Origin: Mycobacterium dioxanotrophicus
GTDB taxonomy: Bacteria > Actinomycetota > Actinomycetes > Mycobacteriales > Mycobacteriaceae
DNA: 64,000 nucleotides
Direction of reading: 5' to 3'
Assembly (NCBI RefSeq): GCF_002157835.1
Contig: NZ_CP020809.1
Coordinates: forward strand, 1,488,001-1,552,000
Shown: positions 1 through 64,000 of the stretch, piece by piece
How the letters are laid out: every line of letters starts with the position of its first letter
Position numbering within the stretch: position 1 is the first letter of the stretch
Made by a program: the position numbers and the translations under genes
The notes under the pieces: model-generated
The model's database searches: none
What the model was told of the DNA's origin: nothing
What the model saw: the letters and a program-made list of their open reading frames with translations, nothing else

Positions 1-2
1 AA

Positions 3-74
3 GGCGACCACTCCATCCAGGTCAAGTGGGATCCGGAATCCGGCCAGGTCATCCGTAAGGCAGCCGGGGAATAG
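3..74 (+). CDS. hadC: 3' end of an upstream gene, probably (3R)-hydroxyacyl-ACP dehydratase subunit HadC
   Basis: An open frame enters from the left edge and encodes 23 residues ending IRKAAGE before a TAG stop at 72-74. The short tail alone cannot identify the protein. The call rests on the position directly upstream of tRNA-Trp-secE-nusG, where mycobacteria carry hadA-hadB-hadC, encoding the dehydratases of the FAS-II mycolic acid elongation system. The sequence is codon-like and ends cleanly, so a real gene is likely; the symbol is inferred from synteny. Confidence 0.55.
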   Translation, partial: GDHSIQVKWDPESGQVIRKAAGE

Positions 75-250
75 TCGGGTGGCCGACGCGATTGGTGGTT
101 GATACCCACGCCGGGGTACACTCGGCTCTCGGGGTTTTTCCCATTTCAGCGCGCTGTCCGTCGGCTTGATCGAGCGTACGGGGAGCGCGCGAATTGTGTG
201 AGCCCCGGACGAAGAACGTGGTCACGGGGGTAAAACCTCGTTATCGCTGA

Positions 251-323
<73 letters not shown>

Positions 324-391
324 CTCAACTGAATATTCGACAAGGTGTGGACACTGGAAGGTGACCACGCAACCAGGATGAAAGGCATGCG

Positions 392-844
392 GTGAGCGAC
401 GAGCGCGAAGGTGCCGGCTCCGCAGACGACACTGGGACCGACGCCCATGGCTCCGGCGACAACCACGGTCAGACCGCGGTTGTGACCAGACCGCTGCGCC
501 CGACCGGTAAGCGGTCCCGCCGTGGAGTGCCCAGCGACGCTGAGGGCGACGAGACCGACAGCGGTGAGGACACCGCCGAGTCGAAGGATGCCGTCAAGAA
601 CGGCGCCGGTAAGACTAAAAAGACCAAGAAGGCTGCCGGCGGCCCGTCGAGCAATCCGATCATGTTCGTCATCAACTACCTCAAGCAGGTTGTTGCCGAA
701 CTTCGGAAGGTGATCTGGCCCAACCGCAAGCAGATGGTCAGCTACACCTCGGTGGTGCTGGTCTTCCTGGTGTTCATGGTCGCGCTGATTTCAGGTGTGG
801 ACCTGGGCCTGGCACGGCTGGTGTCGTTGGTTTTCGGCACCTGA
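392..844 (+). CDS. secE: Preprotein translocase subunit SecE
   Basis: SecE is the small stabilising subunit of the SecYEG channel in the cytoplasmic membrane. The 150-residue protein has a long polar N-terminal extension (about 1-88, rich in D, E, G, K and T), as usual in mycobacteria. The conserved SecE core follows: an amphipathic helix containing [19 protein letters not shown] (about 97-115) and a single membrane helix (about 118-138). The start is GTG at 392, preceded by AAAGG at 381-385; an ATG at 387 meets a stop two codons later. It is followed after 28 bp by nusG, the near-universal secE-nusG pairing. Confidence 0.96.
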
Positions 845-857
845 CCCGAGGATTTGA

Positions 858-1742
<885 letters not shown>

Positions 1743-1808
1743 CCGGTAACGGCTAGAACAGCGGGCGCGGCACGCGCCCTCGGATAAGCGAGTAAGGAAC
1801 ACCACAGC

Positions 1809-2237
1809 ATGGCCCCGAAGAAGAAGGTCGCCGGGCTCATCAAGCTGCAGATCCAGGCCGGGCAGGCCAACCCTGCCCCGCCGGTTGGCCCTGCGCTTGG
1901 TCAGCACGGTGTCAACATCATGGAGTTCTGCAAGGCGTACAACGCCGCGACCGAGTCGCAGCGCGGCAACGTCATCCCCGTGGAGATCACCGTCTACGAG
2001 GACCGCAGCTTCACGTTCGCCCTCAAGACCCCGCCCGCCGCTCGGCTGCTGCTCAAGGCTGCCGGTGTGCCCAAGGGTTCGGGTGAGCCGCACAAGACCA
2101 AGGTCGCCAAGGTGAGCTGGGACCAGGTGCGCGAGATCGCCGAGACCAAGAAGGCCGATCTCAACGCCAACGACATCGACGCCGCGGCGAAGATCATCGC
2201 AGGCACCGCCCGTTCCATGGGTATCACCGTCGAGTAA
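1809..2237 (+). CDS. rplK: 50S ribosomal protein L11
   Basis: L11 binds the GTPase-associated region of 23S rRNA with L10 and L12 and is needed for stringent-response signalling by RelA-type enzymes. The 142-residue protein has the normal length. The N-terminal domain carries the signature [20 protein letters not shown], and the C-terminal RNA-binding domain ends in [11 protein letters not shown]. It sits 66 bp after nusG and 73 bp before rplA, the standard rplK-rplA order. The ATG start is preceded by AAGGAAC. Confidence 0.98.
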
Positions 2238-2310
2238 GACTCCACCAAAGCGTGGGAGAGCTGGCATCGGCTCGGGAACCACGACTCCAACAGACACGAT
2301 TGGATTTTCA

Positions 2311-3018
2311 ATGAGCAAGAACAGCAAGGCATATCGCGAAGCGGCCGAGAAGGTCGACAGGGACAAGCTCTACACGCCGCTGGAGGCCGCGAAGCTGGCC
2401 AAGGAGACGTCGTCCAAGAAGCAGGACGCCACCGTCGAGGTGGCCATCCGCCTGGGCGTCGACCCCCGCAAGGCGGACCAGATGGTCCGCGGCACCGTCA
2501 ACCTGCCGCACGGCACCGGTAAGACCGCGCGCGTCGCGGTGTTCGCCGTGGGCGAGAAGGCCGAGCAGGCTACTGCCGCCGGCGCTGACGTGGTCGGCAG
2601 CGACGACCTGATCGAGAAGATCCAGGGCGGTTTCCTGGACTTCGACGCCGCGATCGCCACCCCGGATCAGATGGCCAAGGTCGGTCGGATCGCTCGCGTG
2701 CTGGGCCCGCGCGGGCTGATGCCGAACCCCAAGACCGGCACCGTCACCCCGGATGTCGCCAAGGCCGTTCAGGACATCAAGGGCGGCAAGATCAACTTCC
2801 GTGTCGACAAGCAGGCCAACCTGCACTTCATCATCGGCAAGGCGTCCTTCGACGAGGCCAAGCTGGCCGAGAATTACGGCGCCGCGCTCGATGAGGTGCT
2901 GCGTGCCAAGCCGTCGTCGTCGAAGGGTCGTTACCTCAAGAAGGTGACCGTCTCCACCACCACGGGCCCGGGTATCCCGGTTGACCCGGCGGTGACCCGG
3001 AACTTCACGGAGGCGTAG
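2311..3018 (+). CDS. rplA: 50S ribosomal protein L1
   Basis: L1 forms the mobile L1 stalk that helps release E-site tRNA, and in many bacteria it represses its own operon. The 235-residue length is normal. The signature [15 protein letters not shown] is present near residues 130-145, followed by the conserved [15 protein letters not shown] stretch. The gene ends the secE-nusG-rplK-rplA series; transcription from the opposite strand converges on it, with a palindromic repeat between. Confidence 0.98.
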
Positions 3019-3047
3019 CGCAGCGGAGCCGCGCAACTTTCTCATCC

Positions 3048-3100
3048 AGTGGCCAGTTGCGGCACAAGATTCTTTGAATCGCGTGTCATAACTGGCCACT
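3048..3100. repeat. 53-bp palindromic repeat, copy 1
   Basis: The arms AGTGGCCAGTT (3048-3058) and AACTGGCCACT (3090-3100) are perfectly complementary. Complementarity continues imperfectly inward, and the centre holds a second small inverted repeat GATTC-TTT-GAATC. A second copy of identical 53-bp length with the same arms lies at 32696-32748. This copy sits between convergent rplA and the sigma factor gene, and its right end supplies the last codons and the TGA stop of the sigma gene. It may act as a bidirectional terminator or be a dispersed non-autonomous element; its function is unknown. Confidence 0.8.
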
Positions 3101-4327
3101 CGGCATTTCTGGGGTGAGTTCGGTGATGCGGCGACGCAGGAACGCCGCGGCCGGCGCGGAGACGTTGTCGCTCTCCAGCGCGATCCCGTACCAGTGCAAG
3201 GCTTCTCTGCTGCGTCCGGCGCGGCGCAGCAGATCCGCCCGGATCGAGGCGACGATGCTGGAGCGTGCCAGACGCGGATCGTCGGCGACCTCGTCGAGCG
3301 CCGCCAACCCGGCGTCGAACCCGTCGCGAAACGCAACGGCCACAGCGCGATTGGCGCGTACCACCGGGGACTCTCCGAGCTCGAGCAGCCGATCGTAGGC
3401 CTGGCAGATGACGGTCCAATCGGTGAGCTGCCAGCTCGGTGCGGTGGCGTGCAGCGCCGCGATCACCGCCTGCGGCAGATAGGGCCCCGCCGCTCCTTCT
3501 GCGAGCCGCAGCTGATCCAGGCCCCGGGCGATGCGGCCACGGTCCCAACGGCTTCGGTCCTGCTCGTCGAGCGGCACTAGCGCACCGTCGTCGTCCACGC
3601 GGGTCTGCCGACGCGAATCATGCAGCAGGACAAGGGCTGCCAGTGCGTGCGCGTCTCGGTCGGCAGGCAGCAGCGAGCACAGTTCACCAGCCAACCGCAC
3701 ACCCTCGTCGCACAGCTCGTCCCGAATGGCGGACGGGCCACCGGTGGACCAGTAGCCCTCCGTGAACACCGAATAGACACACGCCATCACATGTGGTGTG
3801 CGGTCGGGCAGCAGCTCGGGCGGCGGCACCCGCAACGGGATATTGGCTTGGCGGATCTTGTGTTTGGCGCGGGTGAGCCGTTGGCCGACCGCGGCCTCGG
3901 ACTGCAGCAGTGCCCGGGCGATCTCGGCCACGGTGAGCCCGGAGATCAACCGCAGCGTGAGTGCCAACTGCGAAGCCCGGTCGAGCGCCGGGTGGGCGCA
4001 CGTGAACATCATCCGTAATTCGTCGTCGCGAACGGGATGCAGCTCGCGGCCGTTGTCGCGCGCCGTCGTCTCCTCGAACACTGCGGCCAATTCCTTTCCC
4101 GCGCGCGAAGATTCACGACGCAGGCGGTCGAGGGCCCGGTTGCGCGCGACGGTCGTCAACCACGCGCCCGGATTGCTCGGCACCCCATCGGACGGCCAGG
4201 TCCGCAGCGCCTGCGCACAGGCGTCCTGGACGGCGTCCTCGGCGATATCGAGATCGCCGGACCACCGCGCGATGGTGGCCACAGCGGGACCCCACTCCCG
4301 CCGGAAGACGCCGTCCAGCTGGGTCAC
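3086..4327 (-). CDS. ECF42-type RNA polymerase sigma factor
   Basis: The 413-residue protein starts with a sigma-70 region 2 (about 8-75; SGDLDIAEDAVQDACAQAL and WLTTVARNRALDRLRRE) and a region 4 (about 110-170; LRLISGLTVAEIARAL and AVGQRLTRAKHKIRQA). A long C-terminal helical TPR-like extension (about 180-405) then follows, the mark of the ECF42 group. ECF42 genes are known to lie beside DGPF/YCII proteins rather than anti-sigma factors, and such a gene lies 7 bp upstream here. The C-terminal extension is thought to replace an anti-sigma factor in controlling activity. The stop codon lies inside the 53-bp palindromic repeat. Its target genes cannot be read from the sequence. Confidence 0.9.
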   Translation of the reverse strand: MTQLDGVFRREWGPAVATIARWSGDLDIAEDAVQDACAQALRTWPSDGVPSNPGAWLTTVARNRALDRLRRESSRAGKELAAVFEETTARDNGRELHPVRDDELRMMFTCAHPALDRASQLALTLRLISGLTVAEIARALLQSEAAVGQRLTRAKHKIRQANIPLRVPPPELLPDRTPHVMACVYSVFTEGYWSTGGPSAIRDELCDEGVRLAGELCSLLPADRDAHALAALVLLHDSRRQTRVDDDGALVPLDEQDRSRWDRGRIARGLDQLRLAEGAAGPYLPQAVIAALHATAPSWQLTDWTVICQAYDRLLELGESPVVRANRAVAVAFRDGFDAGLAALDEVADDPRLARSSIVASIRADLLRRAGRSREALHWYGIALESDNVSAPAAAFLRRRITELTPEMPSGQL

Positions 4328-4334
4328 CGGGCGA

Positions 4335-5030
4335 CTACAGCCCGGCGATGCCGGACAACTGGCGGAGCTCGATGGCCGAGGCCGGAATCATCGACGCCAG
4401 TTTGACCGCCTCGTCGCGGTCCGCGGCACGCAGCACGTAGAACCCGTTGGCCACCTCCGCGCCCTCGGCGTAGGGGCCGTCGGTGAACGTCACCTTGCCG
4501 TCGCGCACGCGCACGGTGGTCGCGGTCGACGGCGGATGCAGCGGCGCACCGGCAAGCGTCTTGTCGCCGATGGTCTTGGCGAGCTCGACGTGCAGACCTG
4601 CCTGCTTGTTCCATTCGTCGGTGCCCGGCACATTGACGGCCTCCGGCGGTTCCAGGAGCAGGGCGAGCCAGTCGTTGCGGACGGGCTGCTCGGGTGCCTG
4701 CCAATGCACCATGGGCCATACCTCGACGGCGCCGTACTTGGCCGCTGGGATGTCGCGGGCCAGCGCGAGGGCCTCGTCGAGGTTCTCGGCCTCGAATACG
4801 TAGTAGCCCCCGGCGACTTCGGCGCCCTCGGCGAACGGGCCGTCGGTGACGGTCGGATTGTCCGGGCCGCCGGAGATGCGGACAGCACCTGCGGCCGGGG
4901 TCAGCGCATCGCCCGCACGAATGGACGCCGCTGCTTTGGCGTGGAAGTCCAGGTACGCCGACATCTCGGCCGCACCCTGCTCAGGGGTGAGTGCGTTCTC
5001 GCGATTGATCAGTAGGGCGAAGTAGTGCAT
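4335..5030 (-). CDS. DGPF/YCII-domain protein, tandem (ECF42 partner)
   Basis: The 231-residue protein has two YCII-related domains in tandem. Each contains the eponymous motif: DGPFAEGAEVAGGYYVFEA in the first half and DGPYAEGAEVANGFYVLRA in the second. YCII folds are dimeric alpha/beta barrels whose biochemical role in this context is not established. The family is genetically linked with ECF42 sigma factors and is probably a target or modulator of that circuit. The start MHYFALL is preceded by GGGAGA. It heads a two-gene operon with the sigma factor. Duplication within one polypeptide is common in this family. Confidence 0.88.
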   Translation of the reverse strand: MHYFALLINRENALTPEQGAAEMSAYLDFHAKAAASIRAGDALTPAAGAVRISGGPDNPTVTDGPFAEGAEVAGGYYVFEAENLDEALALARDIPAAKYGAVEVWPMVHWQAPEQPVRNDWLALLLEPPEAVNVPGTDEWNKQAGLHVELAKTIGDKTLAGAPLHPPSTATTVRVRDGKVTFTDGPYAEGAEVANGFYVLRAADRDEAVKLASMIPASAIELRQLSGIAGL

Positions 5031-5083
5031 CGTCGTCTCCCGGTGTCAGCGAGTGAGAACCTGCTGTTCCACTCTCTACCCAT

Positions 5084-5112
5084 CCGACGAACGACGCCGC
5101 CCCGATCCGACA
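5084..5112 (-). promoter_or_regulatory. Candidate ECF-type promoter of the YCII-sigma operon
   Basis: Read on the minus strand, TGTCGG (5112-5107) is followed after 17 nt by CGTCGG (5089-5084), about 54 bp upstream of the YCII start codon. ECF42 factors have been described as recognising a TGTCGA-like -35 with a CGA/CGTC-like -10. This would fit autoregulation, but the match is by eye only. Confidence 0.35.
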
Positions 5113-5124
5113 GCTCGCGAGAAA

Positions 5125-5985
5125 TTACTTCTGCAGCGTGAACTGATGGACGCTGATATGGCCCGAGGCGAAGTACTTCTGGCAGCCGTTGAGGTACTTG
5201 TCGTAGCGGTCGTAGACCTCTTGGCTCTGGATCGCGATGGCCTCGTCCTTGTGGGCCTCGAGCGCGTCGGCCCAGATCTTGAGCGTCCGGACGTAGTGCG
5301 GGCCGATCTCCTGCAGCTGGGTGAGCTTGAATCCGGCTTCGATCGCCTTCTCCTGCTCCATCTCCACCGAGGGCAGCCGGCCGCCGGGGAAGATCTCGGT
5401 CATGATGAACCGGGCGAACCGGGCGTCCTCGAACGTCATGTGCAGGCCGAGCTTCTGGCCTTGACGCAGGTCGAACCCGGTGATGTTGTGCAGAAGCATG
5501 GTGCCGTCGTCGGGTAGTGCGTCGTAGGCCATCTTGAAGAAGGCCGGGTAGCGGTCGAATCCGAAGTGTTCGAACGCGCCGATCGACACGATGCGGTCGA
5601 CCTTGTCCTCGAACTCTTCCCAGCCCTGCAGGCGGACCTCGACCTTGCGGTCGGTGGGGATCTTCGACAGCTTCTCGATGGCGTATTCGCGCTGCTCGCC
5701 GGAGAGGGTCAGACCGATGACGTTGACGTCGTACTTCTCGATGGCGCGCGCCATGCCGGCGCCCCACCCGCAGCCGATGTCGAGCAGCGTCATGCCGGGT
5801 TCCAGGCCGAGCTTGCCCAGTGCGAGGTCGAACTTGGCGATCTGCGCCTCGTCGCCGGTCATGTCTTCGCGTTCGAAGTACCCGCACGTGTAGCCCATTG
5901 TCGGGCCCAGGAACAGTTCGTAGAATTCATTCGAAATGTCGTAGATCGACTGCAGTTCTTCGTATTTCGGCGTCAATTCTGACAT
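5125..5985 (-). CDS. SAM-dependent mycolic acid / cyclopropane-fatty-acid methyltransferase
   Basis: This family modifies the meromycolate chain on ACP in the cytoplasm, adding cyclopropane, methyl or oxygenated groups. The 286-residue protein has the family length and features: an N-terminal lid region (YDISNEFYELFLGPTMGYTCGYF), SAM motif I TLLDIGCGWGAGM near residue 68, SIGAFEHFG near 135, and a conserved C-terminal end in SVHQFTLQK. It is one of two tandem paralogues in the place held by mmaA1-mmaA4 in M. tuberculosis. Which reaction it performs cannot be decided from the sequence alone. The ATG start is preceded by GGAGC and a candidate promoter. Confidence 0.93.
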   Translation of the reverse strand: MSELTPKYEELQSIYDISNEFYELFLGPTMGYTCGYFEREDMTGDEAQIAKFDLALGKLGLEPGMTLLDIGCGWGAGMARAIEKYDVNVIGLTLSGEQREYAIEKLSKIPTDRKVEVRLQGWEEFEDKVDRIVSIGAFEHFGFDRYPAFFKMAYDALPDDGTMLLHNITGFDLRQGQKLGLHMTFEDARFARFIMTEIFPGGRLPSVEMEQEKAIEAGFKLTQLQEIGPHYVRTLKIWADALEAHKDEAIAIQSQEVYDRYDKYLNGCQKYFASGHISVHQFTLQK

Positions 5986-6003
5986 GTTCGAAATTGCTCC
6001 AAG

Positions 6004-6031
6004 CTTATAGATTTCACTCGCGAAAAGTCAG
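6004..6031 (-). promoter_or_regulatory. Candidate SigA-type promoter of the 5125-5985 methyltransferase
   Basis: On the minus strand CTGACT (6031-6026) and TATAAG (6009-6004) are separated by 16 bp. The -10 element lies 18 bp before the ATG, giving a leader of about a dozen bases that includes the GGAGC ribosome-binding site. The second methyltransferase gene is 195 bp further upstream, so this unit probably has its own promoter. Confidence 0.45.
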
Positions 6032-6180
6032 CCTACAGCAGGTCAGGCCCGGTAGGCCTTGACTGCTGTCAACGGATTGTGCTGGCAAACATGTGATGGG
6101 CGCCACCCTGCCTGCTGCATCATCGGTGCCAGCGAGAATATGTTTGTGTCCGGCGCGGTAGCGAAGCCACGACGACACGC

Positions 6181-7053
6181 CTAGCGGTTCAGAGTGAACT
6201 GGTTCACGTCGATGTAGCCGATCCGGAAGGCGTTCGCACAGCCGGTGAGGTAGTGCATGTACCGGTCGTAGACCTCTTCCGACTGGATCGCGATGGCCTC
6301 GTCACGGTGGTCCTGCAGCGCCGCCGCCCACAGGTCCAGGGTGCGTGCGTAGTGCGACTGCAGCGACTGCCTGCGGGTCAGGGTGAATCCCGCGTTTCCG
6401 GCGTGTTCCTCGACCATCTCGATCGTCGGGAGACGCCCGCCCGGGAAGATCTCGGTGACGATGAACCTGATGAACCGGGCCATGTCGAACGTCAACGGGA
6501 TGCCGCGCTCCTGCGCCTGCTTGGGGTGCAGGCCGGTGATGGTGTGCAGCAACATCACGCCGTCGGGCGGCAGGGCGTTGTGGGCGAACCGGAAGAAGTC
6601 GGCGTAGCGCTCATGGCCGAAATGCTCGAAGGCGCCGATCGACACGATGCGGTCCACCGGTTCGTCGAACTGCTCCCAGCCGCTGAGCAGCACGCGCTTG
6701 CTGCGCGGGCTGTCCGAGCCGTCGAACAACTGCTGCACGTGCGCCAGCTGATTGCGGCTCAACGTGAGGCCGACGACGTTGACGTCGTAACGGTCGAGAG
6801 CGCGCATCATCGTTGCGCCCCAACCACATCCGACGTCGAGCAAGGTCATGCCCGGCGCTAACCCCAACTTGCCAAGGGACAGATCGATCTTCGCGAGCTG
6901 AGCCTCGTCCAGCGGCATGTCGTCGCGTTCGAAGTACGCGCAGCTATAGGTCCTGCTGGAATCCAGGAACAGTGCAAAAAAATCGTCGGACAGGTCGTAA
7001 TGGGCCTGTACGTCTTCGAATTTCGGCGTGAGCTTGGCCGGATCTTTGGCCAT
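6181..7053 (-). CDS. SAM-dependent mycolic acid methyltransferase, second paralogue
   Basis: This 290-residue paralogue of the gene at 5125-5985 shares its layout: lid region HYDLSDDFFALFLDSSRTYS, SAM motif TLLDVGCGWGATM, SIGAFEHFGHERY, and a C-terminus ending in NQFTLNR. I start it at the ATG giving MAKDPAKLTPKFEDV, which has a GAGAGG ribosome-binding site; an ATG 14 codons upstream adds residues not expected in the family. The two paralogues differ most near the C-terminus, which may reflect different double-bond substrates. M. tuberculosis has four such genes here, so this genome has fewer local copies. Confidence 0.93.
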   Translation of the reverse strand: MAKDPAKLTPKFEDVQAHYDLSDDFFALFLDSSRTYSCAYFERDDMPLDEAQLAKIDLSLGKLGLAPGMTLLDVGCGWGATMMRALDRYDVNVVGLTLSRNQLAHVQQLFDGSDSPRSKRVLLSGWEQFDEPVDRIVSIGAFEHFGHERYADFFRFAHNALPPDGVMLLHTITGLHPKQAQERGIPLTFDMARFIRFIVTEIFPGGRLPTIEMVEEHAGNAGFTLTRRQSLQSHYARTLDLWAAALQDHRDEAIAIQSEEVYDRYMHYLTGCANAFRIGYIDVNQFTLNR

Positions 7054-7211
7054 GGTGTTGCCTCTCGGAGTCGTCCGAGGGCTGCGCCGCATCACGATTT
7101 GATGAGTCCGCCCCCAGACTGCAGCAAAGCCTAAACCGGCATGAGGCAGCTACCGAGCTTCGCCGACCCGGCAAACGCGCAGTCGGAGGAGTCTTGTTGC
7201 AGACTCACGAA

Positions 7212-8117
7212 CTAGCCCGCAGAGGAGAAGTTCGTCTTGAGCTCACCGACGACCTCGTCCCACACCGGTTCAGGTAGCTCGTGGCCCATGCCGTCGATCA
7301 ATACCAAGCGGGCGCCCGCGATCGCCTTGGCCACGGCACGTCCACCGAACGGGCGCATCAGCCGGTCGGCGAGGCCGTGGATCACCACGGTGGGAGCGGT
7401 GATGCGCCGGTCGTAGCGCAACAGGCTGCCGCTGCCGAGGATCGCGGCGAAGTGCCGCGCGATGCCGGCCGGGTAGTACGACCGGTCGTAGAGTTCGGCG
7501 GCCTCGGCACGCATCTGGTCGTCGGGAGTCGGATAGGCCGGGCTGCCGTTGAGCTTGCCGAGCCGAACGGCGTTGTCGATGATGGCATCTCGCGTCGAAC
7601 CCGGTGGCGGACCGGTGACCAACGACAGCAGCTGCTTGATCCCCGGCGGCGGCAGGAGCGCCTTGTTGTTACTGGAGAAGATCACCGCGAGGGTCTTGGT
7701 CCGGTGCCGGTACTGCGCGGCGAAGACCTGCGCGATCATCCCGCCCATCGAGCCGCCGACGACGTGCGCGCTGTGGATGCCGAGGTGATCGAGCAGGGCC
7801 GCGGCGTCGTCGGCGATGTCCTCGAGCGTGTACACCGACGGGCTGCGCAACCCCAGGAACGAGCGGGCCATGCGGAACGGCAACGGGGTGTCGACGCGCT
7901 GGCCGGACAACTTGCTCGACAACCCCACGTCGCGATTGTCGTAGCGGATGACACGCAGTCCCTGGTTGACGAGCTTCTCGCAGAAACCGTTGCGCCACAA
8001 CAACAACTGCGCGCCGAGCCCCATGATCAGCAGGACCGCGGGATCGTTCGGGTCGCCCATGTCCTCGTAGTAGATGTCGAGATCGCCGGACTTGGCATAA
8101 CCGGTACGCACTTGCAT
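7212..8117 (-). CDS. lipG: Alpha/beta hydrolase (LipG-like esterase/lipase)
   Basis: The 301-residue protein is an alpha/beta hydrolase: oxyanion region LLIMGLGAQ near residue 30, nucleophile elbow GGSMGGM near 117, acidic residue region IHGLADRL and catalytic histidine in IDGMGHELPEP near the C-terminus. No signal peptide is visible. The position between the mycolate methyltransferases and the ABC1 kinase matches lipG (Rv0646c). The start MQVRTGYAKSG has GAGGAG 7 bp upstream; extending to an upstream start gives 44 low-quality Arg/Gly residues. The natural substrate is unknown; a membrane lipid or thioester is plausible. Confidence 0.88.
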   Translation of the reverse strand: MQVRTGYAKSGDLDIYYEDMGDPNDPAVLLIMGLGAQLLLWRNGFCEKLVNQGLRVIRYDNRDVGLSSKLSGQRVDTPLPFRMARSFLGLRSPSVYTLEDIADDAAALLDHLGIHSAHVVGGSMGGMIAQVFAAQYRHRTKTLAVIFSSNNKALLPPPGIKQLLSLVTGPPPGSTRDAIIDNAVRLGKLNGSPAYPTPDDQMRAEAAELYDRSYYPAGIARHFAAILGSGSLLRYDRRITAPTVVIHGLADRLMRPFGGRAVAKAIAGARLVLIDGMGHELPEPVWDEVVGELKTNFSSAG

Positions 8118-8149
8118 CAGTGCTCCTCGCGCGAGCGCTCGTCGGCCAC

Positions 8150-9514
8150 TTACGCCTCGACCCCGTCGATATCCTTGTGCTCCCGGCTGATGTCGACCAT
8201 GAAATTGGCGAAATAACCGGTGAGCTGCGGATCGCTCATCATCTGCCATGTGGGCGCCAGGAGCTTCATGTACCGCTCGACATAGAGGAACTGTTTGCCG
8301 ATGAGCACGAGCTCGCGCGGCAGCTTGACGTCATACGCATCGGCCAGCGCCGAGAGCTGCTTACCGATTTCCGCGTAGGACATATCGCCCAGCGACTTCA
8401 TCGTCAGCGGGGTGGCGAACGCCTCGAGGTCCCGGGCGGCGTCACCCTCGGGCTTGACCGTGCCCACCGCACCCATCAACACCACGATCTTGCCCGCCGC
8501 GGCATGGTCCTTCTTGACCAGCAGGGCGTAGACGAGCTCCCGCAGCAGCCAGCGGGTCCGCGGATCGATGCGGCCCATGATGCCGAAGTCGAAGAACACG
8601 ATCTTGCCGTCGTGATCCACATACAGGTTGCCGGCGTGCAGATCACCGTGGAACAGGCCGTGCTTGAGGCCGCCCTCGAAAACACTGAACAACAGCGCCT
8701 TCACCAGCTCCGTGCCGTCGAAACCGGCCTTGCGGATCGCGGCCACGTCGTCGATGCGGATGCCTGCCACGCGTTCCATCGTCAAAACCCGCTGGCTGGT
8801 CAGGTCCCAGTACACCTGCGGGACCCGGATGTTCTCGCCGAGCGGCGAGGCGTGCATGTGCGACACCCACGCGTCCATCGACTGGGCCTCTAGGCGGAAG
8901 TCGAGCTCCTCGGCGAGGTTGTCGGCGAAATCGGCCACCACGTCCTGCGCCGAGAGGCGGCGGCCCAGTTTGGCCAGCTCGACGATCTGGGCGCCGCGCT
9001 TGAGGATCTGTAGATCGGCGGCGACGCGACGGCGGATACCCGGCCGCTGGATCTTGACCACCACCTCCTCGCCGGAGTGCAGTGTCGCGTAGTGCACCTG
9101 GGCGATCGATGCCGAGGCGAACGGCTTCTCGTCGAACGAGCTGAACAGGTTCTGCGGGTCGTCGCCGAGTTCTTCTTTGAACAGCTTGTGCACCGCGTCC
9201 GTGTCGGCGGGCGGCACCCGGTCCAGCAGGCTGCGGAACTCGCGGCTCAGCGGTTCACCGAAGGCGCCGGGACTGGACGCGATGATCTGCCCGAACTTGA
9301 CGTAGGTGGGGCCGAGATCGGAGAACGTCTGCGGGACCTGCCTGATGATCTTCTGCTGCAGAGAGCCCTTGCCGAGAAGGTTCGTGACCACGCGGGCGCC
9401 CGTGCGGGTGATCTGCCAACCCGTCGCGCCGATGCGTGCGGCCTCGACCGGCAGGGGCACCCGATCCAGTTTGGCTCCCTCGCGCTGTTTTGTTTTCGAG
9501 GGGGGAGTGCTCAT
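8150..9514 (-). CDS. ABC1/UbiB-family atypical protein kinase-like protein
   Basis: The 454-residue protein carries the family hallmarks in order: KxGQ motif YVKFGQIIASSPGAF near residue 72, Ala-rich loop PFASASIAQVH, the lysine motif EEVVVKIQRPG, the catalytic-loop-like FHGDLHAGNLYV and the metal motif FFDFGIMG. UbiB-family members bind ATP and are tied to lipid or quinone metabolism, but most have no proven substrate. It lies 32 bp upstream of the lipG-like gene on the same strand, as does Rv0647c in M. tuberculosis, so the two are probably co-transcribed. Confidence 0.92.
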   Translation of the reverse strand: MSTPPSKTKQREGAKLDRVPLPVEAARIGATGWQITRTGARVVTNLLGKGSLQQKIIRQVPQTFSDLGPTYVKFGQIIASSPGAFGEPLSREFRSLLDRVPPADTDAVHKLFKEELGDDPQNLFSSFDEKPFASASIAQVHYATLHSGEEVVVKIQRPGIRRRVAADLQILKRGAQIVELAKLGRRLSAQDVVADFADNLAEELDFRLEAQSMDAWVSHMHASPLGENIRVPQVYWDLTSQRVLTMERVAGIRIDDVAAIRKAGFDGTELVKALLFSVFEGGLKHGLFHGDLHAGNLYVDHDGKIVFFDFGIMGRIDPRTRWLLRELVYALLVKKDHAAAGKIVVLMGAVGTVKPEGDAARDLEAFATPLTMKSLGDMSYAEIGKQLSALADAYDVKLPRELVLIGKQFLYVERYMKLLAPTWQMMSDPQLTGYFANFMVDISREHKDIDGVEA

Positions 9515-9581
9515 TAGGGCAGTGTCTCAAAACCGCCGGTACCGCCAAAAATAGGTGTGCTGCGTATCACAGGGTCGCCCC

Positions 9582-9664
9582 GTGAGCACAATGCGCAGAA
9601 CCTCGATATCGCTGCTTAGACCCGCTTGTGAGCACAACCGCGCTTCCGGCGGCCGCGCTTCGTA
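9582..9664 (+). promoter_or_regulatory. Conserved upstream element of the transporter gene (copy A)
   Basis: GTGAGCACAATGCGC (9582-9596) is followed 46 bp later by GTGAGCACAACCGCG (9628-9642). After exactly 18 bp comes CGTA (9661-9664), 33 bp before the start codon. The same arrangement recurs at 11073-11156 before an unrelated gene. GCACAACC with CGTA 18 bp on resembles an ECF-type promoter (AAC-containing -35, CGT-type -10); the upstream copy may be an activator or operator site. The pattern is observed; the function is inferred. Confidence 0.6.
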
Positions 9665-9697
9665 CCTTCAGCCCAAACAACCGGCTGAGGAGCGAAA

Positions 9698-10990
9698 ATG
9701 GCCACGATTCTGCAGGAATCCCAGGGCACCCCGATGAAGCGCGTGGCGATGGCCAGCTTCGTCGGATCTGCCATCGAGTACTACGACTTCTACATCTACG
9801 GCACGGCGGCGGCGCTGGTGTTCCCGAAGGTGTTCTTCCCGCATCTCGGTACGACGATGGCAACCGTCGCGTCGATGGCGACCTTCGCAGCGGCGTTTGC
9901 TTCGCGGCCGCTGGGTGCGGCGTTCTTCGGACATTTCGGCGACCGGCTGGGCCGCAAGTCGACGCTGATCGCCACCCTGCTGATCATGGGCCTGTCCACG
10001 GTCGCCGTCGGCACGGTTCCCAGCGCGGCAACGATCGGGATGGCCGCTCCACTGATACTGCTGACGCTGCGGCTCGTGCAGGGATTCGCGGTCGGTGGCG
10101 AATGGGCGGGTGCCGCGCTGCTGTCGGCCGAATACGCACCGCCGGCCGCGCGCGGCCGCTACGGCATGTTCACCCAGATGGGGGTGGGCAGCGGTTTGGT
10201 CATGAGCAGCCTGCTGTTCCTCGCGGTGAACAAGACCGTCGGCGAATCCAGTCACGTGTTCGTCGCATGGGGTTGGCGGATCCCATTCCTGTTCAGCGCA
10301 GTGCTGGTGGTCATCGCGCTCTATGTCCGACTCAACGTCGCGGAAACACCGGTGTTCACCGGCCAGGTCCGCGGCACTGCCCCGGTCACACCGCTCACCG
10401 CCCTGCTGCGGCGGCAGCGCCGCGAGGTGCTTCTCGCCGCGGGCAGCATGATCGGCTTCTTCGCGTTGGGTTACATGGCCAATGCGTATCTGATGAGTTA
10501 TGCCCATACCCGCGTCGGTTTTTCACCGGACCTGATCCTGCAGGTGGGTCTGCTCGGTGGGGTGATCGTGGTGGTGTTCAACGCGCTGAGCGCCATGCTG
10601 AGCGACAGGTTCGGCCGCCGCCGCGTCATCATGGTGGCGTTGACCGTCGGTGTCCCATGGACGTTCGTCGTGCTTCCGCTCATCGACACCGGCAATGCCG
10701 CGTTGTTCGCGCTCGCCATGTCGGGTACGTATGCGGTCGCCGCGAGTTCGTACGGGCCGATGGCGGCCTTCATACCGGAGATCTTCCGAACCAGATACCG
10801 CTACAGCGGTGCCGGCTTGTCCCTGAACCTCGCGGGGCTGGTCGGTGGCGCGGTGCCGACGATCGTCGCGGCACCGCTGCTGGCGGCGTGGGGCACGCCC
10901 GCCGTCGGGGCCATGATGGCCGTCGTCGTCCTCACCAGCCTGGTCTGTACGTCCGCGCTGCCGGAAACCAAAGGCACTGTCCTGCAGTAG
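9698..10990 (+). CDS. MFS transporter, metabolite:H+ symporter (MHS) type
   Basis: The 430-residue integral membrane protein has about 12 predicted membrane helices. The MHS-type opening SFVGSAIEYYDFYIYGTAAA is followed by the MFS loop motif GDRLGRKSTL near residue 85 and a repeat of it, SDRFGRRRVIM, in the second half. MHS proteins import small carboxylates or compatible solutes with protons; the substrate here is not evident. The ATG start has GAGGAGCG 6 bp upstream. The gene stands alone, with the copy A element before it and a strong hairpin after it. It is absent from the corresponding M. tuberculosis locus. Confidence 0.9.
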   Translation: MATILQESQGTPMKRVAMASFVGSAIEYYDFYIYGTAAALVFPKVFFPHLGTTMATVASMATFAAAFASRPLGAAFFGHFGDRLGRKSTLIATLLIMGLSTVAVGTVPSAATIGMAAPLILLTLRLVQGFAVGGEWAGAALLSAEYAPPAARGRYGMFTQMGVGSGLVMSSLLFLAVNKTVGESSHVFVAWGWRIPFLFSAVLVVIALYVRLNVAETPVFTGQVRGTAPVTPLTALLRRQRREVLLAAGSMIGFFALGYMANAYLMSYAHTRVGFSPDLILQVGLLGGVIVVVFNALSAMLSDRFGRRRVIMVALTVGVPWTFVVLPLIDTGNAALFALAMSGTYAVAASSYGPMAAFIPEIFRTRYRYSGAGLSLNLAGLVGGAVPTIVAAPLLAAWGTPAVGAMMAVVVLTSLVCTSALPETKGTVLQ

Positions 10991-11013
10991 GGGTGTGTCG
11001 ATCCTGCCACCGG

Positions 11014-11049
11014 TGAGCCCCTGCTCGATGCGAATCGAGCAGGGGCTCA
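11014..11049 (+). terminator. Hairpin terminator after the transporter gene
   Basis: A perfect 16-bp stem, TGAGCCCCTGCTCGAT (11014-11029) with its complement at 11034-11049, has a GCGA loop. There is no long T run, as is common in mycobacteria. The outer stem TGAGCCCCTG is repeated in the next terminator at 11521-11560. Confidence 0.8.
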
Positions 11050-11072
11050 GTCCATTTGGCGGCAATCCACGG

Positions 11073-11156
11073 GTGAGCACAATGCGCGAATCTCCAGAAA
11101 ATCGTGTGTAGCGCGGGTTGTGCGCACAACCGCGACACCCGGTCGCCGGCCCCGTA
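11073..11156 (+). promoter_or_regulatory. Conserved upstream element of the small exported protein (copy B)
   Basis: GTGAGCACAATGCGC (11073-11087) is identical to copy A. GTGCGCACAACCGCG (11120-11134) lies 47 bp further on, and CGTA (11153-11156) follows after exactly 18 bp, as in copy A. The spacing is conserved although the intervening bases are not, which argues for a functional promoter/operator rather than a recent duplication. Confidence 0.6.
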
Positions 11157-11216
11157 GTTTCGTAGACGTGACAGCGTCACAAACAACCAAACACCAACTC
11201 ACTCAGGAGAATTCAG

Positions 11217-11507
11217 ATGAACACCACCACGAACAAGTCGCGCTTCTTCGCCCGCTTCGTTGCGGCTCCGGTCGCCGCCGCAGGCATCCTGGGCGGCGCC
11301 GCGCTGGGACTGGCCGCTGGCGCCAACGCGGATCCGGGTCCGTCGGACCACTCGCGCAGCTACTCGGTCGACTACCGGCACGATTCGGGCGAGCACCGCG
11401 AATACCGCGAGCACCGCGAGCATCGCGACTGGGGCTTCTGGGGCTTCTGGCCGTGGCACCACTGGGACCACTCCTTCAACGGCCACCGCGGCGAACACCG
11501 CAGCTGA
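11217..11507 (+). CDS. Small exported His- and aromatic-rich protein
   Basis: The 96-residue protein starts with a signal peptide (basic n-region, hydrophobic segment about 12-34, likely cleavage after GANA). The mature part has about 58 residues and is dominated by H, R, E, W, F and D, with EHRE/YREHREHRD repeats followed by WGFWGFWPWHHWDH. The His-rich composition suggests metal or haem binding or a surface-active role, but no family was recognised. It has a good AGGAGA site and its own promoter-like element and terminator, so it is a genuine single-gene unit. Its regulation appears shared with the MHS transporter. Confidence 0.85.
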   Translation: MNTTTNKSRFFARFVAAPVAAAGILGGAALGLAAGANADPGPSDHSRSYSVDYRHDSGEHREYREHREHRDWGFWGFWPWHHWDHSFNGHRGEHRS

Positions 11508-11520
11508 CCCGCCCCACCCA

Positions 11521-11560
11521 TACACTGAGCCCCTGGCCAATCGGTCAGGGGCTCAGTGTA
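11521..11560. terminator. Bidirectional hairpin terminator
   Basis: A perfect 15-bp stem, TACACTGAGCCCCTG (11521-11535) with its complement (11546-11560), has a 10-nt loop. It lies between the small exported gene and the convergent oxygenase gene, so it probably serves both. Its TGAGCCCCTG core matches the terminator at 11014-11049. Confidence 0.82.
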
Positions 11561-11570
11561 TTTCGGCGTC

Positions 11571-12590
11571 TCAGGCGAAGCTGTGCTCGACCTCCTCGCG
11601 ACTGCGGACCGGGTCGCTGCCCAGTACGTACGACGGCTCGGTATGCGGCGCCAGGGCCGGGTCTACGCCGTCGGCCACCCGGGCCTGGGCCTGCCGGAAC
11701 TCCGGAATGGGCCCGGCCGCCAACTCAAGACCGTTGATGGTCGACCACACCAGGCCCCGCCGCGCGGTGCGCTCGATGATGTTGGGGGACTGGTGCTGAA
11801 TCAGCTGCATGGCCCATTTGGGCATGGTGTCGCGGATGGCCCAGTCGATCGCGCTCTGCGGCAGTGGCACATTCGGCCCGGTTGCCATGGCTGCGCCGTG
11901 GGTCAGCGCGAGTTTGGGCAGATAGGACTTGAGGCAGTCGAGCGTCTCGGCCTTGGTGGTGGGCAGGTCCGTGCCGCCAAGGGCGTGCCCGACGCGGATG
12001 AACTCGCCGTAATAGCGGTCGAGTTTCTTGCCGCGCAACGGCTGTGGGTGGTACAGCTCATGTGCTGTGGCAAGGCCCCAGACCACCGTGGCATAGTTCC
12101 AGCGCAACCAGTCGGGATCGTCGGCGTCGTAGCGGGCGCCGTCGGGGCGGACACCCTTGATGGTGTGGTGCATCGCGCGCACAGCCTTGGCCAGCCGCTC
12201 GGCGGTCTCGGTGGAGCCGTATGCCGTGCCGATGAAGAACGCGATCGAATGGCCCAGGCGCACGGCGGCGCCCTTGGGGTCGATCTGTGGGATGGCCTGT
12301 CCGTCCTCGTCGCGCTGCACCAGGCGGGAGTGGTGCATGCCCATCCAGTAGATCGACGGGTCGAGACGCTCCAGGTAGGCCGCGCACTGCAACCCGAAGA
12401 TCAGCGCGTGCATGTGGGAGTGCACGTGCCACACGGCGCTGCCCGGCCCGAACCAGCCAGGATCGCCCGTGGGTCCGGCGAAATCCATCCCGCGGAAGTA
12501 GTTCCGGCGGATGTCGGCGTCGAATTTCTGATTCAGCCACTGCCCGACGAACTGGTGCGGCATGAACGGTACGGACGTCGGGAACAACAC
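11571..12590 (-). CDS. MpaB-family oxygenase (DUF2236)
   Basis: DUF2236 proteins are haem b-binding oxygenases related to latex-clearing protein; MpaB is the maturase of mycophenolic acid synthesis. The family blocks are HSHMHALIFGLQ, MGMHHSRLVQRDEDG, RLGHSIAFFIGTAYGSTE, the signature YDADDPDWLRWNYATVVWG and DRYYGEFIRVGHALG. I start it at a GTG (12590) because GGAGGAG lies 7 nt upstream; an ATG 16 codons earlier would run through the operator-like palindrome. The protein then has 339 residues and no signal peptide. The divergent TetR gene probably controls it. The substrate is unknown. Confidence 0.87.
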   Translation of the reverse strand: MLFPTSVPFMPHQFVGQWLNQKFDADIRRNYFRGMDFAGPTGDPGWFGPGSAVWHVHSHMHALIFGLQCAAYLERLDPSIYWMGMHHSRLVQRDEDGQAIPQIDPKGAAVRLGHSIAFFIGTAYGSTETAERLAKAVRAMHHTIKGVRPDGARYDADDPDWLRWNYATVVWGLATAHELYHPQPLRGKKLDRYYGEFIRVGHALGGTDLPTTKAETLDCLKSYLPKLALTHGAAMATGPNVPLPQSAIDWAIRDTMPKWAMQLIQHQSPNIIERTARRGLVWSTINGLELAAGPIPEFRQAQARVADGVDPALAPHTEPSYVLGSDPVRSREEVEHSFA

Positions 12591-12610
12591 GTTTGGGCTC
12601 CTCCGCAATA

Positions 12611-12660
12611 TCTGGTCACGGTTGTAACCACAATACATTTTGGCTACATGCGTGACCAGA
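12611..12660. promoter_or_regulatory. Inverted-repeat operator between oxygenase and tetR
   Basis: TCTGGTCACG (12611-12620) is perfectly inverted as CGTGACCAGA (12651-12660), with a 30-bp spacer. It lies between the divergent starts at 12590 and 12675. The wide spacing would suit two dimers or looping by the adjacent TetR protein. Confidence 0.6.
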
Positions 12661-12668
12661 CTTACGCT
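12640..12668 (+). promoter_or_regulatory. Candidate promoter giving a leaderless tetR mRNA
   Basis: TTGGCT (12640-12645) and TACGCT (12663-12668) are separated by 17 bp, and the -10 ends 6 nt before the ATG at 12675. No Shine-Dalgarno sequence precedes that ATG, so the transcript probably begins at the start codon. The -35/-10 region overlaps the right arm of the operator palindrome, which predicts autorepression. Confidence 0.5.
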
Positions 12669-12674
12669 GTACTG

Positions 12675-13274
12675 ATGTCGACTCCGACCCGGTGGGCGGG
12701 CGTCCCGTTGACGGACCGCCGCGCCGAACGCCGCGCGCTGCTGATCGACGCGGCGTTTCGACTGTTCGGCGATGGCGGTGAGGCCGCGCTGTCGGTCCGT
12801 TCGGTATGCCGCGAGTGCGGCCTCAACACCCGCTATTTCTATGAGAGCTTCGTCGACACCGACGATCTGCTCGGCGCGGTGTACGACCAGGTGGCCGCGG
12901 CGCTGGCGGCCGAACTCGAGACCGTCATGGCCGGGGCCGGGGATTCAGTACGGGTCAGGACCCGCGCCGGGATCGCCGCGGTGCTGGGCTTCAGCTCCGC
13001 CGATCCGCGGCGCGGGCGCGTGTTGTTCACCGACGCCAGGGCCAATCCGGTGCTGGCGGCGCGTCGCATTGCCACCCAGGATCTGCTGCGTGAGGCGGTC
13101 CTGACCGAGGGTGACCGGCGACATCCCGGCTCGGACCCGGTGGCCGCCCAGGTCGGAGCGGCCATGTACACCGGTGCGATGGCCGAGCTGGCCCAGCAGT
13201 GGCTGGCCGGCCACCTCGGTGACGATCTCGACGCCGTGGTCGAGCATGCGCTGCGCCTCGTGCTGGGCCGCTAG
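12675..13274 (+). CDS. TetR-family transcriptional regulator
   Basis: The 199-residue protein has an N-terminal TetR helix-turn-helix (about 17-65; ALLIDAAFRLFGDGGEAALS then VCRECGLNTRYFYESFVDTD). The alpha-helical ligand-binding domain is unassigned. The start at 12675 (MSTPTRWAG) fits a leaderless transcript; an ATG nine codons upstream would place the operator arm inside the gene. It is divergent from the MpaB-type oxygenase and shares a palindromic operator with it, so it is likely the local repressor, responding to the oxygenase substrate or product. Confidence 0.88.
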   Translation: MSTPTRWAGVPLTDRRAERRALLIDAAFRLFGDGGEAALSVRSVCRECGLNTRYFYESFVDTDDLLGAVYDQVAAALAAELETVMAGAGDSVRVRTRAGIAAVLGFSSADPRRGRVLFTDARANPVLAARRIATQDLLREAVLTEGDRRHPGSDPVAAQVGAAMYTGAMAELAQQWLAGHLGDDLDAVVEHALRLVLGR

Positions 13275-13281
13275 CTCATTT

Positions 13282-13321
13282 CGGCGGCGGGCCGCCGATC
13301 AGACTGCGGCGGCGGGCCGCC
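13282..13321. repeat. Tandem GC-rich hairpin between convergent genes
   Basis: CGGCGGCGGGCCGCC occurs twice, at 13282-13296 and 13307-13321, each able to form a short GC hairpin. The first lies just after the tetR stop; the second covers the 3' codons of the convergent DinB gene. Together they may end both transcripts. Confidence 0.4.
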
Positions 13322-13901
13322 ACCGCTTGATCCACTGGGTCTCCGGCCATTCCTCGGCGGCAGCCATCAACTCGTACATCGTTGCGCCGTCGATGGATTC
13401 ACGGATGATGTCGGCATGCCCGGCATGCCGGGAGAGCTCCTCCACCAGATGCATGGCCACCCAGCGCGGCGACCAGTGGTCGATGTCCTTGGGGAACCAC
13501 GGCACGTCCTGTGGAACCGGGACGGGTGTGCTCAGGTCGGCATCGGCGAAGGCTTGCAGCGTGGCGGCGTTCTCGGCCGTCAGCGCGGCGACCAGATCGC
13601 CGAGGGTTTCGTCCTCGCGCATCACATGCTGGCCGGCGTGCTCCGCCATGATCTCTTCCATCGGTCGCGGGTCCGGTGGCGGGAAATCCGGTGCCGACCT
13701 GACCCGATCGGCCCAGCTGCGCTGCACGGCGGTGACATGTTTGATCAAGCCGCCGACCGACAGTGCGCTCACCGACGGAGTGGAGCGGGCCTGTTCGTCG
13801 GTCAGGCCGTGGCACACCGCCACGAACGCGTTCTGGTTGTGGCGGAGGAACTCGATCAGGCTGTCGCGCTCGTCGGCGGCGGGTGCGGGCAATCCGGGCA
13901 T
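13299..13901 (-). CDS. DinB-superfamily protein (DUF664 type)
   Basis: The 200-residue protein has the DinB/DUF664 four-helix architecture: an N-terminal helix with RDSLIEFLRHNQNAFVAV, the first metal-ligand histidine in GGLIKHVTAVQRSWADRV near residue 54, and the pair in HLVEELSRHAGHADIIRESI near 157. These mycothiol-dependent-enzyme-like folds bind a divalent metal and some act as thiol S-transferases; the specific reaction is unknown. It ends three bases before the second DinB-fold gene begins to be read, so the two are surely one operon. Confidence 0.85.
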   Translation of the reverse strand: MPGLPAPAADERDSLIEFLRHNQNAFVAVCHGLTDEQARSTPSVSALSVGGLIKHVTAVQRSWADRVRSAPDFPPPDPRPMEEIMAEHAGQHVMREDETLGDLVAALTAENAATLQAFADADLSTPVPVPQDVPWFPKDIDHWSPRWVAMHLVEELSRHAGHADIIRESIDGATMYELMAAAEEWPETQWIKRWRPAAAV

Positions 13902-13904
13902 GGT

Positions 13905-14429
13905 TCAGTTCTCCTGGCTGTGGGTTGAATGGACGTAAAGGTCGCGGATACAAGCGATTTCGGCGCCGTGGTGGATGGCCTCCCGGTTGATGTGCAGGAT
14001 CAGCTCGGCCATCGAGTAGTCGGCCCATTGTCCCTCGGCCGGTCCGATCGGCTTCTCCAGGTCGTCGTCGCTCAGCGAGCGGACCCCGGCGATCCAGATT
14101 CGGTACGCGTCGTCGAGCTGAGCCAGGGCAGTGGCCGCGTCGGTGGCGTACGGCCAGGTCTGGTAGTCGGCCGGCGGGCCGCCGAAGTGTGAGTGGTTAC
14201 GCATGGCGAAGACGCCGACGATGACGTGCGCGAGCCGCCACGCGATGGTCGTGAACGGCTCCGGCTGCGGCGGGGGATAGCTGAAGTCGATGGCACCGTC
14301 GGGATGGACCGTCCAGCAGTCGGGAACCGGCTGCCAGAAGTACTCGTCATCGGTCAGACCGTCCAACCGTGGGCGTAGTTGATGGGTCCAGTGGTAGTCC
14401 AGCTGATCGGCCAGCGGGTTTCTCTGCAT
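13905..14429 (-). CDS. DinB-fold metalloprotein
   Basis: The 174-residue protein has a different DinB-type pattern: WRLAHVIVGVFAMRNHSHFG near residue 76 and MAELILHINREAIHHGAEIA near 145 carry the likely metal-binding histidines. The start MQRNPLADQLDYHW has no clear ribosome-binding site. It is the first gene after the divergent WYL regulator and 3 bp upstream of a second DinB-fold gene, so the two probably share one promoter under that regulator. The function is unassigned; conjugation of mycothiol to a stress-produced electrophile is one possibility. Confidence 0.82.
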   Translation of the reverse strand: MQRNPLADQLDYHWTHQLRPRLDGLTDDEYFWQPVPDCWTVHPDGAIDFSYPPPQPEPFTTIAWRLAHVIVGVFAMRNHSHFGGPPADYQTWPYATDAATALAQLDDAYRIWIAGVRSLSDDDLEKPIGPAEGQWADYSMAELILHINREAIHHGAEIACIRDLYVHSTHSQEN

Positions 14430-14452
14430 GGAGTAACCATCGCATCCATAGC

Positions 14453-14467
14453 GGACAGGTTCTGTCC
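14453..14467. promoter_or_regulatory. Operator palindrome between DinB operon and WYL regulator
   Basis: GGACAG-GTT-CTGTCC is a perfect 6-3-6 inverted repeat in the 61-bp divergent region, 24 bp from each start codon. It is the only strong palindrome there and is the best candidate binding site for the WYL regulator. Confidence 0.6.
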
Positions 14468-14490
14468 TAAGAGTGCGGCAGACTTGCTTC

Positions 14491-15450
14491 ATGGGCGAAA
14501 CGACCAGTCGGGTGCTGCAACTCCTGGGCCTGCTGCAGTCGCGCCGGGTGTGGTCGGGTGAAGAGCTGGCCGAGCGGCTCGGCGTCACGGGCCGCAGCGT
14601 CCGACGCGATGTCGAGCGGCTGCGCGAGCTGGGATATCCCGTGCATGCCAGCAAGGGACACGGCGGTGGCTACCAACTCGGCGCCGGGGCCGCGCTGCCG
14701 CCGCTGCTGCTCGACCCGGACGAGGCCGTCGCGATGGCCGTCTGCCTGCGCTTGGCCGCCGGCGGCAGCGTCGCGGGCGTCGGGGAATCGGCGCTGCGGG
14801 CCCTGTCCAAACTCGATCAGGTGATGCCGGCCCGGCTGCGTTCACAGGTCTCGGCCGTGCACGACGCCACCGTCACCCTGTCGCCCAACTCGTCGGACGC
14901 AGCCGTCGCACCCGATGTGCTGATGACCCTGGCCCGCGCCTGCCGCGACCGCGAACACGTCGCCGCCGGGTACACCGACATCCGGGGCAACAACACGCAG
15001 CGCCGGCTGGAGCCCTATCAACTGGTCACCACCGGGCGCCGGTGGTATCTGATGGCCTACGACCGAGACCGGGCCGACTGGCGCACGCTGCGGCTGGACC
15101 GGATGTCCGAGGTCAGGGCGCTGGGCAGCACCTTCACACCGCGCGACGCGCCCGACCCGGCAGACTACGTGCGCCGGGCGATCAGCGCGTCGCCGTACCG
15201 GTATGTCGCGCGGGTGCGGTATGCGGCCCCGCAAGACGTTGTGGCCCCGATGTTTTCACCGGCTTCTGCCACCGTCGAGGCGGACGGTCCAGACGCGTGC
15301 ATCGTCACCGCGGGTGCCGACGATCCCGAACGCATGGTGGTGTACTTCGCCACCCTCGGTCACGATTTCGAGGTGCTGGAACCGCCTGAGCTGGCCACCG
15401 CCGTCCGGGCAATGGCCGAACGCCTGTCCCGGAGCGCCGCGCGAACGTAA
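14491..15450 (+). CDS. WYL-domain (YafY-like) transcriptional regulator
   Basis: The 319-residue protein has an N-terminal winged helix (about 3-60; RVLQLLGLLQSRRVWSGEEL, then GVTGRSVRRDVERLRELGYP). A WYL domain follows (about 150-215; TDIRGNNTQRRLEPYQLVTT, RRWYLMAYDRDR, RTLRLDRM), then the WCX-type C-terminal extension. WYL domains sense nucleic acid or small ligands. The ATG at 14491 gives the normal family start; a GTG six codons upstream is possible. It is divergent from two DinB-fold genes, a frequent pairing. The mannosidase gene begins 10 bp after its stop, so it may also lead that operon. Confidence 0.9.
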   Translation: MGETTSRVLQLLGLLQSRRVWSGEELAERLGVTGRSVRRDVERLRELGYPVHASKGHGGGYQLGAGAALPPLLLDPDEAVAMAVCLRLAAGGSVAGVGESALRALSKLDQVMPARLRSQVSAVHDATVTLSPNSSDAAVAPDVLMTLARACRDREHVAAGYTDIRGNNTQRRLEPYQLVTTGRRWYLMAYDRDRADWRTLRLDRMSEVRALGSTFTPRDAPDPADYVRRAISASPYRYVARVRYAAPQDVVAPMFSPASATVEADGPDACIVTAGADDPERMVVYFATLGHDFEVLEPPELATAVRAMAERLSRSAART

Positions 15451-15460
15451 GGTTCGCTGC

Positions 15461-18400
15461 ATGCGCGTCATCGCCGCGGAGTCGACGGAATTGTTCATCG
15501 GTTCTTCGGATCTGCCCGTGCAGCTGGCCCGGGTGACCTATACGGGATGCACCGCTCCGACGACCATCCGAGTGAACGGAGACGGCCTGTCCGGGCAGGC
15601 CGTGGCCGACCCGGGCGATGGTGTGGTCGAGGTGCCGGTGACCGTGCGCGACGCCGTTGCCGGTGAGACTCGCGTCGCTCGGGTTGCTGATGCGGCGTTC
15701 GACTTCACCATCGCCGAACCCGGCTGGACCATGTACATGATCAGCCACTTCCACTACGACCCGGTGTGGTGGAACACCCAAGCCGCCTACACCAGCGTGT
15801 GGACCGAAGACCCACCCGGCCAGTGCAGGCAGACCAACGGATTCGACCTGGTGGCTGCCCACCTGGAAATGGCGCGCCGCGAACCGGAATACAAGTTCGT
15901 GCTGGCCGAGGTGGACTACCTCAAGCCGTACTGGGACGCGCATCCCGAGGACCGTGCCGATCTGCGCCGGTTCATCGCCGACGGCCGTGTCGAGATCATG
16001 GGTGGCACGTACAACGAGCCGAACACCAACCTCACCAGCCCCGAGACGGCCATCCGGAACTTGGTGGCGGGCATGGGTTTTCAGCGTGACGTGCTGGGTG
16101 CCAACCCGGCGACGGCGTGGCAGCTCGACGTGTTCGGACACGACCCGCAGTTCCCCGGCATGGCGGCCGACGCGGGCCTGACGTCCAGCTCATGGGCCCG
16201 CGGACCACATCACCAGTGGGGCCCTATGCAGAATGACGGCGACCCTGAACGCATGCAGTTCGCCAGCGAATTCGAATGGATCGCCCCGTCGGGGCGCGGG
16301 CTGTTGACCCACTACATGCCTGCGCACTATTCGGCCGGCTGGTGGATGGATTCCGCGGCCACGCTGACCGATGCCGAGGAGTCCACCTACCAGCTGTTCA
16401 GCAAGCTCAAGCGCGTCGCCCTCACCCGCAACGTGCTGCTGCCGGTGGGCACCGACTACACCCCGCCCAACAAATGGGTCACCCAGATCCACCGCGACTG
16501 GAACGCCCGCTACCTCTGGCCGAGGTTCGTGTGCGCCCTGCCCAGCGAGTTCTTCGCCGCGGTACGAGCCGAACTCGACGCCCGCGGCGTCAAACCGTCG
16601 CCGCAGACCCGGGACATGAACCCCATCTACACGGGCAAAGACGTCTCCTACATCGACACCAAACAGGCCAACCGGGCCGCCGAGAACGCCGTGCTCGACG
16701 CCGAACGCTTCGCGGTGTTCGCCGGGCTGCTCGGCGGTGCGGACTATCCGCAGGCGGCACTGTCCAAAGCCTGGGTGCAACTGGCCTACGGCGCCCACCA
16801 TGACGCCATCACCGGTTCGGAGTCCGATCAGGTCTACCTCGACCTGCTGACCGGCTGGCGTGACGCCTGGGAGCTGGGCGGCGCTGCCCGCGACAACGCG
16901 CTGGAACTGCTGTCGGACGCGGTGGACGGGTACGGCGGGCAGGAGCGTAGCGACCCGGGGATCGGCCCGGTCATCGTGTGGAATCCGCTGGCGCACAACC
17001 GTACCGACATCGTGACCGTGCACCTGGACGCGCCGGCCCGTGGCGTGCTGCTCGACACCGACGGCTCGGCGGTACCCGTGCTGGTCGAGCACGGCGGCAA
17101 GACCTTGAGCTGGCTCGCCCGTGACGTGCCGTCCCTGGGCTGGCGTGCCTACCGGTTCACCGATGGCTCCACTGCGGAATGGGAACCGTTGGCGGGGTGC
17201 ACCATCGAGAACGACTGCTATCGGCTCACGGTCGCCCCGGCTCGCGGCGGCGGGGTGGTCTCGCTGATCCGGGAAGGCCGTGAATTGCTCGCCGACGGTG
17301 CGGTGGGCAACGAACTGGCGGTCTATGACGAGTATCCGGCGCATCCGCAAGCCGGTGAGGGGCCGTGGCATCTGTTGCCCAAAGGCCCGGTGGTCTGCTC
17401 GTCCGGTGCTGCTGCTGACGAAGTCTCTTGTCAGCGAAGTACTTTGGGGCAACGCGTGACCGTGCGGGGGCGTATCGACGGGCTGTTGCGCTACACCCAG
17501 ACGATCACGTTGTGGCAGGGACTGGATCGCGTCGACTGCCGCACCACGATCGACGACTTCACCGGAGCCGACAAGCTGCTGCGACTGCGCTGGCCGTGCC
17601 CGGTGCCAGGGGCCCTGCCTATCAGCGAGGTCGGTGACGCCGTCATCGGGCGTGGTTTCGGCCTGATGCACGATCACGAACAGGCAGCAGTCGACACGGC
17701 GCAGCACCCGTGGACGCTCGACAATCCCGCCTACGGCTGGTTCGGACTGTCCTCGGCGGTGCGTATCAAGGTCGGGGACGCGGTGCGGGCGGTATCGGTG
17801 GCCGAGGTGGTGACGCCCGACCTCATCGATCCCTCCGACGCGGTGGACCCGCGCGACTTGATGGTGGCGCTGGTCCGCGCCGGGGTGACCGCCACCTGTA
17901 GCAGCGCCGGCAAACCCCGCTACGGCAATCTGGCCGTGGATTCCAACCTGCCCGACACTCGGCTTGCGCTCGGCGGCCCCGGTGAAAACTCCTTCACCGC
18001 AGCAGTTCTCGCTGAGTCGGATGACGCGTACGGCAACGAACTCAAACGCCAGTTGGACGCGACCGGATCTGCCAGGGTGTGGGTACCCGCGACCGCCCCG
18101 CTGGTCGAGCAATGGGTTCCCGACGCCGACCTACGTGCTCCGCGGGCGCTACCGGTGCTGATCCTGGCCGGCGACCTCACGGCGGTGGTCGACGACCTGG
18201 CCGACGCCGAGATCGTCGTCGACCAGCACGTGCCGACCGAGGCAGACGCGTTCGAACAGCGCACCGTCGCGGTGCTCAATCGCGGCGTGCCCGGGTTTTC
18301 CGTCGGCTCCGACGGCACCATGCACACCTCGCTCATGCGGTCCTGCACCGGTTGGCCCTCGGGCACGTGGATCGATCCGCCGCGAAGGACCGTGCCCGAC

Positions 18401-19645
18401 GGTTCGAATTTCCAATTGCAGCACTGGACACATACTTTCGACTACGCGGTGGTGGCAGGCGACGGCGACTGGCGTGACGTCGGTGTCGCCGCGCGCGGGG
18501 CGGAATTCAACCGGCCGCTGCGGGCGGTGCCGGCGCGGCGCAGCCATGCCGGAGGCCTGCCGGCGTGGGGTTCTCTGCTCGAAGTAGAGCCGGCGGGGCA
18601 CGTGCAACTCGGTGCGCTCAAGCCCACCGGCAATCCGTTGGCCTCCGGCAGTGTCCGGCCCGCCGACCCGGCAGGCGGTATCACCGCCCGCCTGGTCGAA
18701 ACCACAGGCAGAGCAACCAAAGTCAAGCTCCGATCTGGGCTGCGGTCGGCGGCGACGACGCCGCTGGACCTGCTCGAAGCGCCCCGCGTTCCCGGCGGGC
18801 CGCGGGATGAGTTGGGCCTGCACGGTTTTGAGATCGCCACGGTCGCGGCGCGGCTGAACCTGCCTCGCGTGCTGCGTGCGGAGCACCGCATACTGGCTCC
18901 GGAAGCCGAGGTCGCCCAGCCGCTTTATGCCCGCTACTGGTTGCGCAACCGGGGCCCGGCACCGCTCGGCGGGCTGCCCGCCGTAGCGCATCTGCACCCG
19001 GAAAACCTCACTGTCGCAACGGATTCCCAGGTGGTGTTACGCCTGACGGCAGCCAGTGACTGCACCGACGCACCGCTGCACGGCCGGGTTCGGGTCGTGG
19101 TGCCGCCGGGGTGGACCGCCGAGCCGGCCGAACTCCCGTTTGTGCTTCCGCCCGACGAACATCTGGAAACCGAGGTTGCGCTGGGCATGCCGGCCGGCGT
19201 CGCACCCGGGCTGTACCCGATCCGCGCGGAACTCGTCGTCACCGGAACCGACGCGGCCGCGCTGCCGCCGTCCTGGCGCCAGGTGGTCGAAGACATCTGC
19301 CTGGTGACCGTCGGCGAGCCGGGTGCTCAGGTGCTCACACTGCGGTCCGAACCGCAGCCGGTAGAGGTCAAGGCCGGTGACAGCGGCCAGATCTCGATCG
19401 AGGTGGGTACCGACGCCCGGGCCGGCTTGAGCGCCGAGGCGCACTTGATCAGTCCGTGGGGCACGTGGGATTGGATGGGGCCCGCGGCCGTAGGGTTCGA
19501 ACTTCCGGCCGGTGGGTCGGCGCAGATCGGTTTCGACGTGTCGCCACCGGAATGGATTGAGCCAGGTACATGGTGGGCGTTGATCAGAGTCGGCTGTGCC
19601 GGGCGGTTGTTGTATACCCCGGCCGTCCGGGTGGTTGTGCGATGA
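15461..19645 (+). CDS. Glycoside hydrolase family 38 alpha-mannosidase
   Basis: GH38 enzymes are zinc-dependent retaining alpha-mannosidases. The N-terminal metal-binding motif ISHFHYDPVWW lies near residue 95, the nucleophile region TAWQLDVFGHDPQFPGM near 215-230, and a further conserved histidine block AYGAHHDAITGSESDQVYLD near 445. Long beta-sandwich domains follow, including an Ig-like C-terminal part. The 1394 residues exceed the roughly 1200 of Rv0648, the positional equivalent. No signal peptide is visible, so it probably acts in the cytoplasm on mannosylated glycans or lipid-linked mannosides. The stop overlaps the next start as ATGA. Confidence 0.92.
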   Translation: MRVIAAESTELFIGSSDLPVQLARVTYTGCTAPTTIRVNGDGLSGQAVADPGDGVVEVPVTVRDAVAGETRVARVADAAFDFTIAEPGWTMYMISHFHYDPVWWNTQAAYTSVWTEDPPGQCRQTNGFDLVAAHLEMARREPEYKFVLAEVDYLKPYWDAHPEDRADLRRFIADGRVEIMGGTYNEPNTNLTSPETAIRNLVAGMGFQRDVLGANPATAWQLDVFGHDPQFPGMAADAGLTSSSWARGPHHQWGPMQNDGDPERMQFASEFEWIAPSGRGLLTHYMPAHYSAGWWMDSAATLTDAEESTYQLFSKLKRVALTRNVLLPVGTDYTPPNKWVTQIHRDWNARYLWPRFVCALPSEFFAAVRAELDARGVKPSPQTRDMNPIYTGKDVSYIDTKQANRAAENAVLDAERFAVFAGLLGGADYPQAALSKAWVQLAYGAHHDAITGSESDQVYLDLLTGWRDAWELGGAARDNALELLSDAVDGYGGQERSDPGIGPVIVWNPLAHNRTDIVTVHLDAPARGVLLDTDGSAVPVLVEHGGKTLSWLARDVPSLGWRAYRFTDGSTAEWEPLAGCTIENDCYRLTVAPARGGGVVSLIREGRELLADGAVGNELAVYDEYPAHPQAGEGPWHLLPKGPVVCSSGAAADEVSCQRSTLGQRVTVRGRIDGLLRYTQTITLWQGLDRVDCRTTIDDFTGADKLLRLRWPCPVPGALPISEVGDAVIGRGFGLMHDHEQAAVDTAQHPWTLDNPAYGWFGLSSAVRIKVGDAVRAVSVAEVVTPDLIDPSDAVDPRDLMVALVRAGVTATCSSAGKPRYGNLAVDSNLPDTRLALGGPGENSFTAAVLAESDDAYGNELKRQLDATGSARVWVPATAPLVEQWVPDADLRAPRALPVLILAGDLTAVVDDLADAEIVVDQHVPTEADAFEQRTVAVLNRGVPGFSVGSDGTMHTSLMRSCTGWPSGTWIDPPRRTVPDGSNFQLQHWTHTFDYAVVAGDGDWRDVGVAARGAEFNRPLRAVPARRSHAGGLPAWGSLLEVEPAGHVQLGALKPTGNPLASGSVRPADPAGGITARLVETTGRATKVKLRSGLRSAATTPLDLLEAPRVPGGPRDELGLHGFEIATVAARLNLPRVLRAEHRILAPEAEVAQPLYARYWLRNRGPAPLGGLPAVAHLHPENLTVATDSQVVLRLTAASDCTDAPLHGRVRVVVPPGWTAEPAELPFVLPPDEHLETEVALGMPAGVAPGLYPIRAELVVTGTDAAALPPSWRQVVEDICLVTVGEPGAQVLTLRSEPQPVEVKAGDSGQISIEVGTDARAGLSAEAHLISPWGTWDWMGPAAVGFELPAGGSAQIGFDVSPPEWIEPGTWWALIRVGCAGRLLYTPAVRVVVR

Positions 19646-20253
19646 GGATTTGTGCGACCGTCGCCGGTAAGCCGGTGCTGGTCAGAGAGATCGACGAAAG
19701 GGAGGCAATGGTGCGGGCAGGTAACCTCGCGTCGGCGCTGCCGCGGGAAGGCACCAGCGAGGGCAGACAGTTGCGGCGTTGGCTGACACAGCTTGTCGTC
19801 GCCGAGCGCGTCGTCGCCGTGGAAGCGGCCGCGCTCGGGATCGGCCCGGTCGGCGCTGTGGGGGAGGACGAGCTGCTGCCGGATACGGCCGTGCGCCTGG
19901 AGATCGGCAGTGTGGCGGCCGCGGTGTTGGCCACGCCTCTTGCGAGGGCGGTGTTCACCGAAGTCACCCGGGCTGTGGTGATCAGCGATGACGACATTGC
20001 CGCGTACCACACCCGCAACCCGTTACGCTTCGCGGTGAAACGTGAAGTGCGGCAACAGGGCTGGCAAACCAACCCGGTAGCGCCCGAGTTCGGGGATGTG
20101 CGAGACGAGATCGCCGGACACCTGCTTGCCGCCGCGCGCCGTCGTGCTTTCCGATTGTGGCTCGACGCGCGGTGTGCCGAACTGGTCGAGCTTGCGCCCG
20201 GATACGAGCATCCGGGTGATCCGCGGCAGCCGGACAACACCCATAGGCACTGA
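19642..20253 (+). CDS. Foldase (SurA/PpiC)-like protein of the mannosidase operon
   Basis: The 203-residue protein holds the position of Rv0649, annotated FabD2 (malonyl-CoA:ACP transacylase). I see no GHSxG nucleophile motif and no acyltransferase length, so that name does not fit. The central pattern ISDDDIAAYHTRNPLRFAVK, followed by VRDEIAGHLLAAARRRAFRLWLDAR, resembles the linker and C-terminal helix of SurA/PpiC-type peptidyl-prolyl isomerases without an obvious parvulin domain. The tail EHPGDPRQPDNTHRH is distinctive. No signal peptide is seen. It is coupled by ATGA overlap to the mannosidase and lies 7 bp before the ROK kinase, so it probably serves that enzyme set. Confidence 0.6.
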   Translation: MRICATVAGKPVLVREIDEREAMVRAGNLASALPREGTSEGRQLRRWLTQLVVAERVVAVEAAALGIGPVGAVGEDELLPDTAVRLEIGSVAAAVLATPLARAVFTEVTRAVVISDDDIAAYHTRNPLRFAVKREVRQQGWQTNPVAPEFGDVRDEIAGHLLAAARRRAFRLWLDARCAELVELAPGYEHPGDPRQPDNTHRH

Positions 20254-20260
20254 CGAGCTG

Positions 20261-21169
20261 ATGAGCGCACTCACTCTCGCCTTGGACATCGGTGGCACCA
20301 AGATGGCCGCGGGCCTCGTCGACTCCCGCGGAACCCTGGTGCACCACGCCACTGCGCCGACCCCGGACGGGGATGCCGAGGCTATCTGGGCCGTCGTCGA
20401 GACGTTGCTGGTCGACACGTTGCGCTTGGCCGAGGGGGCGGTACGCGGTGTCGGCATCGGATCGGCCGGGCCGGTGGACCTGCCGAGTGGAACTGTCAGC
20501 CCGATCAATATCACTGAGTGGCATCGCTTTCCGATCGTCGAACGCGTCGAGTCGGTGTCGCGGTTGCCGGTGCGACTCGGGGGTGACGGGTTGTGCCTGG
20601 CGTTGGGGGAGCACTGGCGGGGTGCCGGCCGGGGCGCCCGGTACATGCTCGGCATGGTGGTGTCGACGGGGGTCGGCGGCGGCCTGGTGTTCGACGGTGC
20701 ACCGTATGCCGGCCGCACCGGCAATGCGGGGCACGTCGGGCATGTGATCGTCGCGCCGGAAGGCGGGGCGCTGTGTACCTGCGGTGGGCGCGGGTGCGTC
20801 GAGACGATCGCCTCCGGCCCGCATCTGGTGCAATGGGCGCGCGAACAGGGCTGGGCCGCGCCGGAGGGGGCCGACGCCAAGGCCCTGGCCGCTGCGGCTG
20901 ATGCAGGGGACCCGTTGGCAATCCAGGCTTTTCGACGCGGTGCCACCGCCATCGCGGCGATGATCGCGTCGGTCGGCGCGGTGTGCGACCTCGACCTCGT
21001 CGTGATCGGTGGCGGGGTGGCCAAGTCCGGGGACCTGCTGTTCGCGCCGCTTCGCGATGCGCTGGCGGGCTATGCCGGGCTGACGTTTCTGCGTACGTTG
21101 CGCGTCGTGCCCGCCGAACTGGGCGGCGAGGCCGGGCTGGTCGGCGCGGCCGCCCTGCTGCGGGGATGA
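20261..21169 (+). CDS. ROK-family sugar kinase
   Basis: The 302-residue protein has the ROK hallmarks: the N-terminal phosphate-binding DIGGTKMAAG at residue 8, STGVGGGLVFDG, GHVGHVIV containing the catalytic-type histidine, and the zinc motif CTCGGRGCVETIASGP near 175. It lacks a DNA-binding domain, so it is an enzyme rather than a repressor. Most ROK kinases phosphorylate glucose, mannose or N-acyl hexosamines. Coupling to an alpha-mannosidase suggests mannose released by that enzyme as substrate. It corresponds to Rv0650. Its 3' end overlaps the convergent HxlR gene by 100 bp. Confidence 0.93.
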   Translation: MSALTLALDIGGTKMAAGLVDSRGTLVHHATAPTPDGDAEAIWAVVETLLVDTLRLAEGAVRGVGIGSAGPVDLPSGTVSPINITEWHRFPIVERVESVSRLPVRLGGDGLCLALGEHWRGAGRGARYMLGMVVSTGVGGGLVFDGAPYAGRTGNAGHVGHVIVAPEGGALCTCGGRGCVETIASGPHLVQWAREQGWAAPEGADAKALAAAADAGDPLAIQAFRRGATAIAAMIASVGAVCDLDLVVIGGGVAKSGDLLFAPLRDALAGYAGLTFLRTLRVVPAELGGEAGLVGAAALLRG

Positions 21170-21504
21170 TTCTTCTTCACGCGGCGCTGCATGTGGGTGC
21201 GTCCCCAGTCGCACAGGACCTGCAGCACCGGCCCCAGCGTCATGCCGTATTCGGAGATCGAATAGTGCACGCACGGCGGCACGGTGCCCGCGTCGTGGCG
21301 GTCGATGATGCCGGCCTCGACGAGGTCGTGCAGGTGCCGGATCAGCATGCGCTCGGTGATCTCGGGGATGCTGCGCCGAAGCTCGGCGGTGCGCATCGGC
21401 CCGTCGAACAACCGCCACAGGATGGTGCCCTTCCAGCGGCCGTCGATGACGGACAGGGTGGCGTCGATCGGGCATTCGCCGATTTCCTTCTTTGAGACCG
21501 CCAC
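21070..21504 (-). CDS. HxlR-family transcriptional regulator
   Basis: The 144-residue protein is a winged-helix HxlR regulator: a conserved N-terminal cysteine (GECPIDATLSVIDGRWKGTI), LRRSIPEITERMLIRHLHDL as recognition helix region, and YSISEYGMTLGPVLQVLCDW in the dimerisation helix. Typical members end near residue 115. Here about 30 low-complexity residues follow because the frame has no stop until it has run 100 bp into the ROK kinase gene on the other strand. The GTG start follows GGGAGG. It is divergent from the DUF1772 gene with a palindrome between. The single cysteine may sense electrophiles or oxidants. Confidence 0.87.
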   Translation of the reverse strand: MAVSKKEIGECPIDATLSVIDGRWKGTILWRLFDGPMRTAELRRSIPEITERMLIRHLHDLVEAGIIDRHDAGTVPPCVHYSISEYGMTLGPVLQVLCDWGRTHMQRRVKKNHPRSRAAAPTSPASPPSSAGTTRNVRRNVSPA

Positions 21505-21526
21505 GGCTCACCTCCCGGGTCGTACG

Positions 21527-21542
21527 CTGACTAATTTGTCAG
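21527..21542. promoter_or_regulatory. HxlR operator candidate
   Basis: CTGAC-TAATTT-GTCAG is an inverted repeat in the 77-bp region between the divergent hxlR-like and DUF1772 genes; a further GTCAG half-site lies about 15 bp downstream. AT-rich palindromes of this kind are usual HxlR sites. Confidence 0.5.
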
Positions 21543-21581
21543 TACCTTGTTTTTTGTCAGCATAATCACCAGGCTCGATTC

Positions 21582-22022
21582 ATGGAACAGACCGTGCAGA
21601 TCGTGGCCGTGCTCATCATGGGAACTCTTGTCGGCGTGGAGTTCGGTGTCGCCGCGTTCACCAATCCCATCGTGGAGCGGTTGCCGGACCAGGGCTATCG
21701 ACAGGCCCGCGCCACCGGCGCGCGGATCCTCGGCACCGTCATGCCGTTCTGGTATCTCGCCGCGGCGGCTCTGTTGGTCGGTGTGTGGTGGCTGGGACGC
21801 TCGCCACTGGCGATTGCGGCGGTCGCGGTGATGGGCGTGGTCATCGTTCTGACGTTGACCACGCTGGTGCCGATCAACAATCGCGTCTCGGCCTCAGTGG
21901 GCGCCGGTCCCGAGGAGGTGCCGGTCCGGGAACTGGCACATCGGTGGGACCGACTGCACTGGCTTCGGGTGGCCCTGTTGGCGGTCGCATTTGCGTTGCT
22001 GGTGATCGCGGGCGCACGCTGA
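21582..22022 (+). CDS. DUF1772 membrane protein (anthrone oxygenase family)
   Basis: The 146-residue protein has four predicted membrane helices (about 5-27, 50-70, 76-95 and 124-144) and the DUF1772 signature GVEFGVAAFTNPIV with VPINNRV after helix 3. Members resemble fungal anthrone oxygenases, but bacterial roles are unproven. It is divergent from an HxlR regulator, a frequent pairing, and is probably the repressed target gene. No close equivalent sits at this position in M. tuberculosis. Confidence 0.8.
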   Translation: MEQTVQIVAVLIMGTLVGVEFGVAAFTNPIVERLPDQGYRQARATGARILGTVMPFWYLAAAALLVGVWWLGRSPLAIAAVAVMGVVIVLTLTTLVPINNRVSASVGAGPEEVPVRELAHRWDRLHWLRVALLAVAFALLVIAGAR

Positions 22023-22156
22023 GCGGCCGCGAGCGTGCGCAGAGTGACGGTTGGACACGGCGTGTCGGGCAACAGACACGCACCCTCGCGGTGCTGAGGG
22101 GCGCGGTGCTGTGGGGGCAGAACTCCGCGAATTAGGAAGTCGGGCGGGTGTTCGGC

Positions 22157-22426
22157 TACTCTGGTCGGGTTCCACCGAAGACCGTCGGTCACCGATGAGC
22201 GCTTGCACGAAGTGCGAGTGGCTCGGCAATCGGTTGAAGGTCCGGGCGTAGCCCGGCGGCCCACGCAGGAGGACGAGGCTAGATTACGACCTTCGGATTA
22301 AAAGTCCGTAGATTTTCACGCCCCGACCTGTCTGCGTCGGGGCGTTCGTCATTTCATGGCCCTTCAGACGCATTCGAGGCCGGCTGTCCTGGTGGAGCGA
22401 CCGATACCCACCACAAGGAGGCATGC
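22157..22426 (+). promoter_or_regulatory. rplJ promoter and L10 leader region
   Basis: The 404 bp between 22022 and rplJ contain no convincing gene. A TACTCT -10-like hexamer at 22157-22162 would start an mRNA leader of about 255 nt. The leader holds several G/C-rich stems and ends in a perfect 9-bp hairpin CGCCCCGAC/GTCGGGGCG (22319-22327 with 22336-22344) followed by a T-rich stretch. L10 leaders in bacteria bind L10(L12)4 for autogenous control, and the terminal hairpin looks like an attenuator. The role is inferred from position and structure; a covariance-model match was not tested. Confidence 0.6.
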
Positions 22427-22954
22427 ATGGCCAAGGCTGACAAGGCCACGGCGGTTGCCGACATTGCCGAGCAGTTCAAGGGGGCGACGGCCACCGTCGT
22501 CACCGAGTACCGCGGGCTCACCGTGGCAAACCTGGCCGAACTCCGTCGCTCACTCGGCGACTCGGCCACGTACACCGTCGCCAAGAACACCCTGGTGAAG
22601 CGGGCCGCCTCGGAAGCCGGCATTGAAGGCCTCGACGAACTGTTCGCCGGTCCCACGGCGATCGCGTTCGTCCAGGGCGAGCCCGTCGACGCCGCCAAGG
22701 CGATCAAGAAGTTCGCCAAGGACCACAAGGCGCTCGTCATCAAGGGCGGCTACATGGACGGCCGCGCGCTCTCGATCGCCGAGGTCGAGAAGATCGCCGA
22801 CCTGGAGTCGCGCGAGGTGCTGCTGGCCAAGCTGGCAGGCGCCATGAAGGGCAACCTGTCCAAGGCCGCCGGCCTCTTCAACGCTCCCGCTTCTCAGGTC
22901 GCTCGGCTCGCTGCCGCGCTGCAGGAGAAGAAGGCAGCCGAAGAAGCGGCGTAG
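22427..22954 (+). CDS. rplJ: 50S ribosomal protein L10
   Basis: L10 anchors the L7/L12 dimers to the ribosome stalk and acts as translational repressor of its own operon. The 175-residue protein shows the N-terminal rRNA-binding part ([27 protein letters not shown]) and the C-terminal helix that carries L12 dimers, ending in Ala/Lys-rich [11 protein letters not shown]. The ATG has AAGGAGG 5 bp upstream. It is followed by rplL after 51 bp. Confidence 0.98.
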
Positions 22955-23005
22955 AGACCACCGTTTTCCCCATACATCCGTAAGAAATAAGGAAGGACCA
23001 TCAAC

Positions 23006-23392
<387 letters not shown>

Positions 23393-23405
23393 TTCGCTGC
23401 TTGTC

Positions 23406-23440
23406 AAAGATCCCCGGATCCCTCGGATCCGGGGATCTTT
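23406..23440 (+). terminator. Terminator of rplJ-rplL
   Basis: A perfect 16-bp stem, AAAGATCCCCGGATCC (23406-23421) with its complement (23425-23440), has a 3-nt loop and starts 14 bp after the rplL stop. The stem ends in A/T pairs and TTT, matching an intrinsic terminator and separating rplL from mceG. Confidence 0.9.
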
Positions 23441-23568
23441 GCTGTTCTGGCATGTGTGTGCGCTTTCAATAGACACAACCGTGTTGCGGTGGTAGTGCGT
23501 AGGTTATGGTGACTCAAGCCACAGGCCGCAGTCGGTGGCGCGGTCAGGCGTAGGCGGAAGGATCTTTG

Positions 23569-24648
23569 ATGGGCGTCCAAATCGACGTAACCGGACTCAG
23601 CAAGTCATTTGGATCGTCGAAGATCTGGGAAGACGTGACGATGACCATCCCGGCCGGTGAGGTCAGCGTGCTGCTGGGCCCGTCCGGTACCGGTAAGTCC
23701 GTGTTCCTGAAGTCCCTGATCGGCCTGCTGCGCCCGGAGCGCGGCTCGATCGTCATCGACGGCACTGACATCATCGAGTGCTCAGCCAAGGAGCTCTACG
23801 AGATCCGCACCCTGTTCGGTGTGCTGTTCCAGGACGGCGCGCTGTTCGGTTCGATGAACATCTACGACAACACGGCCTTCCCGCTGCGCGAGCACACCAA
23901 GAAGTCCGAGAGCGAAATCCGCAACATCGTCATGGAGAAGCTCGAACTGGTCGGTATGCCCAACGACGGGCACAAGTTCCCCGGTGAGATCTCCGGCGGT
24001 ATGCGCAAGCGTGCCGGCCTGGCCCGCGCCCTGGTGCTGGACCCCAAGATCATCCTGTGCGACGAGCCGGACTCCGGTCTGGACCCGGTCCGTACCGCCT
24101 ACCTGTCGCAGCTGCTGATCGACATCAACGCCCAGATCGACGCGACGATCCTGATCGTGACGCACAACATCAACATCGCCCGGACCGTGCCGGACAACAT
24201 GGGCATGTTGTTCCGCAAGCACCTGGTCATGTTCGGTCCCCGTGAGGTGCTGCTCACCAGCGACGAGCCGGTCGTCAAGCAGTTCCTCAACGGGCGGCGT
24301 ATCGGCCCGATCGGTATGTCGGAGGAGAAGGACGAGGCGACCGCCGCGGCCGAGCAGGCCATGCTGGACCTGGGGCAGCACGATGGTGGTGTCGAAGAGA
24401 TCGAGGGCGTGCCGCCGCAGCTCATGGCGACGCCCGGTATGCCCGAGCGCAAGGCTGTGGCCCGGCGCCAGGCCCGGGTGCGCGAGATGATGCACACCCT
24501 GCCGCCGGCCGCTCAAGCCGCGATCATGGACGACCTGGAGGGCACCCACAAGTACCCCGTGCACGACTACGAGGAGCCCACCGCGCGGCACGGGCGTGCC
24601 GGCGACGACGACCCGACGGGCGTCATCGAGGTACCCAGCCAGCACTGA
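23569..24648 (+). CDS. mceG: ATPase of the Mce lipid transporters (MceG/Mkl)
   Basis: MceG is the shared ATP-binding subunit that powers Mce-complex import of cholesterol and fatty acids across the mycobacterial envelope. The 359-residue protein has Walker A LLGPSGTGKSVFLKSL (about 36), signature ISGGMRKRAGLARAL, Walker B IILCDEPDSGLDP and switch histidine VTHN. A C-terminal extension of about 100 residues after the ABC core is characteristic of MceG. The ATG at 23569 has GGAAGG 7 bp upstream. It lies between rplL and rpoB, like Rv0655, although the genes between rplL and mkl in M. tuberculosis are missing. Confidence 0.95.
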   Translation: MGVQIDVTGLSKSFGSSKIWEDVTMTIPAGEVSVLLGPSGTGKSVFLKSLIGLLRPERGSIVIDGTDIIECSAKELYEIRTLFGVLFQDGALFGSMNIYDNTAFPLREHTKKSESEIRNIVMEKLELVGMPNDGHKFPGEISGGMRKRAGLARALVLDPKIILCDEPDSGLDPVRTAYLSQLLIDINAQIDATILIVTHNINIARTVPDNMGMLFRKHLVMFGPREVLLTSDEPVVKQFLNGRRIGPIGMSEEKDEATAAAEQAMLDLGQHDGGVEEIEGVPPQLMATPGMPERKAVARRQARVREMMHTLPPAAQAAIMDDLEGTHKYPVHDYEEPTARHGRAGDDDPTGVIEVPSQH

Positions 24649-28642
<3,994 letters not shown>

Positions 28643-28654
28643 GTTGTTTTCTAG

Positions 28655-32632
<3,978 letters not shown>

Positions 32633-32644
32633 CTAGTCACGGAG

Positions 32645-32676
32645 AAGGCCCCTGCGCTCGGCGCGGGGGCCTTTTT
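32645..32676 (+). terminator. Intrinsic terminator of rpoBC
   Basis: AAGGCCCCTGCGC (32645-32657) pairs with GCGCGGGGGCCTT (32661-32673) through 13 bp with one G-U pair and a TCG loop, followed by a run of T (32672-32676). It starts 12 bp after the rpoC stop and is a textbook intrinsic terminator. Confidence 0.93.
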
Positions 32677-32695
32677 CATGCGCGTTTCATGCGCG

Positions 32696-32748
32696 AGTGG
32701 CCAGTTAATGCACGCGGCAAGCCATTTCGCGTGTCATAACTGGCCAGT
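32696..32748. repeat. 53-bp palindromic repeat, copy 2
   Basis: AGTGGCCAGTT (32696-32706) and AACTGGCCAGT (32738-32748) form the arms, with inner complementarity between CACGCGGC and GCGTGTCAT on the other side. The length and outer arms equal copy 1 at 3048-3100. The shared block GCGTGTCATAACTGGCCA is identical in both copies. It lies between convergent rpoC and the CHAP gene, directly after the rpoC terminator. Confidence 0.8.
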
Positions 32749-32753
32749 CGGCG

Positions 32754-33317
32754 TCATTCGTAGCGGCCGAAGCCGCGAATACCCGGATCGTCGGAGATCT
32801 GGTAGGTCGACAGGGCGACGTTGCGACCTTCGTTGCCACCGACCGTGGTGAGCATGCCGTTGTCGTTGATCAGCACGATGTTGACGTGCTGGCCCTTCGG
32901 GCTCGGGGCGTCGTAGAGCACCATGTCCCCGGGTTGCGGTGAGTAATCCGGCGGTTCCCAGCGCCCCTCGGCCTGCAGGTAGTCGGTGAGCGTCATGACG
33001 CCGGGGATGCGCCAGTGCCCGGAGTTGGGGTTGGAGAAGGGTCTGCCGGATTCGCGCATCACCCAGCTGGTGAAATCCGCGCACCATGGCTCGTCGTTGC
33101 CCTCGGAGTACTTGGACATGCCTGATTGCGCGGCGTACTCCTGGGCCAGGACGTGCACGATGGCGGCTCGCCCCGGGCTCAGTTGCGAGGTGTCGACGTC
33201 GGGAAAGTCCGGCAGGGCGACGTTTTCGCGATAGCCGCGATACCCGGCCAAGCTGGCGACAGCGACCATCACCAGGGCAGCCATCACCAAGAGGATGCGC
33301 CACGCGCGGCTGTGCAT
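32754..33317 (-). CDS. Membrane-anchored CHAP-domain hydrolase
   Basis: The 187-residue protein has an N-terminal membrane anchor or signal (about 6-27, ILLVMAALVMVAVASLAG) and a C-terminal CHAP (Cys-His amidohydrolase/peptidase) domain. The likely catalytic cysteine is in EPWCADFTSWVM and the histidine in PKGQHVNIVLI, with YSPQPGDMVLYD between. CHAP domains cleave peptidoglycan cross-bridges or amides, so a periplasmic cell-wall role is likely. The start at 33317 (MHSRAWRIL) gives the anchor directly; longer readings of this frame cover the nfo gene antisense and are unlikely. It converges on rpoC and diverges from nfo. Confidence 0.85.
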   Translation of the reverse strand: MHSRAWRILLVMAALVMVAVASLAGYRGYRENVALPDFPDVDTSQLSPGRAAIVHVLAQEYAAQSGMSKYSEGNDEPWCADFTSWVMRESGRPFSNPNSGHWRIPGVMTLTDYLQAEGRWEPPDYSPQPGDMVLYDAPSPKGQHVNIVLINDNGMLTTVGGNEGRNVALSTYQISDDPGIRGFGRYE

Positions 33318-33395
33318 GTTTGCCAGATTAGGTGACGCTCGCCCGGGCACAGCACGGCAATTTCGCTGTCGGAGCCGCCGCCTAAACTTGGGCAC

Positions 33396-34151
33396 GTGCT
33401 CATCGGTTCGCATGTAGACAACACAGATCCGCTGGCCGCGGCGGCCGCTGACGGCGCCGACGTGGTGCAGTTCTTCCTCGGCAACCCGCAGAGCTGGAAG
33501 AAACCCAAGCCTCGCGAAGACGCCGACGTGCTCAAAGCGTCGACGGTGCCGCTGTATGTGCATGCGCCGTACCTGATCAACGTGGCCTCCGCGAACAACC
33601 GGGTGCGCATCCCGTCGCGCAAGATCCTGCAGGACACCTGCGACGCGGCCGCCGAGATCGGCGCCACCGCGGTGATCGTGCACGGCGGTCACGCCGACGA
33701 CAACGACATGGAGGCCGGGTTCGAACGCTGGGTCAAGGCGCTGGACAGCCTCAAGACCGAGGTCCCGGTCTACTTGGAGAACACCGCGGGCGGCGATCAC
33801 GCCATGGCGCGGCACTTCGACACCATCGCTCGGCTGTGGGATCACATCGGCGACAAGGGGATTGGCTTCTGCCTGGACACCTGCCACGCGTGGGCCGCAG
33901 GTGAAGCGCTGATCGACGCGGTGGACCGCATCAAGGCCATCACCGGGCGCATCGATCTGGTGCACTGCAACGACTCCCGGGACGCCGCAGGTTCCGGTGC
34001 CGACCGGCACGCCAATTTCGGCCTCGGGCAGATCGACCCGCAACTGCTGGCCGCGGTGGTCAAGGCTGCCGACGCGCCGGTCATCTGCGAGACCTCCGAG
34101 GAAGGCCGCAAGGACGACATCGCGTTCCTGCGCGAGCACGCCGCGGACTGA
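33396..34151 (+). CDS. nfo: Endonuclease IV (AP endonuclease)
   Basis: The enzyme cuts DNA 5' to abasic sites in base-excision repair, using three zinc ions. The 251-residue protein is a TIM barrel with the family sites [50 protein letters not shown] and VICETSEEG. It matches End/Nfo (Rv0670) in position, downstream of rpoBC. The GTG start at 33396 (MLIGSHVD) gives the standard N-terminus with the first strand. Its divergent neighbour is the CHAP gene; the gap of 78 bp must hold both promoters. Confidence 0.96.
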
Positions 34152-34179
34152 CGCGCGCTCGGCGGCGCTGTTACATCTC

Positions 34180-34207
34180 TTGAACAACCGTCGGGAAACT
34201 GTAACAC
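34180..34207 (+). promoter_or_regulatory. Candidate promoter of the fadE8-echA4-paaX-echA5 operon
   Basis: TTGAAC (34180-34185), a 16-bp spacer and TAACAC (34202-34207) precede the ATG at 34215 by 7 nt, predicting a leaderless mRNA since no Shine-Dalgarno is present. TGTTACA (34169-34175) and TGTAACA (34200-34206) form an inverted repeat around it, a possible operator for the operon-encoded PaaX protein. Confidence 0.5.
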
Positions 34208-34214
34208 TGGGTGT

Positions 34215-35837
34215 ATGAGCGATACGCACGTCGTCACCAATCAGGTCCCGCCGCTGGAGGACTTCAATCCCGCCGCCTCCCCGGTGCTGACCGAAGCACT
34301 CATCCGTGAAGGCGGCGAGTGGGGTCTCGACGAGGTCAACGCGGTCGGGGCGCTGAACGGCAGTGCTCAGGTGCAGCGGTGGGGCGAGCTCGCCGATCGC
34401 AACCAGCCGATCCTGCACACCCACGACCGGTACGGTCACCGCGTCGACGAAGTCGAGTACGACCCCGCGTACCACGAACTCATGACCGCGGCGGTCAAGC
34501 ATGGCCTGCACGCGGCGCCGTGGGCGGACGACCGGCCCGGCTCACATGTGGTGCGCGCGGCCAAGACCTCGGTGTGGACCGCCGAGCCCGGTCACATGTG
34601 CCCGATCTCGATGACCTACGCCGTCGTCCCCGCACTGCGGTTCAACCCGGAGCTGGCCAAGGTCTACGAACCCCTGCTGACCAGCCGCGTCTACGATCCC
34701 GAACTCACGGTGCCGTCGACCAAACCCGGTATCACCGCGGGCATGTCGATGACCGAAAAGCAGGGTGGTTCCGACGTCCGCGCCGGCACCACGCAGGCCG
34801 TGCCCAACGGTGACGGCACGTACTCGCTCACGGGCCACAAGTGGTTCACCTCGGCGCCGATGGGGGACATCTTCCTGGTGTTGGCGCAAGCTCCGAATGG
34901 GCTGAGCTGCTTCTTCCTGCCGCGGGTGCTGCCCGACGGCAGCCGCAACCGAATGTTCCTGCAGCGCCTCAAGGACAAGCTCGGCAACCACGCCAACGCG
35001 TCCAGCGAGGTCGAGTATGACGGCGCCACCGCCTGGCTCGTCGGTGAAGAGGGTCGAGGGGTGAAGACCATCATCGAGATGGTCAACCTGACCAGGCTCG
35101 ACTGCACGTTGGGCAGTGCCACCAGCATGCGGACCGGGTTGAGCCGCGCCGTGCACCACGCTCAGCATCGAAAGGCCTTCGGCGCCTATCTGATCGACCA
35201 GCCACTGATGCGCAATGTGCTCGCCGATCTGGCCGTCGAGGCCGAGGCCGCGACCATGCTCGCCATGCGGATGGCCGGTGCGACCGACAAGGCGGTGCGG
35301 GGCGACGAACGCGAAGGCCTGCTGCGGCGTATCGGCCTGGCCGCAGGCAAGTACTGGGTGTGCAAGCGTGCCACGCCGCACGCCGGTGAGGCCATGGAGT
35401 GCCTTGGCGGCAACGGCTACGTCGAGGAGTCGGGCATGCCGCGGCTGTACCGGGAGGCGCCGCTGATGGGCATCTGGGAAGGCTCCGGCAATGTCAGCGC
35501 GTTGGATACGTTGCGCGCCATGGCAACTCGCCCCGAATGCGTGGAGGTGCTGTTCGACGAGTTGGCGCTGGGTCAGGATCCGCGGCTGGACGCCCATGCC
35601 GCGGCGCTCAAGGCGCAGCTCGGCGAATTCGACAACATCGAGTACCGGGCCCGCAAGGTTGCCGAAGACATCAGTCTGGCGTTGCAGGGCTCGTTGCTGG
35701 TGCGCCACGGTCACCCGGCGGTGGCCGAAGCATTCCTGGCCAGCCGGCTCGGCGGGCAGTGGGGTGGTGCCTTCGGGACCCTGCCCACCGGGCTGGATCT
35801 CGCGCCGATCATCGAGCGCGCGTTGGTCAAAGGATGA
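34215..35837 (+). CDS. fadE8: Acyl-CoA dehydrogenase, AidB-like (FadE8 equivalent)
   Basis: The 540-residue flavoprotein belongs to the AidB branch of acyl-CoA dehydrogenases, larger than the usual 380-400. Visible sites are MTEKQGGSDVRAGTTQA in the substrate/FAD region, HKWFTSAPMGD, QHRKAFGAYLIDQPLM and ECLGGNGYVEESGMPRLYRE near the C-terminal part of the active site. AidB-type proteins also bind DNA in E. coli and are linked to alkylation damage. Position after nfo matches Rv0672. Its stop overlaps the next ATG by 4 bp (ATGA), so the genes are translationally coupled. Confidence 0.92.
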   Translation: MSDTHVVTNQVPPLEDFNPAASPVLTEALIREGGEWGLDEVNAVGALNGSAQVQRWGELADRNQPILHTHDRYGHRVDEVEYDPAYHELMTAAVKHGLHAAPWADDRPGSHVVRAAKTSVWTAEPGHMCPISMTYAVVPALRFNPELAKVYEPLLTSRVYDPELTVPSTKPGITAGMSMTEKQGGSDVRAGTTQAVPNGDGTYSLTGHKWFTSAPMGDIFLVLAQAPNGLSCFFLPRVLPDGSRNRMFLQRLKDKLGNHANASSEVEYDGATAWLVGEEGRGVKTIIEMVNLTRLDCTLGSATSMRTGLSRAVHHAQHRKAFGAYLIDQPLMRNVLADLAVEAEAATMLAMRMAGATDKAVRGDEREGLLRRIGLAAGKYWVCKRATPHAGEAMECLGGNGYVEESGMPRLYREAPLMGIWEGSGNVSALDTLRAMATRPECVEVLFDELALGQDPRLDAHAAALKAQLGEFDNIEYRARKVAEDISLALQGSLLVRHGHPAVAEAFLASRLGGQWGGAFGTLPTGLDLAPIIERALVKG

Positions 35838-36754
35838 GCGTCGACTTCGGCAACCTCAGCACCCTGACCTATGAGGTCACCGACCGCGTCGCCCGAATCA
35901 CGTTCAACCGCCCGGACAAAGGCAATTCGATCGTGGCTGCCACACCGCTGGAGCTGGCGGCGTGTGTGGAGCGCGCAGACCTGGACCCTCAGGTACACGT
36001 GATCCTGGTGTCCGGTCGGGGTGAAGGGTTCTGCGCCGGATTCGATTTGAGCGCGTACGCCGACGGCACCTCGTCGGCTGGTGGCGCCGATTTTCGCGGC
36101 ACCGTGCTCGACGGGAAGACTCAGGCGATCAACCACCTGCCCGACCAGCCGTGGGACCCGATGATCGACTATCAGATGATGAGCCGGTTCGTGCGGGGAT
36201 TCTCCAGCCTGATGCGCGCCGACAAGCCGACGGTGGTCAAGATCCACGGCTACTGCGTCGCAGGTGGAACCGACATCGCGTTGCACGCCGACCAGGAGAT
36301 CGCGGCGTCCGATGCCAAGATCGGGTATCCGCCGATGCGGGTGTGGGGGGTGCCTGCGGCCGGGCTGTGGGCACACCGGCTCGGTGATCAACGCGCGAAA
36401 CGCCTTCTGTTCACCGGGGATTGCATCACCGGCGCCCAAGCTGCGGAATGGGGGCTCGCCGTCGAGGCGCCAGCGCCCGCCGCTCTCGACGAGCGGACCG
36501 AGCGGCTCGTCGAACGCATCGCGGCGATGCCGGTGAACCAGCTCATCATGGCGAAGCTGGCCTGCAACACCGCGCTGCTGCAGCAAGGGGTGGCCACCAG
36601 TCAGATGGTCAGCACTGTGTTCGACGGCATCGCCCGGCACACCCCCGAAGGTCACGCGTTCGTCGCCGACGCCCGCGAACACGGGTTCCGGGAGGCGGTC
36701 CGGCACCGCGACGAACCCATGGGCGATTACGGGCGCCGGACCTCCGGGGTGTGA
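35834..36754 (+). CDS. echA4: Enoyl-CoA hydratase/isomerase (EchA4 equivalent)
   Basis: The 306-residue crotonase-fold protein has an N-terminal strand set (ARITFNRPDKGNSIVAATP), the oxyanion-hole segment GRGEGFCAGFDLSAYA near residue 65, and KIHGYCVAGGTDIALHAD near 135. A long loop between these (about 75-120) is characteristic of this subgroup. No assignment between hydratase, isomerase and hydrolase activity is possible from the motifs alone. It is coupled by ATGA to the acyl-CoA dehydrogenase and followed by the PaaX regulator gene, as Rv0673 is. Confidence 0.91.
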   Translation: MSVDFGNLSTLTYEVTDRVARITFNRPDKGNSIVAATPLELAACVERADLDPQVHVILVSGRGEGFCAGFDLSAYADGTSSAGGADFRGTVLDGKTQAINHLPDQPWDPMIDYQMMSRFVRGFSSLMRADKPTVVKIHGYCVAGGTDIALHADQEIAASDAKIGYPPMRVWGVPAAGLWAHRLGDQRAKRLLFTGDCITGAQAAEWGLAVEAPAPAALDERTERLVERIAAMPVNQLIMAKLACNTALLQQGVATSQMVSTVFDGIARHTPEGHAFVADAREHGFREAVRHRDEPMGDYGRRTSGV

Positions 36755-36757
36755 CGG

Positions 36758-37489
36758 GTGCCCACGCTGAACCGGATGACGGCCAGGTCGGTCGTGCTGA
36801 GCGTGCTGCTCGGTGCGCACCCGGCCTGGGCCAGTGCCGCTGAACTCATCAGGCTCACAGCGGATTTCGATATCAAGGAAACCGCATTGCGGGTGGCGCT
36901 GACCCGCATGGTGGGGGCCGGTGATCTCGTGCGCTCCGAAGACGGCTACCGACTTGCCGACCGGCTGCTGGCCCGGCAGCGCCGCCAGGACGACGCCATC
37001 AACCCACGCCTGCGCCCCGACGGCGGAGAATGGCTCACGCTCGTCATCACCAGCGTCGGCACCGACGCGCGCACCCGTGCCGCGTTGCGAACCACGTTGC
37101 AGCAGTATCGTTTCGCCGAGCTCCGCGAAGGCGTGTGGATGCGGCCCGACAACCTCGAGCAGGTGTTGCCGCAGGAGATCACCGAACGGGTGCGGCAGTT
37201 ACACACCCGTGACGATGACCCGGCCGAGCTGGTCGGACGGTTGTGGGATCTGCCCGGCTGGATGCGGACCGGCAATCGATTGCTCCACGACATCGCCTCT
37301 GCAGCAGATGTTCCGGGCCGGTTCGTGGCAGCCGCAGGCATCGTGCGACATCTGCTCACCGACCCGGTACTGCCCGACGAACTGTTGCCCGCGGACTGGC
37401 CCGGCACGCGATTACGCACGGCCTACACCGAATTCGCCGCTGAACTCGTCGAGCGGCGCGACCGGACCGAACTCACGGAGGCGACATGA
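36758..37489 (+). CDS. PaaX-family transcriptional regulator
   Basis: The 243-residue protein has the PaaX layout: an N-terminal winged helix (SVVLSVLLGAHPAWASAAEL, then KETALRVALTRMVGAGDLVR and DGYRLADRLLARQRRQ), a central domain with TRAALRTTLQQYRFAELREG and VWMRPDNLE, and a helical C-terminal part. PaaX represses phenylacetate degradation in E. coli and responds to phenylacetyl-CoA; here it lies inside an acyl-CoA operon and probably senses a CoA thioester of that pathway. The GTG start at 36758 follows echA4 by 3 bp, and its stop overlaps echA5 by ATGA. It corresponds to Rv0674. Confidence 0.87.
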   Translation: MPTLNRMTARSVVLSVLLGAHPAWASAAELIRLTADFDIKETALRVALTRMVGAGDLVRSEDGYRLADRLLARQRRQDDAINPRLRPDGGEWLTLVITSVGTDARTRAALRTTLQQYRFAELREGVWMRPDNLEQVLPQEITERVRQLHTRDDDPAELVGRLWDLPGWMRTGNRLLHDIASAADVPGRFVAAAGIVRHLLTDPVLPDELLPADWPGTRLRTAYTEFAAELVERRDRTELTEAT

Positions 37490-38253
37490 CCGAACCCGTC
37501 CGGACCGAACGCAATGGCGCGGTGACCACCGTGATCCTGCACCGTCCGCACGCCCGCAACGCGGTGGACGGTCCGACCGCGGCTGCGCTCGTCGCGGCGT
37601 TCGAGGAGTTCGACGCCGACGACTCCGCATCAGTTGCCGTGTTCTGGGGCGACGGTGGAACATTTTGTGCCGGGGCCGATCTCAAGGCCTTCGGCACCCC
37701 GCAGTCCAACACCCTGAGCACCGTGGGCCCAGGCCCGATGGGGCCCAGTCGAATGGTCCTGTCCAAACCTGTGATCGCGGCCATCAGCGGTTACGCCGTG
37801 GCCGGCGGCCTGGAGTTGGCACTCTGGTGCGATATGCGGGTGGTCGAAGAGGACGCGGTGCTCGGTGTGTTCTGCCGACGCTGGGGTGTCCCGCTCATTG
37901 ATGGGGGCACCGTGCGGCTGCCGCGGCTCATCGGCGAAAGCCGGGCGATGGACCTCATCCTCACCGGCCGTGCCGTCGACGCCGCCGAGGCCCACGCGAT
38001 CGGTCTGGCCAACAGGGTGGTCCCCAAAGGCGACGCGCGTACCGCGGCAGAGGAATTGGCGGCGCAACTGGGGGCGCTACCTCAGCAGTGCCTGCGCGCC
38101 GATCGGCTGTCGGCGCTGCGCCAGTGGGGCCAATCGGAGCAGGCGGCAATGGAATTCGAGTTCGGCAGCATCGAACAGGTCAAGCACGAGGCGGCACATG
38201 GTGCCGGCCGATTCGCCGCCGGTGCGGGCCGCCACGGCGCCAGCGCCAGCTGA
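37486..38253 (+). CDS. echA5: Enoyl-CoA hydratase (EchA5 equivalent)
   Basis: The 255-residue crotonase has VTTVILHRPHARNAVDGPTA at the N-terminus, oxyanion-hole segment GDGGTFCAGADLKAFG near residue 56, AAISGYAVAGGLELALWCD near 97 and VFCRRWGVPLIDGGTVRLPR near 130. The conserved glutamate of classical hydratases around the ELALWCD/FCRR region is only partly evident, so another crotonase reaction is possible. It is the last gene of the fadE8-echA4-paaX-echA5 operon and corresponds to Rv0675, the last gene before the synteny break described under findings. Confidence 0.91.
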   Translation: MTEPVRTERNGAVTTVILHRPHARNAVDGPTAAALVAAFEEFDADDSASVAVFWGDGGTFCAGADLKAFGTPQSNTLSTVGPGPMGPSRMVLSKPVIAAISGYAVAGGLELALWCDMRVVEEDAVLGVFCRRWGVPLIDGGTVRLPRLIGESRAMDLILTGRAVDAAEAHAIGLANRVVPKGDARTAAEELAAQLGALPQQCLRADRLSALRQWGQSEQAAMEFEFGSIEQVKHEAAHGAGRFAAGAGRHGASAS

Positions 38254-38258
38254 GCCGT

Positions 38259-38774
38259 TCAGAACGCGCGACTTCCCGAGGGTTGCAAGACGAAACCGTG
38301 GCCCTGGAAATCGGTACAGGCAACGACGTCGCCGTCATCAACGCGGCAGGACGCTGACCCGATGGACAGACTCTGACCCGGTTTGAGAACGGTGTCGGCG
38401 AACGGCGGACACTGGCCGCCCCGCCGAAACAGGGAATACGGGTCGGGGCTGGTGCTGTGGGTGAGCTTGGTGGCCAGTGCGCAGGCGCCGCGGCCGGCGT
38501 AGCCGTCGTCGGTATCCGTGGTGGGCAGTCCCGGAATGTTGCCTTCGCACATCACATAGCTGACGATCCGGCAGCTGATCCCAGTCTCGGTGCCGAAGAA
38601 CAGGAACCCACTCCATTGGCGTCCCGGTCTGGTGAAACTCGAGCTGTCGGGGTGAGTAAAGGCTGGATCGGTACGGGCGAGCTGTTCGCGAATCATGACA
38701 GCCACTGCAACCAACGATACTGTGACGACCACAATCCCAACGCCGAGCAGAGTGAGCCGCAGGCGCCGAGTCAT
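38259..38774 (-). CDS. Membrane-anchored or secreted Cys-containing protein, unknown function
   Basis: The 171-residue protein has one N-terminal hydrophobic segment (about 7-28, RLTLLGVGIVVVTVSLVAVA) and a soluble exterior domain. It contains six cysteines (in ISCRIV, VMCEG, GACAL, GQCPPF, ASCRV, VACTDF), consistent with disulphides outside the membrane, and an FVLQPSGSRAF end. I do not recognise a family, though mycobacteria carry several small anchored proteins of this build. It is the last of three minus-strand genes, 9 bp after the gene at 38784-39497, and converges on echA5 with only 5 bp between stops. Confidence 0.7.
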   Translation of the reverse strand: MTRRLRLTLLGVGIVVVTVSLVAVAVMIREQLARTDPAFTHPDSSSFTRPGRQWSGFLFFGTETGISCRIVSYVMCEGNIPGLPTTDTDDGYAGRGACALATKLTHSTSPDPYSLFRRGGQCPPFADTVLKPGQSLSIGSASCRVDDGDVVACTDFQGHGFVLQPSGSRAF

Positions 38775-38783
38775 GCCCCGGGC

Positions 38784-39497
38784 TCAGCCTTCCAGCGCAA
38801 GCATCATGAGCTCGTCGAGCGCGTGCCCGAACAGTGTGATGTCGAAATCGGGCTCGAAGTAGGTGATGGCGAAGCCCTGCGGGTGGTCGGTGGACACCAG
38901 CAGGTCCGAGTAGGTTTCGCGGCCACCGATCCGCAACATCCGCAGCGGGTGGACACTGTCGGGCTCCAGATCCGCAGGCGGTGCCGACAACGGCTCGGGC
39001 CAACCCACATAGGCCGCGTATGTCTGCATGCGAGCGGGCGCGATGAGCCCGCAGGATTCCCCGTCCCATGTGGTGAACCCGGCGTGTACCGTCCGCAGAA
39101 AGGTATCGGCCTGCGGCGGAAGCGCTTCGAAGAACGTCGGATCGGTGTCACCGAACGTGGCCGGGTCTTCGCCGAGCCACACGGCGTGCGCTCCTTCGTC
39201 GTCGATCAGGACGTAGTCCAACGTCGGTGCGGGCAACCAGGAATGTTGCACGACGCGCACGTCGACCAGGCGTTCGCGCAGTGCCTGTGCGAACCGGGGG
39301 ATCATCGCCAGGAAGTCGGTGTTCCACAAGGCCATCGCGGCGGATCTGCGCTCATCGGGATCGCGAGACGCGGCCGTCGGCCACCAGGCGTCGGGGATGC
39401 GGTGACGTGTGTGTTCGCCGGGCTCAAGGATGGCGAACTGATTCGGTGCCCAGTCCGAGAACGCCTGGGTCAGCGCCGCTGTGTCGATATCCGCCAC
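38784..39497 (-). CDS. Unknown protein, candidate immunity partner of the HNH nuclease
   Basis: The 237-residue protein is soluble, acidic and rich in W, P and D, without signal peptide or membrane segment. No family is recognised. It lies 15 bp downstream of the candidate HNH nuclease on the same strand, the usual toxin-immunity order, and its acidic character would suit binding a basic nuclease. Blocks such as DYVLIDDEGAHAVWLGEDP and ITYFEPDFDITLFGHALDEL are distinctive and could seed a search. The immunity role is inferred from context only; it could equally be an unrelated housekeeping protein. Confidence 0.6.
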   Translation of the reverse strand: MADIDTAALTQAFSDWAPNQFAILEPGEHTRHRIPDAWWPTAASRDPDERRSAAMALWNTDFLAMIPRFAQALRERLVDVRVVQHSWLPAPTLDYVLIDDEGAHAVWLGEDPATFGDTDPTFFEALPPQADTFLRTVHAGFTTWDGESCGLIAPARMQTYAAYVGWPEPLSAPPADLEPDSVHPLRMLRIGGRETYSDLLVSTDHPQGFAITYFEPDFDITLFGHALDELMMLALEG

Positions 39498-39512
39498 GGA
39501 GTCAGCCTTTCA

Positions 39513-39995
39513 TCAGTGGACAGCGCAGTCCGCGAGCGCATTGATGATTTCGGTGAGCTCGCCGCGCTTGTGGTGCTGCAACGCGATCTGCTGTTGTTTC
39601 CAGCCTTCGTCGACCCCGACCATGTCTTCGGCGTGGCGCGCACCCTTGTTGAACCGGCTGACCCGCGTGGGCAACCACTGCAGGTTCAGAGCACCGTGGA
39701 TGACTTCCCACATGTGCTCGGGCGACAACTCCAGAAAGCGTGGGAGATAGAGCAATTCCACTTTGGGCACGATGTGGTTGACCGACACGTCAGGGGAGCC
39801 GTCGACCTTTGCGCCGATGGGCTGCCAGGGCTGCGACGGGTGAATGTCGCCGACCTCGGGCCGGGGTTCGCCCTGCAGCGCGACGTTCGGATACTTCACC
39901 ATCGGGCAGGGCAGTTTGCGGATGGCATCCCACAGCGGCCGCATCGGGCTGTCCGCAGGCACGTAGATCTGCCCCGCGCCCAAGTCGTCAGTCAC
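39513..39995 (-). CDS. Candidate HNH-type nuclease (orphan toxin-like domain)
   Basis: The 160-residue protein has a C-terminal half resembling HNH nuclease domains of polymorphic toxins. SVNHIVPKVELLYLPRF (first histidine), ELSPEHMWEVIHGALNLQWLP (NLQ-type block) and SRFNKGARHAEDMVG (N-x-KG block) occur in the expected order, followed by a helical KRGELTEIINAL end. There is no secretion or WXG domain, and an in-frame stop lies four codons before the GTG start, so it is not a visibly truncated longer toxin. The N-terminal 70 residues (QIYVPADSPMRPLWDAIRKL) are unrecognised. HNH assignment is by eye. Confidence 0.5.
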   Translation of the reverse strand: MTDDLGAGQIYVPADSPMRPLWDAIRKLPCPMVKYPNVALQGEPRPEVGDIHPSQPWQPIGAKVDGSPDVSVNHIVPKVELLYLPRFLELSPEHMWEVIHGALNLQWLPTRVSRFNKGARHAEDMVGVDEGWKQQQIALQHHKRGELTEIINALADCAVH

Positions 39996-40049
39996 CCTTC
40001 GAGCCTAAACGCGGATGCTCGGCGCCCGACGCACCAAATTGCGCACGCG

Positions 40050-40123
40050 AGCCGCTCACCGGCGACAGCGGTTGCGGGGCAATCCACCGCAAACCCTCGG
40101 GAGGCTGGTGCCGGTGAGCGGCT
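40050..40123. repeat. Nested inverted repeat upstream of the HNH gene
   Basis: AGCCGCTCACCGG (40050-40062) is perfectly inverted as CCGGTGAGCGGCT (40111-40123). Inside lies a smaller pair, GCGGT/ACCGC. The element fills most of the 140-bp gap between the HNH gene start and the stop of the next minus-strand gene. It may be a terminator of the SnoaL-like gene, a structured leader, or a small mobile palindrome. Confidence 0.6.
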
Positions 40124-40135
40124 GTGATTGTCGGC

Positions 40136-40582
40136 TCAGGCAGAGGCCGTCGGCTGCTGTGCCGCCGTGGGCACGAGACCGAGCTGCTGGAGCATGCCCA
40201 AGGTGTCCCAGGTGGCCCAGCTTTCGGCGATCTTGCCGTCGGCCATCCGGTCGGTGACGGTGAGCATGATCCTGGCGTGCCGGCCGGTCGGGGCCTGACC
40301 CATGAGTCCGCCGGTGTCGTCACCCTGTGCTTCGAGCATCGTGCAGACGAAGTCGCCTTCGGCCACTTGGTTTCTGATGTCAAATCGTATGTTGGAGAAC
40401 GACTGTCGATACATGCCCATGAGGCTTCTCATGTGCTCGGGCCCGCGTTGGTCTCCGAAGGGGTCTTGCGTGTCGTGGTAGGCAGCGCCGTCAGCGACAA
40501 GGTCGTCGAGCTCGGCCAGATCGCCTGATGCGAAAACCTCCCAGATCCGCCGGGAGACAGCTTTGTTCTGATCTTCGGCCAT
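40136..40582 (-). CDS. SnoaL-like ester cyclase family protein
   Basis: The 148-residue protein has the cone-shaped NTF2-like fold pattern of SnoaL/ester cyclases: SRRIWEVFASGDLAELDDLV, HDTQDPFGDQRGPEHMRSLM, FDIRNQVAEGDFVCTMLEAQ and DRMADGKIAESWATWDTLGM. Characterised relatives close polyketide rings; most genomic members are unassigned and may bind hydrophobic ligands. It stands alone on the minus strand between structured intergenic elements. No polyketide genes are nearby, so a cyclase role is doubtful here. Confidence 0.8.
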   Translation of the reverse strand: MAEDQNKAVSRRIWEVFASGDLAELDDLVADGAAYHDTQDPFGDQRGPEHMRSLMGMYRQSFSNIRFDIRNQVAEGDFVCTMLEAQGDDTGGLMGQAPTGRHARIMLTVTDRMADGKIAESWATWDTLGMLQQLGLVPTAAQQPTASA

Positions 40583-40599
40583 GATTGCGGCCTTTCGGT

Positions 40600-40641
40600 G
40601 AATACCGCACGGCAGAGAATGTCCGCACGAAAACGGTATTC
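40600..40641. promoter_or_regulatory. Inverted repeat upstream of the SnoaL-like gene
   Basis: GAATACCG (40600-40607) is perfectly inverted as CGGTATTC (40634-40641), 18 bp upstream of the start codon. The 26-bp spacer suits a looping or two-site regulator. No regulator gene is adjacent. Confidence 0.4.
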
Positions 40642-40716
40642 CTGTGAGGCCGCTTGTGACAGCCGCGGCCGGTCAGATGCTGCCAGAGGCAACAATCCGC
40701 AGATAGCTGACCTGCG

Positions 40717-41496
40717 TCAACCCACCCAGCTCGGCGGGCGTTTCTGCAGGAAGGCCAGCATTCCCTCGCGTGCTTCGTCGGAGACGAACAGCTCGGCCGA
40801 CATGCGCGTCAAGTCCTCGGCCCGCTCATCGAACGACCTCAGTATTGTCGCGGTGGTCAACGCTTTTGACGCGGCAAGGCCCTGCGGCGAGCCTTTCGCG
40901 ATCTCGGCGGTCAGGCCGGCGACGGTGCCCTCGACGTCATCGGCGGCCAGGGTGATCAACCCGATCGCCGCGGCCTCGGCGGCGCCGAACTTCTCGCCCG
41001 TGACGAAGTAGCGGCCCGCCGAGCGCGGCGTCATCTTCGGCAGCAGGGTCAGTGAGATGATCGACGGCGCTACGCCGATCCGGGCTTCGGTCAGCGCGAA
41101 CGTGCTGTTCTGACCGGCCACCACGAGATCGCACGCACCGACCAGACCGAGGCCGCCGGCTCGCACATGACCGTCGATCGCCCCGATGACCGGCATCTGC
41201 AGCTCGAGGATGGCGCGCAGTGTCTTGGTCATCTCGCGGGCGCGGTCGACGGCGATGTCGCGTGGTTCCGATGGTCCGCCGCCACTCGAACTCTCAGAGA
41301 GATCGGCTCCCGCACAGAAGGTTCCACCGGTATGGCCGATCACCACCACACGCACCGCAGGGTCGGCGGCTGCCCGGTCCAGGCCCTGGTGCAGCTGATC
41401 GACCAGGGCGGTGGACAACGCGTTGCGATTGTGTGGTGAGTCGAGGGTCAGGCGGGCGACGGCACCATCGACCGCGTATTTGATCAGTGTGCTCAT
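40717..41496 (-). CDS. echA7: Enoyl-CoA hydratase (EchA7 equivalent)
   Basis: The 259-residue crotonase has GAVARLTLDSPHNRNALSTA, oxyanion-hole segment TGGTFCAGADLSESSSG near residue 58 and AIDGHVRAGGLGLVGACDLV near 106, then TEARIGVAPSIISLTLLPKM carrying the likely catalytic glutamate. It is the last gene of the six-gene operon; its start overlaps the stop of the preceding acyl-CoA dehydrogenase by one base (TGATG). The most similar role in the Atu/Liu pathways is hydration of a glutaconyl-type CoA (AtuE/LiuC). Confidence 0.92.
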   Translation of the reverse strand: MSTLIKYAVDGAVARLTLDSPHNRNALSTALVDQLHQGLDRAAADPAVRVVVIGHTGGTFCAGADLSESSSGGGPSEPRDIAVDRAREMTKTLRAILELQMPVIGAIDGHVRAGGLGLVGACDLVVAGQNSTFALTEARIGVAPSIISLTLLPKMTPRSAGRYFVTGEKFGAAEAAAIGLITLAADDVEGTVAGLTAEIAKGSPQGLAASKALTTATILRSFDERAEDLTRMSAELFVSDEAREGMLAFLQKRPPSWVG

Positions 41497-42649
41497 CAGT
41501 ACGACCGCGGGAGGCCCAGCGAGGTCTGCGCCACGAAGTTGAGGATCATCTCGCGGCTGACCGGGGCGATGCGGGCCAGCTTCGATGCGGTCACGGCCGC
41601 GGCGATGCCGTACTCCTTGGTCAGACCATTGCCGCCGATGGACTGCACGGCCTGATCGACGGCACGCACCGACGCCTCACCGGCGGCGTACTTGGCCATG
41701 TTGGCGGCCTCGGCAGCGCCGAAGTCGTCGCCGTTGTCGTAGAGGGTCGCGGCCTTCTGCATCATCAGCTTGGCCAGCTCGATCTCGATGTGGTTCTGCG
41801 CCAACGGATGTGACAAGCCCTGGTGAGAACCGATCGGAACCTTCCAGACCTGGCGGGTCTTGACGTAGTCGACGGCCTTGTTGATGGCGAACCGGCCCAT
41901 GCCCACCGCGCTCGCGGCGCCCATGATCCGTTCCGGGTTCAGCCCGGCGAACAACTGCGCGATGGCCGCGTCCTCTGAACCGACGAGGGCATCGGAGGGC
42001 AGACGCACGTCGTCGAGGAACACCTGGAACTGGCTTTCCGGGCTGGTGATCTCCATCTCGATCTTGGTCCAGTGCAGACCCGGGGTGTCGGTGGGCACCA
42101 CGAACAGCGCGGGCTTGAGGTTGCCGGTCTTGTGATCTTCGGTGCGGCCGACGACCAGGACAGCCTGCGCCTGATCGATGCCGGAGATGAAGGTCTTCTG
42201 CCCCTTGATGATCCAGTCGCTGCCGTTGCGGCGGGCCGTGGTGGTGATGCGGTGGCTGTTGGACCCGGCGTCGGGCTCGGTGATGGCGAAGGCCATGGTG
42301 ATGGAACCGTCGGCGATGCCGGGGATCCAGCGCTTCTTCTGCTCCTCGGTGCCGAACTTGGAGATGATGGTTCCGTTGATGGCGGGGGAGACCACCATCA
42401 TCAACAGCGCCGAACCGGCCGCCGACATCTCCTCCATCACCATGCTGAGTTCGTACATGCCCGCACCGCCGCCGCCGTATTCTTCGGGCAGATTGACCCC
42501 GATGAAGCCGAGTTTGCCTGCCTCGTTCCACAATTCGGTGGTGTGCTGGCCCGACCGGGCCTTCTCCAGGTAGTAATCCTGACCGTAGTTGGCGGCCATC
42601 GCGGCCACCGCCTGGCGCAGCGCCTGCTGTTCTTCGGTTTCGATGAAGC

Positions 42650-42653
<4 letters not shown>
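41496..42653 (-). CDS. fadE12: Acyl-CoA dehydrogenase (FadE12 equivalent)
   Basis: The 385-residue protein has normal family length. Recognised blocks are FAITEPDAGSNSHRITTTA (substrate/FAD contact), KGQKTFISGIDQAQAVLVVG, FAINKAVDYVKTRQVWKVPI and QSIGGNGLTKEYGIAAAVTA, the last near the C-terminal FAD-binding motif. These enzymes introduce an alpha-beta double bond and pass electrons to ETF. The position between biotin-dependent carboxylase and crotonase genes suggests oxidation of a branched acyl-CoA. Start and stop overlap both neighbours, so it is strictly coupled. Confidence 0.93.
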
Positions 42654-44632
<1,979 letters not shown>

Positions 44633-44641
44633 TTCGTCAGC

Positions 44642-46237
44642 TCACATCCGGAAGACGCCGAAGTTCGACGTCCCCTCGATCGGGCCATTGGCGATGGCGG
44701 ACAGGCACATTCCCAGGACGGTGCGGGTGTCGCGGGGGTCGATGACACCGTCGTCGTACAACCTGCCGGACAGGAACATCGGCAGTGACTCGGCTTCGAT
44801 CTGGGCCTCGACCGCGGCGCGCAGTGCCGCGTCGGCGGCCTCGTCGACCTCTTGGCCGCGGGCGGCGGCGGCCGCGCGGCTGACGATCGAGAGCACCCCG
44901 GCGAGCTGCGTCCCACCCATCACCGCGGATTTCGCGCTGGGCCAGGCGAACAGGAACCGTGGATCGTAAGCGCGCCCGCACATGCCGTAGTGGCCCGCCC
45001 CGTAGGACGCCCCGATCAGCAGCGAGATGTGCGGCACCGTCGAATTGGACACGGCGTTGATCATCATCGAGCCGTGTTTGATAATGCCGCCCTCTTCGTA
45101 CTGCTTACCCACCATGTAGCCGGTGGTGTTGTGCAGGAACAGAAGTGGGGTGTCGGACCGGTTCGCCAGCTGGATGAACTGGGTGGCCTTCTGAGATTCC
45201 TCGGAAAACAGCACGCCGCGGGCATTGGCCAGGATGCCGACCGGATAGCCGTACAGCGTCGCCCAGCCCGTCACCAGCGAGGAGCCGTAGAGCGGTTTGA
45301 ACTCGTCGAAATCCGAGCCGTCGACGATGCGGGCGATGACGTCGCGCGGATCGAACGGGATCCGCAGGTCTGCGGGCACGATGCCGACGAGTTCTCCCGC
45401 GTCGAACAACGGCTCGACGACCGGCGCCGGGGTGGGGCCCTGTTTGCGCCAGTTCAGCCGGGCCACGATGCGCCGGCCGATCCGGATGGCGTCGAGTTCG
45501 TCGGTGGCGAGGTAGTCACCGAGACCCGAGGTGCGGGCGTGCATTTCGGCCCCACCGAGGGACTCGTCGTCGGACTCCTCGCCGGTGGCCATCTTCACCA
45601 GCGGTGGTCCGGCGAGGAACACTTTCGAGCGTTCCTTGATCATCACCACGTGATCGGACATGCCGGGGATGTAGGCGCCGCCTGCGGTCGAGTTGCCGAA
45701 CACCAGCGCGATGGTCGGGATGCCTGCGGCGGACAGTCGGGTCAGGTCACGGAACATCTGCCCGCCCGGGATGAAGATCTCCTTCTGGGTGGGCAGGTCG
45801 GCGCCGCCGGACTCCACCAGCGAGATCACCGGGAGCCGGTTCTCCAGTGCGATCTGGTTGGCGCGCAACACTTTCTTGAGTGTCCAGGGATTGCTGGTGC
45901 CGCCCTTGACGGTCGGATCGTTGGCGACGATCAGGCATTCGACGCCCTCGACGGCGCCGATGCCCGCGACGACGCTGGCGCCCACGGCGAAATCGCTGCC
46001 CCACGCCGCGAGTGGGCTCAGTTCCAAGAAGGGGGCGTCGGGGTCCAGGAGCAACTCGACGCGTTCGCGCGCAGTGAGCTTGCCGCGAGAATGGTGCCGG
46101 TCGACATACTTCGGCCCGCCACCGGCGAGGGCCTTGGCGTGTTCGGCATCGAGTTCGGCGAGCTTGGTGGTCATCACCTCAGCGGCTTCGAGGAAGCCGG
46201 GAGAGCTCGGGTCGATCGTCGACTTCAGCGCTGTCAT
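44642..46237 (-). CDS. accD2: Acyl-CoA carboxylase, carboxyltransferase beta subunit (AccD2 equivalent)
   Basis: The 531-residue crotonase-superfamily carboxyltransferase has HHSRGKLTARERVELLLDPD, VANDPTVKGGTSNPWTLKKV, FGNSTAGGAYIPGMSDHVVM, LVTGWATLYGYPVGILANAR and LIGASYGAGHYGMCGRAYDP, all standard for methylcrotonyl/geranyl-CoA carboxyltransferases. It works with AccA2 to carboxylate the gamma carbon of an unsaturated acyl-CoA. Its start overlaps the stop of fadE13 by ATGA. The subunit organisation (separate alpha and beta) equals the Pseudomonas AtuC/AtuF and LiuB/LiuD pairs. Confidence 0.95.
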   Translation of the reverse strand: MTALKSTIDPSSPGFLEAAEVMTTKLAELDAEHAKALAGGGPKYVDRHHSRGKLTARERVELLLDPDAPFLELSPLAAWGSDFAVGASVVAGIGAVEGVECLIVANDPTVKGGTSNPWTLKKVLRANQIALENRLPVISLVESGGADLPTQKEIFIPGGQMFRDLTRLSAAGIPTIALVFGNSTAGGAYIPGMSDHVVMIKERSKVFLAGPPLVKMATGEESDDESLGGAEMHARTSGLGDYLATDELDAIRIGRRIVARLNWRKQGPTPAPVVEPLFDAGELVGIVPADLRIPFDPRDVIARIVDGSDFDEFKPLYGSSLVTGWATLYGYPVGILANARGVLFSEESQKATQFIQLANRSDTPLLFLHNTTGYMVGKQYEEGGIIKHGSMMINAVSNSTVPHISLLIGASYGAGHYGMCGRAYDPRFLFAWPSAKSAVMGGTQLAGVLSIVSRAAAAARGQEVDEAADAALRAAVEAQIEAESLPMFLSGRLYDDGVIDPRDTRTVLGMCLSAIANGPIEGTSNFGVFRM

Positions 46238-47382
46238 GACTGGAATCCCAACGTTTTCGCGGCCAGTGAGGTCAGAATCTCGGTGGTTCCGCCGCCGATG
46301 CCGAGGATGCGCATGTCACGATACTGCCGCTCCACCTCGGACTCGGCCATGTAGCCCATGCCGCCGAAGAGCTGTACGGCCTGATTCGCCACCCACTCGC
46401 CGGCTTCGACCGCGGTGTTCTTGGCGAAGCAGACTTCCGTGATGAGGTTGGAATCGCCTGCGAGTTGCCGCTCGACGACATTGCGGGTGTACACACGAGC
46501 CACATCGGTACGCCGGGCCATCTCGGCCAGCGTGTTCTGCACCGATTGCCGGGAAATCAATGGCTTGCCGAACGTTTCGCGGTTGCGGCACCACTCGACG
46601 GTCAGATCCAGGCACCGCTGGGCACTGGCATAGGCCTGCGCGGCGAGGCCGACCCGTTCGGAGACGAATGCCGCGGCGATCTGGAGGAATCCGGAGTTCT
46701 CGGCACCCACCAGGTTCGCGGCCGGCACCCGCACATCGGTGTAGGACAACTCGGCGGTATCGCTTGAGCGCCAACCCATCTTGTCGAGCTTGCGGCTGAC
46801 CGCAAATCCGGGTGTGCCTTTGTCGACGACGATCAGCGAGACGCCGCCTGCGCCGGGCCCGCCGGTGCGTGCCGCGGTCACCACGTAGTCGGCCCGCACT
46901 CCGGAGGTGATGTAGGTCTTGGCGCCGTTGAGGACGTAGTCATCCCCGTCCCGAACTGCGCGCGTGGTCAGGTGCCCGACGTCGGAACCACCGCCGGGCT
47001 CGGTGATGGCCAGGGATCCGATGAGATCGCCCCGCAGTGTGGGCTTGACGTACGTCTCGATCAGCCGCTCGTCGCCCGAGGCGATCATGTGCGGCACCGC
47101 GATCCCGCACGTGAACAGCGACGCGAACACGCCACCCGGTGCGCCCGCGTAATGCATTTCCTCGCAGATGATCACCGCGTCCGCACCGTCGCCGCCACCG
47201 CCGCCGACCGATTCGGGAAAGTTGGCGCCGAGCAGTCCGGCCTCGCCCGCCTTGCGGTGCAATTCGCGGGGGAGTTCGCCGGTGCGCTCCCATTCCGCGA
47301 CGTTGGGCAGCACCTCGCGTTCGGCGAAGCTGCGCACAGTCTTGCGCAGCGCCTCCCGCTCGGGGGTGTTCCAGATGCTCAC
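46234..47382 (-). CDS. fadE13: Acyl-CoA dehydrogenase (FadE13 equivalent)
   Basis: The 382-residue protein shows AITEPGGGSDVGHLTTRAVR (FAD/substrate contact), GAKTYITSGVRADYVVTAAR, QRCLDLTVEWCRNRETFGKP and QLFGGMGYMAESEVERQYRD, as expected for acyl-CoA dehydrogenases. I start it at GTG 47382 (MSIWNTPERE), which overlaps the stop of the AtuA-like gene as GTGA; longer readings add an Arg-rich stretch antisense-like in composition. It is the second gene of the operon. In the Atu pathway an acyl-CoA dehydrogenase (AtuD) makes the double bond needed for the carboxylase step. Confidence 0.92.
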   Translation of the reverse strand: MSIWNTPEREALRKTVRSFAEREVLPNVAEWERTGELPRELHRKAGEAGLLGANFPESVGGGGGDGADAVIICEEMHYAGAPGGVFASLFTCGIAVPHMIASGDERLIETYVKPTLRGDLIGSLAITEPGGGSDVGHLTTRAVRDGDDYVLNGAKTYITSGVRADYVVTAARTGGPGAGGVSLIVVDKGTPGFAVSRKLDKMGWRSSDTAELSYTDVRVPAANLVGAENSGFLQIAAAFVSERVGLAAQAYASAQRCLDLTVEWCRNRETFGKPLISRQSVQNTLAEMARRTDVARVYTRNVVERQLAGDSNLITEVCFAKNTAVEAGEWVANQAVQLFGGMGYMAESEVERQYRDMRILGIGGGTTEILTSLAAKTLGFQS

Positions 47383-49076
47383 TTGACGAGTTCCTCCGGG
47401 ATATCGAGATGACGGCTGCGCAACCACTCGCCCAGCCCCTTGGCCTGCGGATCGAACCGGGCCTGATAGGCCACACCCTGTCCGAGAATGCCTTCGATGA
47501 CGAAGTTGACGGCTCGCAGATTCGGCAGGACGTGCCGGGTCACCGGCAGATCCGCTGTCTCGGGCAGCAATTCGCGGAGCTTGTCCACCGTCAACGCGTG
47601 CGCGAGCCAGCGCCACTGCTCGGGGGTGGTGACCCAGACTCCTACATTCGCCGACCCACCCTTGTCGCCGCTGCGGGCCCCGGCGATGGTGCCGAGTGGC
47701 AGCCGCCGGGTGGGCCCGGTCGGCAAGGGTTCGGGCAGCTCCGGATCGGAAGCGGGTGCGACAGCCAGGGTTTCGGTGGCAGGTGCAATGTCGACCCGGG
47801 TGCCGTCGGCGTGCACGGCGACGTGCGGCACGCGCGTGGCGTCGACGTAGCCGGGGGTGAACACGCCGTACACCTGGCCATCTGCGGGCGGTGCGGTGGT
47901 GGTGAAGCCCGGGTAGCTCGCCAACGCCAATTCGACTCCGGCCGCGGAGAACTGGCGACCCACCACGTTGGGGTCAGGATCGCGGGCCACGCAGTGCAGC
48001 AGTGCACTGGCGGCCTCCTCGGTGTCGGCATCGGGATGGTCGGTGCGGGCCAGGGACCATTCGAGCTCGGCCGGTTTGACCTTGAGGCCCGCCTCCAGCT
48101 GGCTGCGCACGAGCTCGGCCTTGGTTTCGATGTCAAGGCCGGTCAGCACGAACGTCGCGGCGTTGCGGAAACCGCCGATGCTGTTCAACGACACCTTCAG
48201 CGTCGGGGGAGGGGCCTCACCTCTGACCCCGGAGATGCGCACGCGGTTGTCGCCGTCCTGGCTCAGCTGCAGCGAGTCGACGCGCAGCGTCACATCGGGA
48301 TTCGGATAGCGGGCGCCGCTGATCTCGTAGAGCAGCTGTGCGGTGACGGTGCCGACGCTGACCTGGCCGCCGGTGCCGGGATGTTTGGTGATCACCGACG
48401 AGCCGTCGGCGGAGATCTCGGCGAGGGGGAACCCGGGCCGCTGCAGGTCCGGGATCTCGGTGAAGAACGCGTAGTTGCCGCCGGTGGCCTGGGTACCGCA
48501 TTCGATGACATGGCCCGCTGCGACGGCCCCGGCGAGTGCGTCGTAATCGGTTCGGCTCCAACCGAAGTGCGCCGCGGCAGGTCCGACGATCACCGAGGCG
48601 TCGGTGACCCGGCCCGTGACCACGACATCGGCACCGCTGCCCAGGCAGTCGACGATGCCCCACGCGCCCAGATAGGCGTTGGCCGCCAGCGGTGATCCCA
48701 GCCCGAGTTCACCGGCCCGGCTCACCAGGTCGTCGCCCTCCACATGGGCGACGTTGACGTCGAGGCCCAGCCGTTCGGACAGGGCGCGCACTGCGCCCGC
48801 CAGCCCTGCCGGGTTCAACCCGCCGGCATTGGCGACGATCTTGACGCCGTTGTCCAGGGCCAGGCCGAGCGATTCCTCCAGCTGCAGCAGGAAGGTCTTG
48901 GCGTAGCCGCGTTCGGGGTTCTTGGCGCGGTCGCGGGCCAGGATCAGCATGGTGAGCTCAGCGAGGTAGTCGCCGGTCAGATAGTCCAGCTCACCGCCGA
49001 TGAGCATGTCTCGCATCGCGGAGAGCCGATCCCCGTAGAAACCCGAACAGTTGCCGATGCGTACTGCAGGTGGCAC
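47379..49076 (-). CDS. AtuA-like acyclic terpene utilisation family protein (DUF1446)
   Basis: The 565-residue protein belongs to the AtuA/DUF1446 family: the opening RIGNCSGFYGDRLSAMRDML, then GGELDYLTGDYLAELTM, KIVANAGGLNPAGLAGAVRA, DVVVTGRVTDASVIVGPAAA and GRPF-like blocks such as AGARSGDKGGSANVGVWV near the C-terminus. AtuA is required for citronellol and geraniol degradation in Pseudomonas, but its reaction is not firmly known. I start it at GTG 49076 because GGGAG lies 5 bp upstream. It corresponds to Rv0976c and heads the six-gene operon, 33 bp from a clean palindromic operator. Confidence 0.87.
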   Translation of the reverse strand: MPPAVRIGNCSGFYGDRLSAMRDMLIGGELDYLTGDYLAELTMLILARDRAKNPERGYAKTFLLQLEESLGLALDNGVKIVANAGGLNPAGLAGAVRALSERLGLDVNVAHVEGDDLVSRAGELGLGSPLAANAYLGAWGIVDCLGSGADVVVTGRVTDASVIVGPAAAHFGWSRTDYDALAGAVAAGHVIECGTQATGGNYAFFTEIPDLQRPGFPLAEISADGSSVITKHPGTGGQVSVGTVTAQLLYEISGARYPNPDVTLRVDSLQLSQDGDNRVRISGVRGEAPPPTLKVSLNSIGGFRNAATFVLTGLDIETKAELVRSQLEAGLKVKPAELEWSLARTDHPDADTEEAASALLHCVARDPDPNVVGRQFSAAGVELALASYPGFTTTAPPADGQVYGVFTPGYVDATRVPHVAVHADGTRVDIAPATETLAVAPASDPELPEPLPTGPTRRLPLGTIAGARSGDKGGSANVGVWVTTPEQWRWLAHALTVDKLRELLPETADLPVTRHVLPNLRAVNFVIEGILGQGVAYQARFDPQAKGLGEWLRSRHLDIPEELVK

Positions 49077-49108
49077 ACGTACTCCCGTCGACGCCGATAA
49101 AGCGACCC

Positions 49109-49124
49109 AACCAACCGGTAGGTT
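49109..49124. promoter_or_regulatory. Palindromic operator of the AtuA-like operon
   Basis: AACCAACCGGTAGGTT is a 16-bp near-perfect palindrome (AACC-x-ACCGGT-x-GGTT) 33 bp upstream of the first gene. The ACCNACCGGTNGGT pattern is typical of TetR-family operators controlling acyl-CoA genes in actinobacteria. No regulator gene is adjacent, so it must act from elsewhere. Confidence 0.6.
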
Positions 49125-49426
49125 ATCGGGTACCGCGGGTCCCACGTCAAGGGGGCGGGGTCGGGATGTCGCCGCGGCGCCCGGTGGGCACCAGCGTGGC
49201 GCGTGCAGGGGGCGGTCGTCGCCGTCCCATGTAAATCACAGCGTTCTCACAGCATCTGGTCGGTTATTTACGCTGGTGACAGCAGGTGCCTGTCCCGTGG
49301 CTTGCTTGCGTTCGAAAATATGCCTCGTGACCAGGAGCGATCCCGGCCCGCTCATGCCGCAGGATGTCGGCTGAACTCATGCGTGGGGGCCTGGCCGCCA
49401 CGCACCACGGCTGGGAAGGGAACCGG

Positions 49427-49984
49427 ATGGCCAAGCACCGGGCAATGTCGCCGCACTCGAAGCGGGCACGCACGATTCTGGGCGGCGTCGTCGCCGGCGG
49501 AGCGCTGGCCATGATCGCGCCGACAGGCCTGGCCCAGGCCACCCCTGGGGTCGACAACGCCAAGGGGCAGGAAGGCGGAACGGGCAAACGGGAGGTCGCG
49601 ACCATGGCCGACAACGTCGGCCGCCCGGACTTCAAGAACCCGGCGCCGGGCGTGCGGGCGATCCAGACGGTCGGGGACACGGTGTTCAACCAGGACAGTG
49701 ACCTCAACGCCGCGGTCGACAACTCGGCGCTCGGCGCCCAATACCACCGCGCCTTCGGTACCCGGGGCACATTCAGCGCCGACGAGAAGGGCGTCGTCTC
49801 CTACGCAGACGACGGCAGCAACGGCTACGTGACCGGCATCCTCAACACCGGCACCGGCGGACGCAACGGCGCTCAGACCATCCCCGGCAAGGTCTACTCC
49901 CAGACCGTGGTGATCCGCGAGTGCAACATCAAGGTCGCCAACCAGTCCGGTGTGCCCAGTGGCGCGCGGAACTGCCACGGCTAG
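49427..49984 (+). CDS. Exported protein of unknown function
   Basis: The 185-residue protein starts with a Sec-type signal peptide: KRAR-containing n-region, hydrophobic ILGGVVAGGALAMIAPTGLA and a likely AQA cleavage site near residue 37. The mature part is glycine-, asparagine- and threonine-rich (TVFNQDSDLNAAVDNSALGA, YVTGILNTGTGGRNGAQTIP) with one cysteine near each of the last two segments (RECNIKV, ARNCHG). No family was recognised. I prefer the ATG at 49427 because of GGGAAGGG 6 bp upstream. It precedes rpmF and the mprAB system; envelope stress control by MprA is possible but not shown. Confidence 0.8.
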   Translation: MAKHRAMSPHSKRARTILGGVVAGGALAMIAPTGLAQATPGVDNAKGQEGGTGKREVATMADNVGRPDFKNPAPGVRAIQTVGDTVFNQDSDLNAAVDNSALGAQYHRAFGTRGTFSADEKGVVSYADDGSNGYVTGILNTGTGGRNGAQTIPGKVYSQTVVIRECNIKVANQSGVPSGARNCHG

Positions 49985-50125
49985 GTACGCTCGACGGACG
50001 GCGTCCTGCGGCGTCGTCCACGCGGCCTGCCCGTTTTGGAACCGACGCAGGTCAACCGTTACTCTGTAGTGCAATCGTCTGCCGCTGCGGTGCGCGCGGC
50101 AACCCCAAGCAAGGAGATGCACGTC

Positions 50126-50302
50126 ATGGCTGTGCCCAAGCGCAGAATGTCGCGCGCGAACACCCGTAGCCGGCGCGCGCAGTGGAAAGCCGAGGCCACC
50201 GGTCTGGTCGGCGTCAATGTCGCGGGTCAGCAGCACAAGGTTCCGCGCCGCCTGCTGAAGGCCGCTCGCCTGGGTCTGCTCGACCTGGATCGCCGACGCT
50301 AG
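50126..50302 (+). CDS. rpmF: 50S ribosomal protein L32 (zinc-free form)
   Basis: The 58-residue protein begins [20 protein letters not shown], the L32 signature, and ends [18 protein letters not shown]. It lacks the cysteines of the zinc-ribbon L32 type, so it belongs to the cysteine-free form, typical of mycobacterial rpmF. AAGGAG lies 9 bp upstream of the ATG. The gene lies 52 bp before mprA, as Rv0979A lies close to mprA in M. tuberculosis. Confidence 0.95.
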
Positions 50303-50320
50303 GCATATTTGCGGCGCGCC

Positions 50321-50337
50321 TCTCAGGTCAATCTCAG
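50321..50337 (+). promoter_or_regulatory. MprA box upstream of mprA
   Basis: Direct repeats TCTCAG (50321-50326) and TCTCAG (50332-50337) lie 11 bp apart, 17 bp before the mprA start. MprA of M. tuberculosis binds two loosely conserved direct repeats of this type and regulates its own operon. A similar pair precedes pepD. Confidence 0.7.
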
Positions 50338-50353
50338 ATAGAGCGTTGACACT

Positions 50354-51046
50354 GTGGCTGTGCGCATACTTGTCGTTGACGATGATCGCGCTGTGCGTGA
50401 ATCACTGCGGCGGTCGCTTTCCTTCAATGGCTATTCAGTCCAGCTCGCCCAGGACGGGGTCGAAGCTCTCGATCTGATCGCCGATGATCGGCCCGATGCG
50501 GTGGTTCTCGATGTGATGATGCCGCGACTGGACGGTCTTGAAGTCTGTCGGCAGCTTCGCAGCACAGGTGACGATCTACCCATCCTGGTGCTGACGGCCC
50601 GCGATTCCGTGTCCGAGCGGGTCGCCGGGCTGGATGCCGGGGCCGACGACTACCTACCCAAGCCGTTCGCGCTTGAGGAGCTGCTCGCGCGGATGCGGGC
50701 GTTGCTGCGTCGTACCGTGTCCGACGACGGTGCCGAATCGCAGAAGATGACGTTCTCGGATCTCACCCTGGATCCGGTGACCCGCGAGGTCACCCGTGGC
50801 GAACGCCAGATCAGCTTGACCCGCACGGAGTTCGCGCTGCTGGAAATGCTGATCGCCAATCCGCGCCGGGTGCTCACCCGCAGCCGCATCCTCGAAGAGG
50901 TGTGGGGCTTCGATTTCCCCACCTCGGGCAATGCGCTCGAGGTCTACATCGGTTACCTGCGCCGTAAGACCGAGGCCGACGGTGAGCTGCGGCTCATCCA
51001 CACCGTCCGCGGCGTCGGGTACGTGCTGCGGGAAACGCCGCCCTGA
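50354..51046 (+). CDS. mprA: Two-component response regulator MprA
   Basis: MprA is the OmpR/PhoB-type regulator of the MprAB envelope-stress system, which activates sigE, sigB and pepD. The 230-residue protein has the receiver domain with acidic DDD at 9-11, phospho-acceptor aspartate in [13 protein letters not shown] near 53, and lysine in [12 protein letters not shown] near 104. A C-terminal winged helix follows ([35 protein letters not shown]). The GTG start at 50354 lacks a Shine-Dalgarno; a TAGAGC -10-like element 10 bp before it suggests a leaderless mRNA. MprA boxes lie just upstream. Confidence 0.97.
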
Positions 51047-51050
51047 TCGG

Positions 51051-52538
51051 ATGATGTCGCTCAATCCGAACACCTGGCGACCGGGAACGCTGCCGAACAC
51101 CAGTTCACTGTCGTTGCGCTGGCGCGTGATGATGCTGGCGATGTCGATGGTGGCGATGGTCGTCGTGCTGATGGCCGTCGCCGTCTATGCCGTGGTGTCC
51201 CGCGCGCTCTACGACGACCTCGACAACCAGCTGCACAGCCGGGCCCGGCTGCTCATCGAGAGTGGGTCGCTGGCCGCCGATCCGGGCAAGGCCATCGAGG
51301 GCACGGCCTACTCCGACGTCAACGCCATGCTGGTGATCCCGGGGCGCTCGATCTACACGGCCAATCAGGAGGGGCAGATGTTGCCCCTCGGACAGCCGGA
51401 GAAGGACGTGATCTCCGGCGAGCTGCTGATGTCGCTGCGCACGGTCAACCATCAGCGGGTGCTCGCGGTGCATCTGGCCAACGGCAGCTCCCTGCTGATC
51501 TCCAAGAGCCTGGCGCCGACCGGGCAAGTACTCAGGCGGTTGGGCACCGTGCTGCTCATCGTCGGCGGTGTCGGTGTCGCCGTGGCTGCGATGGCAGGTG
51601 GTGCCGTCGCCAGGGCCGGTCTGCGGCCGGTGGGCCGACTCACCGAAGCCGCTGAACGCGTCGCGCGGACCGATGACCTGCGGCCCATTCCGGTCGTCGG
51701 CTGCGACGAGCTCGCCCGGCTCACCGAGGCGTTCAACATGATGCTGCGCGCGTTGGCCGAATCGCGCGACAGACAGGCCAGGCTGGTGTCCGACGCGGGG
51801 CACGAATTGCGTACGCCGCTTACTTCATTGCGTACCAACGTCGAGCTGCTGATGGCCTCGCAGGCTCCCGGGGCGCCGCCGCTGCCCGAGGAGGAGATGG
51901 CGGGGCTGCGTGCCGACGTGATCGCACAGATCGAGGAACTGTCGACCCTGGTCGGCGATCTGGTGGACCTGACGCGCGACGATGCGGGCGGTGTGACCCA
52001 TGAACCGGTCGACATGGTCGAGGTGGTCGACCGCAGCCTGGAGCGAGTTCGTCGGCGCCGCAACGATATTCAATTCGACGTCGCGATGACGGGCTGGCAG
52101 GTCTACGGCGACGCGCCCGGCTTGGGCTGGGCCGTGCTCAACCTGCTGGACAACGCCGCCAAGTGGAGCCCGCCCGGTGGCCGGGTCGCGGTGTCGTTGC
52201 GCCAGATCGATCCCGTGCACGCCGAATTGGTGGTGTCCGATCACGGGCCCGGCATCCCGCCGCAGGAGCGCCGGCTGGTGTTCGAACGGTTCTACCGCTC
52301 GACGGCCGCGCGGGCGATGCCCGGATCGGGCCTGGGATTGGCGATCGTGCAACAGGTTGTGCTGAAACACGGTGGCGCGCTTCGGATTGACGAAACCGTG
52401 CCGGGCGGTGACCCGCCGGGGGCGTCGATTCACCTGATCCTGCCCGGCACGCCGCTTCCCGCCGGGCTACCCGAGGTCGCGGCGACACGCGCCGACGACG
52501 CCACCGACGACGATGCGGTGAGCGCGGACAAAAGGTGA
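51051..52538 (+). CDS. mprB: Sensor histidine kinase MprB
   Basis: The 495-residue membrane kinase has a first membrane helix (about 26-48), an extracytoplasmic sensor region (about 49-160), a second helix (about 164-186), a HAMP domain and the H-box SDAGHELRTPLTSLRTNVEL with the phosphorylated histidine. The N-box LGWAVLNLLDNAAKWSPPGG, G1 DHGPGIPP and G2 GSGLGLAIVQQ follow in the ATPase domain. It lies 4 bp after mprA. In M. tuberculosis MprB is held off by DnaK in the periplasmic region and responds to envelope stress. An Asp-rich tail is present. Confidence 0.97.
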   Translation: MMSLNPNTWRPGTLPNTSSLSLRWRVMMLAMSMVAMVVVLMAVAVYAVVSRALYDDLDNQLHSRARLLIESGSLAADPGKAIEGTAYSDVNAMLVIPGRSIYTANQEGQMLPLGQPEKDVISGELLMSLRTVNHQRVLAVHLANGSSLLISKSLAPTGQVLRRLGTVLLIVGGVGVAVAAMAGGAVARAGLRPVGRLTEAAERVARTDDLRPIPVVGCDELARLTEAFNMMLRALAESRDRQARLVSDAGHELRTPLTSLRTNVELLMASQAPGAPPLPEEEMAGLRADVIAQIEELSTLVGDLVDLTRDDAGGVTHEPVDMVEVVDRSLERVRRRRNDIQFDVAMTGWQVYGDAPGLGWAVLNLLDNAAKWSPPGGRVAVSLRQIDPVHAELVVSDHGPGIPPQERRLVFERFYRSTAARAMPGSGLGLAIVQQVVLKHGGALRIDETVPGGDPPGASIHLILPGTPLPAGLPEVAATRADDATDDDAVSADKR

Positions 52539-52583
52539 GACAGTTAACTACGGCCGGGGACAAATCATGGGTGCAACCAACGG

Positions 52584-52604
52584 TTCTCTAAGTGGATTCT
52601 CAGT
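52584..52604 (+). promoter_or_regulatory. MprA-like boxes upstream of pepD
   Basis: TTCTCTAA (52584-52591) and TTCTCAGT (52597-52604) form direct repeats 13 bp apart, resembling the TCTCAG pair before mprA. pepD is a known MprA target, so this site predicts activation of the pepD locus, about 90 bp upstream of its start. Confidence 0.5.
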
Positions 52605-52693
52605 TCACCTGGGCAACCTGGGGAACACCTTCTTCGTTTGTTGAGTAGTACGCGAGCCGATAGACCTTTACAAGAGAAGAGCACCGCACCGCC

Positions 52694-54053
52694 ATGACGA
52701 ACCACCCCAGGTACTCATCACCACAGCAGCCCGGCCAGGCTCCCGGCGGTGGCGCTCCCGGCTACCAGGGCAATCCCGACCCCTATCAGTCGCAGGCCTA
52801 TGACTGGCGCTACGCGCGTCAGCAGCCGCAATCGCCGCCTCATCAGCAGCCACACGCCCACCAGCAGCCTCAGCAGCCGGCATATCGCCCGCCGTATGAC
52901 CCCTACCGCGTCGCCCCGGCGACACCGCAGGCGGTCGCGCCCGTCAAGAAACGCGGCAGGGGCCGGTCTGGCGGCCGGTGCGCTGGCCCTGGCCGTGGTG
53001 TCGGCGGGAATCGGCGGTGGCGTCGCGACCGTCGTGACCCACCAGGACCGTCCGCACCTGGGCGCCGAGTCCAACAGCGCGGCGCCCAGTGTGCCTGCCG
53101 CGGCGCTGCCCGCCGGTTCGGTCGAGCAGGTGGCGGCCAAGGTGGTGCCCAGCGTGGTCAAGCTGGAAACCGACATGGGCCGGGCCTCCGAAGAGGGATC
53201 GGGCATCATCCTGACCGCCGACGGTTTGATCCTGACCAACAACCACGTCGTCGCTGCCGCCAAGCAGGCGCCGGGTGCTCCCGGCGGCGGCGCGCAGACC
53301 AAGGTGACGTTCTCGGACGGCAGCACCAAGCCGTTCACCGTCGTCGGCACCGATCCCAGCAGCGACATCGCCGTGGTCCGTGCGCAGGGCGCGTCGGGGC
53401 TCACCCCGATCACGCTCGGGTCCTCGCAGAACCTGCGGGTCGGCCAGGACGTGGTGGCGGTCGGCTCGCCGCTGGGACTCGAGGGCACGGTGACCACCGG
53501 CATCGTCAGTGCACTCAACCGTCCCGTCGCCGCAGGCGGCGACGCACGCAACCAGAACACCGTGCTCGACGCCATCCAGACCGACGCCGCGATCAACCCG
53601 GGCAACTCGGGCGGCGCGCTGGTCAACATGAACGGCGAGCTCGTGGGTATCAACTCCGCGATCGCGACCATGGGCGGTGATTCCCCGCAGGCGCAGAGCG
53701 GGTCGATCGGCCTGGGCTTCGCGATCCCGGTCGACCAGGCCAAGCGGATCGCCGACGAGCTGATCCAGAACGGCACGGCGACCCACGCGTCGCTCGGGGT
53801 TCAGGTGAGCAATGACGCCACCACCGACGGCGCCAAGATCGTCGAGGTGACCAAGGACGGGGCTGCCGCCGCGGCCGGGTTGCCCAGCGGTGTGGTGGTC
53901 ACCAAGGTCGACGATCGGGTGATCCCGAGTGCCGATGCGCTCGTTGCCGCCGTGCGGTCCAAGGCGCCTGGTGAGAAGGTCACTTTGACCTACCTCGACC
54001 AGACTGGCAAACCGCAGACCGTGACTGTCACCCTGGGGAAGGCGGACCAGTGA
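52694..54053 (+). pseudogene. pepD: HtrA-type serine protease PepD, frameshifted
   Basis: PepD is the membrane-anchored HtrA/DegP-like protease of the MprAB-SigE stress response. The reading frame starts at ATG 52694 with MTNHPRYSS and a Pro/Gln-rich cytoplasmic segment, but after PVKKRGRGR it leaves frame. The membrane helix (AAGALALAVVSAGIGGG), trypsin-like domain (NNHVV, SSDIAVVR, catalytic INPGNSGGALV) and PDZ domain continue in the +1-shifted frame to a stop at 54053. Removing one G from GGGG at 52959-52962 restores a continuous PepD of normal build. Whether this is a real mutation, an assembly error or a slippery site cannot be told here. As read, an unshifted product of 328 residues lacks any protease. 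Confidence 0.9.
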
Positions 54054-54133
54054 GGATCCTGACGCCGGCTCCGGGACAAGTGTCACTGCGAGTGGCTGCG
54101 CCGCTGTCTGCCCGCACATATACGGTTGCAGGC

Positions 54134-54628
54134 ATGGAACAACCAGGGGAGTTGGTGGGGCGGGCACTCGTCATCGTCGTCGACGATCGCACCGCCCACG
54201 GCGAGGAGGACCACAGCGGTCCGTTGGTCACCGAATTGCTCGGTGAAACCGGTTTCGTCGTCGATGGCGTCGTGGTCGTTTCGGCCGATGAGGTCGAGAT
54301 TCGCAATGCGCTGAACACGGCAGTCATCGGTGGTGTGGATCTGGTGGTGTCCGTCGGCGGCACCGGCGTGACGCCGCGCGATGTCACCCCGGAGGCCACG
54401 CTCGACATCCTCGACCGTGAGCTGCTCGGCATCGCAGAAGCGCTGCGCGCCTCGGCCTTGTCCGCAGGCATCGCCGATGCCGGGCTGTCGCGCGGGCTGG
54501 CGGGTATTTCGGGCAGCACGCTCGTGGTGAACCTGGCCGGTTCCCGGTCAGCGGTCCGCGACGGCATGGCCACACTGGGCCCGCTGGCGGTGCAGATCAT
54601 CGGCCAGTTATCAAGCTTGGACATCTAA
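54134..54628 (+). CDS. moaB2: Molybdenum cofactor biosynthesis protein MoaB2
   Basis: MoaB/MogA-fold proteins adenylate molybdopterin during cofactor synthesis; MoaB2 of M. tuberculosis also binds SigE. The 164-residue protein has VIVVDDRTAHGEEDHSGPLV, DLVVSVGGTGVTPRDVTPEA (the conserved GGTG loop) and GLSRGLAGISGSTLVVNLAG. I prefer the ATG at 54134, which gives the family N-terminus and follows a TATACG -10-like element by 9 nt (leaderless). A GTG at 54050 overlapping the pepD stop as GTGA would add 28 residues that do not look conserved. It corresponds to Rv0984. Confidence 0.92.
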   Translation: MEQPGELVGRALVIVVDDRTAHGEEDHSGPLVTELLGETGFVVDGVVVVSADEVEIRNALNTAVIGGVDLVVSVGGTGVTPRDVTPEATLDILDRELLGIAEALRASALSAGIADAGLSRGLAGISGSTLVVNLAGSRSAVRDGMATLGPLAVQIIGQLSSLDI

Positions 54629-54764
54629 CCAGCGCGATACGGCGGCCGACGGCCGCCGTTTTCGTTGGAGATGGCAAATGCAGTATCGGTGGAGCGGTGA
54701 GGTTACCGAACAGTTAACCACCCACCGGCAATAAATGTGATCTTCGTCACAAAGGGGAATGTGG

Positions 54765-54923
54765 ATGACTCATCAGCCCCAGCCGTCACGGCGCCTAGTT
54801 AACAAAATTTTCGGGGACACGCTGCCGGAGGTCGCGGCGAGCGAGCGCGACGAAGCTTCGCCGGAGGATGCCGCCGAGCACGACCGATGGCTGCAGAGCA
54901 ATATTCCGCCTCATCACGGTTGA
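54765..54923 (+). CDS. Small conserved-looking protein of 52 residues
   Basis: The ORF encodes MTHQPQPSRRLVNKIFGDTL, an acidic middle (ASERDEASPEDAAEHDR) and ends RWLQSNIPPHHG. AAAGGGGA lies 6 bp upstream of the ATG, and codon positions show the GC-rich third-base bias of real genes. The compact charged composition with a terminal PPHHG suggests a soluble binding protein. I do not know a function. It stands alone between moaB2 and the decayed porin gene. Short length limits confidence, but the ribosome-binding site and codon pattern support it. Confidence 0.7.
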   Translation: MTHQPQPSRRLVNKIFGDTLPEVAASERDEASPEDAAEHDRWLQSNIPPHHG

Positions 54924-55114
54924 ACTGTGTTGCCACAGTGAACGCCGTAAATGCACGGTCAACAGTGTGATGTGGCTCAACTTCCGTTAGCGAAGCGAAC
55001 TACGTCACAGCATTGCCGGCTGGCGCCATCCCCCCTGCTCCTGTGCTCGTGAGCATCTGTTCACCCGAACCCAGCAAACTTTTACCGCCCAACTGCTGAC
55101 GTGCCCGCAGATTA

Positions 55115-55420
55115 GTGCCTGCGTTGCCGGGCGGATGCCTCCCGCTCTCGGCCGGCTTCAACCCGCTGGGCTCGGTCATCACCCCGAACCTGTTCCCCGG
55201 TGTGTCGATCTCGGCCGACCTGGGTAACGGCCCGGGCATCCAGGAGGTCGCGACCTTCTCCGTCGACGTCAAGGGTCCGGCCGGCGGGGTGGCGGTCTCC
55301 AATGCGCATGGCACCGTGACCGGCGCGGCCGGTGGCGTGCTGCTGCGCCCCTTCGCCCGTCTGATCGCCTCCACCGGTGACAGCGTCACCACCTACGGCG
55401 AACCCTGGAACATGAACTGA
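55115..55420 (+). pseudogene. 3' remnant of an Msp-type porin gene
   Basis: Residues from about 13 onward match the C-terminal half of MspA-family porins: SVITPNLFPGVSISADLGNG, PGIQEVATFSVDV, GGVAVSNAHGTVTGAAGGVL, LRPFARLIASTGDSVTTYGE and the exact C-terminus PWNMN. Msp porins are octameric outer-membrane channels of fast-growing mycobacteria of about 184 mature residues. Here the signal peptide and roughly the first half are gone; the GTG at 55115 leads into unrelated residues. No signal peptide or ribosome-binding site precedes it, so it is almost surely non-functional. M. smegmatis carries an intact Msp gene near its mprAB-pepD-moaB region, which fits local decay. Confidence 0.9.
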
Positions 55421-55438
55421 CATCTCCCAGGAGACACG

Positions 55439-55470
55439 CAGCGGCCCCCGGATTCCTCCGGGGGCCGCTG
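55439..55470 (+). terminator. Terminator after the porin remnant
   Basis: CAGCGGCCCCCGGA (55439-55452) pairs perfectly with TCCGGGGGCCGCTG (55457-55470), with a 4-nt loop, followed by TCGTCTT. It starts 19 bp after the porin stop codon and lies 25 bp before the convergent mscL stop, so it may serve both. Confidence 0.88.
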
Positions 55471-55494
55471 TCGTCTTCGGGGTGGGGTTTCGGC

Positions 55495-55899
55495 CTAGGA
55501 CGGCTTCTTCTCGCCGTTCTGCTTGGCCTGGGCGGCCAGCAGGTCGCGAATCTCGGTCAGCAGTTCCGCCTCGGTCGCGTCGGGCTCGGGAGCGGGGCTG
55601 CGGCTACGCCACGCGTTGTACGGCATGACGATCAGGAAGTACACGACCGCCGCGATCAGCACGAAGTTGATGACAGCCGACAGCAGGATGTTCAGGTCGA
55701 TGGCCTGATCCCCTCCGATAGGGATCCGCAGGATGCCGTAGTCGGATTCTTTGCCCGCGCCGATGCGGTTGATCAAGGGGGTGATGATGCTGTCGGTGAA
55801 TTTCGTGACGAGCGCGGTGAACGCGGTACCGATGACCACAGCTACCGCCAGGTCGACGATGTTGCCGCGCATCATGAACTCTTTGAAGCCTTTTAACAT
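55495..55899 (-). CDS. mscL: Large-conductance mechanosensitive channel MscL
   Basis: MscL opens under membrane tension to release solutes on hypo-osmotic shock. The 134-residue protein has the N-terminal [20 protein letters not shown] amphipathic helix and TM1 pore helix ([17 protein letters not shown]), the extracellular loop, TM2 (about 68-90, [20 protein letters not shown]) and a charged C-terminal bundle. Length and motifs are normal for the family. GGAAGGG precedes the ATG. The neighbouring moaB2 and SAF-domain genes match Rv0984-Rv0990c synteny (Rv0985c). Confidence 0.96.
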
Positions 55900-56000
55900 G
55901 CGGGGACCCTTCCTGCAGTGACGATTGTTTGTGCAGACAAGCGAACACTAACCGAGGTCCCCAGGTGTCAGCAGAGTTCGGTCGTCGCTGCTGTGCACCG

Positions 56001-56642
56001 CTAATGCAACACAACGGTCACGGCTGCGACCAGACTTGCTGCGGCCACGTCGTTGGCAGGCCGCGCGGGCAGGGCCACCAAGGCGACCCGCTCGCCGCCG
56101 CCCTTGGGCTTCTCCGACACCAGAACCACAACCGCATTCGTGGCGATCACCCGCGGCCGGGATTCGTCGTTGTCGCCCGCAGTGAGCACGTCGACCACGT
56201 CACCGGGCCGGATCAGGTCGAGCACGGCGGTGTCCTGCAGCTGCAGCGGCACGATCCGGGCGTCGGGGCCCGCTGCCGATTCGGTCAGCCGCGGCCCGAG
56301 CAGGCGCACGTCGGTGAGCACCTCGCCGCGGCGGGCGGGCCCGGCGACAGTGGCACCGATCAGTGCCTGGAGGTCGGTCTGCGCGCCGTCGGGCAGGGTG
56401 TCGGAGCTACGGCTCTCCATCCGGACGTCCTCGGCCGTCAGCGTCACGCCCGGTGTCAGATCGTGGGCAGCCACCGCGATCTCGGCCTGCTCGCCGCGCG
56501 GATCGGCGCGCACGGCCGCGACGGCGGCGAGCACAACCAGACCGGCGGCTGCCGCGCGCCGGGCGGCGACCGTACGGGTCCAGTCCGGGCGCAGCGCAGC
56601 GCTCAGCCGGCGCAGTGCCGAAGGGTTGAGGGATTCGGCCAT
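56001..56642 (-). CDS. SAF-domain protein (CpaB/RcpC-like)
   Basis: The 213-residue protein has a cytoplasmic N-terminus, one membrane helix (about 28-45, RRAAAAGLVVLAAVAAVRA), a SAF domain (IAVAAHDLTPGVTLTAEDVR, VAGPARRGEVLTDVRLLGP) and an RcpC-type C-terminal domain (IVPLQLQDTAVLDLIRPGDV, RVIATNAVVVLV, VALVALPARPANDVAAASL). CpaB/RcpC proteins guide Flp-pilus assembly, but mycobacteria have only a partial tad set, so the role here is uncertain. It corresponds to Rv0990c by position. Confidence 0.85.
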   Translation of the reverse strand: MAESLNPSALRRLSAALRPDWTRTVAARRAAAAGLVVLAAVAAVRADPRGEQAEIAVAAHDLTPGVTLTAEDVRMESRSSDTLPDGAQTDLQALIGATVAGPARRGEVLTDVRLLGPRLTESAAGPDARIVPLQLQDTAVLDLIRPGDVVDVLTAGDNDESRPRVIATNAVVVLVSEKPKGGGERVALVALPARPANDVAAASLVAAVTVVLH

Positions 56643-56711
56643 GGCGTCACCGTAGGCGTCGCTGTCCGACGCCGGAACGGTGTTAGGCCGGCCTGTGGAT
56701 AACTCTGCGGG

Positions 56712-57038
56712 TCAGCTCGACGCGGCGGCGGCCGGGGCGGAGCTGGAACTGCTCGACGAGCTGCTCGAGCTGCTGGAGGACGACGTGGAAGAAGACGCCT
56801 TCTCCGATGAGCTGGAGCTCTCCGAGCTCTTGGCGGAACCGTTGGACGAGCTCTTGCCCGACTCCCGGTTGTCGGTGCGGTAGAAACCGCTGCCCTTGAA
56901 CACCACGCCGACCGAGCCGAACAGCTTGCGCAGCTTGCCGGAGCACTTCGGGCAGGTGGTCAGCGCATCATCGCTGAACGCCTGCACCGCGTCGAACCGA
57001 TTGCCGCACTCGGTGCATGCATAGGAATAGGTAGGCAC
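56712..57038 (-). CDS. ruc: FmdB-type zinc-ribbon protein, Ruc-like redox-regulated chaperone
   Basis: The 108-residue protein has an N-terminal zinc ribbon (CTECGNRFD and CPKCSGKL, four cysteines) and a disordered C-terminal tail of almost uninterrupted serine (about 62-100). M. tuberculosis Rv0991c (Ruc) is a redox-regulated chaperone whose cysteines form disulphides on oxidation and whose disordered tail becomes active; it cooperates with the DnaK system. Length, position and tail composition match. A CIRCE element upstream predicts heat-shock control by HrcA, consistent with that role. The poly-serine run is a repeat that could vary in length between strains. Confidence 0.9.
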   Translation of the reverse strand: MPTYSYACTECGNRFDAVQAFSDDALTTCPKCSGKLRKLFGSVGVVFKGSGFYRTDNRESGKSSSNGSAKSSESSSSSEKASSSTSSSSSSSSSSSSSSSAPAAAASS

Positions 57039-57064
57039 GAAAACCTCCGACTAAGTCAATCTTG

Positions 57065-57091
57065 TTAGCACTCTACCGGCCCAAGTGCTAG
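57065..57091 (-). promoter_or_regulatory. CIRCE operator (HrcA site) of the Ruc-like gene
   Basis: TTAGCACTC (57065-57073), a 9-bp spacer and AAGTGCTAG (57083-57091) match the CIRCE consensus TTAGCACTC-N9-GAGTGCTAA with two mismatches in the right arm. It lies 27 bp upstream of the Ruc-like start, so HrcA repression of this chaperone at normal temperature is likely. Confidence 0.85.
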
Positions 57092-57236
57092 AACCGCTAT
57101 GTGGGTCGGGTCATTCCCGCGCGACGACGCATGCGCACCGGGTGGGCGACGGTGACCATTGTGGTCCTCGCGGCGCGCGGGGTGGCGTGGATGCGGTCGA
57201 GGAGCGGCGGGCGATGTCAGACGTGCTCGCCGGTTG

Positions 57237-57653
57237 TCAGATGTTGGCGGGCAAGGCCTTCTGATCGCGCCCCGATTCTCCGGCGACGATGAGGGCGCCG
57301 ACCGTCAGGATGGCCCATGCTCCCGATTTCGGGACCATCAGTCCGAGAAGGCAGGCCCACGCCACGATGGCCCAACCGAGCCAGACGGGCACCGGTTGCC
57401 CTCGGCGGGTCATGTGCAGCACAAGCTGTCCGATCAGCCCGAGGGGAACCCCGAAACTGCCGGGACTGAACCAGAATGCCTCTGCGACTGCCACGCGATC
57501 GGGCGGCGGGTCGAGCGTCACGGTGTTGGCGACGCCTTCGTCGAGGATCTGTGACCACACGGCTCTGCGTTTCAAAGCCGCTACCGACACATGGAATGCG
57601 GCGCCGACTACGGCCAGGCGACCACCCCACGCGGTAATGTTTCGGCTGTTCAC
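57237..57653 (-). CDS. DUF6463 family membrane protein
   Basis: The 138-residue protein has about four membrane helices (12-28, 62-82, 89-108 and 111-125) and the DUF6463 features WGGRLAVVGAAFHVSVAALK, EAFWFSPGSFGVPLGLIGQL and RRGQPVPVWLGWAIV. The function is unknown. It is divergent from a TetR regulator that probably controls it, a recurring actinobacterial pairing. GTG start at 57653. Confidence 0.8.
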   Translation of the reverse strand: MNSRNITAWGGRLAVVGAAFHVSVAALKRRAVWSQILDEGVANTVTLDPPPDRVAVAEAFWFSPGSFGVPLGLIGQLVLHMTRRGQPVPVWLGWAIVAWACLLGLMVPKSGAWAILTVGALIVAGESGRDQKALPANI

Positions 57654-57661
57654 ATTGAAGG

Positions 57662-58279
57662 ATGTTAATGACGTTCACATCTGGTCGCAAGACCTATCAC
57701 CACGGTGATCTGCGCCGAGCGCTGATCGTCGAGGCGCGCGCGCTGCTCGCCGAGACCGGGACCACCGGTGTCACGCTGCGTGCGGTGGCCGCCCGAGCTG
57801 GGGTATCGCCTGCCGCGTCGTATCGGCATTTCGCCGACAAAGAGGCGCTGCTGGCCGCCGTGGCGACGCAGGGGTTCGACGACCTCGCCGCCAAGGCGAA
57901 GCTGGTCCGCGGCCAAGGGGCGCCCGGCATCCCCACCCTGCACCGGATGACCTGTGCCTACATTGATTTCGCGTTGGCCGAACACGCGTTGTACCGCCTG
58001 ATGCGGGGGCCTGAGCTGGGTGACCGGACCCGGCATCCCGAACTCGCCGCAGCCGAGGCGCGGTTGCGGGTGGAGGCGGAGGCGGCCCTGCGCGATGCCC
58101 GTGACGCCGGTGAAATCGCCGACCTGCCGTTGGCGGACGTCACGCTCACCATTCATCTGATGATGCACGGACTGGCCGTCGCGGCCGGTGACGGGCAGGT
58201 GCCCGACACCAGCGCGACAGCCCTGTCCGAGCGGGTCATGACGGTCCTCGACGCGGGGCTGCGCCCGCGGCGCGGCTAG
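57662..58279 (+). CDS. TetR-family regulator divergent from DUF6463
   Basis: The 205-residue TetR protein has the N-terminal helix-turn-helix (YHHGDLRRALIVEARALLAE, then RAVAARAGVSPAASYRHFAD and KEALLAAVATQGFDD) and a TetR_C_33/WHG-type ligand domain (HALYRLMRGPELGDRTRHPE, VTLTIHLMMHGLAVAAGDGQ). Start at 57662 (MLMTF) or 57668. Direct repeats GTTCACAT at 57648-57655 and 57673-57680 overlap both starts and probably bind it. The stop overlaps the convergent universal stress protein stop within CTAG. Confidence 0.87.
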   Translation: MLMTFTSGRKTYHHGDLRRALIVEARALLAETGTTGVTLRAVAARAGVSPAASYRHFADKEALLAAVATQGFDDLAAKAKLVRGQGAPGIPTLHRMTCAYIDFALAEHALYRLMRGPELGDRTRHPELAAAEARLRVEAEAALRDARDAGEIADLPLADVTLTIHLMMHGLAVAAGDGQVPDTSATALSERVMTVLDAGLRPRRG

Positions 58280-59154
58280 CGGCGCGGAACGATCATCACC
58301 GGTACCGGCGCGTGGCGCAGGATCTTGGCCGCGGCCGAGCCCAGGAACACCTGCGCCGATTGCGCCGCCGCGCCCGACCCGAGCACGAGCATGTCCCCGG
58401 CGTCCCACGACACGCTTTCCACCGCTGAGTTCCAGTCGTGTCCCGCGCCGACCACCACGTCTACGTCGGGAACCGCCATGTGCTCACGAATATCGTTGAG
58501 CTGCTTGGTGATATCGGCGATGGTGCGTCGTGTCCACTGTTCCACCACGAGATCCTCTGCAGAGGATTCGATGATGCCGCGGAACGCCGTGGTGTTGCGC
58601 ACCGTGAACGACACGATGCGCAGCTTCGCCGACCACTTCTTGGCCAGTTCGGCGGCGGCCGGGATGAGGCCGTTGACGTCGGCCTCGCCGCCGTAGGACG
58701 CGGTGAGCCTGCGGATCCGCCCGGCATGCTGCGGATAGCCCCGGGGTGCGATGGCGACCGGCACCTCTGCGGTGTGCACGAGCCGTTCGGTGACGCTGCC
58801 AAGCGCGACCCGGCCCAGCAAGCCCGTGGACGACGACCCGACCACCACCAGATTGGCCTGGTTGGCCACCGCCAGCTCGATCAAACCCGTTGGGACGGAA
58901 CTGGAGTGGTGCACCGTGGTGGGAATGTCGACGTCTTTGGGCAGCCCAGCCACGGCCCGGTCCAGCGACTGGGTGGCCTGTGCGGTGATGTAGCGCAGGT
59001 ACTCCTCCTCGACCGGATCACCCCTTGGCGGCCATGGCCGTTCCACCACGGCTGCCGCGACCACCTTGTCGCCGGTCGTGCGGGCCAGCTGTGCGGCCAG
59101 GTTCAGCGGGGCACTGCCCTGACTGCTCGCGCTGAAGGCGGCCAGGATGGTCAC
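58276..59154 (-). CDS. Universal stress protein with two Usp domains
   Basis: The 292-residue protein has two tandem Usp domains. Each carries an ATP-binding Gly-rich loop: VVVGSSSTGLLGRVALGSVT in the first half and LVLGSGAAAQSAQVFLGSAA in the second, each ending in a HTAEVPVAIAP/RHAPVPVMIVP strand. Tandem Usp proteins in mycobacteria bind ATP or cAMP and often rise under hypoxia. I start it at GTG 59154, which overlaps the permease stop as GTGA. This coupling and the Usp-like domain at the end of the permease suggest the two act together. Confidence 0.88.
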   Translation of the reverse strand: MTILAAFSASSQGSAPLNLAAQLARTTGDKVVAAAVVERPWPPRGDPVEEEYLRYITAQATQSLDRAVAGLPKDVDIPTTVHHSSSVPTGLIELAVANQANLVVVGSSSTGLLGRVALGSVTERLVHTAEVPVAIAPRGYPQHAGRIRRLTASYGGEADVNGLIPAAAELAKKWSAKLRIVSFTVRNTTAFRGIIESSAEDLVVEQWTRRTIADITKQLNDIREHMAVPDVDVVVGAGHDWNSAVESVSWDAGDMLVLGSGAAAQSAQVFLGSAAAKILRHAPVPVMIVPRR

Positions 59155-60977
59155 GACGCGGGTTCCTGTGCCGCGGTCCGCGCCACCACGTGGGTGACGG
59201 GGATCTGGTGCTCGGCGCGGGCGCGGTCGACCACATCGAAGCGATCCCACACCGAATCCTCCGGTGGCAGTGTCGAGATCACGATCTGGTCGGGATGGAA
59301 GGCATCGACGGCCGACGACAGGGCGCGCAGCGGGCGGTAGTCGCCCAGCTCGCCGTTGGCATCCAGATGGTCGGCGCGCAACGTCCTCAGCGTGTCGTCA
59401 AGCCGTTGCTGGGCAACCTGTTTCGTGGCCTCCCAGACATCCAGCGGTCCGTGGCTGGCAGCGGCGCCGGTCTCGATGGGGCTGGCGGGCACCACCACGT
59501 AGTAGGTGGCTTCCCGGTCGGCCCCGATGCGGCGCAGCTCGTCGAGCAGCTCGCTGGACTGCACTGTCTGATTGGCCAGCACCAGCACTCGGTGCGGATG
59601 TTCGGTGGGTGCGACGCCGGCCACCTCGGGCCGGGTGCTCAGGTACCACCGGTTGGCCACGTACAGGACGATCACCACGGCCCAGGACAGCAGGCTCAGC
59701 GTCAGTGCGCTGCGGTTGTCGCCGCCCTGGATGAACATCTGCACGAGGATGGCGAAGATCGCCAGTGCGGTGAGAATCGACAGGATCGGGAACAGCCACA
59801 TCTTCACCTTGAGCTTGTCCGGCGACGTGCGGTAGCGCAGCACGATCTGGGAGACCGCGATGAGCAGGTAGACGAACAGGATCACCGCGCCGCTGGAGTT
59901 CAGCAGGAACGCGAAGATGGTGTCCGGCCAGAATGCCGCGGCGATGACGCACAGGAGGCCGATCACCGACGAGGTCAGGATGGCCGGGGCCGGAACGCCG
60001 CGCCGCGTGACCGCGACCAGTTGCGGCGGCGCCTCGCGGCGGGCGGCCAACACGAACAGCATCCGCGACGCCGTGTACATGCCGGAGTTCAGGCAGCTCA
60101 GCACGGCCGTGAGCACGACGGCGTTCATGATGTGGTCGGCGTAGGGGATGCCCATCTCGGTGAACGCCGACACGAAGGGAGATGCCGCGACCTGCTTGCT
60201 GTTCCACGGCAGGATCGTCACGAGCAGGAACGCCGAGCCGACGAAGAAGATCGCGATACGCAGGATCACCGAGTTGGCGGCCTTGGCCACGGCACGTTCC
60301 GGATCGGAGGATTCGGCGGCGGCGATGGTGGCGATCTCGGCGCCGACCATCGAGAAGATCACGGTGACGACGCCGACCGTGACAGCTGCCGGACCGAGCG
60401 GGAAGAAACCGTCATGAGCGGTCAGGTTCGAGAAATCCATCGACTTGTGCGGCCAGATGCCGAAGACGAACAACCCGCCAAGGACCAGGAACAGGATGAT
60501 CGCGGCGACCTTGACGCCGGCGAACCAGAACTCGAACTCGCCGAACGACGACACGGAGAACAGGTTGGTCGCCGTCATCGCGACCAGCAGCAGCAACGCG
60601 GTCAGCCAGATCGGGGCCGCCGGGATCCAGTATCGGATGATCTTGGCGCCGGCGATGGCCTCGAAGCCCACGACGACCACCCAGAAGTACCAATAGAGCC
60701 AGCCGACCGAGAAGCCCGCCCAGTTGCCCATCGCGTTGCGCGCATAGTCCGCGAACGAACCGGTGGACGGATTGGCCACGGCCATCTCGGCAAGCATCCG
60801 CATGACCATGATGATCAGTACGCCGGCAAGCGCATACGTGATGAAGGAACCGGGACCGGTGTCCTTGATGACGACGCCGGATCCGACGAACAGTCCGGCG
60901 CCGATGACGCCTCCGATTGCGATCATTCGCAGCTGTCGCTGGCTGAGCGCCTTTTTCAGCGCTGGTGCTTCACCCAT
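59151..60977 (-). CDS. APC-superfamily amino acid permease with fused Usp-like C-terminal domain
   Basis: The 608-residue protein has about 12 membrane helices in its first 445 residues with APC/GABA-permease blocks: QLRMIAIGGVIGAGLFVGSG, NPSTGSFADYARNAMGNWAG, SSDPERAVAKAANSVILRIA and GIPYADHIMNAVVLTAVLSC. About 145 residues then follow in the cytoplasm (HRVLVLANQTVQSSELLDEL to QIPVTHVVA) with a Usp-like alpha/beta pattern. I start at ATG 60977 because GGAAGAG lies 6 bp upstream. It probably imports a basic or gamma-amino compound under control of its Usp-like domain and the adjacent Usp protein. Confidence 0.88.
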   Translation of the reverse strand: MGEAPALKKALSQRQLRMIAIGGVIGAGLFVGSGVVIKDTGPGSFITYALAGVLIIMVMRMLAEMAVANPSTGSFADYARNAMGNWAGFSVGWLYWYFWVVVVGFEAIAGAKIIRYWIPAAPIWLTALLLLVAMTATNLFSVSSFGEFEFWFAGVKVAAIILFLVLGGLFVFGIWPHKSMDFSNLTAHDGFFPLGPAAVTVGVVTVIFSMVGAEIATIAAAESSDPERAVAKAANSVILRIAIFFVGSAFLLVTILPWNSKQVAASPFVSAFTEMGIPYADHIMNAVVLTAVLSCLNSGMYTASRMLFVLAARREAPPQLVAVTRRGVPAPAILTSSVIGLLCVIAAAFWPDTIFAFLLNSSGAVILFVYLLIAVSQIVLRYRTSPDKLKVKMWLFPILSILTALAIFAILVQMFIQGGDNRSALTLSLLSWAVVIVLYVANRWYLSTRPEVAGVAPTEHPHRVLVLANQTVQSSELLDELRRIGADREATYYVVVPASPIETGAAASHGPLDVWEATKQVAQQRLDDTLRTLRADHLDANGELGDYRPLRALSSAVDAFHPDQIVISTLPPEDSVWDRFDVVDRARAEHQIPVTHVVARTAAQEPAS

Positions 60978-61059
60978 TACTGACTCTTCCACGAGAAGTG
61001 ATTCATGTCACAAGCTGGTAGAAGAGGAACGCTATTCCTTTGGGTGGCTACGGATGGTT

Positions 61060-61088
61060 GAAATTGGGGTCGAAATTGTCCGAAAGTT
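61060..61088. promoter_or_regulatory. Triple direct repeat upstream of the permease operon
   Basis: GAAATTG (61060-61066), GAAATTG (61072-61078) and GAAAGTT (61082-61088) lie 12 and 10 bp apart, about one helical turn, in the 122-bp gap between pucR and the permease. They are good candidate sites for the PucR activator. An AGGAA-CGCTA-TTCCT palindrome (61025-61039) lies closer to the permease start. Confidence 0.5.
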
Positions 61089-61099
61089 TCCCCGCGCGT

Positions 61100-62425
61100 T
61101 CAGACAGCTGTCGGACGGCCGCCGCTCGGTGTGTGCGGCTGGTACAGCCCGGCAAATCGGGCCAGCCGGATGCCGAGCATCAGCTCGAACCGGATCTCGC
61201 CGTCACCCAGATCGCCGCCGACGGCCTCGGTCAGTTTCTCCAGCCGGTAATACAGCGTGGAGCGGTGCAGGTAGAGCTCCTCGGCGGTGCGGCGCGCATC
61301 GCCACCGGTGCCGAGGTACACCTCGAGGGTGTGGACGAGGTCGTCGCGACGTGCGTCGATCAGGGCGACGATGCCGGGATGGATGAGCTCGATGAGCCGG
61401 TCGGAGCCATAGGCCTCGGCAAGCAGCGCAAGGGTTCTCCAGGACCCGAGCTTCGACCACGCCGTGACCTGCTGATCGGACGCGCCGATCTGCCCCAGCC
61501 GCAGCGCCGTGCGGGCCTGTCGCAGCGCGACGGCGGCCTGCGTGATCGGCAGCCGCTCGGTCGACGCGCCGATCGCGGGCCGGATGCCGTAGCTGGCGGC
61601 GATGGCGTCGGCCACGATGTCGGCCGCGGTATCGGCGACGTCGAGGCTCGGTGCAGGGGAGACCGTCGCGGCTGCGCGACGCGCCACGGCCAGCACTGTC
61701 GTCGGCGTGCCCGCGACGGTGAACCACTGGCGCGACCGGTCGGTCGCGGCCAGCCGCAGCCGCAGCGCCATGGTGTGGTCGACGGGATCGCCTGCGCCCG
61801 GCGTGCCCGGCTCGAACACGAACACGCTCACGGTGCTGTCGGGCTGGGCCATGTCTCTGGCCTGCAGTTCCCGCACCGCCTGCTCGGCCTGCTCACCGGA
61901 TGCGGCGCCGAGCAACCGCGTGAGCAGCGTCTGCTGGGCGGATTCCTCCGCGCGCAACGTGGCATTGCGCCGGTCGAGAATGGCCAAAAGGTCGGCACCG
62001 GCCTGCTCGGCCAGCCGCTGGCCTTCGGCGGGCAACGCCCCGTCGCGGTCGAGGATCCACAGGTAGCCGAAGCGCTCGGTCGCCGTGCGGACAGGCACGC
62101 AGTACCGGGGCACCAAACCGTGCTGCGGGAAAGCCGGGGTCCACATCGCAGAGTTCGCGGTGCCGATCCCCACGCCGAACAGGGCGGCCTTGACCTCGGC
62201 GCGGGTCTCGCGCTGCAGCACGCTGTGCACGCGGACATCGTCGAGTTCACCGAGCTGGCGACTGTGGGTGATCGGGTGCAGCTCTTCGTCGTCGAGCAGC
62301 ACGGCCCGGCCCAGGGACTGGGCGAGCACGTCGACGATCAGCTGCATGCGGGCGCTGAAGTCAGCGGTCACCGGCTCGGGCACCCGCTGATTGTCGTCCA
62401 GCTCACGGCGCAAGGAGGGCGACAC
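61100..62425 (-). CDS. PucR-family transcriptional regulator
   Basis: The 441-residue protein has an N-terminal sensory part with GAF/PAS-like character (about 30-170), a GGDEF-like central region (about 220-330) and the C-terminal PucR helix-turn-helix (LVHTLEVYLGTGGDARRTAE, ELYLHRSTLYYRLEKLTEAV). PucR relatives activate catabolic genes for purines or amino acids in response to the substrate. Its start overlaps the 5-FCL gene end by 23 bp. It lies directly upstream of the permease gene on the same strand, so it probably controls permease expression. Confidence 0.87.
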   Translation of the reverse strand: MSPSLRRELDDNQRVPEPVTADFSARMQLIVDVLAQSLGRAVLLDDEELHPITHSRQLGELDDVRVHSVLQRETRAEVKAALFGVGIGTANSAMWTPAFPQHGLVPRYCVPVRTATERFGYLWILDRDGALPAEGQRLAEQAGADLLAILDRRNATLRAEESAQQTLLTRLLGAASGEQAEQAVRELQARDMAQPDSTVSVFVFEPGTPGAGDPVDHTMALRLRLAATDRSRQWFTVAGTPTTVLAVARRAAATVSPAPSLDVADTAADIVADAIAASYGIRPAIGASTERLPITQAAVALRQARTALRLGQIGASDQQVTAWSKLGSWRTLALLAEAYGSDRLIELIHPGIVALIDARRDDLVHTLEVYLGTGGDARRTAEELYLHRSTLYYRLEKLTEAVGGDLGDGEIRFELMLGIRLARFAGLYQPHTPSGGRPTAV

Positions 62426-63002
62426 CCCCTGTCGGCGTCATCACGTGCGTCATCCGGATGTCGTGGGGTTCGGCGGGCAACGCGTCGAGCAGTTCGTCGT
62501 CACGCACCACGGCGACCAGTTTGGTCCCCGCGCGCACCGCACTCAGGGTGCGGTCGTAGAAGCCGGCGCCGCGCCCCAGCCGCGCACCGGATCGGTCCAC
62601 GGCCAGCGCGGGCACCAGGATCATGGCGGCTTGATTCACCGTCTCGGCGGGTAAATAGGGGGGTGCAGGTTCGCGCAGTCCGAAATCTGCCGGCTGCAGG
62701 GTGCCCGGCCGATAGTCGGCCCACTGCAGCGGCAGCGGAACTCCGTCGGCGCCGTTGCGGGCCACGGGGAGCAGCACCCGGCTGCCGAGCTCGAGCAACC
62801 GATCAAGGAGTGCGATGGAGCCCGGTTCGGAACCGACTGGCACGTACGCGCACACGGTCTGGCCGGCGCCGACAAGTCCGGGTAACCAGCCGCACAGCGC
62901 CTCGGCCTCCGCGGCGTGTAGCTCCCGCGGTATCGCGCGTCGCGCCCGCAGGAGCGCGGCTCGTAGCTCGCTCTTCGTCGGTGGGGTCACAACCTCCACC
63001 AT
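62403..63002 (-). CDS. 5-formyltetrahydrofolate cyclo-ligase
   Basis: The enzyme converts 5-formyl-THF to 5,10-methenyl-THF with ATP, returning a storage folate to the active pool. The 199-residue protein has KSELRAALLRARRAI, YVPVGSEPGSIALLDRLLEL, the substrate loop LREPAPPYLPAE, and the ATP-binding signature VPALAVDRSGARLGRGAGFY. It is divergent from galU, as Rv0992c is from Rv0993. The ATG at 63002 has no clear ribosome-binding site; the short gap to galU suggests leaderless transcripts in both directions. Confidence 0.93.
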   Translation of the reverse strand: MVEVVTPPTKSELRAALLRARRAIPRELHAAEAEALCGWLPGLVGAGQTVCAYVPVGSEPGSIALLDRLLELGSRVLLPVARNGADGVPLPLQWADYRPGTLQPADFGLREPAPPYLPAETVNQAAMILVPALAVDRSGARLGRGAGFYDRTLSAVRAGTKLVAVVRDDELLDALPAEPHDIRMTHVMTPTGGVALLAP

Positions 63003-63026
63003 TTCAGAACGCGCGTTAGGGTGTGA

Positions 63027-63953
63027 ATGATGACCACGTCTGCGAAGCCGCCTGCGCTGCCTATTCCGTACACGGCGGTTGTTCCGGCTGCGGGCCTGGG
63101 GACACGGTTTCTCCCCGCCACGAAGACAGTGCCCAAAGAACTGCTGCCGGTGGTCGACACACCGGGCATCGAACTCGTCGCCGCCGAGGCGGCGGAGGCC
63201 GGTGCCGAGCGGCTGATCATCGTCACCTCAGAAGGTAAGGACAGCGTCGTCGCGCACTTCGTCGAGGACCTGGTCCTGGAGGGCACGCTCGCGGCCCGCG
63301 GCAAGGTGAAGATGCTCGAGAAGGTGCGGCGGGCCCCTGCTCTGATCAAGGTGGAATCGGTCGTGCAGGCCGAGCCGCTCGGGTTGGGCCACGCCGTGAG
63401 CTGTGTCGAGGCGAGCCTGCATCCCGACGAAGACGCGATCTCCGTGCTGCTGCCCGACGACCTGGTGTTGCCGACCGGCGTGCTGGAGACGATGTCGCGG
63501 GCCCGGTCCAAGCGCGGCGGCTCGGTGCTGTGCGCCATCGAGGTGCCCGGCGACGACATCAGCGCCTACGGCGTGTTCGACGTGGAACCTGTTGCCGACT
63601 CCAACAATCCGAACGTGCTGCGGGTCAAGGGCATGGTCGAGAAGCCGAAGCCCGAGGACGCTCCGTCGCACTACGCCGCGGCCGGCCGCTACGTGCTGGA
63701 CCGGGCGATTTTCGATGCACTGCGCCGGGTTCCGCGGGGGGTGGGCGGCGAGATCCAGCTCACCGACGCCATCGCGCTGTTGATCGAAGAAGGCCATCCC
63801 GTGCACGTGGTGGTGCACCGCGGCGCTCGACACGACCTGGGAAATCCCGGCGGCTACCTGATGGCTGCGGTTGACTTTGCGTTGGAACGCGACGACTACG
63901 GCCCCGAGTTGCGGCGGTGGTTGGTCGAACGGTTGGGCCTGGCCGAGCACTGA
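63027..63953 (+). CDS. galU: UTP-glucose-1-phosphate uridylyltransferase
   Basis: GalU makes UDP-glucose for glycolipid, trehalose and cell-wall galactan precursors. The 308-residue protein has the nucleotide-binding signature GLGTRFLPATKTVPKELLP near residue 24, the second site VLLPDDLVLPTGVLETMSRA, AYGVFDVEPV, MVEKPKPEDAPSHYAAAGRY and GARHDLGNPGGYLMAAVDFA. Two ATGs (63027 and 63030) are possible. A TAGGGT -10-like element ends 5-8 nt before them, fitting a leaderless mRNA. A palindrome AACGCGCGTT (63008-63017) lies in the 24-bp divergent gap. Confidence 0.96.
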   Translation: MMTTSAKPPALPIPYTAVVPAAGLGTRFLPATKTVPKELLPVVDTPGIELVAAEAAEAGAERLIIVTSEGKDSVVAHFVEDLVLEGTLAARGKVKMLEKVRRAPALIKVESVVQAEPLGLGHAVSCVEASLHPDEDAISVLLPDDLVLPTGVLETMSRARSKRGGSVLCAIEVPGDDISAYGVFDVEPVADSNNPNVLRVKGMVEKPKPEDAPSHYAAAGRYVLDRAIFDALRRVPRGVGGEIQLTDAIALLIEEGHPVHVVVHRGARHDLGNPGGYLMAAVDFALERDDYGPELRRWLVERLGLAEH

Positions 63954-63985
63954 GAGCAGCGCGTCGGGCCCGGTAGAGACGGGAT

Positions 63986-64000
63986 AGGAAGGTGTGTTGT
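63986..64000 (+). other. Ribosome-binding site and possible start of the next gene
   Basis: AGGAAGG (63986-63992) lies just before GTG (63994) or TTG (63997) at the right edge. In M. tuberculosis moeA1 (molybdopterin molybdotransferase) follows galU, so the next gene is probably that, but no coding sequence remains to confirm it. Confidence 0.35.

What the first reader, a model, noticed from the sequence alone, without database searches (positions are those of the whole stretch)
52959..52962. Single-base frameshift breaks pepD in front of its membrane anchor
The PepD Pro/Gln-rich N-terminus runs in one frame up to PVKKRGRGR, while membrane helix, protease and PDZ domains lie in the +1-shifted frame. 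Removing one G of GGGG restores an uninterrupted PepD. If real, this strain lacks an MprAB/SigE-controlled HtrA protease while keeping mprA, mprB and its MprA-like boxes. It could also be an assembly error or a slippery site.
Basis: partly seen in the sequence, partly recalled or inferred. Interest (0 to 1): 0.72.

Follow-up and report, generated by a model that had tools for sequence, protein, structure and literature searches.

The report
Probable assembly error in protease gene
A stress-protease gene of a mycobacterium appears cut in two by a one-base frame break, but the break lies in a stretch that is unusually hard to sequence, in an assembly that shows such errors elsewhere, so it is most likely an artefact and ordinary.

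Summary
In detail: the PepD N-terminus (52694 on) and the helix-protease-PDZ part (to 54053) lie in different frames, switching at about 52958-52966. No examined relative shares this: the three nearest (about 95% DNA identity) and 79 of 79 evaluable loci have one frame, so a programmed shift is rejected. The protease part shows no decay: 27 codon changes private to this genome, none changing an amino acid. A real break must therefore be very young. The assembly itself is suspect. Two copies of a 3.9 kb repeat on its contigs C4 and C5 differ by twelve one-base gaps, all in G/C runs, and no substitution. The pepD site is among the 0.8% most GC-rich and 0.2% most foldable of 1500 random 120-base places. 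One of the two other clear frame breaks (3 of 191 genes in all) sits in an equally extreme place. My verdict is a residual assembly error (about 0.75), a young real mutation (0.2), or a real break with the protease still made (0.05). Even if the break is real, "lacks an HtrA protease" goes too far: an intact paralogue of the same layout exists. Beside it, an MspA-type porin gene has lost its 5' half through a deletion of about 519 bases, which looks more genuine.

The parts
52694..52958 (+). PepD N-terminal cytoplasmic piece (Pro/Gln-rich, YDWRYA and YDPYR motifs), first frame
52958..52966 (+). junction interval where the coding frame changes; one-base length difference to the near relatives, with substitutions close by
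52965..54053 (+). membrane helix, trypsin-like protease and PDZ domain of PepD, second frame (Trypsin_2 about 53196-53651, PDZ_2 about 53790-54035)
52900..53020 (.). very GC-rich, strongly foldable stretch around the junction
52959..53680 (+). out-of-frame Arg-rich tail that the first frame would encode if the break is real
50354..51046 (+). mprA, response regulator (Response_reg, Trans_reg_C)
51051..52538 (+). mprB, sensor kinase (HAMP, HisKA, HATPase_c)
54050..54628 (+). moaB2-like gene (MoCF_biosynth), downstream in the published mprA-mprB-pepD-moaB2 operon; the true start may lie further in
55115..55420 (+). open frame holding the remnant of an MspA-type porin gene; 5' half missing through a deletion at about 55141-55143 (neighbouring, separate event)

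Best explanation
The frame break is most likely an uncorrected one-base error in a long-read-type assembly, at a GC-rich, hairpin-prone spot inside an intact, functional pepD. Shown: the break is present in the assembly and in none of the relatives examined; the protease part has not decayed; two copies of a repeat in the same assembly differ only by G/C-run indels; the site has extreme GC content and foldability. Inferred: that the genome was assembled from long reads, and that sequencing or polishing failed at this spot.
For: (1) One frame in M. brisbanense, M. aquaticum and sp. 852013 and in 79 of 79 evaluable loci of 80. (2) In 362 codons after the junction, 27 changes private to this genome, 0 nonsynonymous (25 and 0 in 337 codons), while about 73% of all single changes would be nonsynonymous. 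By my arithmetic an unconstrained gene would show about 74 over the whole branch, so a real break would be younger than roughly 4% of that branch. (3) A 3.9 kb repeat on contigs C4 and C5 of this assembly: 12 one-base gaps and 0 mismatches in 3913 columns, all in G/C runs. Ten bases are missing in the C5 copy and two in the C4 copy, each time where the other copy agrees with Rhodococcus plasmid records. (4) The pepD site: 0.8% of 1500 random places are as GC-rich and 0.2% as foldable; the esterase-like break: 0.07% and 0.5%.
Against: The twelve cases in the repeat are lost bases in two-copy DNA; the pepD event is an added base in DNA without a second near-identical copy, with substitutions beside it. 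In unique DNA this assembly is no worse than a relative's. Clear breaks: 3 of 191 genes here against 2 of 190 in M. brisbanense. With M. aquaticum genes as query: 5 of 101 here against 7 of 102 in M. brisbanense. Private indels inside genes: 4 here, 7 in M. brisbanense, 1 in M. aquaticum. The TauD-like break is not in an extreme place (14% and 25%), nor is the doubtful one at 6338 of the joined stretch (86% and 86%). A neighbouring porin gene carries a real-looking deletion, so this strain may truly have lost genes here. No reads were available.
Confidence: 0.75

Rival explanations
1. A genuine, very recent one-base mutation broke pepD in this isolate. The cell makes about 89 native residues plus an Arg-rich tail without anchor or protease, keeps mprA and mprB, and leans on an intact PepD-like paralogue.
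For: Break present in the assembly and clean. Frame breaks in this genome are no more frequent than in M. brisbanense. A porin gene about 0.5 kb downstream of the moaB2-like gene is truncated by a deletion of about 519 bases. A paralogue of 506 aa with the same layout could buffer the loss. pepD deletion strains of M. smegmatis are in use and viable (passages of PMC3062566).
Against: No decay at all. A PepD-type match is present in 98 of 98 genus genomes searched, own included, and the gene is intact in 79 of 79 evaluable loci. The site is extreme in GC and folding, and the assembly shows G/C-run errors.
Confidence: 0.2
2. The break is real but the protease is still made, by initiation at an in-frame start upstream of the helix (ATG 52800 or ATG 52896, giving a short basic tail and a normal helix) or by low-level ribosome slipping.
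For: The protease frame is open back to GTG 52749, with two ATG codons before the helix and a basic tail that suits an N-in anchor. Purifying selection on the protease frame is intact. Many HtrA-like proteins lack the cytoplasmic domain (passage of PMC3062566).
Against: Neither ATG has a better-than-background ribosome-binding match (-2.6 and -1.7; mean -4.0, sd 2.7 for 81 ATG codons; the usual start has -5.8). None of 79 evaluable loci shows such a shift. No slippery heptamer is visible by eye.
Confidence: 0.05

Closest known systems
PepD (Rv0983) of the mycobacterial mprA-mprB-pepD-moaB2 locus, HtrA-like protease
   Same: Gene order, cytoplasmic N-terminal piece, helix, trypsin-like domain with GNSGG, PDZ domain; best solved relative 1y8t/2z9i
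   Different: In this assembly the N-terminal piece is out of frame with the rest
Residual indel errors of long-read assemblies in G/C runs and GC-rich hairpins (general knowledge, recalled)
   Same: One-base length difference, GC-extreme foldable site, no decay of the reading frame, sister errors in the same assembly
   Different: Added base outside the repeat, whereas the twelve cases in the repeat are lost bases
Young frameshift pseudogenes of bacteria
   Same: Single-base break in an otherwise intact gene
   Different: No further decay, in a gene of which a PepD-type match is present in 98 of 98 genus genomes searched

Membership tests
HtrA-like protease PepD | trypsin-like domain with catalytic Ser motif and a PDZ domain | tested here: met
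   Trypsin_2 1.5e-33 and PDZ_2 2.3e-11 on the protease piece; GNSGG in its translation
HtrA-like protease PepD | next to mprA-mprB and moaB2 | tested here: met
   domains at 50354-52538 and 54050-54628; operon described in PMC11656743 (passages)
HtrA-like protease PepD | N-terminal piece, helix and protease in one frame | tested here: not met
   met in 79 of 79 evaluable loci
HtrA-like protease PepD | protease activity | not testable with these tools
   needs protein work
programmed ribosomal frameshift gene | shift conserved in relatives | tested here: not met
   0 of 79 evaluable loci show it
programmed ribosomal frameshift gene | slippery heptamer followed by a stop or stimulator | tested here: inconclusive
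   judged by eye only: no heptamer and no stop near the junction; a strong local fold exists
established pseudogene | relaxed constraint after the break | tested here: not met
   27 private codon changes, 0 nonsynonymous
residual assembly indel | same assembly shows indel errors | tested here: met
   12 gaps and 0 mismatches in 3913 columns between two copies of one repeat
residual assembly indel | site in hard-to-sequence DNA | tested here: met
   0.8% GC rank, 0.2% folding rank among 1500 random places
residual assembly indel | raised rate of frame breaks against relatives' assemblies | tested here: not met
   3 of 191 against 2 of 190; 5 of 101 against 7 of 102
residual assembly indel | reads disagree with the assembly | not testable with these tools
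   no reads held

The most novel reading that the evidence does not exclude
The isolate has genuinely and recently lost two neighbouring envelope functions, the anchored PepD protease and one MspA-type porin. That would be a snapshot of envelope rewiring in a mycobacterium, with the PepD-like paralogue taking over.
Probability: 0.12. Interest if true: 0.35.

Novelty: not a real feature. Interest (0 to 1): 0.08.

Why it matters
It warns against reading gene loss from single-base frame breaks in this assembly, and gives a reusable check: compare the two copies of a repeat in the assembly, and rank break sites by GC content and foldability. If the break were real, it would be a natural loss of a protease of which a PepD-type match was found in 98 of 98 genus genomes searched.

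Tried and rejected
Programmed shift: rejected, 0 of 79 evaluable loci. Old pseudogene: rejected, no nonsynonymous private change. Generally poor assembly: not supported in unique DNA; 3 of 191 genes broken here; the reverse search lists 4 of 190, two of them mirror images of breaks here, so 2 of 190 in M. brisbanense, one of them near an ORF start. Adding more sequence gave the same 191 testable genes, now of 463. Also: M. aquaticum genes broken here 5 of 101 (pepD, the esterase-like gene, and three at about residue 40, 97 and 47 of ORFs that I find doubtful), in M. brisbanense 7 of 102; genes of this genome broken in M. aquaticum 4 of 97 (pepD and esterase-like mirrors included); M. brisbanense genes broken in M. 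aquaticum 1 of 99; 18 private non-3n length differences in 120,888 bases covered by both relatives, 4 inside genes, two of which (6338 and 6389 of the joined stretch) have neighbouring indels; M. brisbanense 37 and 7, M. aquaticum 20 and 1. An earlier, narrower version covered 85,268 bases.

Rows dropped: gene 1 piece 2, and the mprA, mprB and moaB2 lines, because my offsets were misaligned for one relative or the other. Naming the strain through its plasmid contigs failed (near records may be left out by the tool). Literature: a listing of 12 papers; two searches, for MprA box with pepD and direct repeat, and for pepD with frameshift, mycobacterium and HtrA-like, gave 0 papers. White 2010 is not held. 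PMC12113857 (passages) gives an MprA motif for Corynebacterium only.

Full report
Observation. The window lies at G000:C1:1488001-1552000, in an 8.08 Mb genome of 5 contigs, one of them 7.6 Mb. The PepD N-terminal piece begins at 52694 and the helix, protease and PDZ piece ends at 54053 in another frame, with the change at about 52958-52966. The first frame meets no early stop but runs on as a 239-residue Arg-rich tail to 53680. Both pieces are PepD: the protease piece hits Rv0983 PepD structures at E 9.2e-140 and carries Trypsin_2 and PDZ_2 domains.

Relatives. A scan of genome contigs with the protease piece kept the best 80 of 339 confirmed loci. The three nearest, M. brisbanense JCM15654, M. 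aquaticum RW6 and Mycobacterium sp. 852013-50091, are about 95% identical in DNA over the locus and have one frame. Of the 80 loci, 79 show the Pro/Gln-rich stretch, helix and GNSGG protease in one open frame; the other, L073, begins inside the gene at a contig end and cannot be judged. In a separate draw, 98 of 98 genomes of the genus, own included, hold a close protease match (that call does not test the N-terminal frame). A conserved, programmed shift is therefore excluded. No second genome of the window's own species was found, so the break cannot be tested within the species.

Selection. From just after the junction to the end, 362 codons were compared with M. brisbanense and M. aquaticum: 27 codons are private to this genome and none changes an amino acid. 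Over 337 codons the figures are 25 and 0, and 73% of all possible single changes would be nonsynonymous. Rough arithmetic (mine, ignoring mutation bias) gives about 74 expected nonsynonymous changes on an unconstrained branch, so a true break would be younger than about 4% of that branch. The N-terminal piece varies more, as it does among the relatives.

Quality of the assembly in unique DNA. In 120,888 bases covered by both relatives, this genome has 18 private non-3n length differences, 4 of them inside genes; the same count gives 37 and 7 for M. brisbanense, 20 and 1 for M. aquaticum. By protein comparison, 3 of 191 testable M. brisbanense genes are broken here (pepD, an esterase-like gene, a TauD-like gene; the last two named by eye), against 2 of 190 the other way once mirror images are set aside. 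With M. aquaticum genes as query the counts are 5 of 101 here and 7 of 102 in M. brisbanense. Unique DNA is thus no worse than in a relative's assembly.

Quality in a repeat. Contig C5 carries a mercury-resistance module with an IS21-like element. Against two Rhodococcus plasmid records the element lacks one base in each of ten C/G runs, while the adjoining 4.6 kb matches one record with 1 mismatch and no gap. A second copy of the element lies on contig C4. Over 3913 shared columns the two copies differ by 12 one-base gaps and 0 mismatches, all in G/C runs. Ten bases are missing in the C5 copy and two in the C4 copy, each time where the other copy agrees with the Rhodococcus records. Twelve indels and no substitution between two copies in one genome are best read as uncorrected base-run errors, not evolution. 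The likely cause, my inference, is that polishing reads were placed unevenly between the copies.

The site. The 120 bases around the junction are 78% GC. Of 1500 random places in 464 kb of this genome, 0.8% are as GC-rich and 0.2% fold as stably. The esterase-like break ranks 0.07% and 0.5%. The TauD-like break ranks 14% and 25%, and the doubtful one at 6338 of the joined stretch 86% and 86%. Two of three clear breaks thus sit where sequencing and polishing are known to be weak (general knowledge). The relatives share most of this GC-rich sequence, so the site could also favour true slippage mutations.

Weighing. A residual assembly error explains privacy, lack of decay, site and company. Against it: the cases in the repeat are lost bases in two-copy DNA, while the pepD case is an added base outside the repeat, with substitutions beside it, and the rate of breaks in unique DNA is ordinary. 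I give 0.75 to error, 0.2 to a very young real mutation, 0.05 to a real break with the protease still made. For the last, the protease frame has ATG codons at 52800 and 52896 before the helix, but neither has a ribosome-binding match above background.

If it were real. The genome holds an intact PepD-like paralogue of 506 aa with an N-terminal linker, helix, GNSGG protease and C-terminal part (67% identical over 259 residues), and seven Trypsin_2 matches in all, pepD included. In M. smegmatis, loss of pepD raises sensitivity to cell-wall drugs and detergents; in M. tuberculosis, PepD is 464 residues with a cytoplasmic part (1-101), helix, protease and PDZ (passages of PMC3062566 seen). [quoted passage not shown] The SigE and MprA-box wording of the finding was not tested; a block at about 52584-52605 is strongly conserved in the six-sequence alignment, but I hold no source for the mycobacterial box.

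Neighbouring change. An MspA-type porin gene downstream has lost its 5' half and the sequence just upstream of its start through a deletion of about 519 bases; residues 127-218 remain, 100% identical to M. brisbanense, and the 5' end is present in M. aquaticum and sp. 852013 before their contigs end. Seven other MspA matches, full or nearly so, remain in the genome. A deletion of this size at an unremarkable site looks genuine, but reads should confirm it.

The odds did not change.

Noticed in passing
window 55115-55420 (junction about 55141-55143): MspA-type porin gene lacking its 5' half through a deletion of about 519 bases relative to M. brisbanense; the remaining 92 residues are 100% identical. 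Seven other MspA matches in the genome.
   Followed up: partly
L250 (G000:C5) 952-8000 and L254 (G000:C4 copy): Mercury-resistance module with IS21-like element 99.8% identical to a Rhodococcus plasmid over 7059 columns; the C4 and C5 copies differ by twelve one-base gaps in G/C runs and no mismatch over 3913 columns.
   Followed up: yes
G000:C1 about 1330923: Second clear frame break in a conserved 589-residue esterase-like gene (named by eye), in one of the most GC-rich places sampled.
   Followed up: partly
G000:C1 about 1658258: Third frame break, in a TauD-like dioxygenase gene of 306 residues (named by eye); not in a GC-extreme place.
   Followed up: partly
L035-L114, PepD N-terminal pieces: Very variable Pro/Gln-rich linker in which short motifs recur in many relatives (YDWRYA, YDPYR, a basic stretch before the helix); not counted, function unknown.
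   Followed up: no
window 54050-54053: A GTG of the moaB2-like open frame overlaps the pepD stop; of 13 relatives printed, 12 have GTG and 1 ATG at this overlap. It may only reflect the last pepD codon; whether it is a real start is untested.
   Followed up: no
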